Shown: piece after piece, positions 1 to 64,000 of the stretch
How positions within the stretch are numbered: the first letter of the stretch is position 1
Layout of the letters: every line of letters begins with the position of its first letter
Assembly: GCA_938010435.1 (NCBI GenBank)
Contig: CALLUS010000008.1
Location: forward strand, 124,001-188,000
From: an uncultured Rhizobiaceae group bacterium
GTDB lineage: Bacteria; Pseudomonadota; Alphaproteobacteria; Rhizobiales; Rhizobiaceae
Direction of reading: 5' to 3'
Length of the DNA: 64,000 bases
Notes under the pieces: generated by a model
What the model saw: the letters and a program-made list of their open reading frames with translations, nothing else
The model's database searches: none
What the model was told of the DNA's origin: nothing
Position numbers and translations under genes: made by a program

Positions 1-485
1 ATTTGGAACGGCTGCGGTGTATTCATCAGCGGAGTAACGTCGCGAATTGGACGAATGTCCACTTGCGAACGTGGAAGGAAAGCTGTTGCGCCATCCAGAT
101 CGACAGTGAAACCGCCTTTGACCTGATTGAAGATTGTGCCTTCGACTTTTTCTTCTGCTTCGAACTGCTTTTCGAGTTTAACCCAGCTCTCTTCACGGCG
201 AGCTTTGTCGCGGGACAGAACAGCTTCGCCCATCGCGTTTTCAACACGCTCCAGGTAAACTTCTACTTTGTCGCCAACTTTCAAAGAGCCGTCGCGGGCG
301 CTAGCTCCAAATTCTTTAAGTGCAACGCGGCCTTCAACTTTCAAGCCTGCATCGATCACAGCCATATCTTTTTCGATAGCTGTTACAATACCTTCAACAA
401 CAGTGCCTTCTTGAATGGACTGTACTGCAAAGGATTCGTCGAGGAGGGCTGCAAAGTCCTCCATTGAGGGGTTCATTTCTGACAT
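1..485 (-). CDS. rpsA: 30S ribosomal protein S1, N-terminal part (cut by window edge)
   Basis: Read on the minus strand, the frame opens with ATG at 485 preceded by TTGGAGC, a good ribosome binding site, and stays open to the left edge of the window. The protein starts MSEMNPSMEDFAALLDESF and continues into a first S1 RNA-binding domain (GTVVEGIVTAIEKDMAVIDA, GRVALKEF) and the start of the second (VEGTIFNQVKGGFTVDLDG, AFLPRSQVD). This is the alphaproteobacterial S1 layout. S1 binds mRNA on the 30S subunit and helps initiation. It lies directly downstream of cmk on the same strand, the usual cmk-rpsA pairing. About 160 residues are visible; the remaining repeats lie outside the window. Confidence 0.95.
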   Translation of the reverse strand, partial: MSEMNPSMEDFAALLDESFAVQSIQEGTVVEGIVTAIEKDMAVIDAGLKVEGRVALKEFGASARDGSLKVGDKVEVYLERVENAMGEAVLSRDKARREESWVKLEKQFEAEEKVEGTIFNQVKGGFTVDLDGATAFLPRSQVDIRPIRDVTPLMNTPQPFQ

Positions 486-715
486 TTAAGCTCCAAAACC
501 GCGTGCGATACTATATTTGCGCCAACGCGGAGGTGCACCGGGGTTAGTGTTTCAATTAATCGACTTGTCCCACTCCGCCTCATTTTCGAGGCTAGATCCG
601 GAAATTCCGGTGTGGTGCAAAAGAGCGGAAGGCCGGCTTGCTTACGAAAATAACTTCAAGACTCTTGAAATCAAAAGGGCACAGCCATGTTCGGCGGCAC
701 CCCCCAATTCGCTGT

Positions 716-1366
716 TCATTTAGGATTTGATGATTTTACAATGCTCAAAGCCGTGTGGAACGCGGTTTCTATATCCATTTTTGACGTGTCGAGCAAGTGG
801 GCATCTTCTGCCGGTTTAAGCGGACTATCTGCACGCCCCATATCGCGTTCATCCCGCAACTTGATATCAGACAATATGGTCTCAAAACTTGCGTCGCTAC
901 CGGTCAAATTTCCCCGTTCTTGAACTTCTTTCCAACGCCTTTCAGCGCGCACTTCTGGTGATGCGGTCACATAGAATTTCACTTGGGCATCTGGGCAAAC
1001 CACGGTGCCAATATCACGCCCGTCGAGCACTGCACCTTTGCCAGCGTTTGCAAACTGGCGCTGTTTATCAACCAATGTGATCCGCACACGCGACATGACG
1101 GCCACTTTGGAAGCGGCTTCGCCAATTGCATGAACAGCCAATACGATTGGGTCCAAGACTCCCAAATCAATTTTCTTTGCAGCCTCCACAGCGATGTCTT
1201 CATCATCCAGAGGTTGCTTGTCTTGCAACAAGGCATGAGCAACAGCACGGTAGGTCAGTCCTGTATCGAGATGAGGAAGCTCCAACGCCTCTGCCAAACG
1301 ACGTGACAACGTTCCTTTGCCAGATGCCGCTGGGCCGTCGATTGCAATGATAAAAGGGATGCTCAT
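716..1366 (-). CDS. cmk: Cytidylate kinase
   Basis: This 216-residue cytosolic enzyme transfers phosphate from ATP to CMP and dCMP in pyrimidine nucleotide recycling. The nucleotide-binding loop GPAASGKGT is at residues 11-19, followed by the CMP-site motif [10 protein letters not shown] near residue 35, RDIGTVV in the middle and the lid segment [15 protein letters not shown]. Length and motif order match bacterial Cmk. It is followed by rpsA on the same strand. In many rhizobial genomes aroA precedes cmk; here the upstream neighbour is instead a divergent phoX-like gene, so the cmk promoter must lie in the 157 bp between them. Confidence 0.96.
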
Positions 1367-1419
1367 AGAAACCGTTTACTCCCTGCTCTTTCCGCAAACA
1401 AGATAAAGACTTGTCCACC

Positions 1420-1433
1420 GTCATTGAAATGAC
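1420..1433. promoter_or_regulatory. Perfect 6-2-6 palindrome in the cmk / phoX divergent region
   Basis: GTCATT-GA-AATGAC is a perfect inverted repeat placed 90 bp before the phoX ATG and 54 bp before the cmk ATG. It resembles one half (TGTCAT) of a Pho box, but the second copy is inverted instead of direct, so it does not fit the PhoB consensus. It may be an operator for either gene. No binding protein can be named. Confidence 0.3.
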
Positions 1434-1523
1434 ATCAAACCTTCATGTTTGTGTTAGGCTGATGATGCATTGGGCGGGCAACCGAGTTCACAAGACCGGT
1501 CTTTTAAAAGAAGGAAACTGATC

Positions 1524-3446
1524 ATGACACTTGATGCTAAAATTCAACCCGCTTGCGAAAATATCGATGACATCACATTTGACGACATTGATGACATTAT
1601 AAATCCAAAACCTGACGAGAACGATTTTGACCGAGTTGTTGAAACTGCCCTTTCTCGACGCGGATTTATGAGCGGCGTATTGACCTTCGGCGGTGCCGCG
1701 ATGTTGGGCGCTTCCACTGCTTTGACACCTTCTAGAGCAAAGGCCGCAACACTGTTCGAATTTGAACAAGTCCCTGCAAACTCCCTAGACACAATAACTG
1801 TGCCCAAAGGCTATAAATGGGATGTGGTGGCAAAATGGGGAGATCCATTGTTCTCCGATGTTCCTGAATTTGATGAAGCAACACGCGGCACACCCGAAAC
1901 GCAAGCGCGCGCCTTTGGCGACAATAACGACGGAATGGACTTGTTCGAAAAAGACGGGAAATCTGTCTATGTGGTCAACAATGAATATGTAAACCGCAAA
2001 ATCATCTGGGGCAACAATCCGGACGGCAAACCCGCTTCCAACGCTGACATATTAAAAGGCAAGCTGGCTCACGGTGTTACCGTGATGGAAGTTGCCGAGA
2101 CGGACGGGAAATGGGCCATTGTACAAGATTCCCCTTTCAACCGACGCATCACGCCAGACACAGAAATGGACATTACAGGCCCTGCAGCAGGCCATGACCT
2201 CATGAAAACAGCGGCAGATTCAACAGGCACCAAAACATTGGGCACTTGGAACAATTGCGGCAATGGTCGCACGCCATGGGGCACTTATCTGGCTTGCGAA
2301 GAAAACTTCAACGGCTATTTCTCTGGTCCCGACGATGATTATGACGTAGGCGATGAACACAAACGTTATGGCGTTTCTGGCAAAGACTGGGGTTACAGCT
2401 GGGCCAAAATAGATGAACGTTTTGATGTGTCCAAGCATCCCAATGAACCAAATCGTGCCGGATACGTTGTCGAAATCGATCCGTTTGATGCCAGTTCAAC
2501 ACCACAAAAACGCACTGCCCTTGGCCGTTTCAAACATGAAAACGCGGAAGTTGTTGTGACCAAAAACGGCAAGGTTGTTGTTTATATGGGTGATGACGAA
2601 CGCGGCGAATTTCTCTACAAATTTGTTTCTGATGGCACTTATGTGGAAGGTGGAGATACATCGACCCTGCTCACGGATGGCACGCTATACGTTGCAAAAT
2701 TCAATCCCGATCAAAAAGGCGCTTGGCTGCCGCTGACAGAAGAAACCGTTGGTATGGACGCAGCTGAAATCGCAATCCACACCCGCCAAGCCGCTTCAAA
2801 GGTGGGGGCAACCACCATGGATCGCCCCGAATGGGTTGCCGCACATCCCACAAAGGCAGAGGCCTATTGCGCGCTTACCAACAATAAAAATCGCGGCAAG
2901 AAACCTAATGCTGGCGGAGATGAAACACCTGCGGTTGGCCCCAATCCGCGCGAAGTGAACAGATACGGCCAGATTGTGCGCTGGCGTCCTGTTGGTGGCG
3001 ACCACACGGCAACAACGTTTGAATGGGATTTGTTTGTTCTTGCGGGCAATCCAAAAGTTCACAACGACGCTTATGCTGGTTCTGAAAACATAAATGAAGG
3101 CAATATGTTCAACTCACCAGATGGCTTGAATTTCGACGGCAGAGGGGTTTTGTGGATCCAAACCGATGGGAAGTACACGAACGAAGGTGATTTCGCAGGG
3201 CAAGGCAACAATCAAATGCTAGCAGGTGATCCGGCCACTGGTGAAATTCGCCGCTTTTTGGTGGGGCCCAACGAATGTGAAGTGACTGGCATGACCTTTT
3301 CGGGCGATCACAAAACCATGTTTGTTGGCATTCAACACCCTGGCGAAAAGGGCAATAGTCACTTCCCAGATGGCGGCAACAGTTTGCCGCGCTCTTGCAT
3401 CATTGCAGTTAAACGCGAAGATGGAGCCATTATCGGGCAACTTTGA
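1524..3446 (+). CDS. phoX: PhoX-family (DUF839) alkaline phosphatase, Tat-exported
   Basis: A 640-residue protein of the PhoX/DUF839 family, periplasmic metal-dependent phosphatases that release phosphate from organic esters. An N-terminal acidic stretch is followed by a twin-arginine signal (SRRGFM, Arg45-Arg46) and a hydrophobic segment ending in SRAKAA. Family landmarks follow in order: VVNNEYVNR, HGVTVMEV, NCGNGRTPWGTYLACEENF, GRFKHENAEVV, GDDERGEFLYKFV, HPTKAEAYCALTNN, SPDGLNFDGRGVLWIQTDG and PNECEVTGMTFSGD. I chose ATG 1524, which has AAGGAAA seven bases upstream, over an in-frame TTG at 1470. A strong terminator follows directly. No clear Pho box is seen. Substrate range cannot be read from sequence. 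Confidence 0.88.
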   Translation: MTLDAKIQPACENIDDITFDDIDDIINPKPDENDFDRVVETALSRRGFMSGVLTFGGAAMLGASTALTPSRAKAATLFEFEQVPANSLDTITVPKGYKWDVVAKWGDPLFSDVPEFDEATRGTPETQARAFGDNNDGMDLFEKDGKSVYVVNNEYVNRKIIWGNNPDGKPASNADILKGKLAHGVTVMEVAETDGKWAIVQDSPFNRRITPDTEMDITGPAAGHDLMKTAADSTGTKTLGTWNNCGNGRTPWGTYLACEENFNGYFSGPDDDYDVGDEHKRYGVSGKDWGYSWAKIDERFDVSKHPNEPNRAGYVVEIDPFDASSTPQKRTALGRFKHENAEVVVTKNGKVVVYMGDDERGEFLYKFVSDGTYVEGGDTSTLLTDGTLYVAKFNPDQKGAWLPLTEETVGMDAAEIAIHTRQAASKVGATTMDRPEWVAAHPTKAEAYCALTNNKNRGKKPNAGGDETPAVGPNPREVNRYGQIVRWRPVGGDHTATTFEWDLFVLAGNPKVHNDAYAGSENINEGNMFNSPDGLNFDGRGVLWIQTDGKYTNEGDFAGQGNNQMLAGDPATGEIRRFLVGPNECEVTGMTFSGDHKTMFVGIQHPGEKGNSHFPDGGNSLPRSCIIAVKREDGAIIGQL

Positions 3447-3460
3447 ACACCGCATTCTTG

Positions 3461-3488
3461 AAAAGGCCCAGATTTTCGGGCCTTTTTT
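3461..3488 (+). terminator. Factor-independent terminator after phoX
   Basis: AAAAGGCCC, a short AGATTTTC loop and GGGCCTTTT form a stem followed by a run of T residues. It begins 14 bp after the phoX stop codon and insulates phoX from ubiE. Confidence 0.9.
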
Positions 3489-3504
3489 GTGTTCACCATC
3501 CCCT

Positions 3505-3522
3505 CATTGCCGCATGGCAATG
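3505..3522. promoter_or_regulatory. 7-4-7 inverted repeat upstream of ubiE
   Basis: CATTGCC and GGCAATG are perfect arms around the four bases GCAT, about 50 bp before the ubiE start codon. The site is downstream of the phoX terminator, so it belongs to the ubiE promoter region. It could be an operator or an early leader hairpin; nothing identifies a protein. Confidence 0.3.
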
Positions 3523-3572
3523 CGCAATTATCTGTCCTATATGAAGTTCGAACAGATCGAAGGGATGCACCT

Positions 3573-4361
3573 ATGAGCAGGGTCAGCGACAACAGCCGCG
3601 CCACACAAGCCGAACAGATGAGCACCGCTTACGGTTTCGAACAGGTGGCAGAAGGGCAAAAGCAGGGCAAAGTGAATGATGTTTTTCATTCGGTCGCTCG
3701 TCGCTATGACCTGATGAACGACTTTATGTCCGTTGGCGTGCACCGCATTTGGAAAAACGTGATGGTGACGAAAGCGGCGCCATCTAAAAAGCAGCCATGG
3801 GCCTCTTTGGATGTTGCAGGTGGAACGGGTGACATTGCTTTTCGCATTGTCGACGCCTCCAATAAAAATGCTCACGTGACCGTTTTGGATATCAATGCCT
3901 CCATGCTGGAAGTAGGTCGTGACCGTGCGATCAAAAAAGGCCTCGGTGACAATATAGATTTTGTTGAAGCCAATGCCGAAGAATTGCCGTTTGAAGACAA
4001 TATGTTTGATGTTTATACAGTCGCCTTTGGCATTCGAAATGTGCCGCGCATGGATCATGCATTGGCCGAGGCCCATCGCGTCCTGAAACCAGGCGGACAA
4101 TTTCTGTGTCTGGAATTTTCAGAAGTTGATGTGCCGATGCTCGACAAATTTTATGATCTTTGGTCGTTCAACGCGATCCCACCAATTGGCAAGGCAGTAA
4201 CGGGTGATGCGGAAAGCTATCAATATCTGGTGGAGAGCATTCGTAAGTTTCCCAATCAGGAGAGTTTTGCAAACCTCGTTCGTGATGCAGGTTTCTCGCG
4301 TGTGGATTATCGCAATATGACAGGCGGTATTGCTGCCCTTCACTCAGGTTGGAAAATCTAA
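3573..4361 (+). CDS. ubiE: Ubiquinone/menaquinone C-methyltransferase UbiE
   Basis: A 262-residue SAM-dependent methyltransferase that methylates the quinone ring in ubiquinone synthesis. The family start [16 protein letters not shown] is followed by the SAM-binding motif [12 protein letters not shown], then [31 protein letters not shown] and the C-terminal [13 protein letters not shown] chose ATG 3573; the upstream extension to 3489 would begin inside the phoX terminator. The gene is followed after seven bases by ubiB, so the two are surely co-transcribed. Confidence 0.96.
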
Positions 4362-4368
4362 ACCGATC

Positions 4369-5946
4369 ATGAAAACCATTCGCGCCTATTTTTCGCTGCT
4401 TAAGGCGATTTATGTTCTCATGCGTGAGGGCGTTATTACGGCTCTGCCTGAAGAAAATGCACCACCACCCATGGTGTTTGCAAAAAGCGTTGCACGGTTG
4501 ATTGAGCGCCGCCGTGCAAAAACAACGACACAATCTAAAAAACTGGCAGCCGCGTTAAACCGGCTGGGTCCAAGCTGGGTGAAGCTGGGGCAGTTCCTTG
4601 CAACACGACCCGATCTTGTAGGAGATTCTATCGCAGCTGATCTGGAATTACTGCAAGATCGTATGGACGCTTTCCCAACCGAAGATGCGCGCAAGATGAT
4701 TGCTACCACTTTAGGCCAGACTGTGGATCAACTCTTCGTCGAATTTGGTGAACCAATAGCAGCAGCTTCCATTGCCCAAGTTCACAAGGCCAAAGTGCAA
4801 GACGCCGATGGCTCCATCCGCGATGTGGCTGTGAAAGTTGTTCGTCCAGGTGTGCGAGAGCGTTTTGCTTGGGACTTGGAAACGTTTTACACTGCAGCCC
4901 GCACGCTGGACTTTTTGTTCCCACCCTTACGTCGCCTTCAACTGATGCCCTCTGTCGATATGCTGGCGCAGTCTGCAAAGCTGGAAATGGAGCTTCGCAT
5001 GGAAGCAGCAGGGCTTTCTGAAATGGGAGACAATTCTGCCCACGACGAAGGCTTTCGCGTTCCCGAAGTGGATTGGCCGCGCTCTGGTCGCGATTGTCTG
5101 ACCATGGAATGGGTCGATGGGATCAAGATGAGCGACACGGCAGCTCTGCGTGCTTCTGGTCATGATCTCAAGGCCGTTGCCAACACATTGAATCAAACAT
5201 TTCTGCGTCATGCGTTGCGGGATGGTTTTTTCCATGCGGACATGCACCCCGGTAACTTGTTTCTTGCGCCAAACGGCGATGTTGTTGCCGTTGATCTCGG
5301 CATAGCAGGACGTCTCATCAAAGCAGAAAGACGCTTTCTCGGCGAAATTTTATATGGTTTTATCAATCGGGATTACCGACGAATTGCCGAAGTACACATT
5401 GAAGCCGGCTACGTTCCAGCCGACAAGGATGTCGAAAGCTTTGCCCAAGCTCTGCGCGCGGTGGGTGAACCCATTTACGGCAAAGCTGCGGAAGAGATAT
5501 CTATTGGCAGTTTACTCACATTGCTGTTCGACATTACCGAATTGTTCGATATGAAAACCCAGCCACAGCTTTTGCTTTTGCAAAAGACTATGGTGGTGGT
5601 GGAAGGTGTGGCACGTAAGCTCGACCCGCAATTCAATATGTGGGATTCAGGTGGTCCTGTGGTCACGCCTTACGTCACGCGTTTGATCGGCCCATTGGGC
5701 AAACTAGATGAGGCCAAAGATGGTCTTCATGCAATGAGCAAATTAGTACAGCTGGCGCCGAATATGGCCAAACGCGCAGAACTTCTAAGCCATGAAATCG
5801 ACGTGATGGCGAAAGAAGGGGTGCGCTTGGACAAGCCCACAATTGACGCCATTGGCAAAGCAGAAGCACGTCATTCGCGGTCAGGCCGAATTGCACTTTG
5901 GATCATCGCTACAGCTGCCGTTTATGCAGCGTGGACAGTTTCTTAA
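4369..5946 (+). CDS. ubiB: UbiB/ADCK-family kinase-like protein for ubiquinone synthesis
   Basis: A 525-residue atypical kinase needed for ubiquinone production, probably held at the inner membrane by the hydrophobic C-terminus (IALWIIATAAVYAAWTV). The diagnostic KxGQ motif occurs as SWVKLGQFLATRPDL, followed by the Ala-rich nucleotide loop AAASIAQVHKA, the lysine strand VAVKVVRPG, the catalytic segment HADMHPGNLF and the metal-binding segment VAVDLGIAGRL. The last reads DLG where most family members have DFG. ATG 4369 is preferred because the longer frame from 4330 overlaps ubiE. It sits in the ubiE-ubiB-coaBC run. Confidence 0.95.
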   Translation: MKTIRAYFSLLKAIYVLMREGVITALPEENAPPPMVFAKSVARLIERRRAKTTTQSKKLAAALNRLGPSWVKLGQFLATRPDLVGDSIAADLELLQDRMDAFPTEDARKMIATTLGQTVDQLFVEFGEPIAAASIAQVHKAKVQDADGSIRDVAVKVVRPGVRERFAWDLETFYTAARTLDFLFPPLRRLQLMPSVDMLAQSAKLEMELRMEAAGLSEMGDNSAHDEGFRVPEVDWPRSGRDCLTMEWVDGIKMSDTAALRASGHDLKAVANTLNQTFLRHALRDGFFHADMHPGNLFLAPNGDVVAVDLGIAGRLIKAERRFLGEILYGFINRDYRRIAEVHIEAGYVPADKDVESFAQALRAVGEPIYGKAAEEISIGSLLTLLFDITELFDMKTQPQLLLLQKTMVVVEGVARKLDPQFNMWDSGGPVVTPYVTRLIGPLGKLDEAKDGLHAMSKLVQLAPNMAKRAELLSHEIDVMAKEGVRLDKPTIDAIGKAEARHSRSGRIALWIIATAAVYAAWTVS

Positions 5947-5968
5947 ATCGAGTGGTAGGTTCTACCTC

Positions 5969-7201
5969 ATGAATATCGAGCAAACACTTCAAGACAAAAC
6001 CCTTCTTCTGATCATCAGCGGAGGGATCGCAGCCTATAAATCTTTGAACTTGGTCCGACGCTTGCGTGAACGTGGCGCATCGGTACGATGTGTGATGACG
6101 GATGCCGCACAAGAGTTTGTGACGCCGATGACTGTTGGCGCTCTCACGGGCGACACTGTTTTCACGAACATTTGGGACCGTGACGCTGAACAGGATATCG
6201 GCCATATTCGCCTTGCCCGTGAAGCTGATCTTATCATCGTCGCTCCCGCCACCGCAGATCTGATGGCGAAAATGGCAAACGGCCTTGGCAATGATTTGGC
6301 GTCCACCGTTTTGCTCGCTGCTGACAGCCCCATATTAGTTGCGCCTGCTATGAACCCTGCCATGTGGAACAACCCAGCGACTCAACGCAATTTGGAAACT
6401 TTGGCTGATGACGGTGTTTCATTCGTTGGGCCCAATGAAGGTGAAATGGCGGAAAGCGGTGAAGCTGGATTTGGCCGCATGTCCGAACCCATGGAAATCG
6501 TTGACGCTGCTGAAGTCATGCTGGATGATCGACCTCAGCCACTCACAGGCAAAACAGCAATTGTCACATCCGGCCCCACCCGCGAAGAGATCGATCCTGT
6601 GCGCTATATTTCCAATCACTCTTCGGGCAAACAGGGTCACGCCATTGCTGAAGAATTAGCGCGTGTAGGTGCGGAGGTGATTTTGGTTTCCGGCCCTGTC
6701 TCCATTCCTGATCCTGCAAACGTGACTGTGGTAAACGTCACTTCAGCAATTGAAATGCAAGATGCCGTTGAACGATCTTTGCCCGCCGATATTGCTATTT
6801 TTGTTGCAGCTGTTGCCGATTGGCGCATGGACCATCAAGCGAGTGAGAAAATCAAGAAGGATGGAAGCGGGAAAACTCCTTCTCTTTCTATGGTGGAAAA
6901 CCCAGACATTTTAAAAGGTATTGGAACGCGTAAGACGGGACGCCCGTCATTGGTGGTCGGTTTTGCAGCGGAGACTGAAAAAATGGCTGAACATGCCCGC
7001 TCCAAACTTGTAAAAAAAGGGGCCGACTGGATTGTCGCCAACGATGTCTCACCAGAAAATAATGTCTTCGGCGGAGATGAAAATTCCGTTGTTTTAGTGA
7101 GCAAATCCGGCGACGAAGCTTGGCCAAAAAGTTCTAAACAAAATATTGCTGAACGGTTGGTGGAACGTATTGCTGAGCGGTTTGCAGTTGTGAACGTATA
7201 A
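5969..7201 (+). CDS. coaBC: Bifunctional phosphopantothenoylcysteine decarboxylase / synthetase
   Basis: This 410-residue enzyme joins cysteine to 4'-phosphopantothenate and decarboxylates the product, two steps of coenzyme A synthesis. The N-terminal flavoprotein half has ISGGIAAYKSLNLVRRL, the catalytic-histidine segment DIGHIRLAREADLIIVAPATADL and the active-site motif PAMNPAMWNNP. The synthetase half begins near residue 190 with VTSGPTREEIDPVRYISNHSSG and contains AAVADWR and the KIKK lysines. The start at 5969 follows ubiB by 22 bases. The gene ends 19 bp from the convergent aminotransferase. Confidence 0.95.
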   Translation: MNIEQTLQDKTLLLIISGGIAAYKSLNLVRRLRERGASVRCVMTDAAQEFVTPMTVGALTGDTVFTNIWDRDAEQDIGHIRLAREADLIIVAPATADLMAKMANGLGNDLASTVLLAADSPILVAPAMNPAMWNNPATQRNLETLADDGVSFVGPNEGEMAESGEAGFGRMSEPMEIVDAAEVMLDDRPQPLTGKTAIVTSGPTREEIDPVRYISNHSSGKQGHAIAEELARVGAEVILVSGPVSIPDPANVTVVNVTSAIEMQDAVERSLPADIAIFVAAVADWRMDHQASEKIKKDGSGKTPSLSMVENPDILKGIGTRKTGRPSLVVGFAAETEKMAEHARSKLVKKGADWIVANDVSPENNVFGGDENSVVLVSKSGDEAWPKSSKQNIAERLVERIAERFAVVNV

Positions 7202-7220
7202 CCGCAGCCCTTCAGCAAAT

Positions 7221-8375
7221 TTACAAACTGAAATCTTTCAATCTGCTTTTAAGCAAACCAATCGTTTCTACATCCACATTTGCGAAAGCAATCCGTAAAA
7301 AGTTGTCTTGGTTCTTTCCAAAGAATGATCCCGGCAAGCATGACACTCCTGCTTGTTCAGCCATTGCTTTTGCAACGTCTATGGATGAATGACCTTCAAA
7401 AGGGTGTTTCACAAACGCGAAATAAGCGCCCATGGAACTGATGCCCCATCCTGAAAGTTCAGCAAATACTTGGCGCATAGCAGCCGCACGGTTTTGAATT
7501 TCAACCCTGTTGGATTCACGCCAATCAGCCAAAGGTGCAATGGCTTTTGCCACAGCGTTTTGTGCTGCACGGGGCGCACAAATTTGCAGATTATCCATCA
7601 CTTTGAAGATGGCATTGATAATAAGTTCACCAGCAACTACAGCGCCAAGTCTATGACCAGGAATGCAAAAGCTTTTGGAAAATGAATAGAGTTGTATCAG
7701 ACAATCTTCCCAATCGGCATTGCTGAAAAGGGTGTGTCGTTCGTCAAGCGTTATAAAGTCACGATAAGTTTCATCCAAGATCAACCAAACGTCCGTATCG
7801 CGACAGGTTTGGTAGATTTCCTGTAATAGAGCTTTGGGATAAATGCATCCAGTTGGATTGTTCGGCGAGACAATCGCGAAGGCTTTGACATTCTGTAAGG
7901 CCGTTCGAATGGTTTCGATATCGGGGAGAAAACCGTTATCCGAATTACAATCAACATAGGTAGATTTGATCCCCAGCATGGACAGAGATGCTTCGTGATT
8001 GAAGTAACACGGATTGGTCATCAATACCGTGTCTCCCGCTCCTGCAACAGCCATTGCAGCAACGATAAAAGCCTGATTGCACCCAGACGTAATGTGCGTT
8101 TGAGCTGGAATGATACTCGTGTTGTATATCTCGGAGACATGCGCGGCGTAAGTTTCCCGCAACGCATGTTCACCTTGAGTTGGGCCATAACCTGTGAATT
8201 CTGGAGAGGCTGCTGCTTCACCCAACCATGCCAACATTTCTGGTGGCGGTGGATAGCCTGGTGCTGCCTGTGACAGGTCAATTAGGAGACCATGCGAACC
8301 TTGATATGCCCTCGCCCATGCCTGCGCCATTGGGATGACAGGGGCGTCCAATTCATCAACGAACGAATTCAGCAT
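7221..8375 (-). CDS. PLP-dependent class I/II aminotransferase
   Basis: A 384-residue fold-type I aminotransferase. Visible landmarks are the early SQAAPGYPPPPEM and FTGYGPTQGEHALRE, the cofactor motif SPNNPTGCIYP, the aspartate segment LILDETYRDF and the PLP lysine in SFSKSFCIPGHRLGAV. The C-terminal arginine region is LPGSFFGKNQDNFLRIAFAN. These features fit the aspartate/aromatic aminotransferase superfamily; the amino donor cannot be read from sequence. It is the last gene of the minus-strand series running from glk through dapB and gpmA, so a role in amino acid metabolism linked to lysine or glycolysis is possible but unproven. Confidence 0.85.
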   Translation of the reverse strand: MLNSFVDELDAPVIPMAQAWARAYQGSHGLLIDLSQAAPGYPPPPEMLAWLGEAAASPEFTGYGPTQGEHALRETYAAHVSEIYNTSIIPAQTHITSGCNQAFIVAAMAVAGAGDTVLMTNPCYFNHEASLSMLGIKSTYVDCNSDNGFLPDIETIRTALQNVKAFAIVSPNNPTGCIYPKALLQEIYQTCRDTDVWLILDETYRDFITLDERHTLFSNADWEDCLIQLYSFSKSFCIPGHRLGAVVAGELIINAIFKVMDNLQICAPRAAQNAVAKAIAPLADWRESNRVEIQNRAAAMRQVFAELSGWGISSMGAYFAFVKHPFEGHSSIDVAKAMAEQAGVSCLPGSFFGKNQDNFLRIAFANVDVETIGLLKSRLKDFSL

Positions 8376-8401
8376 CTGGTGTGGTTTCAGTTCAATAACA
8401 G

Positions 8402-9043
8402 CTAGTGAGCGCCGCTCATGTCGCCTAAAACCTCTTTGCTGGCGACAGTGCTGTCCGCATTCAATTTGTAAATCATAGGAATGCCTGTCCCCAGATTTAG
8501 CTTCAAAATGCTTTCAGTGGTCATACCGTCGAGGATCATCACGAGTGAACGTAGAGAATTTCCATGAGCTGCCACCAAAACGGTTTCACCTCGTAACACG
8601 CGGGGCAGAATGTCGGTCATGTAATAAGGCCAAACGCGCGCGCCCGTATCTTTGAGGCTTTCACCTTCTTCACCTGGAGGCGGCGTATCGTAGCTTCGAC
8701 GCCAGATATGAACCTGTTCCTCCCCCCACTTCCTACGAGCATCATCTTTGTTCAACCCTGCAAGATCACCATAGTTGCGCTCGTTTAATGCTTGATCGTG
8801 GATTGTTTCCAAATCACTTTGGCCAACACCATCGAGAATGTGTTGACAGGTTTTTTCAGCGCGCTGCAAAACAGATGTGAACGCAATATCGAACTTCATG
8901 TTCATTTCACCAAGCGTCTTGCCGGCTTCGATCGCCTCTGCAACACCTTGTTCTGTTAGGTCAGGATCTTTCCAACCTGTGAATAGATTTTTCTTATTCC
9001 ATTCACTTTGACCGTGACGGACGAGAACGAGTGTTCCTGACAT
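8402..9043 (-). CDS. gpmA: 2,3-bisphosphoglycerate-dependent phosphoglycerate mutase
   Basis: A 213-residue cytosolic enzyme interconverting 3- and 2-phosphoglycerate. The phospho-histidine motif [10 protein letters not shown] has its catalytic His at residue 10 and is followed by [14 protein letters not shown], then [21 protein letters not shown] and the second histidine motif [13 protein letters not shown]. It is shorter than the 250-residue gammaproteobacterial enzyme, as is usual in alphaproteobacteria. It follows dapB by 13 bases on the same strand, so the two share a transcript. Confidence 0.95.
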
Positions 9044-9056
9044 ATTATTCTACCTT

Positions 9057-9878
9057 TTATGTGTCTTTTGAAATTCCAAGCACGTCGAGCATGTCGTAAC
9101 GGCCTGGTTTTTTGTCATAAGCCCAAAGCGCAGCTTTTACCGCGCCACGGGCAAAGAGAAGTCTGTCTGTGGCACGGTGAGAAATCTCGATGGTTTCCCC
9201 CTCGCCAGCAAAGACGACAGAATGCTCCCCAATAACAGAGCCACCACGCAAGGTTGCGAAACCAATCGTACCTTCTTCGCGCGCTCCCGTAATTCCATCG
9301 CGCACTTTGATTGCTTTTTCGCTGAGTGACACTTCACGACCTTCAGCCGCAGCCTCGCCCAATAACAATGCCGTGCCAGACGGTGCATCCACTTTATGCT
9401 TGTGGTGCATTTCCAACACTTCAATATCAAAATCGCCACCAGCCAATGCTTGCGCTGCTTGTTTCACCAACACGGCCAATAAGTTCACGCCCAAACTCAT
9501 GTTACCAGATTTAACGACGCGCGCATGGCGACCAGCGGCTAAGAATTTCTCTTCATCTTCTTCTGTGCAACCCGTCGTACCGATCACATGCACAATGCGC
9601 GCCTGTGCGGCCAATGTGGAAAATTCAACACTTGCCGCAGGAACAGTAAAATCAAGAACACCATCTGCTGCTGCAAACGCCGTGAGCGGGTCATCAGTGA
9701 TTGGAATTCCGTTTGCTCCAACAGCAGCCAATTCGCCGCTGTCTTTACCAACAAATTCCGAACCTTCGCGCTCGATAGCGCCGTTCAATACTACACCTTC
9801 AGTCTCTGATACTGCGCGAATAAGTGTCTGACCCATGCGTCCAGCAGCACCCACAACAACAAGTTTTAAATCGGCCAT
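9057..9878 (-). CDS. dapB: 4-hydroxy-tetrahydrodipicolinate reductase
   Basis: A 273-residue reductase of lysine and meso-diaminopimelate synthesis. The dinucleotide-binding motif [10 protein letters not shown] is at residues 8-17. VIGTTG follows in the middle, then the signature [20 protein letters not shown] with the catalytic His and Lys and the late [12 protein letters not shown]. Length is typical. It lies 11 bases downstream of the ABC exporter gene and just ahead of gpmA. Confidence 0.96.
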
Positions 9879-9889
9879 CGTTTGTCTCT

Positions 9890-11698
9890 TTACCCAGCAC
9901 TCACATTGTTCAGTCTTGCATAAACACCTTTGGTGCGTTTCAGCAACTGCTTGTGCGTGCCTTGATCCACGACTTTACCACCATCAACAACCACAATCTT
10001 ATCCGCACTTGAAATCGTAGACAGACGATGGGCAATCACCAAGGTCGTTCGCCCCTTCATCAAACCATCTAAAGCATTTTGAACTTGGGCTTCCGATTCA
10101 TTATCGAGTGCAGAGGTTGCTTCGTCCAAAAGTAAAATTGGAGCATCGCGCACAATGGCACGGGCAATGGACAAACGCTGCCGTTGCCCACCGGAAAGGT
10201 TCGCACCGTTTTCGCCCAGCAATGTATCGTATCCATCAGGCAAAGCGGAAATGAAATCATTGGCCTGCGCACTTTTCGCAGCCTGCTCAATTTCAATATC
10301 CGTTGCATCGGGTCGCGCATAACGCAGATTTTCTCGAATACTGCCCTGAAACAAGATCGGATTTTGCGAAACATAAGCCATGTTGTTGCGCAGCGAAAAT
10401 GTATCGATATTTTCCAGCGATATTCCATCAATTTCAATCGCGCCACTTTCCGGCGCATAAAAACGCTGAATAAGAGCGACAATTGTTGATTTTCCTCCGC
10501 CAGACGGTCCCACAAGGGCGGTTGTTCTTCCTGCTTCAACCGTGAAACTCATTCCACTGATCACCGGCGGAGCTTTCAGAACACTTTCTCCTGTCTCACC
10601 GTTGGAATATTTCCCGCTATAGCTGAACGTAACGTCCTTGAATTCAATGTTGCCAAGACTGTCTGGCTTGATCTCACCAGATCCTTTTGTACCACTTGCA
10701 ATTGGAACATCGAGCACTTCATAAATCATGCGCGCATTCACCATTGATCGTTCCAAAACCACGCGAAGACGCGCCAGTTTTTTGGCGGGCTCATAGGCCA
10801 ACAAAAGTGCGGTCATGAATGATGTAAGATCACTGGGCTCATAGCCGTTCTCAATCACACGATAGCCGCCGTAAGCAATCACCGCTGCGATAGCAAAGCC
10901 AGCCAGCGTTTCCATAAGCGGGCTTGTTCGTGCTGTGATTCGAGCAATTTTATTAGAACGATTTTCTGCTTCCGCTGTTAAAGTATTCAGCTTTACACGC
11001 AACTGATCTTCCATCGTGAATGCTTTTACAACTGCAATTCCGTGGGACGCTTCCTGCATAGAGGTGGCCACTTGGGAGTTGATTTGCACTTCTTCACGGG
11101 CAATTTTCTTCACGCGTCGGGCGTATCCGGCAAGCGTCATCAAGGCCAATGGGCCAATAATGAATATGGCCAAGGACATATAAACATCACGGTAAAACAT
11201 CACGCCAATTAACGCGATCAATGTAATGAGATCACGCACATACCCCAAAACCACATTATTGAGCATATCGCGCACACCAAGAACATTTTGGTTCAATCGG
11301 CTGACAAGCGCGACCGAATGCTGTGAGGCGAAAAAACCTACGTCCAAATTGAGAAGATGGTCGAACAAACGCCTCTGATAACGGGCAACCATGTTGTTGC
11401 CGATGCGTTGCATAATTACGTTTTGGCGGTAAGTCACAAAACCTTTAATCAGGAAAATGACGATCACGGTTCCCGACAACCAAAGTGCTTGGTTTAAATC
11501 GTTGCCGTAAAATACGTCTTTTACGATCGGTCCCATAAGCCAAGCGCTGTAAGCGGTGATGCCAGCGATGATCAACAAGCAAACGATCGCCTGCACATAT
11601 TCAGCGCGATAGCGCTTAAAATTCTCTGATGCCATGCGTTGAAAAACACCGGCATCATCGGGAGACTTCAAAAAGAACTTGGAAAACGAAGAGAACAT
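9890..11698 (-). CDS. MsbA-like ABC exporter half-transporter (TMD-NBD fusion)
   Basis: A 602-residue protein with six hydrophobic segments over the first 330 residues and a complete ATPase domain after residue 365: Walker [11 protein letters not shown], signature [14 protein letters not shown], Walker [13 protein letters not shown] and the H-loop IAHRLSTI. This is the architecture of MsbA-like lipid or drug flippases acting as inner-membrane dimers. The substrate is not visible. The gene lies between glk and dapB. Confidence 0.9.
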
Positions 11699-11813
11699 TC
11701 AGACCCAGCAGTGGCAGCACATAAATTTGCGCCTTTGTGTGAACTCGAAACTGTTTATAGCCAAAGAAAAAGGCTTTATCTATCGTTTGAGGTGGAAAAT
11801 ATCTATTCTGATT

Positions 11814-12839
11814 TTAAGACCCGCATTTCCAACTTCGATATCCGATATCAATCGCGAATTCTTGTGGCATTTGTGCATAGGCCTTCAATCCCACTAAAGC
11901 GGGAAGAGAATGATTGATCAACCAAGTGGACATGGAATTCATGTGTTCAACGTGCGGATGCTTATCATCAAAAGACGAGCGAAATCCACCTGCCTGCAGT
12001 TCTGCCCTTGCGTGTTTGGAAACTCCACCTGCGAGATATACGCCCCCTTTGGCCATGGTCGTTATTGCAAGATCACCAGCCACCCGACCTAAGCAGACAC
12101 TAAAGATCGACATCGTTTCCGCCGCTTGCGAATTGCTGATGCTCGCTTCCGTAATTTGTGCGGGATCATCAAAAACAGCATCTACACCATCCGCCTGACA
12201 GATGGCGCCATAGAGGTTAACAAGACCACTGCCACATAGAATTTGTTCAGCAGATATTCGACCCGCAACAGTTTTCAAGTGAGGCCAAATTACAGCCTCA
12301 CGCGGGGTACGTGACCCCAGATCCACATGTCCGCCCTCTCCGGCCACAGGAATCCACTTCCCGCCCGCACGTACAAGGCTCGCAACACCTAACCCTGTTC
12401 CAGGGCCAAGAACAGCTTTTGTACGGTTTGCCTTGGGCAAATTTTGGGGCCCACCCAACCATTGCAAATCTGCGGATTCTAAAAAAGGCAACGCCAAAGC
12501 TTGCGCCTCAAAATCATTCATTAAGATGAGTTCTTGGAATGGTCCATTTTTCAAAAAAATATTGTAATCAATGGACCAATCACAGTTTGTGAGGTTTATG
12601 CCAATGGAAGTAATGGGCCCTGCAGCAGCTAGGATTGCAGTGCGGGGTATCAGAGTAGTCTTGTTCAAGACTGAGCTGGATATGGCTTCTTCTACGGTTT
12701 GATAATCACTGGTTTTCACTGCATCAAACGAAACAACTTCCGATACCGGACTTTCCACGATTTGAAACCGTGCATTGGTTCCGCCGATATCGCCTATTAA
12801 AACGGGAAACTCGTGCGATGTTGGCAAGGTATGAACCAT
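11814..12839 (-). CDS. glk: Glucokinase
   Basis: A 341-residue glucokinase that phosphorylates free glucose with ATP. The phosphate loop IGDIGGTNARF starts at residue 15. The segment INLTNCDWSID, the catalytic Asp in LILMNDFEAQA, the adenosine motif LGPGTGLGVA and VAGEGGHVDLG follow in family order, and GGVYLAGGVSKHA closes the second lobe. The gene opens the minus-strand series toward the ABC exporter and dapB. The 198 bp upstream, before rmuC, must hold its promoter, but no convincing sigma-70 pair stands out. Confidence 0.93.
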   Translation of the reverse strand: MVHTLPTSHEFPVLIGDIGGTNARFQIVESPVSEVVSFDAVKTSDYQTVEEAISSSVLNKTTLIPRTAILAAAGPITSIGINLTNCDWSIDYNIFLKNGPFQELILMNDFEAQALALPFLESADLQWLGGPQNLPKANRTKAVLGPGTGLGVASLVRAGGKWIPVAGEGGHVDLGSRTPREAVIWPHLKTVAGRISAEQILCGSGLVNLYGAICQADGVDAVFDDPAQITEASISNSQAAETMSIFSVCLGRVAGDLAITTMAKGGVYLAGGVSKHARAELQAGGFRSSFDDKHPHVEHMNSMSTWLINHSLPALVGLKAYAQMPQEFAIDIGYRSWKCGS

Positions 12840-13037
12840 TATTTGATGCTACAATTACGGCGTTCTGAAATATTGGTTTCGTTTTCTCATACAGGTGGGG
12901 CAATGTCAGCACCCACATTGTAAAAAAAGTATTTGCTCTCAATCAAACTCGTTTTCAATTCAGAAAACTTTACCGATTTGAGAGATTTTCAAACCATGGT
13001 GTGCGAATACTGACTTTTATACCCTGTCCAATAAGCT

Positions 13038-14258
13038 TTATTCGCCGCCATCAATAGCGCGAAGGAACGGTTTTCCAACCTCACCTTTTTCACTTTCTTG
13101 CACTTGGTTTGCTCCAAACTCCAACGCTTCAATCCGTTCCCCATGGCGGGTGAGTTTTCTCGTAGAAATCAAAATATTATCGATGTCTTTGCCTGTCAGG
13201 TCGTGATGGGATTTCAATTTACTAATACGCTCATCAAGCAGGCTCAAATCTTTAGAGAACTTCATTACCTCACCTTGAATAAGGTGAGCTTGCTCACGCA
13301 TACGCGCATCTTTCAACACGGCTTGGATAACTTGTATCGACAGCATCAACAAAGATGGGGACACAATCACCACACGCGACTTATGGGCTTTTTGAACAAT
13401 ACCTTCAAAATTCTCATGGATTTCGGCAAAAATAGATTCAGACGGAACGAACAAAAAGGCCGTGTCCTGTGTTTCACCGGGGATCAAATATTTCTCGGAA
13501 ATATCTAATATATGAACGTCCATATCTCGCTTAAATTGTGTTGCGGCTATCTTCTTGTTCTCGGACGTTTCCGCTTCACGAATAAGGTTCCACGCTTCCA
13601 ACGGAAATTTGGCATCAATTACCAGCATCGGTGCGTCATTCGGCATTTTAACGGTGCAGTCCGGGCGCTTGCTGTTGGAAAGTGTTGCTTGGAATTCGTA
13701 AGCTCCCATGGGCAAACCATCTTGTACAATCGTTTCCATACGACTTTGGCCGAATGCGCCGCGGGTTTGTTTGTTTTGCAAAATCGCCTGCAAACCAACC
13801 ACATCTTGGGCCAGCGATTGGATGTTGTTTTGTGCCACATCGATAACAGCCAGGCGTTCTTGTAATTTGGTCAGGCTTTCTTGTGTTGTCTTTGTGGTGT
13901 TTGCAAGAGATTGGGAGACATGACCCGTTACACCCGTCAAACGCTCATCAAGTTGCTTGGAAAAAGCGACTTGGCTGGTTGTGACGTTTTCCTGAACCGA
14001 TGCCAAACGACCCGTTAGTTCGTTTTGGGCGGCCACCAATTCGGCCATGCGAATTTCAGCTTCACGAGCGCGCGTTTCTGCGGAATGACGTTGTATCATA
14101 TCTTCATGTCGGCGACGACCATTGCCACGCCAAATGGCGAACAAGAGCATCAACGCGATCGACACAACAATTGCACCTAGAATAAGCGCGCCGTCTCCAC
14201 GGCTCAACGTTGTGTCGCCAAAAACGATAAGGGTTTTTTCAAGTTCAAGTGCTTCCAT
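13038..14258 (-). CDS. rmuC: RmuC-family DNA recombination protein
   Basis: A 406-residue RmuC family member. It has one N-terminal membrane segment (GALILGAIVVSIALMLLFAIW), a long charged coiled coil over residues 55-160 rich in Glu, Gln and Lys, and the RmuC nuclease-like domain with MPNDAPMLVIDAKFPLEAW, DTAFLFVPSESIFAEI and VVIVSPSLLML. RmuC limits DNA inversion at short repeats in E. coli. The gene stands alone on the minus strand, divergent from def. Confidence 0.92.
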   Translation of the reverse strand: MEALELEKTLIVFGDTTLSRGDGALILGAIVVSIALMLLFAIWRGNGRRRHEDMIQRHSAETRAREAEIRMAELVAAQNELTGRLASVQENVTTSQVAFSKQLDERLTGVTGHVSQSLANTTKTTQESLTKLQERLAVIDVAQNNIQSLAQDVVGLQAILQNKQTRGAFGQSRMETIVQDGLPMGAYEFQATLSNSKRPDCTVKMPNDAPMLVIDAKFPLEAWNLIREAETSENKKIAATQFKRDMDVHILDISEKYLIPGETQDTAFLFVPSESIFAEIHENFEGIVQKAHKSRVVIVSPSLLMLSIQVIQAVLKDARMREQAHLIQGEVMKFSKDLSLLDERISKLKSHHDLTGKDIDNILISTRKLTRHGERIEALEFGANQVQESEKGEVGKPFLRAIDGGE

Positions 14259-14367
14259 GGCGGCACCTTAACCGATTCGAGGATGAGAATGAAACACGAA
14301 CATTTATTGTGATTGACCTCCTCACGAAACCGTTGACCCTTCAGTCTGAAGGGCTTATCTCATCGCC

Positions 14368-14946
14368 ATGTCGATATTGCCTATCATAAATATTCCGGAC
14401 CCGATTTTGCGGGTTGAATCCAAACCTGTTGAACGGTTCGACGATCAGTTGCACTCGTTTTTAGACGACATGTTAGACACCATGTATGATGCGCCGGGAA
14501 TTGGTCTTGCAGCCATACAAGTCGGTGAACCTTTGCGTGTGTTTACTGTTGATTGCACTGAGCGAGCCGAAAATGAGGAAGCCGGAGACGGCGAACCACA
14601 ACGCAGTGAATCTGACGTTGAAAAACGCAATCCTATTTTCATAATCAATCCGAAAATTGTTGCGTGGACCGATACACCGAGCGTTTACGAAGAAGGTTGC
14701 CTTTCCATTCCAGACTTTTATGCCGAAGTTGAACGGCCTGAAGGTATTACGATCAAATACCAGGATAAGAATGGAAACGAACAATTGCTCGAAGCGGACG
14801 GGTTGCTCTCCACATGCATTCAGCACGAATATGATCATTTAAACGGCACACTTTTTATTGACCATATTTCAAAGTTGAAACGCGATATGGTCATTCGAAA
14901 ATTTACCAAAATCGCTAAACAAAACGGCACCAAATTCATCGGTTGA
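14368..14946 (+). CDS. def: Peptide deformylase
   Basis: A 192-residue metallo-hydrolase that removes the formyl group from nascent proteins. All three family motifs are present: [17 protein letters not shown] (metal Cys) and HEYDHLNG (two metal His and the catalytic Glu). An extra acidic stretch of about 20 residues ([20 protein letters not shown]) lies between motifs 1 and 2. It starts the def-fmt-truA run. Confidence 0.96.
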
Positions 14947-14987
14947 ACAAGGCGGTTCAATCCAACAACTCTACAATCGGAAATTGA

Positions 14988-15923
14988 ATGGCTTTGCGCA
15001 TCGTCTTTATGGGAACGCCTGATTTTTCAGTTCCTACTCTGCGTGCATTGCACAAAGCCGGCCACGATATTGTGTGTTGCTATACTCAACCTCCGCGCCC
15101 GGCAGGCCGTCGCGGATTGGAATTAAAATCCTCCCCTGTTCAAAACGTTGCCGAAGAACTGGGCATTGATGTGAGATATCCAAAAAGCTTGAAAGGTGAA
15201 GAAGAGCAAAAAGAGTTTGCTACTCTAAATGCTGATGTTGCTGTTGTCGTTGCTTATGGACTTTTGTTGCCCGCAGCCATATTGGACGCGCCACGACACG
15301 GCTGTTTCAACGGCCACGCATCGCTCTTACCCAGATGGCGCGGGGCAGCCCCAATTCAACGTGCTATTATGGCGGGTGACAATGAAACTGGCGTCATGAT
15401 TATGAAGATGGATATTGGCTTGGATACTGGACCGGTTGCCTTGACAGGTCGCACCAATATCACACCGGACAAAACTGCTGCGTTTCTTCACGATGAATTG
15501 TCAGAACTGGGTGCACATCTCATGGTTGAAGCCATGAACCAGTTGGAAACAAACCAGCTGGAACTTACAGAGCAATCTGACAATGGCATTGAATACGCTT
15601 CGAAAATTTCCAAAGATGAAACGCGCATAAACTGGAATAGATCCGCACAAGACGTTCAGCGTCATATTATGGGATTGTCACCATTCCCCGGAGCTTGGTG
15701 CGAAATGGAATTTGGAAGCAAACTCCAACGCGTAAAAGTTTTGCAAGCTCAATGCACCACGAAAATTGGTAGCGCTGGAGAGGTTTTGACTGATGATCTG
15801 GTTATCGGATGTAAAGATGGCAGCGTGAAACTGACCCATCTTCAAAAATCAAGTTCGAAAGCGATGTTGGCGGAAGAATTTCTGCTCGGCAATACACTAC
15901 GGGTTGGAACACGGCTTGTCTGA
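14988..15923 (+). CDS. fmt: Methionyl-tRNA formyltransferase
   Basis: A 311-residue enzyme that formylates initiator Met-tRNA using 10-formyltetrahydrofolate, the partner activity to def. It begins [18 protein letters not shown], and the catalytic segment [23 protein letters not shown] carries the Asn-His pair, followed by [12 protein letters not shown]. The C-terminal tRNA-binding domain starts near residue 205. Its last bases overlap the likely truA start region. Confidence 0.96.
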
Positions 15924-16680
15924 TGCGCAAAGATATCGTCTGACGATCGAGTATGATGGCAGTCCCTATGTGGGTTGGCAGCGGCAGATTGATATGGCCT
16001 CTGTTCAAGGCGCAATTGAAAATGCCCTTTCAAAAATCGGAGAGATTGATCCTGTGGTTCAAGGTGCCGGGCGAACTGATACAGGCGTTCATGCCCTCGG
16101 TCAGATCGCCCATACTGACCTTCAACGTCCGTGGGTTCCATTTCGATTGATGGAAGCTTTAAATGCACAAATGCGACAGGCTGGTGATATGATCGCGATT
16201 ACAAATTGTGAGGTCGTCAACGAAGATTTTCATGCTCGATTTTCGGCCATACAACGGCACTATGTTTATCGCATTATTGCTCGTCGCGCACCGCTGACAG
16301 TGGAGCGTGGTCGCGCATGGAATGTAAAACAAGATCTAAATGTGGAAGCGATGAATGATGCGGCCAAAGCATTATTGGGTGAACATGATTTCACAACTTT
16401 TCGCTCCACAGAGTGTCAGGCGAAATCGCCTATCAAAACGCTCGATACACTGGAAGCATCCCAACGTGATTTACATGGTGTCATAGTGACTGAAATATCG
16501 ACAACGGCACGATCTTATTTACACAATCAGGTTCGATCTTTTGCTGGAGCATTAAAATTGGTTGGCGAAGGCAAATGGACACGGAAAGATTTAGAACACT
16601 CGTTGGAAGCACGTGATCGCAAAGCCTGCGCGCCGGTTGCTCCAGCGCACGGTCTATACCTTGTTTCTGTCGGGTATTGA
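15916..16680 (+). CDS. truA: tRNA pseudouridine synthase A (TTG start)
   Basis: A 254-residue enzyme that makes pseudouridine 38-40 in tRNA anticodon arms. [19 protein letters not shown] opens the domain, and the catalytic aspartate is in [32 protein letters not shown] and RSYLHNQVR follow. No ATG is available: the ATG at 15923 right at the fmt stop is out of frame and soon closed. TTG 15916 gives the family N-terminus, and TTG 15904 is the alternative. Both overlap the 3' end of fmt, which suggests translational coupling. Confidence 0.93.
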
Positions 16681-16740
16681 ACTTTGACCCGGCTTAAGGC
16701 TTCATCCATGGTGATTAAAGAGTTTCAGGAGACTTAAAAC

Positions 16741-17961
16741 ATGGCGCGCGCATTTCTATTTGTTCTGGATTCCGTCGGCGTTGGTGGTGCAGATGACGCC
16801 GATGATTTTGGTGATAGAGGCTCCAATACAATCGGGCATATTGCGGAAGCCTGTGCCGCGGGCGACGGAGACAAGGAGGGTTTGCGCAGCGGTCCGTTGA
16901 AAGTGCCTAACCTTGAGAAATATGGTCTTGGCTTCGCTGCCGAGCTGGCCTGCGGATCTATTCCAAACGGGTTCGCATATATGAGGCCAGCAGAAGCAGG
17001 CTGGGCATGTGCCAAAGAAGTATCTCGTGGCAAAGACACAATAACCGGACATTGGGAAATGTCAGGTGTCCCGCTTTCCAAAGATTGGGGGTATTTCCCA
17101 CAAACCATTCCAGCATTTCCTGATGACTTGATGAATGCAATCATCGCAAGCGGGGAATTGCCCGGTCTTTTGGCGTGTCGACACGCATCAGGAACTGACG
17201 TCATGGAGGATTATGGCGACGAACACATTCAATCCGGCAAACCAATCATTTACACATCAACGGATTCAGTTATTCAAATTGCTGCCCATGAAGAGTTTTT
17301 TGGTCTCGACCGTCTTTACAAATTATGCGCCTTAACACGCAAGTTGGCTGATCCGCTGAATATTGGTCGCGTAATCGCCAGACCGTTTATCGGTAAAACG
17401 AGTGGCAGTTTTGAACGGACAGCCAACCGAAGAGATTATTCAGTGCCGCCTCCTGAACTCACCATATTGGACCGATTGGAAGACGATGATCGCAGCACTT
17501 TTGCGGTTGGGAAAATCGCAGATATTTTTGCTCATCGCGGCGTAACCGATGTGCGCAAAGCTAACGGCAACGACGCCATGACAGATGCCACCTTGCAAGC
17601 AATGGACGATGCAACAGATGGTGATTTTGTGTTCACTAACTTTGTGGATTTTGATCAATTATATGGTCACCGGCGCGATGTACCGGGTTATGCAAACTGT
17701 CTTGAAGAATTCGACAAACGGCTACCAGAACTTGTCGCCAAGTTGCGTGATGGTGATCTGATGATAATCACTGCCGACCACGGGAACGATCCTACTTGGA
17801 CAGGAACCGACCACACACGGGAGCAGATTCCTATTTTACTTATTGGCCCAAACTTACCAATAGGCAATCTTGGGCAAAGGCTGAGTTTTGCGGATATAGG
17901 TGAAACTGTTGCTAAGCATTTGGGCTTATCTGCTGGCCATCACGGAACAAGCCTCATTTAA
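16741..17961 (+). CDS. deoB: Phosphopentomutase
   Basis: A 406-residue alkaline-phosphatase-superfamily mutase moving phosphate between C1 and C5 of ribose and deoxyribose. The first metal site is [18 protein letters not shown], then [13 protein letters not shown]-like [28 protein letters not shown] and the second metal site [19 protein letters not shown]. It is preceded by a purine-rich ribosome site (CAGGAGA) and starts a salvage cluster with add and upp. Confidence 0.96.
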
Positions 17962-17971
17962 AGGGTCAAAT

Positions 17972-18946
17972 ATGTCTTTGTTGAAAGCCGAAATTCATTG
18001 CCACATTGAGGGGGCCGCCGACCCTGATTTGGTTTTACGCCTTGCCCAGAAATACGATCTTGATATGGGAAACATTATCAAAGACGGAAAATATATCTGG
18101 TCGGACTTCACAACATTTCTTCAAGCTTATGATCGCGCTTCCAGTGTTTTTAAAACGCCCGATGACTATCGGTTGCTGACGTATAATTACTTTTCAAAAC
18201 TTGCTGAACAAAACTGCATTTATGGAGAGATTTTCGGCTCTTCAGATCATGCCGCGCAGATGGGTATTGGTTACAATGGTCTGATCAATGCAATGGCCGC
18301 TGGTATCGAAGATGCCAAATCTGAAACTGGAATTGAGGGCCGCATCATTATGACATGCGTGCGTCATTTGGGACCTGATGCAGCCCTGTCCGTTGCCGAA
18401 CTGATTGCAGACAACCCGCATCCAATGGTGACTGGATTTGGTATGGGAGGCGACGAACGTATGTATGATGTAAGTGAATTTGCACCAGCTTATTCAATCG
18501 CGTCGGACGCAGGTTTAGGATTAACAGCACACGCAGGAGAGTTCGCAGGGCCGGAGAGTGTTCGCGATTGCCTTGATTATCTCAATGTCACACGCATCGG
18601 GCACGGCGTTCGTTCCATCGAAGATGCCAATTTGATAAAACGGTTACGTGACGAGAACATCGTCTTAGAAGTTTGCCCGGGTTCAAATATTTCGCTCGGC
18701 GTATATGACGGTTTCGACAAACATCCGTTACGAAAGTTACATGAAGCGGGTGTTCCGGTGACACTTAATTCGGATGACCCACCATTTTTCCACACAACAC
18801 TGGATCGCGAATATGAATTGGCGAAAACAGATTTTGGCTTTGACGACACAACCATAAATTTGTTTACGCGCAACGCGCTGGAAGCTGCATTTGTGGATGA
18901 GCCAACACGTTTAAAACTGCTGAATCAGTTAGAAACTCACAGCTAA
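17972..18946 (+). CDS. add: Adenosine deaminase
   Basis: A 324-residue zinc hydrolase converting adenosine to inosine. Metal and catalytic motifs are HCHIEGA near residue 9, HAGEFAGPESVRD with the catalytic Glu in the middle, RIGHGVRS, and NSDDPPFF near the end. ATG 17972 lies 10 bases after the deoB stop; the longer frame from 17900 would overlap deoB. Together with deoB and upp it supplies bases and pentoses from nucleosides. Confidence 0.95.
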   Translation: MSLLKAEIHCHIEGAADPDLVLRLAQKYDLDMGNIIKDGKYIWSDFTTFLQAYDRASSVFKTPDDYRLLTYNYFSKLAEQNCIYGEIFGSSDHAAQMGIGYNGLINAMAAGIEDAKSETGIEGRIIMTCVRHLGPDAALSVAELIADNPHPMVTGFGMGGDERMYDVSEFAPAYSIASDAGLGLTAHAGEFAGPESVRDCLDYLNVTRIGHGVRSIEDANLIKRLRDENIVLEVCPGSNISLGVYDGFDKHPLRKLHEAGVPVTLNSDDPPFFHTTLDREYELAKTDFGFDDTTINLFTRNALEAAFVDEPTRLKLLNQLETHS

Positions 18947-19031
18947 GACAAAACTCCGTAGACGAAACCCTTGCACTGGATGAAGATGGGGTTAAGACAC
19001 AGAAAACAATGCTATCCCTAAGGAGACTTCC

Positions 19032-19661
19032 ATGGATGGAGTAACGCTCGTCGACCACCCGTTGGTTCAACATAAGTTGAGCTTGATGCGCGACAAAAAC
19101 ACTTCAACAGGAAGCTTCCGACGCCTATTGCGCGAAATTTCACTTTTGCTCTGTTATGAAGTGACGCGCGATTTGGAACTGACAACCAAGTCCATCGAAA
19201 CGCCAATGCAGCGAATGGATGCTCCGGTTCTCAAGGGAAAGAAACTGGCATTTGCTTCTATCCTACGAGCTGGCAACGGCTTGCTTGAAGGCATGTTAGA
19301 TTTGGTTCCATCAGCACGTGTCGCACATGTAGGCCTCTACCGCGATCATGATACACTAGAAGCAGTCGAATATTATTACAAAGCTCCTCATGACTTGAGC
19401 AACCGCGTTGTGATTGCCGTTGATCCCATGTTGGCTACCGCCAATTCAGCGACTGCTGCAATCGAGAAACTACAAGCCAGCGGTGCAAAAGATATCCGTT
19501 TCTTGTGCCTGCTGGCAGCTCCAGAGGGCATTGCTAATTTCCAGAAAATACTCCCCGATGTTCCTATTTTCACAGCTGCCATCGACGAACGCCTTAACGA
19601 GAATGGGTATATTGTTCCCGGTCTCGGCGATGCTGGTGACCGCATGTATGGCACAAAGTAA
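19032..19661 (+). CDS. upp: Uracil phosphoribosyltransferase
   Basis: A 209-residue salvage enzyme making UMP from uracil and PRPP. The N-terminus [18 protein letters not shown] is diagnostic, followed by [12 protein letters not shown], the PRPP-binding strand [15 protein letters not shown] and the uracil site [18 protein letters not shown] strong AAGGAGA precedes the ATG. It is interesting that uracil salvage and the uracil-degrading locus at 47922-59338 occur in the same window. Confidence 0.96.
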
Positions 19662-19673
19662 GGTCTTTCAATC

Positions 19674-20438
19674 ATGAGTGAAGTGGCAACCTATCCAAGC
19701 CTGCGAGGCAAAACAGTCGTGATCACCGGCGGTGGCAGCGGAATAGGGGAATCTTTAACACGCCACTTTGCGCAACAAGGATGCAAAGTCGGGTTTCTCG
19801 ATATTGCAGACGAACCATCACAAGCTCTTGAAAGCGAACTGAATGACAGCGGATTAACGGCCAAATATCTGCATTGCAATATCACTGATACGCAAACTCT
19901 AAAGAGTGCTATCGAAGAAATACGTTCCACATTTGGCCCTGTTGGCGTGTTGGTCAACAATGCTGCACACGATCAACGCCACGCATTTGAAGAAATCACA
20001 CCAGAGTATTGGGATGAACGGTTTGCGATCAATATCAAACATCAATTCTTCGCCGCACAAGCCGTTATTGATGATATGAAATCGCTCGGTGGTGGTTCCA
20101 TCATCAATATGGGATCAACGTCGTGGATGATCGGTAACGGTGGAATGGCTTGCTATACATCGGCAAAGTCTGCAGTGCTGGGGCTAACACGCTCTTTAGC
20201 GAATGATTTTGGGCCGTTCAATATCCGTGTAAATTCCATTGCACCAGGTTGGATTATGACTGAACGCCAAAAAGAGCTTTGGTTGACGCCAGAGGGTGAA
20301 GCCGACGTTTTTAAAAACCAGTGTTTGAAACGCTTTCTTGAGCCGGAAGATATTGCGCGTCCGACATTGTTCTTTGCATCGGATGAATCCGCTGCCTGCA
20401 CCAACCAAAATTACGTTATTGACGGTGGGTGGCTTTAG
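19674..20438 (+). CDS. SDR-family oxidoreductase
   Basis: A 254-residue classical short-chain dehydrogenase. The cofactor motif TGGGSGIGESL is near residue 18, NNAA near residue 95, and the catalytic Ser-Tyr-Lys set is in MGSTSWM plus CYTSAKSAV. The C-terminal RVNSIAPGWIMTERQ and FFASDESAACTNQNYVIDGGWL fit the FabG-like branch. An acidic residue after the second strand (LDIAD) suggests NAD preference. It follows upp by 12 bases, so it may share its transcript, but the substrate is not evident. Confidence 0.88.
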   Translation: MSEVATYPSLRGKTVVITGGGSGIGESLTRHFAQQGCKVGFLDIADEPSQALESELNDSGLTAKYLHCNITDTQTLKSAIEEIRSTFGPVGVLVNNAAHDQRHAFEEITPEYWDERFAINIKHQFFAAQAVIDDMKSLGGGSIINMGSTSWMIGNGGMACYTSAKSAVLGLTRSLANDFGPFNIRVNSIAPGWIMTERQKELWLTPEGEADVFKNQCLKRFLEPEDIARPTLFFASDESAACTNQNYVIDGGWL

Positions 20439-20477
20439 AGAGGCTTAACCCAAACGCTTAGTGTCTTCTTAGGTTCA

Positions 20478-20513
20478 AACCTCTAACTTGCTTACACGCT
20501 TGGGTGAGAGGTT
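20478..20513 (+). promoter_or_regulatory. Leader hairpin overlapping the protease ribosome binding site
   Basis: AACCTCT (20478-20484) pairs perfectly with AGAGGTT (20507-20513). The second arm contains the GAGAGG ribosome binding site of the gene starting at 20520, so the fold would hide it. The spacing of 22 bases allows a simple stem-loop. Confidence 0.35.
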
Positions 20514-20519
20514 AAGTTG

Positions 20520-21017
20520 ATGAACCAGATTTATGTCATGGCTGTAGTAGTTGTCGGTTGCGCCTTTGCTGCACCAAAGTTCGTGAACCTGTATCAAGGC
20601 AACCAAACTGAAAATGTGAATTCAGTTTCTACAAAGTCGAAGGGTCCCAAAACCGCTATTGGCTATCGCAATGCTGGTGGGCAGTTTGATTTCAACAGCA
20701 GTATGAATGGCATATACGTCAACGTGCTCGTCGATACAGGCGCTTCATCTGTCACAATCAATCGCTCCACTGCACGGAGAATTGGAATCCGTGTCAACGA
20801 CAGTGATTTCAATAATTTTGCCAACACTGCCAACGGACGAACATCCTACGCGCGTGCCTCAATTAAAGAAATTCGCATTAATGGAGTTCTTGTCAGGAAT
20901 GTTTCCGCTGCTGTGTTGAAAGACACGTCACTCGACCATGCTCTTTTGGGTATGAGTTTTCTAAACAAACTGAAAAAGTTCGAGTTCAAGGGAAATCAGC
21001 TCAAGTTGATCCAATAA
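20520..21017 (+). CDS. Retropepsin-like aspartic protease, membrane-anchored
   Basis: A 165-residue protein of the single-domain clan AA aspartic protease family widespread in alphaproteobacteria. A hydrophobic N-terminus (IYVMAVVVVGCAFAAP) should act as a signal or anchor. The catalytic motif VNVLVDTGASSVTINRS, the middle IKEIRINGVLVRNVSAAV and the late HALLGMSFLNKL are the family pattern, with activity as a dimer expected. I prefer ATG 20520 over the adjacent TTG. Its physiological target is unknown. Confidence 0.85.
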   Translation: MNQIYVMAVVVVGCAFAAPKFVNLYQGNQTENVNSVSTKSKGPKTAIGYRNAGGQFDFNSSMNGIYVNVLVDTGASSVTINRSTARRIGIRVNDSDFNNFANTANGRTSYARASIKEIRINGVLVRNVSAAVLKDTSLDHALLGMSFLNKLKKFEFKGNQLKLIQ

Positions 21018-21041
21018 TCCGGCGAAAGAGCTGCTTTGGGC

Positions 21042-21860
21042 CTAATCAGACCCCATAGATTTCAATTGTTCAATATTCGGCATTGAAATGGTGGAATAAC
21101 CAGAATCTACAAAATGCACTTCGCCTGTCACACCGCCGGATAACTCCGATAACAGATACAGAGCTGAACCGCCGACTTCCTCTAACGACACTGTTCTGCG
21201 AAGCGGTGCATTGCGTTTTTGGAAATTGAACATTTCACGCGCGTCCGCAACGCCTGCCCCTGCTAATGTACGAACTGGCCCCGCAGAAATTGCATTTACA
21301 CGAATATTATTAGGACCATAGTCTGACGCCAAGTAACGAACGCTGGCTTCAAGTGCAGCCTTCGCCACGCCCATCACATTGTAGTTTGGCATCACGCGGG
21401 ATGCGCCACCATAGGTAAGCGTGATCATAGAACCGCCATCGGTCATCAGTTCAGACGCACGTTTGGCAAGCTCGGTAAATGAGAAGCACGAAATGACCAT
21501 AGTCTTTGAGAAATTTTCACGAGACGTGTTGGCGTAGAGACCTTTGAGCTCGTTCTTGTCTGAAAACCCAATAGCATGAACCAAAAAGTCGATCTTTCCC
21601 CATTCTTTTTTCAACGTGTCGAATACTGAATCAACCGAGTCTAGATCTTCCACGTCGCAAGGCAAAAGCATTGATGAACCGAGAGATTCCGCAAGTGGTT
21701 TTACGCGTCGGCCGAAGGCATCGCCTTGATATGTAAACGCCATTTCAGCGCCGTGGGCCGCAAGTGTTTTCGCAATGCCCCAAGCGATGGAGTGGTCGTT
21801 GGCCACACCCATGATGAGACCGCGTTTTCCCGTCATAATATTGGACTGTAGTTCAGTCAT
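21042..21860 (-). CDS. fabI: Enoyl-ACP reductase (NADH), FabI
   Basis: A 272-residue reductase for the last step of each fatty-acid elongation cycle. GKRGLIMGVANDHSIAWGIA is the FabI cofactor motif, the active-site Tyr-Lys pair lies in NYNVMGVAKAALEASVRYLA, and RVNAISAGPVRTLAG follows. ATG 21860 gives a normal N-terminus; the longer frame would overlap fabB. It is the third gene of fabA-fabB-fabI. Confidence 0.95.
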   Translation of the reverse strand: MTELQSNIMTGKRGLIMGVANDHSIAWGIAKTLAAHGAEMAFTYQGDAFGRRVKPLAESLGSSMLLPCDVEDLDSVDSVFDTLKKEWGKIDFLVHAIGFSDKNELKGLYANTSRENFSKTMVISCFSFTELAKRASELMTDGGSMITLTYGGASRVMPNYNVMGVAKAALEASVRYLASDYGPNNIRVNAISAGPVRTLAGAGVADAREMFNFQKRNAPLRRTVSLEEVGGSALYLLSELSGGVTGEVHFVDSGYSTISMPNIEQLKSMGSD

Positions 21861-21906
21861 AATCGTGTTCTTATCTTTGTTGGTTACGCTAACGCTGGAA
21901 AGTTGG

Positions 21907-23127
21907 TTATGCGTAACGCTGGAAAACCAGCGATGCATTTGTACCGCCGAATCCGAATGAATTTGAAAGGACGGTATTTATTTCGACATTGTCGCGACGT
22001 TCACGCACAATAGGCATGTCCGCAAAATCGGGATCAATCTCTGTGATGTGGGCACTTTCGCAAATGAACCCGTTCTGCATCATCAACAATGAATAGATGG
22101 CTTCCTGAACACCTGTCGCCCCAAGTGAATGGCCTGTCAAAGACTTGGTGGCTGAGATTGGCGCGCAATCATCTGCGCCGAAAATTTCACGCAAGGCTTC
22201 CAATTCTTTTGCATCACCTACACCCGTGGAGGTCGCATGAGGGTTGATGTAATCAAGTTTGTTGTTCACGTCAGCCATTGCCATTTCAACGCAGCGCTTT
22301 GCGCCTTCGCCAGACGGGGCAACCATGTCGTAGCCATCTGATGTTGCACCGTAGCCAACAATCTCACCGTATATTTTAGCACCACGTGCTTTCGCATGTT
22401 CCAACTCTTCCAGAACCAATACGCCCGCGCCGCCTGCAATAACAAAACCATCGCGTGATACATCGAATGCGCGTGAAGCGGTTGCCGGTGTATCATTATA
22501 CTTAGAAGACATCGCGCCCATGGCGTCGAACAAGTTGGACATTGTCCAATCAAGATCTTCAGAGCCACCAGCAAATATGATGTCCTGCTTGCCCACTTGA
22601 ATAGTCTCGTAAGCATTGCCGATGCAATGGTTTGATGTGGCGCAAGCTGATGAGATTGAGTAGTTCACGCCTTTGATTTCAAACTGCGTGGCCAAAACTG
22701 CCGACGCTGTTGAACTCATTGCTTTTGGCACAGCCGTCGGGCCAATACGTTTGGGAGATCCTGTCTCAATCGTTTTTGCTGCAGCTTCAACGATCGTTTT
22801 GGTCGAAGGGCCGCCAGAACCCATGATGATGCCTGTGCGAGGATTAACGACTTCTGACGCTTCAAGACCGGAGTCGGCAATTGCTTGCTCCATTGCGATA
22901 TAATTCCAAGCCGTACCCTTGGACATGAACCGAACCGTTCTGCGATCCAGTATTTCAAATGGATCCAAATCAGGTGCGCCCTGCACACGACAACGAAAGC
23001 CGTGTTCATCAAAATCGTCCGAAAACGAAATGCCAGATTTTGCTTCTCTCAAAGAAGCTAAAACCTCTTGAGAATTATTGCCTATTGAGGAGACAATCCC
23101 CATTCCGGTGACCACGACCCGCTTCAT
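21907..23127 (-). CDS. fabB: 3-oxoacyl-ACP synthase I, FabB type
   Basis: A 406-residue condensing enzyme. The catalytic Cys is in [16 protein letters not shown], and the two histidines are in [14 protein letters not shown] and [15 protein letters not shown]. Pairing with fabA identifies it as the FabB of the anaerobic-type unsaturated fatty-acid route. The product extends the cis-3-decenoyl-ACP made by FabA. Confidence 0.94.
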
Positions 23128-23147
23128 ATATCGGTCCCTTCTAGAGA

Positions 23148-23178
23148 ATTCCGGTTTTCAGTTGCTGCGCACCGGAAT
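23148..23178 (-). promoter_or_regulatory. Perfect 8-bp stem-loop between fabA and fabB
   Basis: ATTCCGGT (23148-23155) and ACCGGAAT (23171-23178) are perfect arms around a 15-base loop in the 128-bp fabA-fabB intercistronic space, ending 20 bp upstream of the fabB start. There is no T tract on either side, so it is not a standard terminator. It could be a processing or stability element in the fab mRNA, or an operator for an internal promoter. Confidence 0.4.
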
Positions 23179-23255
23179 GAAACATTTGTTACGCGAGAAC
23201 ATGATGCATGCGCCCGCCATATTCAATGGCAGACTGCAAATTCAAATATTCATAA

Positions 23256-23759
23256 TTATTGGAAAAGCGCGACCCGTAAGTCTTGGGCAGTGAACACAGT
23301 TTCGCCGTCCGCTTTGACCTGACCATTGGCGATGCCCAAAACAAGGCGCCCACGCATCACGCGTTTAAAATCTATTTCATATTCAACCAGCTTGGTTTCA
23401 GGTGTAACCATGCCAGTAAACTTCACTTCACCGGTAGAAATCGCACGGCCTTTTCCAGGCTCACCCAACCAACCGAGGTAAAATCCGGTCAATTGCCACA
23501 ATGCATCAAGGCCAAGACAACCTGGCATCACCGGGTCCCCTTCAAAATGGCACGGAAAGAACCAAAGGTCTTTATGAATTTTAAAATCAGCGCGGATATA
23601 GCCTTTGCCTTTTTCTCCGCCTGTTTCGGAAATGTCCGTAATACGGTCAAACATCAACATGGGAGGGAGAGGCAATTGAGCGTTGCCCGGTCCAAACATC
23701 TCGCCACGTCCGCAAGTTAGAACTTCTTCGTGTGTGTAACTGGATTTTTGCTCAGCCAT
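23256..23759 (-). CDS. fabA: 3-hydroxydecanoyl-ACP dehydratase/isomerase, FabA
   Basis: A 167-residue enzyme that dehydrates 3-hydroxydecanoyl-ACP and isomerises the double bond, which starts unsaturated fatty-acid synthesis. [12 protein letters not shown] is the family N-terminal motif, and the catalytic His is in [21 protein letters not shown], with the partner Asp in the same segment. ATG 23759 matches FabA of other bacteria; the longer frame from 23798 adds unrelated residues. It is divergent from irr. Confidence 0.95.
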
Positions 23760-23959
23760 ATTGATCAACACGCCTTTGGTCTTTGATACACAAATCATTA
23801 GCTTGGCTTATAATTAAGAATTCAAGCACATGCCAGCATTGTTTAGTTGTTAATCATGCCCCTTCCCGCGGACACCGTGTCAAACTGACAACTTGCAGAG
23901 TCGAATGCTCTGACCTATCTTCAATCAATAGATATAAAGTCATTTTGGCTTTGATAAAC

Positions 23960-24433
23960 ATGGAATGCGTGGCGATGACTATTTCGCAAAATATGACAGA
24001 CAAACATAATGCGCTCAACGAAGGGGGTGATACCGTAGATTTGTCTTCTAAACTGCGGGATGCCGGGCTTCGTCCAACGAAACAACGCCTTTCACTTGCC
24101 CATTTGCTGTATTCACAAGGCAATCGGCACGTATCTGCCGAAGCACTTCACGAAGAGGCCTTGGGCGCAAAAGTAGATGTGTCGTTGGCGACCGTGTACA
24201 ACACGTTGCATCAATTCACGGATGCGGGCCTGTTAAGAGCTGTCGCAGTTGAATCTTCGAAAACTTATTTCGACACCAATACGACCGACCATCATCACTT
24301 CTTTATCGAAAACGAAAACCGAGTGGTTGATGTGCCTGCGTCACAAATCAATGTTTCTGATTTACCAGAAGCGCCTGAAGGCATGGAGATTGCCCGCGTT
24401 GATGTGATTGTACGGCTTCGTAAAAAAGCTTGA
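23960..24433 (+). CDS. irr: Fur-family iron response regulator, Irr-like
   Basis: A 157-residue Fur-superfamily repressor. The helix-turn-helix region is LRDAGLRPTKQRLSLAHLLYSQGNRHVSAEALHEEA, followed by VSLATVYNTLHQFTDAGLL, the metal/haem-sensitive TTDHHHFFIE and the C-terminal dimer strand. This sequence, especially TVYNTLHQFTDAGLLR and the HHH motif, fits rhizobial Irr, which senses iron through haem, better than Fur or Zur. Starts at 23960, 23975 and 23993 are all possible. The position next to fabA-fabB-fabI is the familiar rhizobial arrangement. Confidence 0.88.
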   Translation: MECVAMTISQNMTDKHNALNEGGDTVDLSSKLRDAGLRPTKQRLSLAHLLYSQGNRHVSAEALHEEALGAKVDVSLATVYNTLHQFTDAGLLRAVAVESSKTYFDTNTTDHHHFFIENENRVVDVPASQINVSDLPEAPEGMEIARVDVIVRLRKKA

Positions 24434-24440
24434 GCAGCAT

Positions 24441-25010
24441 CTAACCTTCTATACCTTCGTCCGGATACACACCCCAGAGCTTGTATTGCTTTAAGTAAAA
24501 GCGAACGCTTTGTGCTTCCACTTCGCACCAACCGGAATTGCAAGCGTCCACATCCACTAAAAGGCCGGACTGAAGCTTGGCTACAGTGGAAGCATTTTTG
24601 TGGGCTCTTTTCTTACCTTCGTGGAACGTTGCACGGGTTACTGCACCTTCTTTTTGTACGTCCCAAGGGGCGAGAATTGCCGTGCGTTTGCTGGACAAGA
24701 GTGAATGCAAAACCCAACCCGTGGTACCCTCGGAATCGCGAATACGGCGCCATTGATCAAACTCCTGGATGACCTCAACAGGAAGACCCTTTTTACGGTA
24801 ATGCCATGCTATTTTATATTTACGGCCCGGACCAACGCGCAAATTCACAGATTTTGCTTTCAAGCTTACAAACCGTGGCAAAGGCAAACCAGTTTCACGC
24901 CCTACTTTTTCGGCATCACGTGCATAAGCTGCTTCCGAAAAAGCCCCCAGAGCAACGCCTAACATTATGAGGCACGTTACAAAAACGTGAATTTTCGATA
25001 CTTTGAACAT
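24441..25010 (-). CDS. Exported bacterial SH3-domain protein
   Basis: A 189-residue protein with a signal peptide (HVFVTCLIMLGVALGAFSEAAYA, cleavage after AYA) followed by two SH3-like repeats. The first begins FVSLKAKSVNLRVGPGRKYKIAWHY and closes with GTTGWVLHSLLSSKR; the second contains VAKLQSGLLVDVDACNSGWCEV. Such domains bind cell-wall peptides or proteins in the periplasm. The neighbouring order irr, SH3 gene, hydroxyacid dehydrogenase is common in Hyphomicrobiales. Specific function is unknown. Confidence 0.85.
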   Translation of the reverse strand: MFKVSKIHVFVTCLIMLGVALGAFSEAAYARDAEKVGRETGLPLPRFVSLKAKSVNLRVGPGRKYKIAWHYRKKGLPVEVIQEFDQWRRIRDSEGTTGWVLHSLLSSKRTAILAPWDVQKEGAVTRATFHEGKKRAHKNASTVAKLQSGLLVDVDACNSGWCEVEAQSVRFYLKQYKLWGVYPDEGIEG

Positions 25011-25255
25011 ATTTGACTGTTGAATTTTCGGCACTGATATTAATTCCCTGCATTGCCCAGCCGTTCGCAAAAGGTGACCCATTGCGTTACGGTGCTTGTC
25101 TGTTAATAAAGTCCGGCTGTGCGAAAGCCGGTATAGTGAACGGACTATGGCGGAGTTCGGTTAAACCGCTCTCAATAAGGATGGTTAACGAAGTCTTGAA
25201 TTCCGGATTTTTTGAACAGCAAACGCAAAATTCGTGCTAAAAGGGGCAATGGCAC

Positions 25256-25294
25256 ATGACACAATACAATCATTTGATGGTGAATGACGCATGA
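25256..25294 (+). CDS. Possible 12-codon leader peptide before the dehydrogenase
   Basis: ATG 25256 has AAGGGG nine bases upstream and encodes MTQYNHLMVNDA. Its TGA overlaps the ATG of the dehydrogenase in an ATGA junction. The dehydrogenase itself has only a weak ribosome site, so ribosomes finishing this peptide may restart on it. The peptide is too short for homology and may be chance. Confidence 0.3.
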   Translation: MTQYNHLMVNDA

Positions 25295-26289
25295 CAGGTA
25301 AGAAACCACATGTGGTGGTCACACGAAAACTCCCGGATTCCATTGAAACGCGGATGCGGGAATTGTTCGAGACCGATCTGAATCTTGAAGACACGCCATT
25401 GACCCAAGATGAACTGATTGCAGCTGTTGAAAAAGCAGATGTGTTGGTTCCAACAGTCAGTGACAAGATTGATGAAGCCGTCATTGAAAAAGCTGGCGAC
25501 CAGCTCAAATTGATCGCAAACTTTGGCAACGGCACAGATAATATTAATATTGCCGCTGCCGCGAAGCGCGGCATCACAGTCACGAACACGCCACAAGTTT
25601 TGACCGACGACACAGCCGATATGATTATGGCGATGATTTTGGCCGTTCCACGCCGTTTGGTGGAAGGTGCCAAAGTTATGTCCAGCCCGGATGGTTGGCC
25701 CGGTTGGTCTCCCACATGGATGTTGGGACGCCGCGTCACTGGAAAACGCCTCGGTATTGTTGGTATGGGGCGCATTGGCTCCGCTGTAGCCCGTCGTGCA
25801 AAAGCGTTTGGATTGTCGATCCATTATCACAATCGGGAGCGCGCCCATCCTGATTTGGAACAAGAGCTTGAGGCAACATATTGGGACAGCCTTGATCAGA
25901 TGTTGGCCCGTGTTGACATCATTTCAGTCAACAGCCCGTTCACGCCCGCCACCTATCACTTATTATCGGAACGCCGTTTGAAACTTATTCAATCGACTGC
26001 TTATATTGTCAATGCAGCGCGCGGCGAGATCATCGATGAATCTGCTTTGATGGATTGTTTGGAAGCGGGCAGTATTTCCGGCGCAGCGCTTGATGTTTTT
26101 GAAAACGAGCCAGCTGTCTCACCGCGTATGCTAAAACTTGCCGAAGACGGCAAACTGGTTTTGTTGCCTCACATGGGGTCAGCAACAGTTGAAGGCCGCA
26201 TTGAAATGGGTGAAAAAGTATTGATCAACATCCGCACATTCTTTGACGGGCATCGCCCACCCGACAGAGTTCTGCCGGGCCGCGACTAA
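25291..26289 (+). CDS. D-isomer-specific 2-hydroxyacid dehydrogenase (glyoxylate/hydroxypyruvate reductase-like)
   Basis: A 332-residue NAD(P)H-dependent dehydrogenase. The N-terminal HVVVTRKLPDSIETRM is typical of glyoxylate reductases of the GyaR/GhrB branch. FGNGTDNINIAAA is the substrate-loop segment, GIVGMGRIGSAVARRAKAFG the cofactor motif, NAARGEIIDESAL carries the Arg and ALDVFENEP the Glu, and the catalytic His is in LLPHMGSAT. It probably reduces glyoxylate or hydroxypyruvate. An ATGA overlap with a possible leader peptide precedes it. Confidence 0.88.
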   Translation: MTGKKPHVVVTRKLPDSIETRMRELFETDLNLEDTPLTQDELIAAVEKADVLVPTVSDKIDEAVIEKAGDQLKLIANFGNGTDNINIAAAAKRGITVTNTPQVLTDDTADMIMAMILAVPRRLVEGAKVMSSPDGWPGWSPTWMLGRRVTGKRLGIVGMGRIGSAVARRAKAFGLSIHYHNRERAHPDLEQELEATYWDSLDQMLARVDIISVNSPFTPATYHLLSERRLKLIQSTAYIVNAARGEIIDESALMDCLEAGSISGAALDVFENEPAVSPRMLKLAEDGKLVLLPHMGSATVEGRIEMGEKVLINIRTFFDGHRPPDRVLPGRD

Positions 26290-26299
26290 CTTCCACCAG

Positions 26300-27286
26300 C
26301 TAAATCGTAGCGACAACGCGACCGCGGATTTTGCCTTCGACGATGTCCTTGGCCGCGCCAATAAGGTCGTCAAAACCAATTTCGGTGGTCAGGCTTTCCA
26401 GTTTTGCCATATCGAGATCACGCTCCAAACGAGACCATGCCTCTTCACGCAACGATTTTTTTGCCATTACACTGTCGACACCCAGCAGACTTACGCCGCG
26501 CAGGATGAAAGGCATAACCGTTGCTGGCAGATCAAAACCTTGCGCCAATCCACAGGCTGCAACCGCACCACCATACTTGGTTTGCGCAATAACATTGGCG
26601 AGTGTGTGCGACCCAACCGCATCAACGCCCCCTGCCCAACGCTCCTTGCCCAGTGGGCCACCAGCCTCTGACAGCTCGTTGCGGTCAATAATATCGGCAG
26701 CACCAAGTGACTTTAGGAAGTCTGCTTCATCGGTGCGGCCAGTAGACGCAATGACTTCATAGCCCAATTTGGACAGCAGCGATATGGCGACAGATCCAAC
26801 ACCACCGTTGGCACCCGTGACAATAATCGGCCCATTATCCGCACTAATTCCTGCACGTTCCAGAGCCATGACACAGAGCATTGCGGTATATCCAGCGGTG
26901 CCAATGGACATGGATTGTTTTGCGGAAATTCCTTGGGGACGTTTGATCAACCAATCCCCGTTCACCCGTGCTTTTTCCGCATAGGCACCCCAATGGGTTT
27001 CGCCAACGCCGAAGCCGTTCAAGATAACATCATCACCAGCTGCGAAATTTGCATTGGATGATTCAATGACTTTCCCCGCAAAATCAATTCCGGGAATCAT
27101 CGGCCATTTGCGAACGACAGGCGCTTTGCCTGTAATGGCCAATCCGTCCTTGTAGTTCACAGTGGTGGCTTCCACCGCAACAGTCACATCACCTTCCATC
27201 ATATCGGATTCATTGACCTGCGAAACTTCAACAGATTGTTTCTTCTCTTCGTCACGCGAAATTAGAATGGCTTTGAATGATGACAT
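26300..27286 (-). CDS. acuI: AcuI/YhdH-type zinc-free MDR reductase (acrylyl-CoA reductase-like)
   Basis: A 328-residue medium-chain reductase. VNYKDGLAITGKAPVVRKWPMIPGIDFAGKV is the family signature; no structural zinc cysteines are present. The cofactor motif is VTGANGGVGSVAISLLSKLGYEV, and the late LLGVDSVMAKKSLREEAW matches YhdH/AcuI proteins, which reduce acryloyl-CoA with NADPH. In marine alphaproteobacteria AcuI protects against acrylate from DMSP breakdown, but no DMSP genes are visible here, so the substrate assignment is by family. Confidence 0.85.
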   Translation of the reverse strand: MSSFKAILISRDEEKKQSVEVSQVNESDMMEGDVTVAVEATTVNYKDGLAITGKAPVVRKWPMIPGIDFAGKVIESSNANFAAGDDVILNGFGVGETHWGAYAEKARVNGDWLIKRPQGISAKQSMSIGTAGYTAMLCVMALERAGISADNGPIIVTGANGGVGSVAISLLSKLGYEVIASTGRTDEADFLKSLGAADIIDRNELSEAGGPLGKERWAGGVDAVGSHTLANVIAQTKYGGAVAACGLAQGFDLPATVMPFILRGVSLLGVDSVMAKKSLREEAWSRLERDLDMAKLESLTTEIGFDDLIGAAKDIVEGKIRGRVVATI

Positions 27287-27304
27287 GATTGCTCCAGATT
27301 CTTC

Positions 27305-27799
27305 TCAGATTTTCGGTGTGTCTTCCGCACGGCGTGTGCGGCTTGAAAACAGTTCGTCGATAATAATAGCGGCAGCCCCAATAGTGATAAACGCGTCCGC
27401 TACATTGAAAACTGCAAAAGCCCAGCTTTCAGTATGAAATAGGAAAAAATCAATCACGTGACCATAAGACACGCGATCAATAAGATTGCCGATGGCGCCT
27501 GCAATGACAAATGCAAATCCCAGCAATGTGAGTTGATGGTGGCGCGGAACCCGCTGCCAAACCACGATCAAAATAATGGTCACAATTGCCGTCAGGGTTA
27601 TGAGGCCATAACTCCCAAGCCAGGACAACATAGAAAATGCAACCCCCGTGTTATGAGTGAGATACAGTGAAAAGTATGGAACCACGTCAACAGGTTGTTG
27701 AAACGGCAGGTTTGCTTCCGCAACCCACTTGCTTATTTGATCAATTGCAATCAGCACCAGCAATAAGATGTAGAGTTTTCCCTTCAGGCGCATAGTCAA
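27305..27799 (-). CDS. lspA: Lipoprotein signal peptidase II
   Basis: A 164-residue inner-membrane aspartic protease with four membrane helices that cleaves lipoprotein signal peptides before the lipid-modified cysteine. DQISKWV opens the family pattern; the catalytic aspartates are in GAIGNLIDRVSYGHVIDFF and FAVFNVADAFITIGA. The start overlaps the stop of the upstream TrmH-like gene by four bases. Confidence 0.95.
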   Translation of the reverse strand: MTMRLKGKLYILLLVLIAIDQISKWVAEANLPFQQPVDVVPYFSLYLTHNTGVAFSMLSWLGSYGLITLTAIVTIILIVVWQRVPRHHQLTLLGFAFVIAGAIGNLIDRVSYGHVIDFFLFHTESWAFAVFNVADAFITIGAAAIIIDELFSSRTRRAEDTPKI

Positions 27800-28665
27800 T
27801 GGCTCCGGTCGTTGGATTTCAAGGCATGGCGGCGAACTTCAAACAACATGATGCCGGTGGCCACTGCAAGGTTCAGCGAATCTGCAGCTCCATCCATCGC
27901 AATATATGCAAGCTGCGTACAGGCGTTTGACAGTTCTTCCGTCAAACCCTTCTGCTCATTTCCCATCAACACAATCTGCGGCGTCTCCGCGTAGTTGATC
28001 TGGCGATGATCGACCGCGCCTTGAAGATGGGTGCCGATAATATCACCGCCATCGCTTTTCCAATTTGCTGCAAACTTCAGAAACTCGTCTTCGCTCATGC
28101 GTGCAATAGGTGTATGGAATAAAGAGCCCATTGTTGCGCGTACAGCGTCAAGAGCAAAAGGGGCGGTTGTCTCTCCAATCAACAAAACACCTTTTGCGCC
28201 AAGTGCATCGGCGGTTCTGACAATCGTGCCAAGATTACCCGGGTCTCGAACACGGTCCAGTGCAACCCATGTGTCATTGTCGACACATTTGATTTCACCT
28301 GCACTGGCAAAATTTTGCTCAATCACAGCCACAACCATTTGGGCGTTATCACGACGGGTGATGGATGTGAGAACTTTATCATTGGTGATGAGAACATCAC
28401 CACCGCGAGCGCGGACCGTAGTAGACAATTTTTCAACACGAGACTTCAGTTTTTCATCATCAAATATTTTTTTAGAATGAATGAGTGTGCGTACACGCCA
28501 GCCAGTGGCCAGCGCATCGGTAACAAGTTTCATGCCCTCCGCAAGAAAGAGCTTTTCACTCTCCCGGTTTTTCTTCAAAGCCAATGCCTTGATCGATTTT
28601 ATGCGCGGATTGGCCGTGGACGTGATTTCTTCCACACGCCCCGCACGAACAGCAGTCTCGCTCAT
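27796..28665 (-). CDS. TrmH/SpoU-family RNA 2'-O-methyltransferase
   Basis: A 289-residue SPOUT enzyme. A substrate-binding N-terminus (STANPRIKSIKALALKKNRE) is followed by the knotted domain with the three family motifs: VALDRVRDPGNLGTIVRTADALGA, IVLMGNEQKGLTEEL and DSLNLAVATGIMLFE. Such proteins methylate the ribose of rRNA or tRNA; the target site cannot be told. It is coupled by four-base overlaps to a second RNA methyltransferase and to lspA. Confidence 0.92.
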   Translation of the reverse strand: MSETAVRAGRVEEITSTANPRIKSIKALALKKNRESEKLFLAEGMKLVTDALATGWRVRTLIHSKKIFDDEKLKSRVEKLSTTVRARGGDVLITNDKVLTSITRRDNAQMVVAVIEQNFASAGEIKCVDNDTWVALDRVRDPGNLGTIVRTADALGAKGVLLIGETTAPFALDAVRATMGSLFHTPIARMSEDEFLKFAANWKSDGGDIIGTHLQGAVDHRQINYAETPQIVLMGNEQKGLTEELSNACTQLAYIAMDGAADSLNLAVATGIMLFEVRRHALKSNDRSH

Positions 28666-29783
28666 AGGCCTGCCCCTTTAGAAATGATTCTGGAAAACAT
28701 GGATGTAGACAATGCCCTACCACCCACCTCTTGTTGCAGCACCAACTCACCACTTTCCAGACGTCCATCAAAGCCAGCAAACATATCTTGCATCAATTCG
28801 TGGAGTGCAAAATGCGACGCGCGAATGGCGTAGGACGTCAGAATGCTCAATAAAGGGTTGGTGGATTGTAGATCGCGAACCAAATCCAACATATATGGCA
28901 AATGATCAAACAACTGCCAAACCTCCCCTTTCGGCCCTCGACCATAGGCGGGTGGGTCGAGAAGGATGATATCATAAGTGTTACCACGCCGTTTTTCACG
29001 AGCGCAAAACTTTACGGCATCATCGCAAATCCAGCGTATAGGCGCATCTTGCAAACCAGCCAGTGTTTGATTTTCCTGTGCCCAGCCCACTGCCTTTTTC
29101 GACGCGTCCACATGGGTGACCTCCGCCCCTGCCCTTGCAGCAACCAGAGAAGCAAGGCCCGTATAACCAAACAAGTTCAGCATTCGAACAGAACGACCTT
29201 GTTTACGGGCAGCGCGAATAACTTGATCCATACTGCGCCAGTGAACCGCTTGTTCGGGAAACACGCCTGTATGACGAAATGATGTAAAACGTCCTAGATA
29301 AGGTAAGCCGTCGAACTCCATAGGCCACGTTTCTGCCAAATCACCTTTGGGATAATTCCAGCGCCCTTGGCCTTCTTCATCTGTGTTGCCTGTGAAAACA
29401 GCATCGGCATCGCCCCACTGTGCTTCAGGCAATGTAGGTAACCAAATGGCTTGACCTTCAGGACGGCGCACAACGACTTTACCATAGCGCTCAAGCTTTT
29501 CCCCGTTACCACTGTCTATCAATGCATAGTCTTGATTGGGTTCCGCGCGTAAAACCATGCCTGTGGTTTCAGGCATGCGCTCACCCGTTCGAACAACACG
29601 CGGTGGTATGTGTTCTTGAACGGAAGGTTTTAAAGACGCATTTTTTTTGTGAGCAAACTGATCATTGCTTTTGGATGATGGTTTTGAATAGGCACCATCA
29701 CCTGAACGACCAGTTCCGCCCTTTTTTGGAGGACGGGATTTACGCGGGTCTTTACGGGAAGATTTGTATGCGGGTTTTGCCAT
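28662..29783 (-). CDS. RlmI/RlmK-like class I SAM-dependent methyltransferase
   Basis: A 373-residue protein with a basic, low-complexity N-terminus (about 45 residues rich in Lys, Arg and Ser) and a Rossmann methyltransferase core: MLNLFGYTGLASLVAARAGAEVTHVDASKKAVGWAQEN for SAM binding and YDIILLDPPAYGRG as the catalytic motif. This matches the SAM-dependent 23S rRNA cytosine methyltransferase group. The basic tail suggests RNA contact. It heads a three-gene minus-strand operon with the TrmH-like gene and lspA. Confidence 0.88.
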   Translation of the reverse strand: MAKPAYKSSRKDPRKSRPPKKGGTGRSGDGAYSKPSSKSNDQFAHKKNASLKPSVQEHIPPRVVRTGERMPETTGMVLRAEPNQDYALIDSGNGEKLERYGKVVVRRPEGQAIWLPTLPEAQWGDADAVFTGNTDEEGQGRWNYPKGDLAETWPMEFDGLPYLGRFTSFRHTGVFPEQAVHWRSMDQVIRAARKQGRSVRMLNLFGYTGLASLVAARAGAEVTHVDASKKAVGWAQENQTLAGLQDAPIRWICDDAVKFCAREKRRGNTYDIILLDPPAYGRGPKGEVWQLFDHLPYMLDLVRDLQSTNPLLSILTSYAIRASHFALHELMQDMFAGFDGRLESGELVLQQEVGGRALSTSMFSRIISKGAGL

Positions 29784-29881
29784 CCTATGGCTTTAACTGT
29801 TCCAATGGGCGACGCAAACCCCTTGTTGGCATCCAATCGGGCTGGTATCCATAAATTGAGTTGAATTTGGAGTTTTGTTCA

Positions 29882-30325
29882 ATGGAAATGAACGGCAGTC
29901 ACATTATACCAGCGTCTCGCGAAACCGTTTGGGAAGCGCTCAACAACCCTGACGTTCTGCGCAGCTGCATTCCCGGGTGCGAAGAGCTTGAAATGAGTTC
30001 CCCAACGGAAATGTCTGCCACAGTGGTCACCAAGATCGGCCCTGTGAAAGCAAAATTCAAAGGTGATGTGACCTTGGAAAACTTAAACCCGCCCAACAGC
30101 TATACAATTAGCGGCGAAGGCAAAGGTGGTATCGCCGGCTTTGCGAAAGGTGGTGCAGATGTGACACTCACCGAAGTTCCGGAAGGCACGCAACTGGACT
30201 ATAATGTGGATGCAAAGGTCGGCGGAAAAATCGCTCAATTAGGATCACGCTTGATCGATTCCACCGCACGGAAACTTGCAGATCAATTTTTCACAAACTT
30301 CTCTGAGAAAGTTGGCGGCTCGTAA
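29882..30325 (+). CDS. CoxG/SRPBCC-family protein
   Basis: A 147-residue START-like fold protein. MEMNGSHIIPASRETVWEALNNPDVLRSCIPGCEELE is very close to the CoxG (carbon monoxide dehydrogenase subunit G) family start, and TYTISGEGKGGIAGFAKGGADVTL and GGKIAQLGSRLIDSTARKLADQFF follow. CoxG of CO-oxidisers recruits the dehydrogenase to the membrane, but no coxMSL genes are seen here, so the protein is probably one of the many stand-alone relatives binding a hydrophobic ligand. ATG 29882 is the family start. Confidence 0.85.
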   Translation: MEMNGSHIIPASRETVWEALNNPDVLRSCIPGCEELEMSSPTEMSATVVTKIGPVKAKFKGDVTLENLNPPNSYTISGEGKGGIAGFAKGGADVTLTEVPEGTQLDYNVDAKVGGKIAQLGSRLIDSTARKLADQFFTNFSEKVGGS

Positions 30326-30406
30326 TCCACCACTATTTCACTGGCACACTTTTCTTAAAGAGCGAAGTGAACTAACGTTGCGGAAATCTTGAGAGGATAT
30401 TGAATT

Positions 30407-30517
30407 ATGGCTACCCAAACTTATCGTGAAAACGCTTGGACATGCTTTTTCTGCGGACTCGTGATCTGCGCAATTTTGGCTTTTGTGGTTTATTTGATTG
30501 AAGTTGCTGCAATCTAA
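30407..30517 (+). CDS. 36-residue single-pass membrane protein
   Basis: ATG 30407 follows GAGAGG by about ten bases and encodes MATQTYRENAWTCFFCGLV and a hydrophobic helix (ICAILAFVVYLIEVAAI), closing with TAA. Three cysteines lie in or near the helix. A hairpin with a T tract follows within 60 bp, so the unit looks complete. Such mini membrane proteins occur in alphaproteobacteria and often assist larger membrane complexes; no function is known. It is 81 bp downstream of the CoxG-like gene and may share its transcript. Confidence 0.7.
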   Translation: MATQTYRENAWTCFFCGLVICAILAFVVYLIEVAAI

Positions 30518-30538
30518 ACCAGATGCAATTCAATTTTC

Positions 30539-30577
30539 GCTCACGGTGTTTCGAACAACGTGAGCGGCACACAGCCT
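30539..30577 (+). terminator. Terminator after the mini membrane protein gene
   Basis: CGCTCACG (30539-30546) pairs with CGTGAGCG (30559-30566), and the inner bases TGTT and AACA extend the stem across one mismatch. A run of six T follows a few bases later. It closes the CoxG-like / mini-protein unit. Confidence 0.65.
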
Positions 30578-30601
30578 TTTTTCTGGCAATGTAATTGGTG
30601 T

Positions 30602-30979
30602 TTAAGAACTCGCCAATGCAGGAAACACAGATCCACTTTTCGGTGCGGCTGCATCGACGACGATCTTTTCCAGCTTGTCAGCTTTTTCCTTTTGCTTTTC
30701 GGCTTCAAATCCAAGTTTTGTCACTGCAACCTTGCGTTCACGCGCAATTTTGCGATGCTTCCCCTGAGTGAGCCAAGTGGCAAAACTTCCAATCGCCATC
30801 CCGATGATCAACATAGCAAACAACAGCACGAATAATGGTGGTGAAAACAACACCACAGATTGTCCTTCAATTCCTGCAACCAATGAAACATCAACTGGTT
30901 GACGATTTGCCACCGCAAGGGTGATGATCGCAATTCCAATGGGAATCAAGAATAAGAGCGATATAAGTCGTTTAATCAT
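30602..30979 (-). CDS. lapA: LapA-domain (DUF1049) inner-membrane protein
   Basis: A 125-residue protein with two hydrophobic segments (IKRLISLLFLIPIGIAIITLAV and PPLFVLLFAMLIIGMAIGSFA) and a charged cytosolic tail likely to form a coiled coil (KQKEKADKLEKIV). This is the lipopolysaccharide assembly protein A domain architecture; in E. coli LapA works with LapB in controlling LpxC turnover. The sppA-ihfB-lapA order is typical of Hyphomicrobiales. Confidence 0.85.
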   Translation of the reverse strand: MIKRLISLLFLIPIGIAIITLAVANRQPVDVSLVAGIEGQSVVLFSPPLFVLLFAMLIIGMAIGSFATWLTQGKHRKIARERKVAVTKLGFEAEKQKEKADKLEKIVVDAAAPKSGSVFPALASS

Positions 30980-31047
30980 TTTAATTCCGCAAATTGTAAG
31001 AAGCCTGCAACCATAGAGACCTTACCAAAGGTAAATTATTGTCGCAA

Positions 31048-31326
31048 CTAGGCGTTTAGACGATCTCTAAGGTCCTTGCCGGTCTTAAAGAACGGCACCC
31101 ATTTTTCTTCGACTTCCACACGGTCGCCAGTTCTCGGATTTCTGCCAATACGCGGCGCACGATGTTTCACTGAGAACGCGCCAAAGCCACGCAACTCAAC
31201 ACGATCACCATCAGCCAAAGCTTCAGTGATTTCGGTTAGAATTGCATTGACGATATTTTCCACATCACGTTGGTAGAGGTGTGGGTTTTGTTCAGATATA
31301 ATTTGAACCAGTTCTGACTTAATCAT
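31048..31326 (-). CDS. ihfB: Integration host factor beta subunit
   Basis: A 92-residue DNA-bending protein of the HU/IHF family. [17 protein letters not shown] is the beta-subunit start, and [30 protein letters not shown] includes the proline-tipped arm that enters the minor groove. It pairs with IHF alpha, which is not in the window. It lies between sppA and lapA. Confidence 0.95.
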
Positions 31327-31403
31327 TCCATCTTCCCTCTCTGTATTTGTCGATGTTCAATTCTCACCTCTGATTTTTGAAAGTTGAACTCAACAATATT
31401 ATT

Positions 31404-32369
31404 TTAATTACCGTGCCAAACCGACAGCAAACCGTCAAGAAATAAGCGTTTCGGCAAGACCGCAGGTAGATCATTCACATCCAGTCCGTCCTGAGAATTT
31501 ACGCTGCCAGTGAGCCAGTTTAAAATTTTTGTATTGAACAAAAAACTGTTGCGCTCTTGAGGTGGCTTCCATTGCAGGGTTTTGAGTTCTTTATTCAGCC
31601 CTTTTTCTTTAACTAACCATGCTTTCGCAACTTCTTCACCGCCAATTGCATCAATCAATTTTTCTTTCAGTCCGCGGTCACCGGAATAAATGCGGCCATC
31701 AGCCAGTTTTAAAACTTGTGCACGATCAAGTGGACGACGGTCTGTCACCAAATCTACAAACCAATTGTAACTGTCATTGATTACTTCTCTAATAACAGCT
31801 TCTGCCTCAGGCGGAGGAACGTGGAACGGCGATGGTTCAGCCTTCAAAGGCGAGGATTTTATTTCGTTGATCGAAACACCTATCTTATCGAGCAACTCTT
31901 TGGCTTGAGGATACTGGAATATTACCCCGATAGACCCAACGATGGATGATCTGCGGGCGACAATATGATCGGATGCTGTTGCAATCATATAGCCAGCAGA
32001 TGCGGCTAAAGTACCAATACTGGCTGCCACGGGTTTTTTGTCTGCCACGCGACGCACAGCTTCAAAAATGGCTTCGCCACCAACTGTCGTTCCGCCTGGA
32101 GAGTCAATTGTCAGGATGAGCCCTTTGACCTTGTCATCCTTTTCAATGTCCGCGAGTAGTTTCAGAAGCTTGCGATCTTCCGTGATCATGCCCGTTACCG
32201 CAACGCGCGCAATATGATTGCCATGACCACCGGCCCCTTTAAACGCACCTGCAGCTTGCAATGCAGCTAAGATAGCAATCGCTACGGCAATAAATGCGCC
32301 TATGCGCCAGAAGGATAATTTGCGACGCAAGCTGCGTCTATCAAGAACAGAATCTATATCGAGAGACAT
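31404..32369 (-). CDS. sppA: Signal peptide peptidase SppA (S49 family, short form)
   Basis: A 321-residue membrane-anchored serine protease that degrades released signal peptides. After one N-terminal membrane helix (FWRIGAFIAVAIAILAALQAAGAF) come LILTIDSPGGTTVGGEAIFEAVR, the catalytic serine region ASIGTLAASAGYMIATASD and the lysine-containing SSIVGSIGVIFQYP. This is the short single-domain form. It leads the sppA-ihfB-lapA group. Confidence 0.93.
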   Translation of the reverse strand: MSLDIDSVLDRRSLRRKLSFWRIGAFIAVAIAILAALQAAGAFKGAGGHGNHIARVAVTGMITEDRKLLKLLADIEKDDKVKGLILTIDSPGGTTVGGEAIFEAVRRVADKKPVAASIGTLAASAGYMIATASDHIVARRSSIVGSIGVIFQYPQAKELLDKIGVSINEIKSSPLKAEPSPFHVPPPEAEAVIREVINDSYNWFVDLVTDRRPLDRAQVLKLADGRIYSGDRGLKEKLIDAIGGEEVAKAWLVKEKGLNKELKTLQWKPPQERNSFLFNTKILNWLTGSVNSQDGLDVNDLPAVLPKRLFLDGLLSVWHGN

Positions 32370-32442
32370 GGGTGATACCTGACTGTGAATTTCGGTTCAC
32401 AGATACGGATTGGTGATCGGCCTTGCAAGAAGACTTTTGGTC

Positions 32443-33063
32443 TCAAGACGCAGAACGATCACCAAATTCATCATAAACCTGCACGAACCTAATGATTGTG
32501 GTCAGTAAAACGATGGCGGCAAAGATATAGGCGATCAATGAAAACCAAGCTGGGAACAGGCAGAATAAAACAAAAGCCCCCAATGTTTCACCAGCTTCAG
32601 CCAAACCAATGGAATAGAGAAAAGATTTAGAACCCCGTTGCATTTCACTTGTACCACGTTTTTCCGCCATCAACGCGTAAGTTAAAAAACTTGCGCCATT
32701 AAAATAGAATGCTGTCAACAACACTGAACCCGCCGCCCAATTTTCAGCAGGATTGGACCAAATAAACGCCAACGGAATGATGGCATAGAACCCAAAATCG
32801 AGAACAATATCCAGATAGCCGCCAAGATCGGTTTTACCGTTTATGCGTGCAACGGTTCCATCCAATCCGTCACACAATCGCGACAACAAAATGAGAATCA
32901 AACCCAACCAATAAAACTGAATGTAAATTGACCATGCAGCGCAAACACCGATAGTAAACCCAATCCATGTGATTGCATTTGCACCAATGCCAAATGTTGA
33001 AATTCGTCGAGCGATGCTTTCAAGCGCGGGGTCGATCGTTTTGCGCAACCGTGCGTCAAACAT
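32443..33063 (-). CDS. CDP-alcohol phosphatidyltransferase family protein
   Basis: A 206-residue membrane enzyme with about six helices. The family catalytic motif is complete: CDGLDGTVARINGKTDLGGYLDIVLD, with the DG..AR and the paired GxxxDxxxD aspartates that bind the metal and CDP-alcohol. It joins a CDP-linked lipid to an alcohol. The acceptor cannot be assigned from sequence. It is divergent from apaG. Confidence 0.88.
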   Translation of the reverse strand: MFDARLRKTIDPALESIARRISTFGIGANAITWIGFTIGVCAAWSIYIQFYWLGLILILLSRLCDGLDGTVARINGKTDLGGYLDIVLDFGFYAIIPLAFIWSNPAENWAAGSVLLTAFYFNGASFLTYALMAEKRGTSEMQRGSKSFLYSIGLAEAGETLGAFVLFCLFPAWFSLIAYIFAAIVLLTTIIRFVQVYDEFGDRSAS

Positions 33064-33153
33064 TGCTGTTGTCTCTCATGAGTTTGATATGTTCTTTAGT
33101 GAAAAGAACGGTAAAGTGCAGCCGAGAACAGAGCAAGACACAGCATTTTTAAA

Positions 33154-33561
33154 ATGACGGACAACCATAAATACAGCGCAACGACCTATGACATAATCGT
33201 CAATGTCTTGCCGCGCTACTTGGAAGAACAATCGAAACCTGCGGAAAACCACTTCGTGTGGTCTTATGATATAGAGATCATCAATACATCTGATGAGACA
33301 CTGCAATTGAAAGAAAGAAGCTGGAGCATCACCGATGCAAATGGTCTGGTCGAAAAAGTACACGGCCCAGGTGTGGTGGGCGAACAACCCATTTTAAAAG
33401 CAGGCGACAGCTTCCACTATTCAAGTGGCTGTCCATTATCCACATCATCGGGCATTATGGTTGGCACTTACCAAATGGTGCGCGAAAATGGTGACAAGAT
33501 TGATATCGACATTCCGGCATTTTCACTCGATATGCCGCGCGCCCGAAACACAGTGAACTAA
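33154..33561 (+). CDS. apaG: ApaG (DUF525) protein
   Basis: A 135-residue protein of the ApaG family with an immunoglobulin-like beta fold. [49 protein letters not shown] and [25 protein letters not shown] are the family core. ApaG is linked to metal and pyrophosphate binding, but its role is unsettled. Its stop codon shares one base with the trkH start. Confidence 0.92.
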
Positions 33562-35063
33562 TGTCTCTGCAAGATAACGAAGTTTCACAATATCGACCTG
33601 TGCGCACCACTGCTCTTTTGGATATGCGACCCGTCATATTGGTAATCGGCGTTTTGCTGGTGATGCTTGGCATTGCGATGTTTATCCCCGCAATCGTCGA
33701 CTACTCATCAGGTGGAACCGTTTGGAAGGTTTTCGCATTTTCAAGCTTTGTGACAATAGGTTCCGGAACACTCATGTTCATGGCTACGCGCGGAGGTAAA
33801 AAACAACTATCCACGCGGCAAGCGTTTCTCATGACAGTGTTAGTCTGGGTCACCCTATCAGCATTTGGAGCCTTGCCATTTTATTGGTCAGGCATTGTTC
33901 CAACCTATACGGATGCGTTTTTTGAATCCATTTCAGGCCTCACCACAACAGGCGCAACAGTTATTAATGGTTTGGACGGGATGCCGCCCGGTATTCAACT
34001 CTGGCGTGGAATTCTGCAATGGCTCGGTGGTCTTGGCATCATCGTTATGGCCGTATCTGTGCTGCCGATGTTGCAGATCGGCGGTATGCAATTGTTCAAA
34101 ACTGAAGCCTTTGAAACCCCTGAGAAAATCTTGCCGCGTGCAACACAGATCTCTGGTTTTATCACACTGATTTTCTTGAATCTCACAGGCCTTTGCATGC
34201 TCGCTTATTTGCTTGCTGGCATGAATTTTCTGGATGCTGTCGTGCACGCTATGACGACTGTTGCGACAGGTGGATTCTCAACACATGATGCGTCACTTGG
34301 ATATTTCAACAGTGTCAAAATCGACATCATAGCAACCGTGTTTATGATCATCGGTTCATTGCCGTTCTTACTTTATGTTCAAGCTTTGCAAGGGCACTTG
34401 CGCCCGTTGTTCAAAGACAACCAAGTGCAAACCTTTCTGATGTTGCTGTCTGCGTTAGTTCTATTTGCTTGGATTGTGGAAGAAATTTTAGGTATACGTG
34501 CCGGCATAGATGCGTTTCGATTTGCGCTCGTAAACGTCACTTCCATCATGACAGGTACAGGTTATGCCACGACCGCGTATGACGGATGGGGCCCTGTGGC
34601 CGTAGCCTTTTTCTTCTTCATCATGTTCATTGGTGGCTGCGCGGGATCAACATCATGCGGCATCAAAATATTCCGCTTTCAGGTTCTATTTCAAAACATA
34701 CGTCAACATATTGCCAATGTGCTTTATCCCAATGGTGTTTTCACTCAGCGGTTTAATGGCCGTCCGATCGAAGATACTGTTTCCGTTGCGGTGATGGGTT
34801 TTTTCTTTCTCTACATTCTCACCTTTGTCGTGTCAGCATCTGCATTAGCGATTGCTGGTGTTGATCCAATTACCGCATTGTCGGGTGCAGGATCAGCAAT
34901 CTCAAACGTTGGGCCCGGGCTGGGCGCAATCATTGGACCAGCAGGCAATTATCAACCTCTTGATGATATTCCAAAATGGATCTTGGCGATCACAATGTTG
35001 ATCGGACGGCTCGAACTGTTCACCGTATTGGTGTTGCTGTCACCGAGATTCTGGCGCACATAA
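33561..35063 (+). CDS. trkH: Trk-type potassium uptake channel subunit TrkH
   Basis: A 500-residue integral membrane protein with ten or more helices in four pore-repeat units. The pore loops carry ESISGLTTTGATVI, HAMTTVATGGFSTHD, NVTSIMTGTGYATT and AGSAISNVGPGLGAIIGP, each with the conserved selectivity-filter Gly. It conducts potassium together with the NAD-binding TrkA, which is not in the window. Translation is coupled to apaG through a one-base overlap (TAATG). It converges on the RND permease gene six bases further on. Confidence 0.93.
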   Translation: MSLQDNEVSQYRPVRTTALLDMRPVILVIGVLLVMLGIAMFIPAIVDYSSGGTVWKVFAFSSFVTIGSGTLMFMATRGGKKQLSTRQAFLMTVLVWVTLSAFGALPFYWSGIVPTYTDAFFESISGLTTTGATVINGLDGMPPGIQLWRGILQWLGGLGIIVMAVSVLPMLQIGGMQLFKTEAFETPEKILPRATQISGFITLIFLNLTGLCMLAYLLAGMNFLDAVVHAMTTVATGGFSTHDASLGYFNSVKIDIIATVFMIIGSLPFLLYVQALQGHLRPLFKDNQVQTFLMLLSALVLFAWIVEEILGIRAGIDAFRFALVNVTSIMTGTGYATTAYDGWGPVAVAFFFFIMFIGGCAGSTSCGIKIFRFQVLFQNIRQHIANVLYPNGVFTQRFNGRPIEDTVSVAVMGFFFLYILTFVVSASALAIAGVDPITALSGAGSAISNVGPGLGAIIGPAGNYQPLDDIPKWILAITMLIGRLELFTVLVLLSPRFWRT

Positions 35064-35069
35064 AGTTTG

Positions 35070-38000
35070 CTATTCAGCGGGTTGAATTGATGTGCCGTTG
35101 GACTGTTTGGTTTGGCGCCTTTGTTCAAAAACGAATCTCAGCGCTGTTGAGATGTCATTTCCAATTCCAACGAATGCCGGAACCAAGAACAGAACCAAAA
35201 CAGTTGCAGAAGCCAAGCCAAACACCATTGTCGCGGCCATAGGCAGCAAGAACTGAGCTTGCAAACTCTTTTCAAATAGCAGCGGGACCAAGCCGCCAAT
35301 CGTCGTTAAAGATGTCAACAGCACTGCGCGCAAGCGATCACGGCTCGCACCAATGGCGGCATCTTTGATCGATTCTCCCTCTTCAATACGTTCATCCAAA
35401 CGGCTGACAAGAATAATGGAGTCGTTCACCAAAATTCCGGCAAGTCCAAGCAAGCCAATCACGGATAGAATGGTGAGTTTTAAACCGAGCAAATAATGGC
35501 CCAGCACGGCGCCGACAATGCCGAATGGAATAATCAACATCACGGCAATGGGACGCCAATAACTGGCAAACACCCAAGCGAGAACGATATAGATAACGGC
35601 TAGTGCAATGATCGCTCCAATCTGAAGATCAGCAAAAGCATCGCGACGCTCTTCATCGCGGCCTGAGTATCGGTACGTGATGCCATATTTAGAAACAATT
35701 TCAGAAATTCCCGATACTTCTAGTACCTCTTGTGCCTGTTCGGTTGTGGAAATTTTGTTATCAATATCTGCCGTAACCGAAACTGTGGCTTTTCCATCTA
35801 TGCGTTCGATGGCTGCAAAACCTTGTCTTTCTGTGATTTTCACAACCTGAGACAGAGCCACAAACTGACCTGCGGGACTGCGCAATTCAAAATTACGAAG
35901 AGCAGCTGCACCATTTTGATTTGTGATTTTAGAAACGCGAACCGTAATTTCATCATCACCGTCCGCAAAACGACGCGGTATCGCTCCCTCAAACGAGTTC
36001 CGTAACTGACGGCCCACATTATCAATCGTGAAGCCCAGCGCTGACCCGCGTGGTGTGAGCTGCATGGTCAATTCCGGTTTACCGTATGGCAAGTCATCAG
36101 AGACGCCAGACACCCCTTCGACGGTTTGCATAAGCGGAATGATCTCAGTAGCCGCAGCTTTCAAAACCGAAACATCCGGGCCTTGCAGTTGAACATCAAT
36201 ATCGCGACCTGGAGGGCCACCACGAGATTCAAATAATGCAACACGTCGAACACCCGCAATTTTGGGAACAGCCTTGCGCCAAGCACGAACAATTCTTGGA
36301 GTGCGGACCGTACGTTCTTCGGAGGTCGTCAACTGCACACGAATGGACGCAACATTATCTCCTGTGGAACGGCCAGCTTGTCCAAGTGTGGAGAAAGCAG
36401 CAACAATGAGTTTTTCATCACCACCTGTCAGTTCTTGTTCAGCATCACCGAGTGCGGCTTCAATGCGCTGTAAAACAGATCGTGCTTTTTCTTCGGGCAC
36501 ACCTGCATTGAACACAACTCTCGCATTTATATTTTCCGCTTCCGCAGACGGGAAAAAGACGAACCCCACACGACCGCTGGCAACAACACCCCATACGCCA
36601 ATAATGACACACGATATCGCGAGTCCGATCGTTACGTATCGCCATTGAAATGACAGACTGACAATTGCGTTAAACGGTTTGTCGCGGAACCAATTAAATC
36701 CCTTATCGAAATTCCGGCGAAATGCGCCTTCTGCCATCAACTCTTCTTCAGTTTTTCCGCGTTGTCGCCATATAGCCAATGCTGAAAATATGGCTTCTAC
36801 CAACACAGAAGTCACATAAGCAATAACAGCCAGCGCTCCGATGAAGAGCGGCAATTTTGTTCCCGCACGTTGCTCTTGAATAAAGTCCACGAGACCGGAA
36901 GCAGAACCCGGCAAGATTGGAATTGGTACATAATTTCGTACAACGGACATCACACCGTTGCAGATTTCAACAAACCATAAACCTTTGTTCGGCTCAGCCA
37001 CCGACACAGCAAAAACACCAATCGTGAGGGCAATCAAAAATTGCCGCCAATAAGACCAACGTTTCGCTTTGCGCGGTTTCAAAGTGTGCGCCAAATGCCC
37101 GGGCAAAATAAGGAAACATTCGATCAAACTGGCAACAATAACCGCCATAACCACGAGCGGAAGCACGCCTATGATTTGACCAAGTACACCTTGAATCACA
37201 AGGATGGGCGCAAAAGCTGCAACCGTAGTGATCATCGCAGCAGTTACCGGTGTAACCATTCTGCCTGCTCCATTTTCAGCAGCGGTAAAGGGTTCATCTC
37301 CTGCCGTGAAACGAGTGGCCGTGTGTTCGCCAACCACAATGGCGTCATCCACAATGATGCCGAGCATCATGATCAACCCGAACAGCGATAGCATATTTAT
37401 GGTTTGGCCGGTGACCCACATGATACCGATAGTCGCCAACATAGCGACCGGAATACCCGCGGCGACCCAAAAAGCAATGCGCGCATTGAGAAAAATGAAA
37501 AGAATTCCAACCACTAAAATGAGACCACCAAGTCCGTTGTTGACCAGCAGCAAGATACGTTCGGTCAATGCATTGGCCCGAACATCATACTGTTTCAGCA
37601 CAAGCCCGGCAGGCAAAGCACCCTCTATCTCCTTGAGGTAATCAGTGAGTATTTGATTGGTTGTTAGGGTATCAGCAGATTCGGCTCTCTGCACATCTAT
37701 CTGAATAGCGCGTTGGCCAGCCATAAACCCTTGCGGTTGACTGCTGTCATAGGTGTCTTTGATAGCAGCTATTTCGCGAAGGCGAACTTTTTCACCTGTA
37801 TCAAACGAACGCACCTCTATTTCACCCAACGCCTCAGGTGTTTTTACATCAGCCAAAGTGCGCAACTGTTTCTCAATATTTCCCTCCATTTGACCGGACG
37901 GCAGATCGCGGGAATTGCTTGCGATGATGTCTGAAACATCGCCGATTGTGAGACCTATTCTACGCAAATCACGTTCCGGAATGTCCACTTGCAACTCACG

Positions 38001-38570
38001 TGAACGTAGGCCGGTAAATGAGATCTTATCGATACCCCGTTCAATCAAATCATCTCTGATTTTTTTGGCATAAAACCGCAATGCCCGTTCCGAGACAGGC
38101 CCCGTAACGGCTAATCGCGCAACCCGGTCAAAAAAAGCAGCTTGATTGACCTCTGGTTCATCAGCATCTTCGGGTAAATTTGTGACCGTTTTAACTGCAG
38201 TTTCCACATCCCGCACCGCCTGTTTCATATCCACACCTTGTTGATATTCAAGGCCTATGGATGCGATGCCTTCACGGGCACGCGACGTGACACGCTTGAT
38301 GCCATCAAGATAGCGTAATTCGGGTTCCATTATTTCGAGAATATTGGATTCCACATCCTCAGCACTGGCGCCGGACCACGTTACTGAAACGGTCACAACA
38401 GGCACTTCTGTCGTTGGAAAAAACTGCGTGTTGATACGCCCCAATGCAAAGACACCAAAAATGATCATCATAATCATGATCAAATTCGCCGCGTTACGGT
38501 GGCGCACAAAAAGCCGGACAAGACTTGATGTTGAAGCTGTGAAAGACGCCTGTGAAGAAGGTTTGTCCAT
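35070..38570 (-). CDS. RND efflux permease with an enlarged central linker
   Basis: A 1166-residue inner-membrane RND pump. The N-terminal helix is followed by FFPTTEVPVVTVSVTWSGASAEDVE, the helix-4 aspartates in GLIMMLGIIVDDAIVVGEH and the second half with VLGHYLLGLKLTILSVIGLLGLAGILVNDSIILVSRLDE. It is over 100 residues longer than AcrB: roughly residues 500-620, between the two halves, form an extra block with two further hydrophobic stretches. ATG 38570 has AGGTGG upstream and is preferred over 38612, which overlaps the adaptor gene. Substrate is unknown. Confidence 0.88.
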   Translation of the reverse strand: MDKPSSQASFTASTSSLVRLFVRHRNAANLIMIMMIIFGVFALGRINTQFFPTTEVPVVTVSVTWSGASAEDVESNILEIMEPELRYLDGIKRVTSRAREGIASIGLEYQQGVDMKQAVRDVETAVKTVTNLPEDADEPEVNQAAFFDRVARLAVTGPVSERALRFYAKKIRDDLIERGIDKISFTGLRSRELQVDIPERDLRRIGLTIGDVSDIIASNSRDLPSGQMEGNIEKQLRTLADVKTPEALGEIEVRSFDTGEKVRLREIAAIKDTYDSSQPQGFMAGQRAIQIDVQRAESADTLTTNQILTDYLKEIEGALPAGLVLKQYDVRANALTERILLLVNNGLGGLILVVGILFIFLNARIAFWVAAGIPVAMLATIGIMWVTGQTINMLSLFGLIMMLGIIVDDAIVVGEHTATRFTAGDEPFTAAENGAGRMVTPVTAAMITTVAAFAPILVIQGVLGQIIGVLPLVVMAVIVASLIECFLILPGHLAHTLKPRKAKRWSYWRQFLIALTIGVFAVSVAEPNKGLWFVEICNGVMSVVRNYVPIPILPGSASGLVDFIQEQRAGTKLPLFIGALAVIAYVTSVLVEAIFSALAIWRQRGKTEEELMAEGAFRRNFDKGFNWFRDKPFNAIVSLSFQWRYVTIGLAISCVIIGVWGVVASGRVGFVFFPSAEAENINARVVFNAGVPEEKARSVLQRIEAALGDAEQELTGGDEKLIVAAFSTLGQAGRSTGDNVASIRVQLTTSEERTVRTPRIVRAWRKAVPKIAGVRRVALFESRGGPPGRDIDVQLQGPDVSVLKAAATEIIPLMQTVEGVSGVSDDLPYGKPELTMQLTPRGSALGFTIDNVGRQLRNSFEGAIPRRFADGDDEITVRVSKITNQNGAAALRNFELRSPAGQFVALSQVVKITERQGFAAIERIDGKATVSVTADIDNKISTTEQAQEVLEVSGISEIVSKYGITYRYSGRDEERRDAFADLQIGAIIALAVIYIVLAWVFASYWRPIAVMLIIPFGIVGAVLGHYLLGLKLTILSVIGLLGLAGILVNDSIILVSRLDERIEEGESIKDAAIGASRDRLRAVLLTSLTTIGGLVPLLFEKSLQAQFLLPMAATMVFGLASATVLVLFLVPAFVGIGNDISTALRFVFEQRRQTKQSNGTSIQPAE

Positions 38571-38581
38571 CACCAAACCAC

Positions 38582-40174
38582 CTACTCTTTGTCCGTGTTT
38601 TGTTGACGCCATTTAGCGACGAGCTTTCGCCGTTCCGGAACATCTATTGCGCGGAACTCTTGCAAAGTCAGATTATTGGCTTCGACAATTTTCACAACTT
38701 CTTCTGAGGAAGGCCTGCCACTGCGTGCACTTGGGTTTAGAGTTTCCTCTGTCTTTTCCAGCTCGTCTTCACCTTCAATACGCACCGACAAACCATTGCT
38801 GACTTCGGTAATGCGGGTGGTGAGAACCTGATCCCCATCACTCAAACCAGATGCAACAATTGCTTGCTCTCCTTCAAAAGCGACAATCGACACTTTTGCT
38901 GACTGCAATTTACCGTCGACCACCTTGTAAAGCGTGTCGTTATCGTAAATTGCTGTGTCGGGCACCATAAACGTGTTTGCAAAAACGGTATCGGGCACAC
39001 TGACTTCAACAAATGCACCCGGTCGAAGTTTGACTCCTAGTTCGACATTTTCCAACTTGGCGATAACCTCGACGCCACCACGGTTAGCTTCGATTTGCGC
39101 ACTCACCCGGTCAATACGCGCAGGATAAACGTAACGAATTCCGCCAACAGTCCATCCCACATCTACCATACGGCCTATCAATCCAGCTGAGCTAGTTTGA
39201 AGTCTTCCATATTGTGAATCTGTCAACGTAAACCGTGCTTCAAGACTGTCGACCTCGTACAATGATACGACCACATCATTGGCAGTTATGGCCCGGCCAA
39301 TCTCGGCAGTGCTAGTTTGAACGATGCCTGAGAAAGGTGCCACCAATACTGTGGAATCCAAATTGCGTTGGGCTTGCGCGACTTTCCAGTCCAAACGTTC
39401 AATCGTCGCTTTCAATTGTTCCAACCGCGCTTCCTGAACTTTGATTGTATCTATGGACAAGGACACAGTTTGCCGACGCTGGCTTTCAACCAGCTTTCGC
39501 GCTTCCATCTGTTGCAACGTCATCGTTCTCTGCTTGGCCAGTTTTTCGGCTCTCGCAAGGTCTGTCTGGGCAAATTCTAACTGTTCTTCTGCTGCTACCA
39601 ATTTGCTGCGTTCGAGCGAAATTTGTGCTTCATTTTCGACAATACGCGCTTTGGCTTCAGCAAGATTGCTTTGCGCTTCTGACAACGCGCCTTTGTAATC
39701 GAAATCGTTGATCTCAACCAACGCACTGCCCTTTTCAACGGCGGCGCCACCGCGAAGGTTTGGATTGATCTTTACGATTTCTCCAGACACCAAAGGCCGC
39801 AATTCAACTGTTCGGGCAGCAACTGTTTGACCGTAAGAAATAAATTTTGGCTGATTGTCAGATTGCTTCGCAGTGACCGTTTTGACGGTGTAAACTGTCT
39901 TGAACGCCGGTCGTTTTTTAGCTTCCGGCTTCCCATCAATCATGCGTTTGGCCATGAAATATGACCCCGCCAATATGGCGATCATCAATATTGCCTGCAA
40001 TATAGCAAGCAATGTCTTGCCAGTGTAATAGCCAATACCTCTGCTATTTCGGGCTTCAGAAGCGACCGTACGAACATTCTCAGTAGAATATTCAGACACG
40101 ACAGCATCGCTTTTTGTGACCAGCTCCCGCCCGTCTATTCCGTCCGACGATGTGTCGCTCACTTTATCTAGCAT
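38582..40174 (-). CDS. HlyD/MFP-family periplasmic adaptor of the RND pump
   Basis: A 530-residue adaptor anchored by one helix (TLLAILQAILMIAILAGSYFMA). A lipoyl half-motif (VKINPNLRGGAAVEKGSALVEINDFDYKG) leads into a long coiled-coil hairpin over about residues 170-270 and then VAPFSGIVQTSTAEIGRAITANDVVVSLYEVDSLEARF, beta-barrel and membrane-proximal domains. It should link the RND permease to an outer-membrane channel, whose gene is not adjacent. A 70-residue N-terminal cytosolic tail is unusually long. Confidence 0.88.
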   Translation of the reverse strand: MLDKVSDTSSDGIDGRELVTKSDAVVSEYSTENVRTVASEARNSRGIGYYTGKTLLAILQAILMIAILAGSYFMAKRMIDGKPEAKKRPAFKTVYTVKTVTAKQSDNQPKFISYGQTVAARTVELRPLVSGEIVKINPNLRGGAAVEKGSALVEINDFDYKGALSEAQSNLAEAKARIVENEAQISLERSKLVAAEEQLEFAQTDLARAEKLAKQRTMTLQQMEARKLVESQRRQTVSLSIDTIKVQEARLEQLKATIERLDWKVAQAQRNLDSTVLVAPFSGIVQTSTAEIGRAITANDVVVSLYEVDSLEARFTLTDSQYGRLQTSSAGLIGRMVDVGWTVGGIRYVYPARIDRVSAQIEANRGGVEVIAKLENVELGVKLRPGAFVEVSVPDTVFANTFMVPDTAIYDNDTLYKVVDGKLQSAKVSIVAFEGEQAIVASGLSDGDQVLTTRITEVSNGLSVRIEGEDELEKTEETLNPSARSGRPSSEEVVKIVEANNLTLQEFRAIDVPERRKLVAKWRQQNTDKE

Positions 40175-40208
40175 TCTGATGCTCCTGAAGTGCGAAATAT
40201 ACCGTGAC

Positions 40209-40237
40209 TTACCACTTGTTCAAGTTAACAATGGTAA
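40209..40237. promoter_or_regulatory. Long imperfect palindrome before the RND efflux operon
   Basis: TTACCA-C-TTGTT on the left matches AACAA-TGGTAA on the right around a six-base centre; eleven of the paired bases are perfect with one extra base on the left. It is 35 bp upstream of the adaptor ATG, a normal place for a TetR- or MarR-type repressor site. No regulator gene is adjacent. Confidence 0.45.
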
Positions 40238-40296
40238 AGTTATGTAAAACAGCTGAGGTCTTTTGGCGCACAATATCAAGAATACGTGACGTGTTT

Positions 40297-41265
40297 TTAA
40301 AAACTTACGGGGTCAAATGAATAAGCCGAACTGCAGAATTCACATGTTACACTGATCTTACCGTTTTCAACACTTTGATCCCGCTCTTGCGCACTGAGAC
40401 CAGCCAATACGTCTTCCACTTTCTTCTCTGAACATGAACAATCGTCAGAAACCTTGGTGCCATCAAAAACGCGCACCCCATGTTTATGAAACAGACGATA
40501 CAACAAGCGTTCTGGTTCAACAGATACGTCAGTCAGTTCCACATCATCGATTGTTTGCATCAAAGCCTGTGCTTCAGACCATGCATCATCTTCCTTAAAA
40601 CCATTGTCTTCACTGGCACCATCACCACCGTGCAGATCTTTTTGGCGCATCCGTTCGGTGGTATCCGGCAAGAATTGTAGGAGTACTCCGCCAGCTGTCC
40701 AATTGTGACGTGGACCACCGCCTTCAGTACGTGTGAGGACTTCCCCAACGGCGATACGCACTTCGGTTGGGATTTGTTCAGATTGACGAAAATATCTGCG
40801 TGCCACTTCTTCCAAGCCAACACCATCCAACTGCACAATACCTTGATAGCGCTGTGTGTGTTCACCTTGGTCAATGGTCATGGCCAAACTCCCCTTCCCA
40901 AGTAGGGAAATAGGGTCGGTGGTTTCCAAAGCAGCAACCGCGTCTGCATCATAGCGCGCATAAGCGCGTACAGAACCCGGTGTCGTAAAATCGGTGACGA
41001 TCATGGACACAGGACCATCGGTTTGGGTTTGCAGAATGAATTTACCTTCAAATTTCAGTGCGGTTCCCAGCAAGACAGTCAGCACCACAGTCTCAGCAAG
41101 CAAACGACTGACCGGCTCCGGATAATTATGCCGGTCTAGAATAGTATCCAACATTGGGCCTATCTGCACAGTTCGTCCGCGCACATCTAAAGGTTCTACC
41201 TGAAACGGGACAACCGCATCTTGCCCGGCAAAATCAATGTTCAATGCATTTTCCATAGTGGCCAT
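40297..41265 (-). CDS. hslO: Redox-regulated holdase chaperone Hsp33
   Basis: A 322-residue cytosolic chaperone activated by oxidative stress. The C-terminal redox switch is visible as DDCSCSEKKVEDVL and ISVTCEFCSSAYSFDP, the CxC plus CxxC zinc cysteines. The N-terminal domain contains RHNYPEPVSRLLAETVVLTVLLGTALKFEGKFILQTQTDGPV. Starts at 41265 and 41256 are near-equal choices; the longer frame to 41316 adds unrelated residues. It lies between the RND unit and the arginine genes. Confidence 0.94.
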   Translation of the reverse strand: MATMENALNIDFAGQDAVVPFQVEPLDVRGRTVQIGPMLDTILDRHNYPEPVSRLLAETVVLTVLLGTALKFEGKFILQTQTDGPVSMIVTDFTTPGSVRAYARYDADAVAALETTDPISLLGKGSLAMTIDQGEHTQRYQGIVQLDGVGLEEVARRYFRQSEQIPTEVRIAVGEVLTRTEGGGPRHNWTAGGVLLQFLPDTTERMRQKDLHGGDGASEDNGFKEDDAWSEAQALMQTIDDVELTDVSVEPERLLYRLFHKHGVRVFDGTKVSDDCSCSEKKVEDVLAGLSAQERDQSVENGKISVTCEFCSSAYSFDPVSF

Positions 41266-41377
41266 TGCGCGCCTCGTTGCTGATAGGCACTCACCCGCAG
41301 CACTTTCATAAATCATTATGTTGTCGAAATTGTCTCGTCTTCAAATAGGCCATAAAATGGCAATTGCAAGCGATGCT

Positions 41378-42289
41378 CTAGCTGTTGACAAGGCACCAAG
41401 CCAGAATGCCTTTTTGGACATGTAAGCGGTTTTCCGCTTCGTCAAACACAACTGATTGCGGACCGTCCATCACTTCGTCTGTAACCTCTTCGTTTCGGTG
41501 AGCTGGAAGACAATGCATAAATAGGGCATCTTTATCAGCATGCTCCATAAGAGTAGCGTTCACCTGATAAGGGCCAAACGTGTTGTGCCCGTCTGCGTCA
41601 TCTTCCATGCCCATAGAAGTCCAAGTGTCGGTAATGACACAATGGCTGCCTTCAACAGCGTGTTTGGGATCTTGGGTCAATTCAATCTTAGCGCCAGCAG
41701 CCTTCGCAGTGTCGATATATTTTTGCGATGGGCCGCGCCCTTCAGGAGTCGCAATGCGCAAAGTGAAATCAAACTTGGAAGCGGCTTCCATGAAGGAATG
41801 CACCACGTTGTTGCCATCACCTGTATAGGCAATTATTTTACCAGCTATGGGGCCATTGTGTTCTTCAAATGTCATGACATCGGCCATGATTTGGCATGGA
41901 TGGGTTTCATCTGTCAGGCCATTAATCACTGGAACAGTGGCATATTTTGCCATTTCTAAGAGACGGTCATGGGCGGTTGTGCGTATCATAATAGCATCCA
42001 CATATCGCGACAAAACCCGTGCCGTATCTGCCACAGATTCTCCACGTCCCAACTGGGAAGACGCACCGTCCAGAACAATGGTCTCGCCACCGAGGTCGCG
42101 CATGCCCACATCAAACGAAACGCGGGTACGGGTCGACGGTTTGTCAAAAATCATCGCGAGCACTTTGCCCGTGAGCGGCAGTTCACGCTTTCCAGCTTTG
42201 AAATCCGTTTTCATCCTACTTGCGGATTTCAGAATAGATTTCAGTTCGTCGCCCGAAAAGGCGGCGATATCGAGAAAATGATTTTGCAT
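41378..42289 (-). CDS. argF: Ornithine carbamoyltransferase
   Basis: A 303-residue enzyme making citrulline from ornithine and carbamoyl phosphate in arginine synthesis. The carbamoyl-phosphate motif [16 protein letters not shown], then [43 protein letters not shown] and the ornithine loop [17 protein letters not shown] are all present. ATG 42289 starts four bases after the argD stop, so argD and argF share a transcript. Confidence 0.96.
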
Positions 42290-42293
42290 TTTG

Positions 42294-43502
42294 TTATCCG
42301 GCTTTTTGGAGCTTGGTAAGCGCTGTTTCCATTTTTGCAACAGCGTCGTGAATATCAGATTCTTCAATCGTCAATGGCGGGATCAAACGCACAACGTTAT
42401 CTCCAGCAGGCACAGTCAAGAAGTTTTCGTCTCTGAATGCGGCAACAATGTCAGTGTTGAGCGCTTTGCATTTGAAACCCTGCATCAAACCATCACCACG
42501 AACACCTTCAATCAAATCAGGGAAACTGTCGGCCACTTCCGCCAAACGCTGACGCATAATGATCGCTTTATCTTGGACAGATTGAAGGAAACCCTCTTTC
42601 AAAACCACATCAAGAACAGCATTACCAACCGCCATCGCCAGCGGATTTCCGCCATAAGTTGTACCATGGGTTCCTGCTTGCATTCCAGAGGCTGCTCGTT
42701 CAGTTGCCAAACATGCACCAACGGGAAATCCGCCACCTATACCTTTGGCAATACCCATAATGTCGGGCTCAGCACCTTCGATCCATTGATGCGCAAACAA
42801 ACGGCCTGTCCGGCCCACACCGCACTGCACTTCGTCATATATAAGTAAGATACCTTCTTCATCACACATTTCGCGCAGACCACGCAGACATTGATGAGGC
42901 ACCGGGCGAATACCACCTTCTCCTTGAACCGGCTCAATCAAAATTGCAGCCGTTTTATCGTCTACAGCCGCTTTCAGTGCTTCGTGATCGCCAAATGGCA
43001 CTTGCTTAAAACCGGAAACAGGTTCGCCAAAGCCCATCAAATATTTCTCATTTCCACCAGCAGAAATTGCAGCAAGCGTCCTGCCGTGAAAAGCGCCTTC
43101 AAACGTGATGATGTTCACACGTTCCGGGTTGCCGTTTTCAAAGTGCCAGCGCCGAGCGGTCTTGAATGCACATTCCATGGATTCTGAACCGGAATTTGTG
43201 AAAAAGACTCTCTCTGCAAAACTATTGTCGCACAAGCGTTTTGCAAGGCTCTCCTGTTGCGGGCTCTCATAAAGGTTCGACACATGCCAAAGTTGTTCCG
43301 CTTGAGACTTCAAAGCTTCCACCAAATGCGGATGAGCATGTCCCAGAGAATTCACAGCGATGCCTGCTGCAAAATCGAGATACTCTTCCCCTTGATTTGT
43401 GAACAATCGGCACCCTTCTCCCTTTTCAAAATGAATTGGAGCTCTGGCGAATGCGCTGAACAGCGAAGAAATATTGGCGGGTGCCATCGTTTTGGCTTTC
43501 AT
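42294..43502 (-). CDS. argD: Acetylornithine aminotransferase
   Basis: A 402-residue class III aminotransferase of arginine synthesis that can also serve in lysine synthesis. Landmarks are [34 protein letters not shown], the cofactor aspartate in [15 protein letters not shown] and the PLP lysine in [15 protein letters not shown], then [14 protein letters not shown]. It precedes argF on the minus strand. The start at 43502 is kept; an in-frame ATG lies at 43487. Confidence 0.94.
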
Positions 43503-43693
43503 AAAATGGAACCGACTTCAGAAAAGTAGCACTTTCCCGATTATCAGTTTGAGGTTGAGAGAACAAAATCCGCTTTAATGCGGTTAATGGGTGCACTCTA
43601 TGCAAGAAATATTGACTGTCAATTGCATGAAAGCGGGTCTTTGCAAGGTAAGAAACACAAGGGCAAATGTGAAATAAGGATTAAATTACCCTG

Positions 43694-43794
43694 TTGTCCC
43701 CAGATTCCATCATTTCTTGGAAGAATGATTCTTTCAGTTGGGGACAAAATGAAAAAATGATTCGTGCTGCGCCTGTGACTCTTGCGGCGGAGTC
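43694..43794 (+). promoter_or_regulatory. GANTC cluster and dyad upstream of gcrA
   Basis: GANTC sites start at 43703, 43727, 43759, 43777 and 43790, five in 92 bp, where one per 256 bp is expected for random sequence. The first two lie within a dyad whose perfect nine-base arms TTGTCCCCA (43694) and TGGGGACAA (43739) enclose a second pair, ATCATT and AATGAT. GANTC is the CcrM methylation target, and GcrA acts at promoters carrying such sites. Confidence 0.6.
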
Positions 43795-43802
43795 AATGGC
43801 CA

Positions 43803-43915
43803 TTGTAGTTTGTTTTTAAGAATACTGGGCTTGCAACCTGGGCTGAAATTCAACGTTTTAGAACCCAATAATTTAAAGGGTTTCAACTTCATCTCATAGA
43901 GGTGAAGCGTCTTTT
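43803..43915 (+). ncRNA. Candidate small RNA or attenuated leader ahead of gcrA
   Basis: A complete terminator ends here with no coding sequence before it on this strand, so some transcript must start upstream and stop at about 43915. The 5' end given is a rough guess; a weak promoter-like stretch (TTGTAG near 43804) is not convincing. Either a small RNA or a conditional leader of gcrA would explain it. Confidence 0.35.
43887..43915 (+). terminator. Strong factor-independent terminator upstream of gcrA
   Basis: CTTCATCTC and GAGGTGAAG form a nine-pair stem (one G-U pair) with a three-base ATA loop, followed by CGTC and five T. It lies 65 bp before the gcrA ATG on the gcrA strand, with no open reading frame in front of it. 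Confidence 0.75.
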
Positions 43916-43979
43916 TGCGCGCTGATTTTCCACTGATTTGCTTCGCCCTACAAACCAAACCGAATAAAGGTAAATTATT

Positions 43980-44480
43980 ATGTCTTGGACTGATGATCGA
44001 GTGGCACGCCTTTCAAAACTTTGGGCAGACGGATTGAGCGCAAGCCAAATCGCAGCTGATTTGGGCGGGGTAACCCGCAACGCTGTAATCGGCAAAGTTC
44101 ATAGACTTGGCTTATCAGGCCGCGTCAAACCTGCCGGAAAGTCTGGCGGAGCAGCACGCCGCAAACCGACAAGCACCCGCAAACCGGGTGGAGCGCGGAC
44201 AACAACAAGGCCCAACCCGCGCGACTCAGGCACGGCAGGCACTAAGACACAGCGTCATGATGATGTTTTGCTAAAAGAGCCTGTTTCTCTTGAAGCCCCA
44301 ACATCACGTAAAATTACACTGATGCAGTTGACAGAAACAACATGCAAATGGCCAACCGGAGATCCGACGATGCCGGGCTTCTCATTTTGTGGTCATAACA
44401 GCCAAGACGATAAACCTTATTGTGAATTCCATTCGAAACTGGCTTTCCAACCAGCAAGCGAAAGGCGCCGGCGTCGCTAG
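43980..44480 (+). CDS. gcrA: Cell-cycle transcription regulator GcrA
   Basis: A 166-residue member of the alphaproteobacterial GcrA family. The DNA-binding N-terminus MSWTDDRVARLSKLWADGLSASQIAADLGGVTRNAVIGKVHRLGLSGR is close to canonical. A basic Thr/Arg-rich linker leads to the C-terminal domain with TCKWPTGDPTMPGFSFCGHNSQDDKPYCEFHSKLAF, which contacts sigma-70. GcrA works with CcrM-methylated GANTC promoters to time cell-cycle genes. A GANTC cluster stands in its own upstream region. Confidence 0.95.
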   Translation: MSWTDDRVARLSKLWADGLSASQIAADLGGVTRNAVIGKVHRLGLSGRVKPAGKSGGAARRKPTSTRKPGGARTTTRPNPRDSGTAGTKTQRHDDVLLKEPVSLEAPTSRKITLMQLTETTCKWPTGDPTMPGFSFCGHNSQDDKPYCEFHSKLAFQPASERRRRR

Positions 44481-44537
44481 AGTTATGAAAACGCTGCTCG
44501 ATTGATGTTTACACGTTGACAAGCTTTAACTGCTTTG

Positions 44538-44573
44538 AAAGCCTTCCGGGAACACCACCTTGAAGGCTTTTTT
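44538..44573 (+). terminator. gcrA terminator overlapping the ppk2 ribosome binding site
   Basis: AAAGCCTTC (44538-44546) pairs perfectly with GAAGGCTTT (44562-44570), followed by T residues to 44573. The second arm contains GAAGG, the only good ribosome site for the ppk2 ATG at 44575. Thus the stem would both end gcrA transcripts and hide the ppk2 start on any read-through RNA. Confidence 0.75.
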
Positions 44574-44574
44574 C

Positions 44575-45444
44575 ATGCTCACATTTTCAGTCAACGGTTC
44601 AGAACAATCATTTGACTTGGACAATCCCAAGCTGCCCAACTGGGTTGAAGACAATGCGTTTTCTTCCGGTTCTTATCCCTATACCAAGAAAATGAAGCGT
44701 GGCGATTACGAAGAACAACTGGAAGCGCTGCAACTGGAATTGGTGAAATTACAGGCAGACCGTCTTGAAAATGGCACGCGTATTGTCATTTTATTCGAGG
44801 GACGCGATGCTGCTGGAAAAGGCGGCACAATTGGAGCATTCCGTGAATATTTGAAACCACGAAATGCGCGCGTAGTCGCACTTTCAAAGCCCACCGAAAT
44901 CGAACAAGGACAGTTGTATTACCAGCGCTACATAAAACATCTGCCCACTGCCGGCGATATGACATTATACGACCGCTCTTGGTACAATCGCGGTGGCGTT
45001 GAACCGGTGATGGGTTTTTGTTCTGATGAACAACATAAGACATTCCTCAAAAACACCCCCGCATTTGAAAAAATGATTAGTGATGACGGTATCAAACTTT
45101 TTAAGTTCTGGCTGAATGTGAGCCAGGAAATGCAAATCAAGAGATTTCATGACCGCAGGCACAACCCTCTGAAATCGTGGAAATTATCACCTATCGACTT
45201 GAAAGCGCTAACCAAATTTGACGACTATACGCAGGCGCGGGACTCTATGCTTGCGACCACGCATACCGAACACGCGCCTTGGACGATTATTCGTTCCAAT
45301 GACAAACGCAGAGCGCGCTTGAACGCCATTCGCTTTGTTTTAAATTCGCTTAAATATGCAGGCAAAGATGTTCAACTGATTGGCAAGCTTGATCCCAAAA
45401 TTATTGGCTCAGGGCCCAAATTCTTGAATGCCAGCGGTGCATAA
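44575..45444 (+). CDS. ppk2: Polyphosphate kinase 2 family protein
   Basis: A 289-residue PPK2 enzyme that uses polyphosphate to phosphorylate nucleotides. Walker A is [22 protein letters not shown], the lid region and Walker B include [34 protein letters not shown], and [22 protein letters not shown] and [21 protein letters not shown] complete the family pattern. It is a single-domain PPK2. ATG 44575 lies at the end of the gcrA terminator; no other promoter is evident, so it depends on read-through or on a promoter inside gcrA. Confidence 0.92.
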
Positions 45445-45456
45445 TAGACCAAATTT

Positions 45457-46644
45457 CTACTGATCGACGCGCACACGAATTGAGAACAAATCGAGTGGTT
45501 TTCCGCCAAGCGCAAGATCGGTGTTAAACGCCATATACGCTGACTTATTTTTGCCAATCATTTTATCATTGACCAAAACGTCGAAAATATAGGCTTCCAC
45601 TTGCTTGCGTGCGCTGAAACGTTTTCGGCCACAACTGCCCATGGAATCGAACTCGCAGAAAATCGCGAACTGCTGCATCTCATCGTTCGATGAGCGTAAC
45701 ATTACTTCAAACGTCGCGGCTTTCCCTTTGAGGGTTTCCAAAACACCACGCGGAATTTTTACCAAAACCGTATTGCCGCTGTTACCGGCATTTGAAGAAA
45801 TACGTGCAAATGTTCGACCATTGGCCTGAATCAATTCAGCCGCACTGCGGTTGGCAAGGTCCAAGTTTTCCGGATTGACATCAGGTTCAAAAACATTGAC
45901 CCAACCTTCCCCGCCCTCAGGTACAAAAGCACCTGATTCAATGGCGGGATTTGGGTTTGGAACAGAACCGTCCAAACGCGACTTGATAAGGTCCGGGCCA
46001 AATGTCCAAGCCCACCATGCTGCAACCCCAATACCGACCCAGATAATCGTCCATAAAAGCAGTTTTGCATAAGATCGTTTTTTACGCCTTTGCAACAACA
46101 TGGGATTGAACGGTTCTGGTTCCAATTCAATTGAAGCATCGTTTTGATGCGCTGCCGGAATTGGAATGTCTGGAACATCCAATTGAGGCTCCGCCCTTTG
46201 AGGATGAATTGGGTTAGGTTGCGGAGCCGGACTGGTAGGAATTCGTGCTGACGTTGGTCTATTGGGTGCGACGCCAGACAGGTCGCCAGTATTTTGTGGT
46301 GCAGCTTCCACCTCAGGCGCATTGGACTGCATCTTTGGAGTCGGTGCTGCAGGTGCAGGTGCAGGTGCAGGTGCAGGTGCAGGTGCAGGTGCAGGTGCAG
46401 GTGCAGGAATATCTGCTTGCTTATACGAAGATTCAATATCTGAAATGGCTTTTTGCAGACGTTGCCTCTGTGCCGTTGCCGAATTTTGATCCATTGCAGG
46501 ATTTTTCGACAACATTCGTTCCAACGCCTGACGCGAGGAATTGTATATAGCTTCGCGCCCTTCAGAAGACAGATTTCCCTGTTTCTCAATTGCGCCGCGG
46601 ATTAGGTCTTCAAATCCTGCCAATTCACTCTCCCGAGTTCCCAC
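45457..46644 (-). CDS. Membrane protein of unknown function with an Ala-Pro repeat
   Basis: A 395-residue protein I do not recognise. Residues 1-75 are helical and charged, about residues 78-100 are an Ala-Pro repeat encoded by a hexanucleotide repeat, then a Pro/Asn-rich linker. One membrane helix (LLLWTIIWVGIGVAAWWAWTFG, about residue 195) leads to a C-terminal domain of about 180 residues with two close cysteines (FCEFDSMGSCGRKRF), likely periplasmic and beta-rich. This suggests a cytosol-to-periplasm spanning envelope protein. It converges on ppk2. Confidence 0.75.
   Translation of the reverse strand: MGTRESELAGFEDLIRGAIEKQGNLSSEGREAIYNSSRQALERMLSKNPAMDQNSATAQRQRLQKAISDIESSYKQADIPAPAPAPAPAPAPAPAPAPAAPTPKMQSNAPEVEAAPQNTGDLSGVAPNRPTSARIPTSPAPQPNPIHPQRAEPQLDVPDIPIPAAHQNDASIELEPEPFNPMLLQRRKKRSYAKLLLWTIIWVGIGVAAWWAWTFGPDLIKSRLDGSVPNPNPAIESGAFVPEGGEGWVNVFEPDVNPENLDLANRSAAELIQANGRTFARISSNAGNSGNTVLVKIPRGVLETLKGKAATFEVMLRSSNDEMQQFAIFCEFDSMGSCGRKRFSARKQVEAYIFDVLVNDKMIGKNKSAYMAFNTDLALGGKPLDLFSIRVRVDQ
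46349..46408. repeat. Hexanucleotide tandem repeat, (GCAGGT)9 plus a variant copy
   Basis: Nine perfect GCAGGT units are followed by GCAGGA. On the coding (minus) strand they read as alternating Ala and Pro codons. The unit contains no stop in any frame, which explains the long spurious open frames that cross it. Copy changes keep the reading frame. Confidence 0.95.
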
Positions 46645-46718
46645 ATCCCTTGTTCGCTTTTATCTGCGCAAAGTCCATTTGGAAACATTGTTTTCTTTAA
46701 TTTCTACCGTTGCGTCAC

Positions 46719-46730
46719 AGCCAATTGGCT
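46719..46730. promoter_or_regulatory. 12-bp perfect palindrome in a divergent promoter region
   Basis: AGCCAATTGGCT is a perfect palindrome 75 bp upstream of the Ala-Pro protein start and 129 bp before the nitronate monooxygenase-like start. It may be an operator for either gene. Confidence 0.3.
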
Positions 46731-46858
46731 AAAGTCGTGATTTGTTGGCGGTACACAGCGTTAAATGGGCGCAACCTCTCCAATTCAATTGACGTATTGG
46801 TAAGGATTTGTTCTGTATGGAGATTAATTGGGTAATCTTATCGTCGGCAGGCTCTCTC

Positions 46859-47815
46859 ATGGCAGTTCCATCCATACTTAAAGACGGGCTTGCGCTGCCC
46901 GCCATAGCTTCTCCTTTGTTTATTATTTCTCATCCACCATTAGTGATTGAACAGTGTAAAGCAGGCATTATCGGGTCGTTCCCAGCTCTGAATGCACGTC
47001 CCGCATCCCAATTGGATGACTGGTTGGCAGAAATCACAGAGACTTTGGACGCCTATAACAAAGCAAACCCTGAAAAACCCGCAGCGCCATTTGCTGTGAA
47101 TCAGATCGTACACAAATCGAACGACCGTTTGGAACACGACGTTGAAATGTGCGTGAAATACAAAGTCCCCATCGTCATTACGTCATTGGGCGCACGCCCT
47201 GAACTGAATGATGCCATACATTCCTATGGTGGGATCACCTTGCACGACATCATCAACAATCGCTTTGCACACAAAGCGATTGAAAAAGGTGCTGATGGTC
47301 TTGTCGCCGTAGCGGCTGGAGCAGGCGGCCACGCAGGTACACTTTCACCAATGGCACTTATTCAGGAAATCCGAGAATGGTTTGATGGTCCGCTGTTGTT
47401 GTCTGGCGCAATTGCAACAGGTGATGCAGTTTTGGCAGCCCAAGCGATGGGTGCGGATATGGGCTATATTGGCTCTGCTTTTATCGCAACCAATGAGGCG
47501 CGTGCTGTTGATTCTTATAAAGAAATGATTGCTTCCAGTTCTGCAGACGACATCATTTATTCAAATTTGTTTACCGGAGTTCACGGCAATTACCTAAAAG
47601 GCTCTATCGAAGCCGCAGGTATGGACCCGGGTGACTTACCAGTTTCTGACCCGAGCAAAATGAGCTTTGGCTCTGATACATCCAAAGCCTGGAAAGATAT
47701 TTGGGGGTCCGGTCAAGGTGTCGGCGCGGTTAAGGAAGTGGTGCCAACAGCAGAGCTGGTGGCCCGTTTAGCTCGTGAATATCAAGCAGCCAAAGCAAGA
47801 ATTGCCGCGCTTTAA
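46859..47815 (+). CDS. Nitronate monooxygenase / 2-nitropropane dioxygenase-like flavoprotein
   Basis: A 318-residue FMN-binding TIM-barrel protein. LALPAIASPLFIISHPPLVIEQCKAGIIGSFPALNAR is the family start, then DGLVAVAAGAGGHAGTLSPMALIQEIREWFDGPLLLSGAIATGDAVLAAQAMGADMGYIGSAFIATNEA, containing the phosphate-binding glycines. Such enzymes oxidise alkyl nitronates, but many homologues have other substrates. ATG 46859 is the family start. It lies just before the pyrimidine locus on the same strand but is separated by the preT control region. Confidence 0.88.
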   Translation: MAVPSILKDGLALPAIASPLFIISHPPLVIEQCKAGIIGSFPALNARPASQLDDWLAEITETLDAYNKANPEKPAAPFAVNQIVHKSNDRLEHDVEMCVKYKVPIVITSLGARPELNDAIHSYGGITLHDIINNRFAHKAIEKGADGLVAVAAGAGGHAGTLSPMALIQEIREWFDGPLLLSGAIATGDAVLAAQAMGADMGYIGSAFIATNEARAVDSYKEMIASSSADDIIYSNLFTGVHGNYLKGSIEAAGMDPGDLPVSDPSKMSFGSDTSKAWKDIWGSGQGVGAVKEVVPTAELVARLAREYQAAKARIAAL

Positions 47816-47826
47816 AACGACTTGAA

Positions 47827-47871
47827 TTTAAAAATTTTACCAATTGATAAATTTTTAAAACGCGATATTCT
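47827..47871 (+). promoter_or_regulatory. preT promoter with RutR-like operator inside a long inverted repeat
   Basis: The perfect 11-base arms TTTAAAAATTT (47827-47837) and AAATTTTTAAA (47849-47859) surround the core. The 16 bases TTTACCAATTGATAAA at 47836-47851 match the E. coli RutR consensus TTGACCA-NN-TGGTCAA at 11 of 14 defined positions. A -35-like TTGATA (47844) lies in the box, with TATTCT (47866) after 16 bases. Repressor binding here would block RNA polymerase at preT. Confidence 0.6.
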
Positions 47872-47921
47872 GATCTCAAGACATCAACACATTTCAATGT
47901 TGATTAACTTGGGAGAGACGA

Positions 47922-49286
47922 ATGGCAGCTTCAGCGTTTGAGAAGAGAATGCGGGATGGCGTGGCTGCAGGCCGCCTTAAATCAGACGAGCTGAAAAATA
48001 ATTTCAATGATGTTCACCCACCACTGGATGGACACGAAGCATTGGTGGCGTCTGATCGCTGCTATTTTTGTTATGACGCGCCATGTGTCACTGCCTGTCC
48101 TACAGCGATCGATATTCCCCAGTTTATCCGCGAAATTTCGACCGGCAATACAGTCGGTGCTGCTGAAACAATTTTAGAACAGAATATTTTGGGCGGCATG
48201 TGTGCCCGTGTTTGCCCGACTGAAACGCTTTGCGAACAAGCTTGTGTGCGTGAACTCGCTGAAGGCAAGCCCGTGCAAATCGGATTGCTTCAACGTTTCG
48301 CCACTGATGAAGTGATGACACAAAACAAGCAGTTTTTTGAGCGAAAACCTACCACGGGAAAATCCATTGCAGTTGTTGGCGCAGGCCCTACCGGTCTTGC
48401 TTGCGCTCACCGTCTTTCCATGCACGGCCATAACGTGACCATTTATGAAGCACGTAAAAAGCCTGGCGGATTGAATGAATTCGGGATTGCTGCTTACAAA
48501 ACCGTCGACAACTTTGCCCAAAAGGAAGTTGACTACGTGACCGCAATTGGTGGCATCAACATCAAATACAACGAACCAATTGGACCAAATCTTAATTTGG
48601 ATAAACTGCGCAAAGACCATGATGCCGTATTCCTCGGTATGGGTCTGTCAGGTGTGAACGCGCTTGGGTTAAAAGGAAAAGAACCTGAAGGCGTGATGGA
48701 TGCAGTCGATTTCATTGCACAACTCCGCCAAACGAAAAACAAAGGCAAAATCGCAATTGGCCGCCGTATCGTTGTGATTGGCGGCGGTATGACGGCCGTT
48801 GATTGCGCTGTTCAAGCCAAACTACTGGGGGCTGAAGAAGTCACCATTTGCTACCGGCGTGGGCAAAGTCAGATGAATGCCTCGCGCTACGAACAAGAAC
48901 TTGCAGCAACCCATGGTGTTATCATCCGCGACTGGCTGCAACCGCAAAAATTAAAGACAAAATCTGGTGCCGTGTCAGGCATCACATTGGAATACACGCA
49001 TACGGAAAAGAAAAAACTCGTTGGTACGGGCGAAACAATCACTCTGGAAGCGGATCAAGTTTTCCGTGCCATTGGACAAACACTTGGCGATGAAAATTCA
49101 GATGTTTTGGAAAATGAGTTGAAATTGGACCACGGGCGGATTGCAACACGTGAAGACGGCGCAACAAGCCTTGATGATGTTTGGGCTGGCGGCGACTGTA
49201 CAAACATGGGCGATGACCTAACCGTCACCGCTGTCGCTCAAGGCCGCGATGCGGCCGAATCCATCACCAAATATTTGAACGCGTAA
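47922..49286 (+). CDS. preT: NAD-dependent dihydropyrimidine dehydrogenase subunit PreT
   Basis: A 454-residue flavin and iron-sulfur protein that passes electrons between NAD(P)H and PreA, so that uracil and thymine are reduced to dihydro forms. The two N-terminal cysteine clusters are at residues 47-59 (CYFCYDAPCVTAC) and 94-108 (CARVCPTETLCEQAC). FAD binding is at VVGAGPTGLACA, residues 151-162, and a second dinucleotide site at VVIGGGMTAVDCA. GGAGAG gives a good ribosome site. preA follows after 12 bases. Confidence 0.94.
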   Translation: MAASAFEKRMRDGVAAGRLKSDELKNNFNDVHPPLDGHEALVASDRCYFCYDAPCVTACPTAIDIPQFIREISTGNTVGAAETILEQNILGGMCARVCPTETLCEQACVRELAEGKPVQIGLLQRFATDEVMTQNKQFFERKPTTGKSIAVVGAGPTGLACAHRLSMHGHNVTIYEARKKPGGLNEFGIAAYKTVDNFAQKEVDYVTAIGGINIKYNEPIGPNLNLDKLRKDHDAVFLGMGLSGVNALGLKGKEPEGVMDAVDFIAQLRQTKNKGKIAIGRRIVVIGGGMTAVDCAVQAKLLGAEEVTICYRRGQSQMNASRYEQELAATHGVIIRDWLQPQKLKTKSGAVSGITLEYTHTEKKKLVGTGETITLEADQVFRAIGQTLGDENSDVLENELKLDHGRIATREDGATSLDDVWAGGDCTNMGDDLTVTAVAQGRDAAESITKYLNA

Positions 49287-49298
49287 GGGAGAAACACA

Positions 49299-50609
49299 AT
49301 GGCTGATATTTCAAACAATTTCGTTGGCATTAAATCTCCGAATCCGTTCTGGCTGGCTTCGGCGCCACCGACCGACAAAGCCTATAATGTTGAACGTGCT
49401 TTCAAAGCAGGTTGGGGTGGTGTTGTTTGGAAAACCCTTGGCGAAGAAGGCCCACCCATCGTTAATGTGAATGGCCCGCGCTATGGCGCAATTTGGGGCG
49501 CAGATCGTCGCTTACTCGGCCTCAATAATATCGAGTTGATCACTGATCGGGACTTGCATTTAAACCTGCGTGAAATCAAAGAAGTGAAAGCGAAATGGCC
49601 CGATCGTGCCATGATCGTCTCACTGATGGTGCCGTGCGAAGAACAAGCTTGGAAAAGCATCTTGCCACTGGTTGAAGAAACAGGCGCAGACGGAATTGAG
49701 CTTAATTTCGGTTGTCCCCACGGGATGAGCGAACGGGGTATGGGTGCTGCCGTTGGGCAAGTGCCTGAATATATCGAAATGGTGACCCGCTGGTGCAAAC
49801 AAACCACACGAATGCCCGTGATTGTGAAACTAACACCCAATATTTCAGATATCCGCTACCCTGCCCGCGCGGCAAAAGCTGGTGGTGCTGACGCTGTGTC
49901 TTTGATCAACACCGTTTCTTCCATCGTGTCAGTGAATTTGGATGATTTCTCTCCCGAACCTTCCATCGATGGTAAAGGAAGCCATGGGGGGTATTGTGGA
50001 CCAGCCGTAAAACCAATTGCGTTGAACATGGTGGCTGAAATTGGTCGAGACGAGGAAACCGTCGGTCTGCCGATTTCTGGTATTGGCGGCATCACCACTT
50101 GGCGCGATGCGGCAGAATTTCTTGCACTTGGCGCAGGCAATGTTCAGGTGTGCACCGCAGCTATGACCTACGGTTTCAAAATTGTCGAAGAAATGATTTC
50201 CGGCCTGGAAGCTTGGATGGATTCTAAAGGCCACCGCACATTGGATGACGTGATTGGACGGGCAACGCCCAACGTCACTGATTGGCAATACCTCAACCTG
50301 AACTACGTGACCAAAGCGAAGATCAATCAAGATACTTGCATCAAGTGTGGCCGTTGCCATATCGCCTGTGAAGACACGTCTCACCAAGCTATCACCAACA
50401 TGCTGAACGGCGAACGGCACTTTGAAGTGATTGATGAAGAATGTGTCGGCTGCAATTTGTGTGTGAATGTTTGCCCTGTTGAAAGCTGCATCACAATGGA
50501 ACAAGTGCCGGCAGGACAAATGGATGCACGCACCGGCAAAAAGGTCGTCAAAAAATATAGCAACTGGACCGAACACCCCAACAACCCGTCTATTGTTGCG
50601 GCAGAGTAA
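49299..50609 (+). CDS. preA: NAD-dependent dihydropyrimidine dehydrogenase catalytic subunit PreA
   Basis: A 436-residue protein. The dihydroorotate-dehydrogenase-like barrel binds FMN and the pyrimidine (NPFWLASAPPTDKAYNVERAF, IELNFGCPHGMSERGMGAAVGQ with the active-site Cys region, KLTPNISDI, GIGGITTWRDAAEF). From about residue 347 a two-cluster ferredoxin domain follows: CIKCGRCHIACEDTSH and CVGCNLCVNVCPVESC. With PreT it catalyses the first, reductive step of uracil and thymine breakdown. Confidence 0.95.
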   Translation: MADISNNFVGIKSPNPFWLASAPPTDKAYNVERAFKAGWGGVVWKTLGEEGPPIVNVNGPRYGAIWGADRRLLGLNNIELITDRDLHLNLREIKEVKAKWPDRAMIVSLMVPCEEQAWKSILPLVEETGADGIELNFGCPHGMSERGMGAAVGQVPEYIEMVTRWCKQTTRMPVIVKLTPNISDIRYPARAAKAGGADAVSLINTVSSIVSVNLDDFSPEPSIDGKGSHGGYCGPAVKPIALNMVAEIGRDEETVGLPISGIGGITTWRDAAEFLALGAGNVQVCTAAMTYGFKIVEEMISGLEAWMDSKGHRTLDDVIGRATPNVTDWQYLNLNYVTKAKINQDTCIKCGRCHIACEDTSHQAITNMLNGERHFEVIDEECVGCNLCVNVCPVESCITMEQVPAGQMDARTGKKVVKKYSNWTEHPNNPSIVAAE

Positions 50610-50648
50610 TTGTACAACGTGATCAACGGAGGTTGATGCGGCAACCAG

Positions 50649-50670
50649 ATAATCTAACGCCCCAGATTAT
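50649..50670 (+). terminator. Weak hairpin after preA
   Basis: ATAATCT and AGATTAT are perfect seven-base arms with an eight-base loop, followed by TTTGATC. The short T run makes this only a weak terminator candidate for preTA. Confidence 0.4.
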
Positions 50671-50705
50671 TTGATCTAAACATCACATAAACCTTCTTGA
50701 TGGTC

Positions 50706-50743
50706 GGAACTTCCCGAACAATCCCTCAAGTTTGGGGAGTTCC
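50706..50743. terminator. Intergenic stem-loop between convergent preA and the TetR gene
   Basis: GGAACTTCCC pairs with GGGGAGTTCC with one G-U pair in ten. No T tract follows on either strand. It ends 11 bases before the regulator stop codon and may protect both transcripts from each other. Confidence 0.45.
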
Positions 50744-50753
50744 GGTTTGCAAA

Positions 50754-51407
50754 CTAAGGCGCAAGACCTTCGACAAACAATTGATCAAGAAAACGGGCGG
50801 CGTCTTCAAAGCGGCCTTCGCCCTGCCCCATACCGCCTAGCACCACCTGAACCTGCACATCGAAGTCCGCATAATGTTGCGTTGTTGCCCAGATAGCGAA
50901 GAACATGTGATGGGGGTCGCATTTTTTCAGTTGCCCGGCATCTGACCAATTACGGATAATTTTCGCTTTTTCATCTACCAGAATTTTTAGGTCCGATAGT
51001 TCGTCCCCGATGCGCGGCGCGCCTTGCAAAATCTCATTGGCGAACAATCGACTTTCGCGCGGGTAATCCCGTGCCAATTCCAGTTTACGTCGAATATAGG
51101 ATTTGATTTCAGAAACCGGTTCGCCATTTTCATTCAATTCACGCAGCGGCCGCAGCCAATTGTCCAGCAAACGATCAAGTAACTGCCTATGAATCGTTTC
51201 TTTGTTTTTAAAGTAATACAGCAAATTTGGCTTAGACAGGCCTGCTTGATCAGCGATCTGATCTAATGTTGCCCCACGAAAACCGTGACTGGCAAAAACA
51301 TCAAGTGCCGCTTCCAAAATGAGTTCTTCTTTTTCCAACTGAATGCGCGTGCGTTTGCGCGTTTCTGATGCTCGTGATTGCCGAACTTCGGGCTTTGATT
51401 GCGGCAA
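50754..51407 (-). CDS. TetR-family regulator of the RutR type (TTG start)
   Basis: A 217-residue repressor. The helix-turn-helix is LILEAALDVFASHGFRGATLDQIADQAGLSKPNLLYYFKNKETI, and the ligand domain contains RDYPRESRLFANEILQGAPRI and MFFAIWATTQHYADFDVQV, which match the RutR C-terminal domain; E. coli RutR binds uracil. No ATG is available; TTG 51407 has AGGGAG ten bases upstream. It is divergent from the catabolic operon, with a RutR-like box between them, so it probably represses that operon and preTA until pyrimidine appears. Confidence 0.85.
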   Translation of the reverse strand: MPQSKPEVRQSRASETRKRTRIQLEKEELILEAALDVFASHGFRGATLDQIADQAGLSKPNLLYYFKNKETIHRQLLDRLLDNWLRPLRELNENGEPVSEIKSYIRRKLELARDYPRESRLFANEILQGAPRIGDELSDLKILVDEKAKIIRNWSDAGQLKKCDPHHMFFAIWATTQHYADFDVQVQVVLGGMGQGEGRFEDAARFLDQLFVEGLAP

Positions 51408-51484
51408 AAGAAAATCACTCCCTGTCTGTGGGGCAGAAACCTATCCCCAATGTCATTTTACACCTTGAGGCGCGCGTGGAAACC

Positions 51485-51508
51485 TGTAATCTTTGACCGG
51501 CTGGTAAA
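51485..51508 (+). promoter_or_regulatory. RutR-like operator before the carbamoylase operon
   Basis: TTGACCGGCTGGTAAA at 51493-51508 matches 12 of the 14 defined positions of the E. coli RutR consensus TTGACCA-NN-TGGTCAA. A -10-like TGTAAT (51485-51490) stands directly before it, so a bound repressor would cover the transcription start. The -35 region is not clear. Confidence 0.65.
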
Positions 51509-51529
51509 TTTTTTATGGGAGTGAAATCA

Positions 51530-52786
51530 ATGGCCGCAGCAGGTGAAAACCTTCGCATCAATGGCGAGAGGCTTTGGGACTCCATTCATAAAATTGCCGA
51601 AATCGGACCGGGCATTGCGGGCGGCTCCAACCGCCAAACAGTGACTGATGAAGATGCTGAGGGGCGCAAACTTTTTCAGACATGGTGTGAGGAGGCCGGT
51701 TTGTCCATGGGAGTGGATCAAATGGGTACGATGTTCATGCGCCGTGAGGGAACCGACACGGGCGCACTCCCCGTCTATGTTGGTTCCCACTTAGACACCC
51801 AGCCCACAGGTGGCCGCTATGACGGCGTGCTTGGAGTGCTGGCAGGATTGGAAATTATCCGCACGCTCAACGATATGGACATCCAAACCAAACACCCGAT
51901 TGTGGTGACCAACTGGACCAATGAAGAAGGCACACGCTTTGCACCGGCTATGATGGCGTCAGGTGTGTTTGCCAAAGAATTCACCCAAGAATGGGCTTAT
52001 GACAAAGTGGATGTCGACGGCAAAACCTTTGGCGAAGAACTAGAACGTATCGGTTGGAAAGGCGACGAGGTGGTTGGCGACCGCAAGATGCACGCTTTTT
52101 TGGAGCTGCATATTGAACAAGGACCAATTCTTGAAGCCGAGGGCAAAGACATTGGTGTTGTGACCCATGGACAAGGGCTACGTTGGATAGAATGCACCGT
52201 GACGGGCAAAGAAAGCCACACGGGATCTACCCCCATGCCCATGCGCAAAAATGCGGGGCGCGGCTTGGCGCAAATCACCGAACTGGTTCACACAATCGCC
52301 ATGGACAACGCTCCCAACGCCGTGGGCGCCATTGGCTATATTGATGTCTACCCAAACAGCCGAAACATCATCCCGGGTAAGGTTGTTTTCACCATCGATT
52401 TCCGATCTCACGAACTGGACACGCTGAACGGCATGGTGGAGCGATTGATGAGCGAAGCCCCAAAACTCTGTGCTGATCTGGAAGTCGGATTTGAAGCAGA
52501 AATCGTCGGCCAATTTGACCCACCAGCATTTGACAAAAAACTGGTGCAAAGCATTCGCGAAGCGTCTGAACGTTTGGGTTATTCCCACATGGACATTATA
52601 TCCGGCGCAGGCCACGACGCCTGCTGGATCAACCGCGTCGCCCCCACCGCCATGGTGATGTGCCCGTGTGTGGATGGATTGTCCCACAACGAAGCCGAAG
52701 ATATTTCCAAAGAATGGAGCACAGCGGGGGCTGAGGTGTTGTTCCATGCGGTAGTAGAAGCTGCGGAGATTGTAGGGGGAGAATAA
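51530..52786 (+). CDS. M20-family N-carbamoyl amidohydrolase (beta-ureidopropionase-type)
   Basis: A 418-residue zinc amidohydrolase of the hydantoinase/carbamoylase group. Metal-ligand segments are YVGSHLDTQPTGGRYDGVLGVLAGLE, NWTNEEGTRFAP, LELHIEQGPILEAEG and ISGAGHDACWI. In this context it should hydrolyse N-carbamoyl-beta-alanine or N-carbamoyl-beta-aminoisobutyrate to the beta-amino acid, CO2 and ammonia, the third step of reductive pyrimidine breakdown. ATG 51530 has GGGAG upstream and is preferred over 51515. It starts an eight-gene operon. Confidence 0.9.
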   Translation: MAAAGENLRINGERLWDSIHKIAEIGPGIAGGSNRQTVTDEDAEGRKLFQTWCEEAGLSMGVDQMGTMFMRREGTDTGALPVYVGSHLDTQPTGGRYDGVLGVLAGLEIIRTLNDMDIQTKHPIVVTNWTNEEGTRFAPAMMASGVFAKEFTQEWAYDKVDVDGKTFGEELERIGWKGDEVVGDRKMHAFLELHIEQGPILEAEGKDIGVVTHGQGLRWIECTVTGKESHTGSTPMPMRKNAGRGLAQITELVHTIAMDNAPNAVGAIGYIDVYPNSRNIIPGKVVFTIDFRSHELDTLNGMVERLMSEAPKLCADLEVGFEAEIVGQFDPPAFDKKLVQSIREASERLGYSHMDIISGAGHDACWINRVAPTAMVMCPCVDGLSHNEAEDISKEWSTAGAEVLFHAVVEAAEIVGGE

Positions 52787-52790
52787 TCTA

Positions 52791-53423
52791 ATGGAATTAG
52801 TAACACTTATCAGTTTCGCGTCTTTAGCAACCCTATTGGTTATTTCACCGGGACCAAACGGCGTACTCATAGCAAAAACTGTACCAACATCAGGCAGAGC
52901 TGCCGGCTTTGCCAATGTAATAGCATTTGTTCCTGCATTTTTTTTGCATGGTGCATTTTCCATCTTTGGTATTTCTATAATTCTTCTTCAATCTCCGTGG
53001 GCGTTTTGGTCAGTAAAATTTGTTGGTGCGGCATATCTATGCTGGATCGGAATCAAAGCTCTTTATTCTGCCATCAAAGGCGATGTTTCCATTTCACAAA
53101 TTGAGCCTGCAAATCGGGCACGCAATTTGAGGCACGCGTTCAGCGAAGGTTTTCTGACCAACTTTTTAAACCCTAAAGTATCCATGTTTTATCTCGCCGC
53201 GTTCCCGCAGTTTATTCAATCTGGCGAGAATACCATTCTCTACGGCTTCTTATTAGTTGCCTTACATTCTGCGATAAACCTGATTTGGTTTTCATGCATT
53301 GTGCTGCTTTTGGGTCGCATGACGGCTTTTGCTAGATCTGGTCCAATACAACGCTGGATCAAAGGTTTTACTGGCTTTGTATTCATCGGATTCGGAGTCA
53401 AACTCGCAACACTGCGTACTTGA
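52791..53423 (+). CDS. LysE/RhtB-family amino acid exporter
   Basis: A 210-residue membrane protein with about six helices. LVISPGPNGVLIAKTVPTSGRAAGFANVIAF is the family signature (PGPN), followed by AYLCWIGIKALYSA and EGFLTNFLNPKVSMFYLAAFPQF. LysE-type proteins expel amino acids. Four bases separate it from the carbamoylase gene and it precedes hydA, so it may export beta-alanine or beta-aminoisobutyrate made by the pathway; that is inference. Confidence 0.85.
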   Translation: MELVTLISFASLATLLVISPGPNGVLIAKTVPTSGRAAGFANVIAFVPAFFLHGAFSIFGISIILLQSPWAFWSVKFVGAAYLCWIGIKALYSAIKGDVSISQIEPANRARNLRHAFSEGFLTNFLNPKVSMFYLAAFPQFIQSGENTILYGFLLVALHSAINLIWFSCIVLLLGRMTAFARSGPIQRWIKGFTGFVFIGFGVKLATLRT

Positions 53424-53434
53424 GGAGTTACCCC

Positions 53435-54889
53435 ATGACCACAACAATCAAAAACGGCACCATTGTTACTGCCGATCTGACATATAAATCCGATGTTCAA
53501 ATCGAAGAAGGTGTAATCACGGCGATTGGGCCGAACCTTTCTGGTGGCACGGAATTGGATGCCACCGATTGTTACATTATGCCCGGTGGGATCGACCCGC
53601 ACACGCATCTTGAGATGCCTTTCATGGGTACCTATTCGACAGATGATTTTGAATCTGGCACCCGTGCCGCACTTTCTGGTGGCACAACGATGGTGGTGGA
53701 TTTTGCCCTGCCCGCACCCGGTCAATCGCTGCTGGAAGCCATTCAAATGTGGGACAACAAGTCGACCCGCGCCAATTGCGATTATTCTTTCCACATGGCG
53801 ATCACATGGTGGGGCGAGCAGGTTTTCGACGAGATGGAAACCGTGGTCAAAGACAAAGGCATCAACACGTTCAAACACTTCCTCGCCTACAAGGGCGCTT
53901 TGATGGTGAATGATGATGAACTTTATTCATCCTTCCAACGCTGTGCCGCCTTGGGTGCAACACCTATGGTGCACGCGGAAAACGGCGACGTGGTTGCCGA
54001 ACTTTCCGCCAAGCTGTTGGCTGAAGGAAACACAGGGCCAGAAGCCCATGCCTATTCTCGCCCGCCACAAGTTGAGGGCGAAGCAACCAACCGCGCGATT
54101 ATGATTGCGGATATGGCGGGCGCACCGCTTTACGTAGTCCACACATCTTGCGAAGATTCCCACGAAGCAATTCGTCGCGCTCGTTCTCAAGGCAAACGTG
54201 TTTGGGGTGAACCGCTCATTCAACACCTCACATTGGACGAGAGCGAATATTTCAACAAAGATTGGGACCACGCAGCACGACGCGTGATGTCTCCGCCCTT
54301 CCGCAACAAGCAACATCAGGATTCATTGTGGGCAGGTCTTTCCAGCGGCTCGCTTTCCGTTGTCGCAACCGACCACTGCGCATTTACAACTGAACAAAAA
54401 CGCACAGGCGTTGGCGACTTCACAAAAATTCCAAACGGTACAGGTGGCCTTGAAGACCGTATGCCAATGCTTTGGACTTATGGCGTTGCAACAGGCCGCA
54501 TCACCATGAATGAATTCGTGGCAGTGACCTCCACCAACATCGCCAAAATCCTGAATTGCTATCCGAAGAAAGGCGCAATTCTTGTTGGCTCTGATGCAGA
54601 CATTGTGGTTTGGGACCCGAAAAAAGAAAAGACGATCGAAGCGACCAACCAGCAAAGCGCTATCGACTACAATGTGTTCGAGGGCAAACATGTCAAAGGG
54701 CTCCCACGCTACACGCTTTCACGCGGTCATGTTTCCGTAGTTGATGGAGAAGTGAAAACCCAAGAAGGTCACGGAAAGTTTGTGAAACGCGAACCAAATG
54801 CAGCTGTGAACTCCGCGCTTTCCACATGGAAAGAACTCATAAACCCAACGCCTGTAAAACGCACAGGTATTCCGGCGAGTGGGGTTTGA
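53435..54889 (+). CDS. hydA: Dihydropyrimidinase
   Basis: A 484-residue cyclic amidohydrolase that opens dihydrouracil and dihydrothymine to N-carbamoyl-beta-amino acids. The binuclear zinc site is seen as GGIDPHTHLEMPFMG, the carbamylated lysine at about 152 in KHFLAYKGALMVND, VHAENGDVV, VVHTSCEDSHEA and the catalytic Asp in VATDHCAFTTEQK. GAGGAG precedes ATG 53435. The pathway step falls between PreTA and the carbamoylase. Confidence 0.94.
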   Translation: MTTTIKNGTIVTADLTYKSDVQIEEGVITAIGPNLSGGTELDATDCYIMPGGIDPHTHLEMPFMGTYSTDDFESGTRAALSGGTTMVVDFALPAPGQSLLEAIQMWDNKSTRANCDYSFHMAITWWGEQVFDEMETVVKDKGINTFKHFLAYKGALMVNDDELYSSFQRCAALGATPMVHAENGDVVAELSAKLLAEGNTGPEAHAYSRPPQVEGEATNRAIMIADMAGAPLYVVHTSCEDSHEAIRRARSQGKRVWGEPLIQHLTLDESEYFNKDWDHAARRVMSPPFRNKQHQDSLWAGLSSGSLSVVATDHCAFTTEQKRTGVGDFTKIPNGTGGLEDRMPMLWTYGVATGRITMNEFVAVTSTNIAKILNCYPKKGAILVGSDADIVVWDPKKEKTIEATNQQSAIDYNVFEGKHVKGLPRYTLSRGHVSVVDGEVKTQEGHGKFVKREPNAAVNSALSTWKELINPTPVKRTGIPASGV

Positions 54890-55790
54890 GTTGACTGTCT
54901 TTGAAGGTCTCTCCGCATTTCCCGTAACGCCGTCGAACTCCGATGGTATGGTTGACTGCGATCATTTTGGTCGACTGGTGAATCATCTCAATCGCGATGG
55001 GGTTTCATCCATCGGCGTGTTGGGGTCGACAGGTGGTTATATGTATTTGACCACAGAAGAACGCAGCCGTGCCATTCACACTGCGGTAGATGCTGCTGGT
55101 ACAATGCCAGTGCTTGCTGGAATAGGTGCTTTGCGTACCAATGACGTTATCACCAATGTTAAAAATGCTGAAAAAGCTGGAGCGCAAGGTCTGTTACTAG
55201 CGCCCGTTTCATATCTTCCACTCACAGAGGCCGATGTGGATTCGCTGGTGCAAGATGTTGTCAACGCGACCGATCTTCCTATTTGCTTTTACAACAACCC
55301 GGGCACGACCAAATTCAATCTCGACGAAAACCAACTGGTGCGACTGGCGAATGCTGGCACAATCGATGCAGTGAAGAACCCACCCGCGCCGGAAGGTGAT
55401 TTCGTTGGTCAGATTGACCGACTTCGTGCGACGGTGCCAAACGATTTTTGTCTCGGGTATTCCGGTGATGCGTCAATTGCTGGCGCGTTGGAAGCGGGAG
55501 CAGACGCTTGGTATTCCGTTCTTGCGGGCACATTGCCAGATATTGCCATTGAACTTTGGAACGCTCGAAACGACGTCAATCAACTCAAAGCGATCAATGA
55601 ACGCCTCGCGCCCATGTGGAAACTTTTCGACGAATACGGAAGCATTCGCATTATTCACGAGATCGCCGATATGGTTGGTCTGGGAAACGTCAAACTTCCG
55701 TCGCCACTCCTCCCGCTCGGCACCGCTACGCGCCAAAACATCGAACAAGCTTTGAACTCTATCGAGGCCATAGAAGATCAATTTGTATGA
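54879..55790 (+). CDS. DapA-superfamily lyase/aldolase of unknown substrate
   Basis: A 303-residue (beta/alpha)8 protein of the DHDPS/NAL superfamily. The Schiff-base lysine is in IDAVKNPPAPEG and the catalytic Tyr in CFYNNPGTTKFNL. Two features argue against true DapA: the motif usually GTTGE reads GSTGG, and the Arg that follows the Tyr in DapA (YNVPxRT) is Thr here. Thus it probably joins or splits a 2-oxo acid such as pyruvate with another partner. GTG 54879 overlaps hydA; TTG 54891 is the alternative start. It is followed by ABC importer genes with a four-base overlap. Confidence 0.85.
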   Translation: MGFELTVFEGLSAFPVTPSNSDGMVDCDHFGRLVNHLNRDGVSSIGVLGSTGGYMYLTTEERSRAIHTAVDAAGTMPVLAGIGALRTNDVITNVKNAEKAGAQGLLLAPVSYLPLTEADVDSLVQDVVNATDLPICFYNNPGTTKFNLDENQLVRLANAGTIDAVKNPPAPEGDFVGQIDRLRATVPNDFCLGYSGDASIAGALEAGADAWYSVLAGTLPDIAIELWNARNDVNQLKAINERLAPMWKLFDEYGSIRIIHEIADMVGLGNVKLPSPLLPLGTATRQNIEQALNSIEAIEDQFV

Positions 55791-56563
55791 CAGTCGTATC
55801 CGCATCCAACCTCTCCCTCACTTTTGAGACCAACGATGGGCCCGTCCATGCGTTGAAGGACGTTAGTCTTGATGTACAGAAGGGGGATTTTGTTTCTTTC
55901 ATCGGACCGTCAGGTTGCGGGAAGACGACCTTTTTGCGCGTGATTGCTGATTTGGAAAAGCCAACGGGCGGCAGCATTTCCGTTAATGGGATGACGCCTG
56001 AACAAGCCAGACAAGCCCGTGCTTATGGCTATGTGTTTCAGGCAGCATCCCTTTTGCCTTGGCGCACAATTGAGAAAAATATCGGCGTGCCGTTGGAAAT
56101 CATGGGGCTTTCAAAAGCCGATCAACGCAAACGCATTGATGATGTTTTGTCCCTCGTCGATCTTGCGAACTTTGGTAAGAAATATCCGTGGCAATTGTCA
56201 GGCGGCATGCAGCAACGCGCTTCCATTGCCCGCGCCCTCGCTTTTGATGCTGATCTATTACTCATGGATGAGCCTTTTGGTGCGTTAGACGAAATCGTGC
56301 GCGACCACTTGAACGAACAATTGCTGAAACTTTGGGACGCGACAAACAAGACAATTTGTTTTGTTACCCATTCCATTCCAGAGGCGGTATATTTATCGAC
56401 AAAGATCGTTGTTATGTCCCCTCGCCCAGGACAGATTTACGATGTGATCGACAGCACGTTGCCAAGGGAGCGCCCTCTCGACATTCGCGAAAGCCAGGAG
56501 TTCCTAGACATCGCCGCCCGTGTGCGCGACGGGTTAAAAGCAGGGCATTCTTACGATGAGTAA
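55787..56563 (+). CDS. ABC importer ATPase (NMT1/THI5-type system)
   Basis: A 258-residue ATPase of the nitrate/sulfonate/pyrimidine importer group. Walker A is FIGPSGCGKTTFLRVIADLEKPTGG, Q-loop GYVFQAASLLPWRTIEKN, signature QLSGGMQQRASIARALAF, Walker B LLLMDEPFGALDEI and H-loop FVTHSIPEAVYLS. It overlaps the DapA-like gene by four bases (ATGA) and the next permease by eight. Its partner binding protein suggests a pyrimidine-like substrate. Confidence 0.92.
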   Translation: MTVVSASNLSLTFETNDGPVHALKDVSLDVQKGDFVSFIGPSGCGKTTFLRVIADLEKPTGGSISVNGMTPEQARQARAYGYVFQAASLLPWRTIEKNIGVPLEIMGLSKADQRKRIDDVLSLVDLANFGKKYPWQLSGGMQQRASIARALAFDADLLLMDEPFGALDEIVRDHLNEQLLKLWDATNKTICFVTHSIPEAVYLSTKIVVMSPRPGQIYDVIDSTLPRERPLDIRESQEFLDIAARVRDGLKAGHSYDE

Positions 56564-57458
56564 GCCCAGCAAAACCATTCCTGTTCTCACAATCATCGCG
56601 ATCATTATCGCGATTTGGTATATCTGTGTGGTCTGGATGAATGCGCCGTTTGTTTATGATCAGGCGGAGCGCGCCAAGGTTGAACCGCCTGCATTTTCTG
56701 AACTTGTTTCCATCACCATGTCGCAAGAGCGGCCCGTGCTTCCAGCGCCCCATCAGGTGGCGCAAGAGCTTTGGAAGACGACAGGGGCAATGGCATTAAA
56801 GGGGCGACCGTTTTCAAAACGCTCTCTTATCTATCATACATGGATTACGCTTTCAGCGACACTGCTTGGCTTCCTCATTGGTACTGCACTTGGCATCGCG
56901 CTTGCCGTGGGTATTGTGCACAACCGTGCGATGGATAAATCGGTCATGCCTTGGGTGATCACATCACAAACCATTCCCATTCTTGCCATCGCACCAATGA
57001 TCATTGTTGTGCTGAATGCAGCTGGTATTTCGGGCCTGTTGCCCAAAGCGTTGATCTCCACTTATCTTTCATTCTTCCCTGTCGTCGTTGGCATGGTGAA
57101 AGGCTTGCGGTCACCTGACGCAGCACAACTTGATCTCATGCACACGTACAATGCCTCAACCGCGCAAACGTTCTGGAAACTACGTTGGCCTTCTTCCATG
57201 CCGTATTTGTTCACCTCACTAAAAATCGCCGTGGCGATTTCACTTGTTGGCGCCATTGTGGGTGAAATGCCAACGGGCGCTGTGGCAGGGCTTGGGGCAC
57301 GGTTGCTTGCTGGCTCTTACTACGGGCAGACCATCCAAATTTGGTCGGCACTCTTTATGGCCGCAACGCTTGCTGCGGTCCTTGTGATGTTGGTGGGTTG
57401 GGCACATTCTTATGTGCTGCGGCGGATGGGAGAGAAGCCAGAAGGAGTCGCCGCATGA
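56556..57458 (+). CDS. ABC importer permease 1
   Basis: A 300-residue permease with six or seven helices. An N-terminal helix (IPVLTIIAIIIAIWYICVVWM) precedes a periplasmic stretch, then the BPD-type permease core with WITLSATLLGFLIGTALGIALAVGIVHN and the ATPase-contact loop RSPDAAQLDLMHTYNASTAQTFWKLRWPSSMPYLFTSLK. It overlaps both neighbours, so the subunits are translated together. Confidence 0.9.
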   Translation: MSKPSKTIPVLTIIAIIIAIWYICVVWMNAPFVYDQAERAKVEPPAFSELVSITMSQERPVLPAPHQVAQELWKTTGAMALKGRPFSKRSLIYHTWITLSATLLGFLIGTALGIALAVGIVHNRAMDKSVMPWVITSQTIPILAIAPMIIVVLNAAGISGLLPKALISTYLSFFPVVVGMVKGLRSPDAAQLDLMHTYNASTAQTFWKLRWPSSMPYLFTSLKIAVAISLVGAIVGEMPTGAVAGLGARLLAGSYYGQTIQIWSALFMAATLAAVLVMLVGWAHSYVLRRMGEKPEGVAA

Positions 57459-58321
57459 CCCTCGTGATAGCAGCCCTCTTATTCTGGCTCGCCATGTGGT
57501 GGGCGAACCAACGTCTTGTTGCGGTTAAAACAGGTTTGAACCTTAGTCTTGCCCGCACCATCAATCTTATCGTGCCCATTATTTTCGGTGTTACCTTGTT
57601 TGTAATGTGGGAGCTTATTGTGCGCGGGTTGGAAGTGCCATTTGTTTTGTTGCCACCACCATCCATGATTGGCGCGCGTATAGCTTCGTCTCTTCCAACA
57701 TTATGGGCCGACTTTCAGCAAACGTTTTTGAAGTCAGTTATTTCAGGTTACATTTTGGGATGTGGTTCTGGATTTGTTGTTGCTTTGCTCATTGATCGGT
57801 CCCCATTTTTGCAACGCGGATTGTTGCCTATTGGAAACTTCGTATCTGCCCTGCCCATCGTTGGCGTCGCGCCTATTATGGTGATGTGGTTCGGGTTTGA
57901 CTGGCAATCGAAAGCCGCAGTGGTTGTCATCATGACCTTCTTCCCCATGTTGGTGAATACGGTGCAAGGTCTCGCCGCTGCCAGCCACATGGAGCGAGAT
58001 TTGATGAACACCTATGCCGCATCTTGGTGGCAAACACTCACCAAATTGCGCCTGCCAGCGGCAGCGCCTTTTATTTTCAATGCATTGAAAATCAATTCCA
58101 CCCTTGCGCTCATTGGTGCAATCGTGGCTGAATTCTTTGGAACACCCATTGTCGGTATGGGCTTTCGCATTTCTACTGAAGTGGGACGGATGAATGTCGA
58201 CATGGTGTGGGCCGAGATCACGGTGGCGGCACTTGCCGGTTCCGCTTTTTACGGAACGGTCGCACTGATCGAACGTGCCGTTACATTCTGGCATCCATCA
58301 ATCCGGGCAAGTCGCAATTGA
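57455..58321 (+). CDS. ABC importer permease 2
   Basis: A 288-residue second permease that should pair with the preceding one. ATG 57455 overlaps the previous stop by four bases; the upstream frame to 57341 lies inside permease 1. TFLKSVISGYILGCGSGFVVALLID, SALPIVGVAPIMVMWFGFDWQSKAAVVVIMTFFPMLVNTVQGL and the ATPase-contact segment RDLMNTYAASWWQTLTKLRLPAAAPFIFNALKI show the BPD family. A heterodimeric permease fits NMT1/THI5-type importers. Confidence 0.9.
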   Translation: MTLVIAALLFWLAMWWANQRLVAVKTGLNLSLARTINLIVPIIFGVTLFVMWELIVRGLEVPFVLLPPPSMIGARIASSLPTLWADFQQTFLKSVISGYILGCGSGFVVALLIDRSPFLQRGLLPIGNFVSALPIVGVAPIMVMWFGFDWQSKAAVVVIMTFFPMLVNTVQGLAAASHMERDLMNTYAASWWQTLTKLRLPAAAPFIFNALKINSTLALIGAIVAEFFGTPIVGMGFRISTEVGRMNVDMVWAEITVAALAGSAFYGTVALIERAVTFWHPSIRASRN

Positions 58322-58348
58322 CGCCTGATATAACAGGGAGACTACAAC

Positions 58349-59338
58349 ATGAAAAAACTTACCCTTCTCTTAGCAGCATCAGCGCTGTCCATGTCGGCCA
58401 TGGCTGCACAAGCTGCGGACAAAGTGACATTGCAACTTAAGTGGGTCACGCAAGCACAATTTGCAGGTTACTACGTGGCAAAAGACAAAGGCTTCTACAA
58501 AGAGGAAGACTTGGACGTTGAAATCAAACCCGGCGGTCCGGACATTGCACCAGCACAAGTTTTGGCTGGTGGCGGTGCGGATGTTGTTCTTGATTGGATG
58601 CCATCTGCTTTGGCCACACGTGAAAAAGGTGTGCCATTGGTCAATATCGCACAACCGTTCAAATCATCAGGTATGATGCTGACATGCCGCAAAGATTCCG
58701 GCATCAAAACTTCTGCTGATTTTGCAGACAAAACTCTAGGCGTTTGGTTCTTTGGTAACGAATATCCATTCTTGTCTTGGATGAGCAAACTAGGCATTAA
58801 AACCGATGGTTCCGCTGGTGGCGTGAAGGTTTTAAAACAGGGCTTCAATGTCGACCCTATCCTGCAAAAGCAAGCGGCATGTGTTTCAACTATGACGTAT
58901 AATGAGTACTGGCAGATCATTGATGCTGGTCTTTCCGCTGACGACCTTATCACTTTCAAATATGAAGATGAAGGTGTCGCCACTTTGGAAGATGGTATCT
59001 ACGTCATGGAAGACAAGCTGAAAGACGCCGCTTTCAAAGACAAGATGGTTCGTTTCGTTCGCGCTTCTATGAAGGGCTGGAAATACGCTGAAGCCAACAC
59101 GGATGAAGCCGCCGATATCGTGCTCGAAAACGATGCTTCCGGTGCACAAACCGAAAAGCACCAAAAGCGTATGATGGGTGAGATTGCAAAACTCACTGCC
59201 GGTTCAAACGGCGCCCTAGATAAAGCCGATTATGAGCGCACTGTAGCCACGTTGCTTGGCGCCGGTTCCGATCCCGTGATCACCAAGAAGCCTGAAGGTG
59301 CTTGGACTTCTGAAATCACGGATGCTGCCTTGAAATAG
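58349..59338 (+). CDS. NMT1/THI5-like periplasmic binding protein
   Basis: A 329-residue solute-binding protein. The signal peptide is KLTLLLAASALSMSAMAAQA, cleaved before ADKVTLQLKWVTQAQFAGYYVAKDKGFYKEEDLDVEIKPGGPDI, the classic NMT1/THI5 start shared by thiamine-pyrimidine and related binding proteins. WFFGNEYPFLSWMSKLGIK and the middle QAACVSTMTYNEYWQI help form the pocket. Ending the catabolic operon, it likely delivers uracil, thymine, dihydropyrimidines or a hydantoin. A terminator follows. Confidence 0.9.
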   Translation: MKKLTLLLAASALSMSAMAAQAADKVTLQLKWVTQAQFAGYYVAKDKGFYKEEDLDVEIKPGGPDIAPAQVLAGGGADVVLDWMPSALATREKGVPLVNIAQPFKSSGMMLTCRKDSGIKTSADFADKTLGVWFFGNEYPFLSWMSKLGIKTDGSAGGVKVLKQGFNVDPILQKQAACVSTMTYNEYWQIIDAGLSADDLITFKYEDEGVATLEDGIYVMEDKLKDAAFKDKMVRFVRASMKGWKYAEANTDEAADIVLENDASGAQTEKHQKRMMGEIAKLTAGSNGALDKADYERTVATLLGAGSDPVITKKPEGAWTSEITDAALK

Positions 59339-59361
59339 GTTCACATCATATTGAAATTTTG

Positions 59362-59399
59362 AGGGGCTGTCGTGATTTTCATGGCGGCCCCTTTCTTTT
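59362..59399 (+). terminator. Terminator of the pyrimidine catabolic operon
   Basis: AGGGGCTGTC pairs with GGCGGCCCCT (two G-U pairs) and is followed by TTCTTTT. It begins 24 bp after the binding-protein stop and separates this operon from maeB. Confidence 0.75.
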
Positions 59400-59492
59400 A
59401 GTGTTTGGTTTTTTCAAGGGGCGCTTGCAAAGCCTGACGGCTGTGGCATTGTCCCTTCTTCATTAGAATTCGAAACCGCAATAGAGCCCTTC

Positions 59493-61766
59493 ATGAGCAA
59501 TATCAAAGACACCCTCACGCCAGCATTGCGGTATCATCAGTTTCCTAAGCCCGGAAAACTTGAAATACGACCCACCAAACCATTGGCCAATCCACGTGAC
59601 TTGTCTTTAGCCTATTCGCCAGGGGTGGCGGAAGCCAGTATGTCCATTCATGCTGATCCAAATATGGCTTCCAATTATACCGCACGGGGAAATCTTGTTG
59701 CCGTGGTGACAAACGGTTCTGCTGCCCTTGGCCTCGGAAATATTGGCGCGCTTGCCTCAAAGCCGATCATGGAAGGTAAGGCCGTTCTATTCAAACAATT
59801 CGCGCATATCGATTGCTTTGACATTGAATTGAACGAAAGCGACCCGGTTAAACTTGCTGAGCACGTCATCGCACTTGAACCTACTTTCGGAGCGATTAAT
59901 CTGGAAGATATCAAAGCGCCCGATTGTTTCATTGTGGAAAAAATCTGCCGTGAGCGGATGAACATTCCAGTCTTTCACGACGATCAACATGGCACTGCAA
60001 TTGTTGTAGGCGCTGCGGCAAAAAATGCACTTCACCTGACCAAACGCGATTTCAAAGATATCAAAATCGTTTCTACCGGTGGTGGTGCGGCGGGGATTGC
60101 TTGTCTCAACATGCTTTTGAAACTTGGTGTTCAACGCGAGAATATCTGGTTGTGCGATATTGCCGGCCTTATTTATGAAGGTCGCACGGAAGACATGACG
60201 GATGAAAAAGCCGCCTTTGCGCAAAAGAGCGATCTGCGCACTTTGGATGATGTTATTGATAGTGCAGATTTGTTTCTTGGACTTTCTGGCCCGGGTGTGT
60301 TGACGCAAGATATGGTCAAACGCATGGCCAACGACCCGATCATCTTTGCGTTGGCCAATCCAGAACCAGAAATCATGCCGGAAGAAGTGTATGAAGTCGC
60401 CCCCAACGCCATTATGGCAACAGGCCGTTCCGATTATCCAAATCAGGTGAACAATGTTCTTTGTTTCCCTTTCATTTTCCGTGGTGCGCTTGATGTGGGT
60501 GCAACAGAAATTAATGACGAAATGCAGATCGCATGTGTTGAAGGCATTGCCGCATTGGCCCGCAAAACGTCTTCTGCGGAAACAGCCGAAGTCTATGGAG
60601 ACGAAGACCTACAATTCGGACCGGAATACCTTATTCCCAAACCGTTTGATGCGAGACTATTGGCGGTTGTGGCCGGTGCCGTTGCAAAAGCAGGCATGGA
60701 AACCAAAGTTGCTCAGCGTCCGTTGAAAGATTTCGATGCCTATATCGAAGGTTTGAATGCTACAGTCTATCGCTCTTCAATGATCATGCGTCCTGTCTTC
60801 GAGGTGGCCAAATCCCAATCCCGTCGTATCGTTTTTGCTGAAGGTGAAGATGAACGGGTGTTGCGGGCCGCAATGGCTATGTTGGAAGAAACAAACGACC
60901 AGCCGGTTCTCATCGGCCGACCTGAAGTCATTTTCCATCGTTGTAAAAAGTTTGGCATTTCCGAAGATCTGTCCAGCAAGTTTGATATTGTGAACCCTGA
61001 AAGTGACCATCGTTATCGCGAGTATTGGGAAACTTACCATAATGTGATGGCCCGGCAGGGTATCTCACCCACTTTGGCGCAAGCCGTTTTGCGCACGAAC
61101 ACAACTGTAATTGCTGCCGTGATGGTGCATCGTGGGGAAGCCGATAGTATGATTTGCGGTACGTTTGGCAATTACCTGTGGCACCTGAATTATGTGCAAC
61201 AAATGCTTGAGACACCCGAACTTGAGGCAACAGGTGCGCTATCACTCCTGATATTGGATTCAGGACCACTTTTCGTCGCAGATACTCATGTGAACCCCGA
61301 ACCCACAGCTGAAGAAATTGCACAAAGCGTGATCGGAACTGCACGTCACGTTCGTCGTTTTGGTATAGAACCCCAGGTCGCACTTTGTTCTAATTCACAG
61401 TTCGGCACGTTGAATACAGAATCTGCACGACGCATGAGAGAAGCCCTTGCAATTCTCGACCGTCAAAAACTAGATTTTATTTATGAAGGTGAAATGCCGG
61501 TTGATGCTGCACTTGATCCTGAAATTCGTGAACGTATGATGCCTAACAGCCGGATCAACGGACAAGCCAATGCATTTGTATTTTCGAACGCGGAAACAGC
61601 GGGCGGTGTCAAAAACTCATTAAAATCCGTCGCAGGCGGTATCGAAGTTGGGCCAATCTTGATGGGTATGGGCAATCGCAGCCACATCGTCACGCCTTCA
61701 ATCACCACACGCGGGTTGATCAATATGGCCGCTTTGGCAGGTACGCCCGTTCACACCTATGCTTGA
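59493..61766 (+). CDS. maeB: NADP-dependent malic enzyme with phosphotransacetylase-like domain
   Basis: A 757-residue two-domain protein. The malic enzyme half has LSLAYSPGVAEASMSIHADP, CFDIELNESDPVKLAEHV, VFHDDQHGTAIVVGAAAKNAL and the cofactor motif IVSTGGGAAGIACLNMLLKLG. The C-terminal half from about residue 430 (RRIVFAEGEDERVLRAAMAMLEE, LRTNTTVIAAVMVHRGEADSM) resembles phosphotransacetylase and regulates the enzyme, probably by acetyl-CoA, in related proteins. It converts malate to pyruvate with NADPH. Its 3' end overlaps the convergent metal permease gene by ten bases. Confidence 0.95.
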   Translation: MSNIKDTLTPALRYHQFPKPGKLEIRPTKPLANPRDLSLAYSPGVAEASMSIHADPNMASNYTARGNLVAVVTNGSAALGLGNIGALASKPIMEGKAVLFKQFAHIDCFDIELNESDPVKLAEHVIALEPTFGAINLEDIKAPDCFIVEKICRERMNIPVFHDDQHGTAIVVGAAAKNALHLTKRDFKDIKIVSTGGGAAGIACLNMLLKLGVQRENIWLCDIAGLIYEGRTEDMTDEKAAFAQKSDLRTLDDVIDSADLFLGLSGPGVLTQDMVKRMANDPIIFALANPEPEIMPEEVYEVAPNAIMATGRSDYPNQVNNVLCFPFIFRGALDVGATEINDEMQIACVEGIAALARKTSSAETAEVYGDEDLQFGPEYLIPKPFDARLLAVVAGAVAKAGMETKVAQRPLKDFDAYIEGLNATVYRSSMIMRPVFEVAKSQSRRIVFAEGEDERVLRAAMAMLEETNDQPVLIGRPEVIFHRCKKFGISEDLSSKFDIVNPESDHRYREYWETYHNVMARQGISPTLAQAVLRTNTTVIAAVMVHRGEADSMICGTFGNYLWHLNYVQQMLETPELEATGALSLLILDSGPLFVADTHVNPEPTAEEIAQSVIGTARHVRRFGIEPQVALCSNSQFGTLNTESARRMREALAILDRQKLDFIYEGEMPVDAALDPEIRERMMPNSRINGQANAFVFSNAETAGGVKNSLKSVAGGIEVGPILMGMGNRSHIVTPSITTRGLINMAALAGTPVHTYA

Positions 61767-62602
61767 GTAGATTCCGCCCGGTGAGCACGAACTAAGGTTA
61801 CGACAAAAACGATGAGGAAAATGATCGTCATAATCAAGACTATTGTCGGTGCGGGAGCGCTGTCGATGAACAAGCTTGCATAGACACCCAACAGCGATGA
61901 ACCAACAGCTATTGCGACAGCAGTTAAAAGCATAGGACCAAACTGGCGTGTGATGAGAAACGCAATCGCACCCGGTGCAATTAACATGGCAATCGCCAGA
62001 ATTATGCCCACCGCTTTAAGAGCGCCAACAATTGTCAGCGAGAGAATGCACAACAAACCATAGTGCAATATGCGAACAGACAGACCTGCCGTTTGCGCTT
62101 GGGTTGGATCAAATGCATGCATCATCAAATCCCGCCACTTAAGCGCAATCGCGACCGTTACAAAAATTGCAATTAATGCACTTTCGGCAATGTCCAAAAA
62201 TCCTATGCCCAACATGTCTCCGAACAATATGTGATCGAGATGAAGGTCAGTTTCGATCTTGGTGTAGAGGACTAGTCCGAAACCGAACATACCTGAAAAA
62301 ACAACACCCATGACGGTATCTTGTTTCACACGGCTGTTTTCATCGATGAAACCAGTGGCTAACGCGCAAACCATGCCTGCTACAAAGGCACCTACAGCCA
62401 ATGGAATAGCCGCTATATAAGCCAATACGATTCCCGGTAGTACAGCATGGGAAATCGCATCTCCCATCAGCGACCAGCCCTTCAATACCAAGAAACAAGA
62501 GAGCAGAGCAGCGGGAACCGCCACACAGACGGCAATTAGAAATGCGTTTTGAACGAATTCGAATTGCAGCGGAAAGAAAGCCTGATCCACGAATTCCATC
62601 AC
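61757..62602 (-). CDS. Metal ABC transporter permease (SitD/MntD-like)
   Basis: A 281-residue permease of the manganese/zinc/iron ABC-3 family with about eight helices. LLSCFLVLKGWSLMGDAISHAVLPGIVLAYIAAIPLAVGAFVAGMVCALATGFIDENSRVKQDTVMGVVFSGMFGFGLVLY is typical. It overlaps the upstream permease by four bases. Two different permeases with one ATPase is the SitBCD layout (Mn and Fe) more than ZnuBC, but metal choice cannot be proven here. Confidence 0.9.
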   Translation of the reverse strand: MMEFVDQAFFPLQFEFVQNAFLIAVCVAVPAALLSCFLVLKGWSLMGDAISHAVLPGIVLAYIAAIPLAVGAFVAGMVCALATGFIDENSRVKQDTVMGVVFSGMFGFGLVLYTKIETDLHLDHILFGDMLGIGFLDIAESALIAIFVTVAIALKWRDLMMHAFDPTQAQTAGLSVRILHYGLLCILSLTIVGALKAVGIILAIAMLIAPGAIAFLITRQFGPMLLTAVAIAVGSSLLGVYASLFIDSAPAPTIVLIMTIIFLIVFVVTLVRAHRAESTQA

Positions 62603-63468
62603 GCAATTTTTTCTTCATCTAAAATTGCATTTGCTGCACGACGACGCGCCGCAAAAATACCGTGAGTGGGTGCAAACAAAAACGCTATTAGAAAAACCAG
62701 TGTTTGCAAAACAACAATCACGCCGCCCGTTGCACCGTTTATGAAGTAACTGAAATAGGTTCCGAAAATTGCGGATAAAGCACCTATAAGAACTGCAATA
62801 ATTATAAGTTTGGGGAACCTATCCGTGAGAAGATAAGCCGTCGCACCGGGTGTCAGCACCATCGCGATCACCAAAAATGCGCCCACAGTTTGAAGTGCTG
62901 CCACTGTGGATGCGGCCAACATGGCAAAGAACACCACTTTTAAAAGCGTTGTGTTCAAACCGATTGTACGGGCGTGAGTTTCATCGAAAAACGTCACCAT
63001 GAAGTCTTTCCACTTCAAAGCTAACACAATCATCGTTACGCCGCCGATAGCTAAAAGCTGCCAAGTGTCTTCAGGGGTGATCGCCAGGATATTTCCATTG
63101 ATGATTGTTTGAATATTCACTGATGAAGGCCAGAGCGAAATCAAAAAGAGGCCAAGGCCAAAGAAGGATGTGAAAATAAGGCCGATAATCGTATCCACTT
63201 TCAAGCCGGTACGTTCAGTTAAAAACAACATGGTGCCCGCCGCCAAGCCACCTGAGATAAACGCTCCTAACGAAAACGGCAGACCTAATATGAGAGCACC
63301 TGCAACACCGGGCACAATGGCATGGGACAGAGCATCACCAATGAGAGACCACCCTTTCAACATCAAATAGCACGAGAGAAATGCACATACAGAAGCCACC
63401 AATGCCGACACCAAAATCGCATTGGTCATATAACTGTATTGCAAAGGTTCCAGCAGCGTTTCAATCAT
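62599..63468 (-). CDS. Metal ABC transporter permease (SitC/MntC-like)
   Basis: A 289-residue paralogue of the next permease. It has the same start of core, [79 protein letters not shown], and ends in [19 protein letters not shown] and a charged tail. It overlaps the ATPase gene by four bases, so translation of the three subunits is coupled. Confidence 0.9.
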
Positions 63469-64000
63469 GGTTCGTCGCGATCATGATAGACAACGAAAGG
63501 ACGCTCATCATCCGATATCACGGTGACTTGTCGGGCATCGTCATCATCGTGAAGATCATCCCCACCCAGCACGAAGTGGCGCAATACGCCTCCAAATGCC
63601 ATCTGAAGATTGTCTCTGGTGAACACATCTTGAGTTCGCCCATAAGCCAGTACAGTACCTTTTATCAGGACCGTGCGATCGCAAAATTCAGGCACACTAC
63701 CCAAATTATGTGTGGACACCAAAATCACCCGCCCTTCATCACGCAATGCGCGTAATAGTTCGATTATTGAATCTTCTGTCTTCACATCAACACCGGTGAA
63801 GGGTTCATCCAGCAATATGACTTGGCTGTCTTGAGCCAGAGCACGTGCCAGAAACACGCGTTTCTTTTGACCGCCAGACAATTCACCAATTTGCCGCTTG
63901 CGAAAATCAATCATACCCACACGGGTGAGAGCGTTTGAAACAGCATCTTTATCGGCTTGTTTGGCCATACGCATGAAGTTCATGTGGCCGTACCTGCCCA
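63465..64000 (-). CDS. Metal ABC transporter ATPase, C-terminal part (cut by window edge)
   Basis: The frame is open to the right edge; the first in-window Met (63983) is internal, since [20 protein letters not shown] is the ordinary mid-protein segment of MntB/SitB ATPases. Visible parts are the signature [18 protein letters not shown], Walker [17 protein letters not shown] and H-loop [14 protein letters not shown]. The tail [24 protein letters not shown] is acidic, with His residues, and might sense metal. The Walker A and any binding-protein gene (sitA) lie outside the window. Confidence 0.9.

Follow-up and report, generated by a model that had tools for sequence, protein, structure and literature searches.

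Two units for pyrimidine breakdown lie close together in the window (i.e. the whole analysed stretch of 64,000 nucleotides), raising the question of whether one RutR-type repressor controls both through a pair of operators. The predicted first unit consists of preT (47922-49286, + strand), specifying the 454-aa NAD(P)-binding Fe-S subunit of dihydropyrimidine dehydrogenase, and preA (49299-50609, +), specifying the catalytic subunit (NF006183, 734.6 bits, cut-off 335). As PreT matched glutamate-synthase-small-subunit-like families under their cut-offs, the name rests on its pairing with preA. The second unit opens with hyuC (51530-52786, +), a carbamoylase/beta-ureidopropionase-type amidase gene (NF006769, 672.7 bits, cut-off 452; TIGR01879, 376.1 bits, cut-off 204). 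A start at 51530 is more likely than one at 51515, and the proteins of L048 and L049 open with the identical ATGGCCGCAGCAGG. Downstream lie a LysE/RhtB-type exporter gene (52791-53423, +), the dihydropyrimidinase gene hydA (53435-54889, +; TIGR02033, 600.5 bits, cut-off 393.25), a DapA-family lyase gene (54879-55790, +), and genes for an ABC transporter ATPase (55784-56563, +), two permeases (56556-57458 and 57440-58321, +) and a substrate-binding protein (58349-59338, +). With this last gene the conserved cluster ends, and the next ORF on the + strand starts 154 nt further on, at 59493. The exporter is not a regular member, being present in 0 of 26 near-relative regions and in one (L207) of 80 loci, and the lyase gene is shared by few relatives, occurring only in L049 and L052 of the 26 regions, some of which are shortened by contig ends. 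The three enzymes of the reductive pathway thus appear to be encoded together, with PreA and dihydropyrimidinase assigned above cut-offs and the amidase by a subfamily cut-off.

The candidate regulator, a 217-aa TetR-family protein, is encoded between the two units on the minus strand (50754-51407), as had been proposed. Scoring 222.5 bits with TIGR03613 (cut-off 368) and 210.5 bits with NF011584 (cut-off 230), it falls below the curated equivalog cut-offs (TIGR03613 / PRK15008) and is therefore termed RutR-like. A RutR model scored 222.8 bits at this gene and at most 44.7 at the next in the genome; the best PDB match of the protein was E. coli RutR (47% identity over 211 residues), a pairing with the top model score that differs from a strict reciprocal BLAST. 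In the alignment, W84, Y104, W173, Q177 and Q185 correspond to the uracil-pocket residues W77, Y97, W167, Q171 and Q179 of E. coli RutR, and the DNA-contacting lysines K52 and K62 are retained as K59 and K69. All seven positions were invariant in 18 aligned homologues, a set formed without the more divergent L066, L068, L069, L072 and L073. The two proteins hence share five pocket residues and a related palindrome, with a 16-bp palindromic operator near predicted targets as a further RutR-like sequence feature, but differ in that E. coli RutR controls the RutA oxygenase pathway; RutA was not found in the window genome at E≤1e-40, leaving control of rutA-G without a counterpart there.

Both proposed 16-bp boxes were located, i.e. 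operator 1 before preT (TTTACCAATTGATAAA, 47836-47851, +) and operator 2 between rutR and hyuC (TTGACCGGCTGGTAAA, 51493-51508, +). Compared with TTGACCANNTGGTCAA, which we take to be the E. coli RutR consensus, these match 11 and 12 of the 14 defined bases, corresponding to 3 and 2 mismatches in a scan of the window. Operator 1 is the centre of an AT-rich inverted repeat (47827-47859) whose 11-base arms (47827-47837 and 47849-47859) are 100% complementary, the enclosing 20-nt palindrome being 85% complementary; A/T-rich flanks were also seen in relatives. The overlap of this site with a -35-like hexamer, claimed from the sequence alone, can be refined: the predicted hexamer TTGATA (47844-47849, +) is contained within the right half of the operator and is followed after 16 nt by a predicted -10 element, TATTCT (47866-47871, +). 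Among 40 distinct TTGATAAA-type boxes, 36 exhibited TAnnnT 16 or 17 nt downstream. Operator 2 has a different geometry, directly abutting a predicted hyuC -10 element (TAATCT, 51487-51492, +) whose predicted -35 partner is TTGAGG (51465-51470, +); TTGAG recurred in 45 of 48 distinct sequences, positioned at -28 or -27 relative to the box.

The E. coli consensus with ≤3 mismatches was matched 10 times in the window, compared to a mean of 4.0 and a largest value of 9 in 100 shuffles, a raised count in which most matches lie at places other than the two operators. Across the whole 3.57-Mb genome, a refined pattern (TTKACCNNNNGRTMAA) gave 5 forward and 3 reverse matches at 6 places, two of which are the operators, versus 4 forward and 2 reverse matches for the reversed-pattern control, and the loose consensus gave 347 forward matches versus 259. 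This excess is slight, one genome alone proves little, and a wider genomic regulon was dropped from consideration since match counts hardly exceeded the control. That the two sites are not chance occurrences follows from their conservation across relatives.

The sequence-only reading had made its proposal depend beforehand on such conservation, and this was observed. From 106 preT places in the order, 103 upstream regions were scored (window included; G030 and G034, both with a box, were scored among the near relatives and G248 was left out as a contig end cuts the region), and 97 contained the box at ≤1 mismatch, compared to 6 for the control. The remaining six had two (L099, L100, L109, L162 and L179) or four (L178) mismatches. 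Among near relatives plus the window, 17 of 18 preT upstream regions carried an exact TTKAYCNNNNGRTMAA. This sequence had 104 exact occurrences in 80 loci of named relatives (1.54 Mb), before preT (51), hyuC (45) or rutR (8) and nowhere else, whilst the reversed pattern had 0 matches in the same loci; the 80, being the best of 572 confirmed loci, were picked by their RutR gene and are hence uninformative on genomes lacking RutR. All 51 preT genes with a readable start in this set (those without were skipped) had an exact box, as did 50 of 78 hyuC genes, and no exact box preceded hydA or abcA (0/74 each).

The second site proved to be less tightly bound to the carbamoylase gene than had been claimed. 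It is present before hyuC in the window, and a box at ≤1 mismatch occurred in 66 of 66 rutR/hyuC divergent regions, a count pooling the 80 RutR-selected loci with the 26 near-relative regions in which a few loci are counted twice (L181/L182 share contigs with L050/L053, and L068 overlaps L069). The site is part of this intergenic region, following rutR in addition to hyuC. The box was absent even at one mismatch from 23 of the 78 hyuC upstream regions in the 80-locus set, and in all 23 hyuC was not adjacent to rutR. Similarly, 9 of 23 near-relative hyuC regions lacked an exact box, with seven of these having a distant hyuC, one (L070) a one-mismatch box and one (L072) a RutR relative of only 33% identity. 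Where hyuC was not adjacent, a box at ≤1 mismatch preceded rutR in 34 of 38 loci. The second operator thus usually remains with rutR when hyuC lies elsewhere, which suggests that the regulator is autoregulated.

The test beyond the order drew on 66 genomes with preT: 38 upstream regions were newly scored (G065 for a second time), a further 12 were already in the order-wide count, and 16 same-class genomes were left out. In other orders of the same class, 14 of 15 preT regions had a box at ≤1 mismatch (13 of L266-L280, plus L302), L301 having none within this limit. In other classes the figure was 5 of 18, all five from family f86, with 0 of 13 outside this family; four genomes of one genus in family f87, outside the class, had no preT box within one mismatch. 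The claim of a preT box therefore does not extend beyond the class and a single family outside it.

A RutR relative was detected in 104 of 106 genomes with preT versus 33 of 191 without preT (raw counts that ignore ancestry). Within the genus of the window organism, the box was present in 10 of 10 genomes having RutR and a readable preT start (window included) and, within one mismatch, in 0 of 3 genomes having preT and lacking RutR. One genome (G135) combined a divergent RutR relative (44%) with a missing box.

These patterns bear on what the boxes are. If the preT box were merely a conserved core promoter, the second a chance likeness and RutR not bound to either, the -35 element in the right half would alone conserve TTGATA; however, the left half, TTKACC, is needed by no promoter element and was present in 51 of 51 RutR-selected loci, the same motif occupies a different promoter position before hyuC, and it is missing from the three same-genus genomes with preT and without RutR, rendering this explanation scarcely credible. 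It is also very unlikely, if marginally less so, that the boxes are genuine operators of a different TetR-family regulator encoded elsewhere. TetR proteins often bind similar palindromes, and G137 (86% complete) has the box with no RutR detected, but the box follows RutR within the genus, is similar to the consensus of E. coli RutR and is found before rutR itself in most loci where hyuC is not adjacent.

An activating role at both sites, or a second site mainly controlling the regulator's own gene rather than hyuC, was considered unlikely, though less so than either of the preceding explanations. The retention of site 2 before rutR in loci with a non-adjacent hyuC speaks for the latter possibility. 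Against this, both sites occupy blocking positions, site 1 on the -35 and site 2 immediately after the -10, and in the one case examined (L209) rutR and hyuC are separated by a divergent omega-aminotransferase gene, a possible first gene of the same operon.

A RutR-type repressor acting through two operators thus very probably controls preTA and the hyuC operon. The protein encoded at 50754-51407 would bind as a dimer to the two 16-bp operators, covering the -35 of the preTA promoter at site 1 and lying directly past the -10 of the hyuC-(rht)-hydA-(dapA)-ABC transporter operon at site 2, within the stretch that also precedes its own gene. Once bound, it would keep RNA polymerase off both promoters and probably act on its own promoter too. 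Uracil or thymine (possibly a reduced pyrimidine) in the conserved pocket would cause the repressor to leave the DNA, permitting production of a presumed uptake system along with the three enzymes for conversion of uracil to beta-alanine, ammonia and CO2. We infer the binding and repression as well as the operon extent, the substrate of the transporter and the ligand. The proposal of one regulon with two operators stands insofar as the sites are widely conserved and the preT box is missing from the three same-genus genomes without RutR; the second site is not that of hyuC alone.

Control of the reductive pathway by a RutR-type regulator, supported here by sequence features, is not new. PydR of Pseudomonas putida (Hidese et al. 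2012, cited in PMC7332683) is a RutR-like regulator that, according to the title of that paper, represses the dihydropyrimidine dehydrogenase gene of the reductive pathway, which is the same control logic, and the operator at preT is consistent with PydR-like repression of dihydropyrimidine dehydrogenase genes. RutR regulons were predicted for 68 genomes from 13 proteobacterial groups, averaging 10.9 per genome and with taxon-specific motif changes (Leyn et al. 2016 / RegPrecise; PMC5343134); these very likely include regulons of the preTA/hyuC kind, the main text, as distinct from the tables, having no mention of the term preTA. RutR appears solely in the references of PMC9491525, and none of the listed titles and abstracts dealt with operators for RutR at preTA within the order, RegPrecise tables and most subscription literature falling outside this scope. 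RutR-like control of the reductive pathway is hence already known, and the present case is ordinary yet well-supported biology.

In E. coli, no box was found at preTA, the best match having 2 mismatches at -339; the pattern is a poor test in this species because the rutR/rutA region also only reached 2 mismatches. RutR control of RutA was considered for G029, a genome with RutR and four RutA-family genes in tandem in which preT was not found at the threshold used; this was dropped as no box within one mismatch was found in 10 kb with the refined pattern or the E. coli consensus.

It is conceivable, albeit rather doubtful, that in much of the order coenzyme A depends chiefly on the RutR-controlled pathway for its beta-alanine, with RutR gating an essential vitamin precursor. 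A PanD-type aspartate decarboxylase was missing from 102 of 106 preT genomes at E≤1e-10 (panD route only), and in R. etli the final enzyme of uracil degradation was demonstrated to supply beta-alanine (PMC7142369). If true, RutR repression would need to be leaky, or else governed by internal uracil. The window genome is an exception, with panD present and panC not detected, and this reading was therefore rejected for the window organism.

The locus provides a testable regulon of one probable uracil-sensing repressor and two operators of differing promoter geometry. Across the sampled Alphaproteobacteria, RutR-type boxes commonly precede preT and are no local oddity, giving a lineage-wide motif usable for annotating pyrimidine breakdown in rhizobia and relatives.

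The reductive pyrimidine pathway is encoded in the window by two co-directional units, preT-preA (47922-50609, + strand) and hyuC-rht-hydA-dapA-ABC transporter (51530-59338, + strand), with an opposite-strand TetR-family gene, rutR (50754-51407, - strand), between them. PreA and the dihydropyrimidinase scored far over curated cut-offs, as did the amidase subfamily, and a whole-genome search (E<=1e-40) found no RutA in this 3.57 Mb genome, which comes from a member of the Rhizobiaceae sensu lato. The hyuC operon is interrupted by a LysE/RhtB-type exporter (52791-53423), not found in any of 26 relatives' regions and matched once (L207) in the best 80 of 572 named loci, and by a DapA-family lyase (54879-55790), found only in L049 and L052 among the 26. 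The genome, rated 100% complete, also presents the unusual combination of panD (aspartate decarboxylase; G000:C2:429984-430316, outside the window) with no detected panC. A tandem GGTGCA repeat (46340-46410) encodes an Ala-Pro run within a minus-strand ORF (45457-46644).

The regulator shares 47% identity with E. coli RutR over 211 residues, and RutR is its top PDB match. A passage of PMC10891134 describes five residues of E. coli RutR that hold uracil; all five are kept in the regulator and, together with two DNA-contacting lysines, were conserved in 18/18 aligned homologues, the alignment being without the more divergent relatives. As the protein scores below the curated RutR cut-offs, it is named 'RutR-like'.

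The sequence-only reading had described two 16-bp RutR-type sites; both (47836-47851 before preT; 51493-51508 between rutR and hyuC) were confirmed in the sequence, as was the inverted repeat that surrounds the preT site. Judged from the window and its own genome alone, both boxes are unremarkable. The conservation in relatives that the same reading proposed as a check was found, exact TTKAYCNNNNGRTMAA lying upstream of preT in 17 of 18 regions (17 relatives and the window) and of hyuC in 14/23. The sole preT region without it was L072, whose RutR relative is just 33-34% identical. Scored against the E. coli RutR consensus (14 defined bases), 12/18 preT and 16/23 hyuC regions matched at least 11 bases, as did 1/19 preA, 0/21 hydA, 0/22 abcA and 0/13 sbp upstream regions and 1.1-1.6% of shuffled regions. 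At least 10 bases were matched by 17/18 preT and 18/23 hyuC regions; since 7-10% of shuffles attained this looser level, the preA (4/19), hydA (4/21), abcA (4/22) and sbp (2/13) regions lie somewhat over the shuffled background.

Order-wide scoring of 103 regions upstream of preT (including the window) yielded 59 exact boxes, 97 with <=1 mismatch and 102 with <=2, the reversed-pattern control giving 0, 6 and 33. Named loci (Rhizobium, Ensifer, Neorhizobium, Shinella, Mesorhizobium, Devosia and others) were chosen by their RutR gene as the best 80 of 572. In these 80, the exact box preceded preT in 51/51 readable starts and hyuC in 50/78 (55/78 with <=1 mismatch; control 2); hydA had 0/74 exact and one with <=1 mismatch (control 2), and abcA 0/74. 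Over their 1.54 Mb, the exact pattern occurred 104 times, solely before preT, hyuC or rutR, and the reversed pattern was never matched. A box with <=1 mismatch was present in all 18 loci L263-L280 (4 from the same family, 1 from the same order and 13 from the same class) and in 1/2 additional same-class preT regions; outside the class, a box was found in 5/18 preT regions, all five from one family. No box was found at E. coli preTA by the refined pattern, which performs poorly there (a two-mismatch match at best in the rutR/rutA region).

Among 297 genomes of the order, a RutR relative (E<=1e-30) was detected in 104/106 with preT versus 33/191 without, as raw counts that ignore shared ancestry. 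The sharpest test of the link between box and RutR is the comparison within the genus. Three preT-bearing genomes of 94-99% completeness (G003, G005 and G012) yielded no RutR orthologue (E<=1e-8; best E 2.3e-9, none and none), and the best matches in 1400 bp upstream of preT had 2, 3 and 2 mismatches (controls 3, 3 and 3). Of the same-genus genomes that carry RutR and whose preT start could be read, 10/10 (window included) had the exact box. Two counter-cases were observed. In G137, a fragmented genome of 86% completeness, a box was present and RutR was not detected; G135 lacks a box and encodes a RutR relative that is divergent (44%). Another genome of the order (G029) carries four tandem RutA-family genes (L309; G029:C34:29794-34320) with no RutR box of <=1 mismatch nearby; RutR, hyuC, hydA and an ABC ATPase gene are present, and preT was not found at the threshold used.

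Where hyuC is directly divergent from rutR, the intervening box was present with <=1 mismatch in 66/66 regions (63 exact; control 1). In loci where the two genes are not neighbours, a box with <=1 mismatch was still kept upstream of rutR in 34/38 (4 exact; control 0), with the sequence TTGACCGATTGGACAA in 20 of the 34. The second site is therefore likely to act on rutR as well as on the divergent operon. In Mesorhizobium sp. L-8-3, an omega-aminotransferase gene (L209:8427-9764) lies between rutR and hyuC. Its product scores 765.6 bits as an AptA-family member (cut-off 500) and could catalyse the step after beta-alanine, a layout in which the regulon may extend beyond that compound.

The preT box is asymmetric in the window's relatives (left TTKACC, right GATAAA), because its right half carries TTGATA with TAnnnT downstream. 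The gap between these was 16 nt in 24/40 distinct boxes and 17 nt in 12/40, with <=2 occurrences at each remaining offset from 8 to 27; by this spacing, the operator thus includes a predicted -35 element. The second box lies directly downstream of a TAATnT-like -10, and TTGAG is found 27-28 nt upstream of it in 45/48 distinct sequences. The positions of both predicted operators fit repression through blockage of RNA polymerase.

No prior description of a promoter-embedded operator or of the lineage-wide asymmetry was found among the literature matches listed. RutR-like control of the reductive pathway, as proposed here, is indicated for P. putida PydR (2012) by a title cited in PMC7332683, and a passage of Leyn et al. 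2016 (PMC5343134) reports reconstruction of RutR regulons in 68 proteobacterial genomes. Given these precedents, RutR-type control of this pathway is already known in kind, and the present case adds a new and well-supported example.
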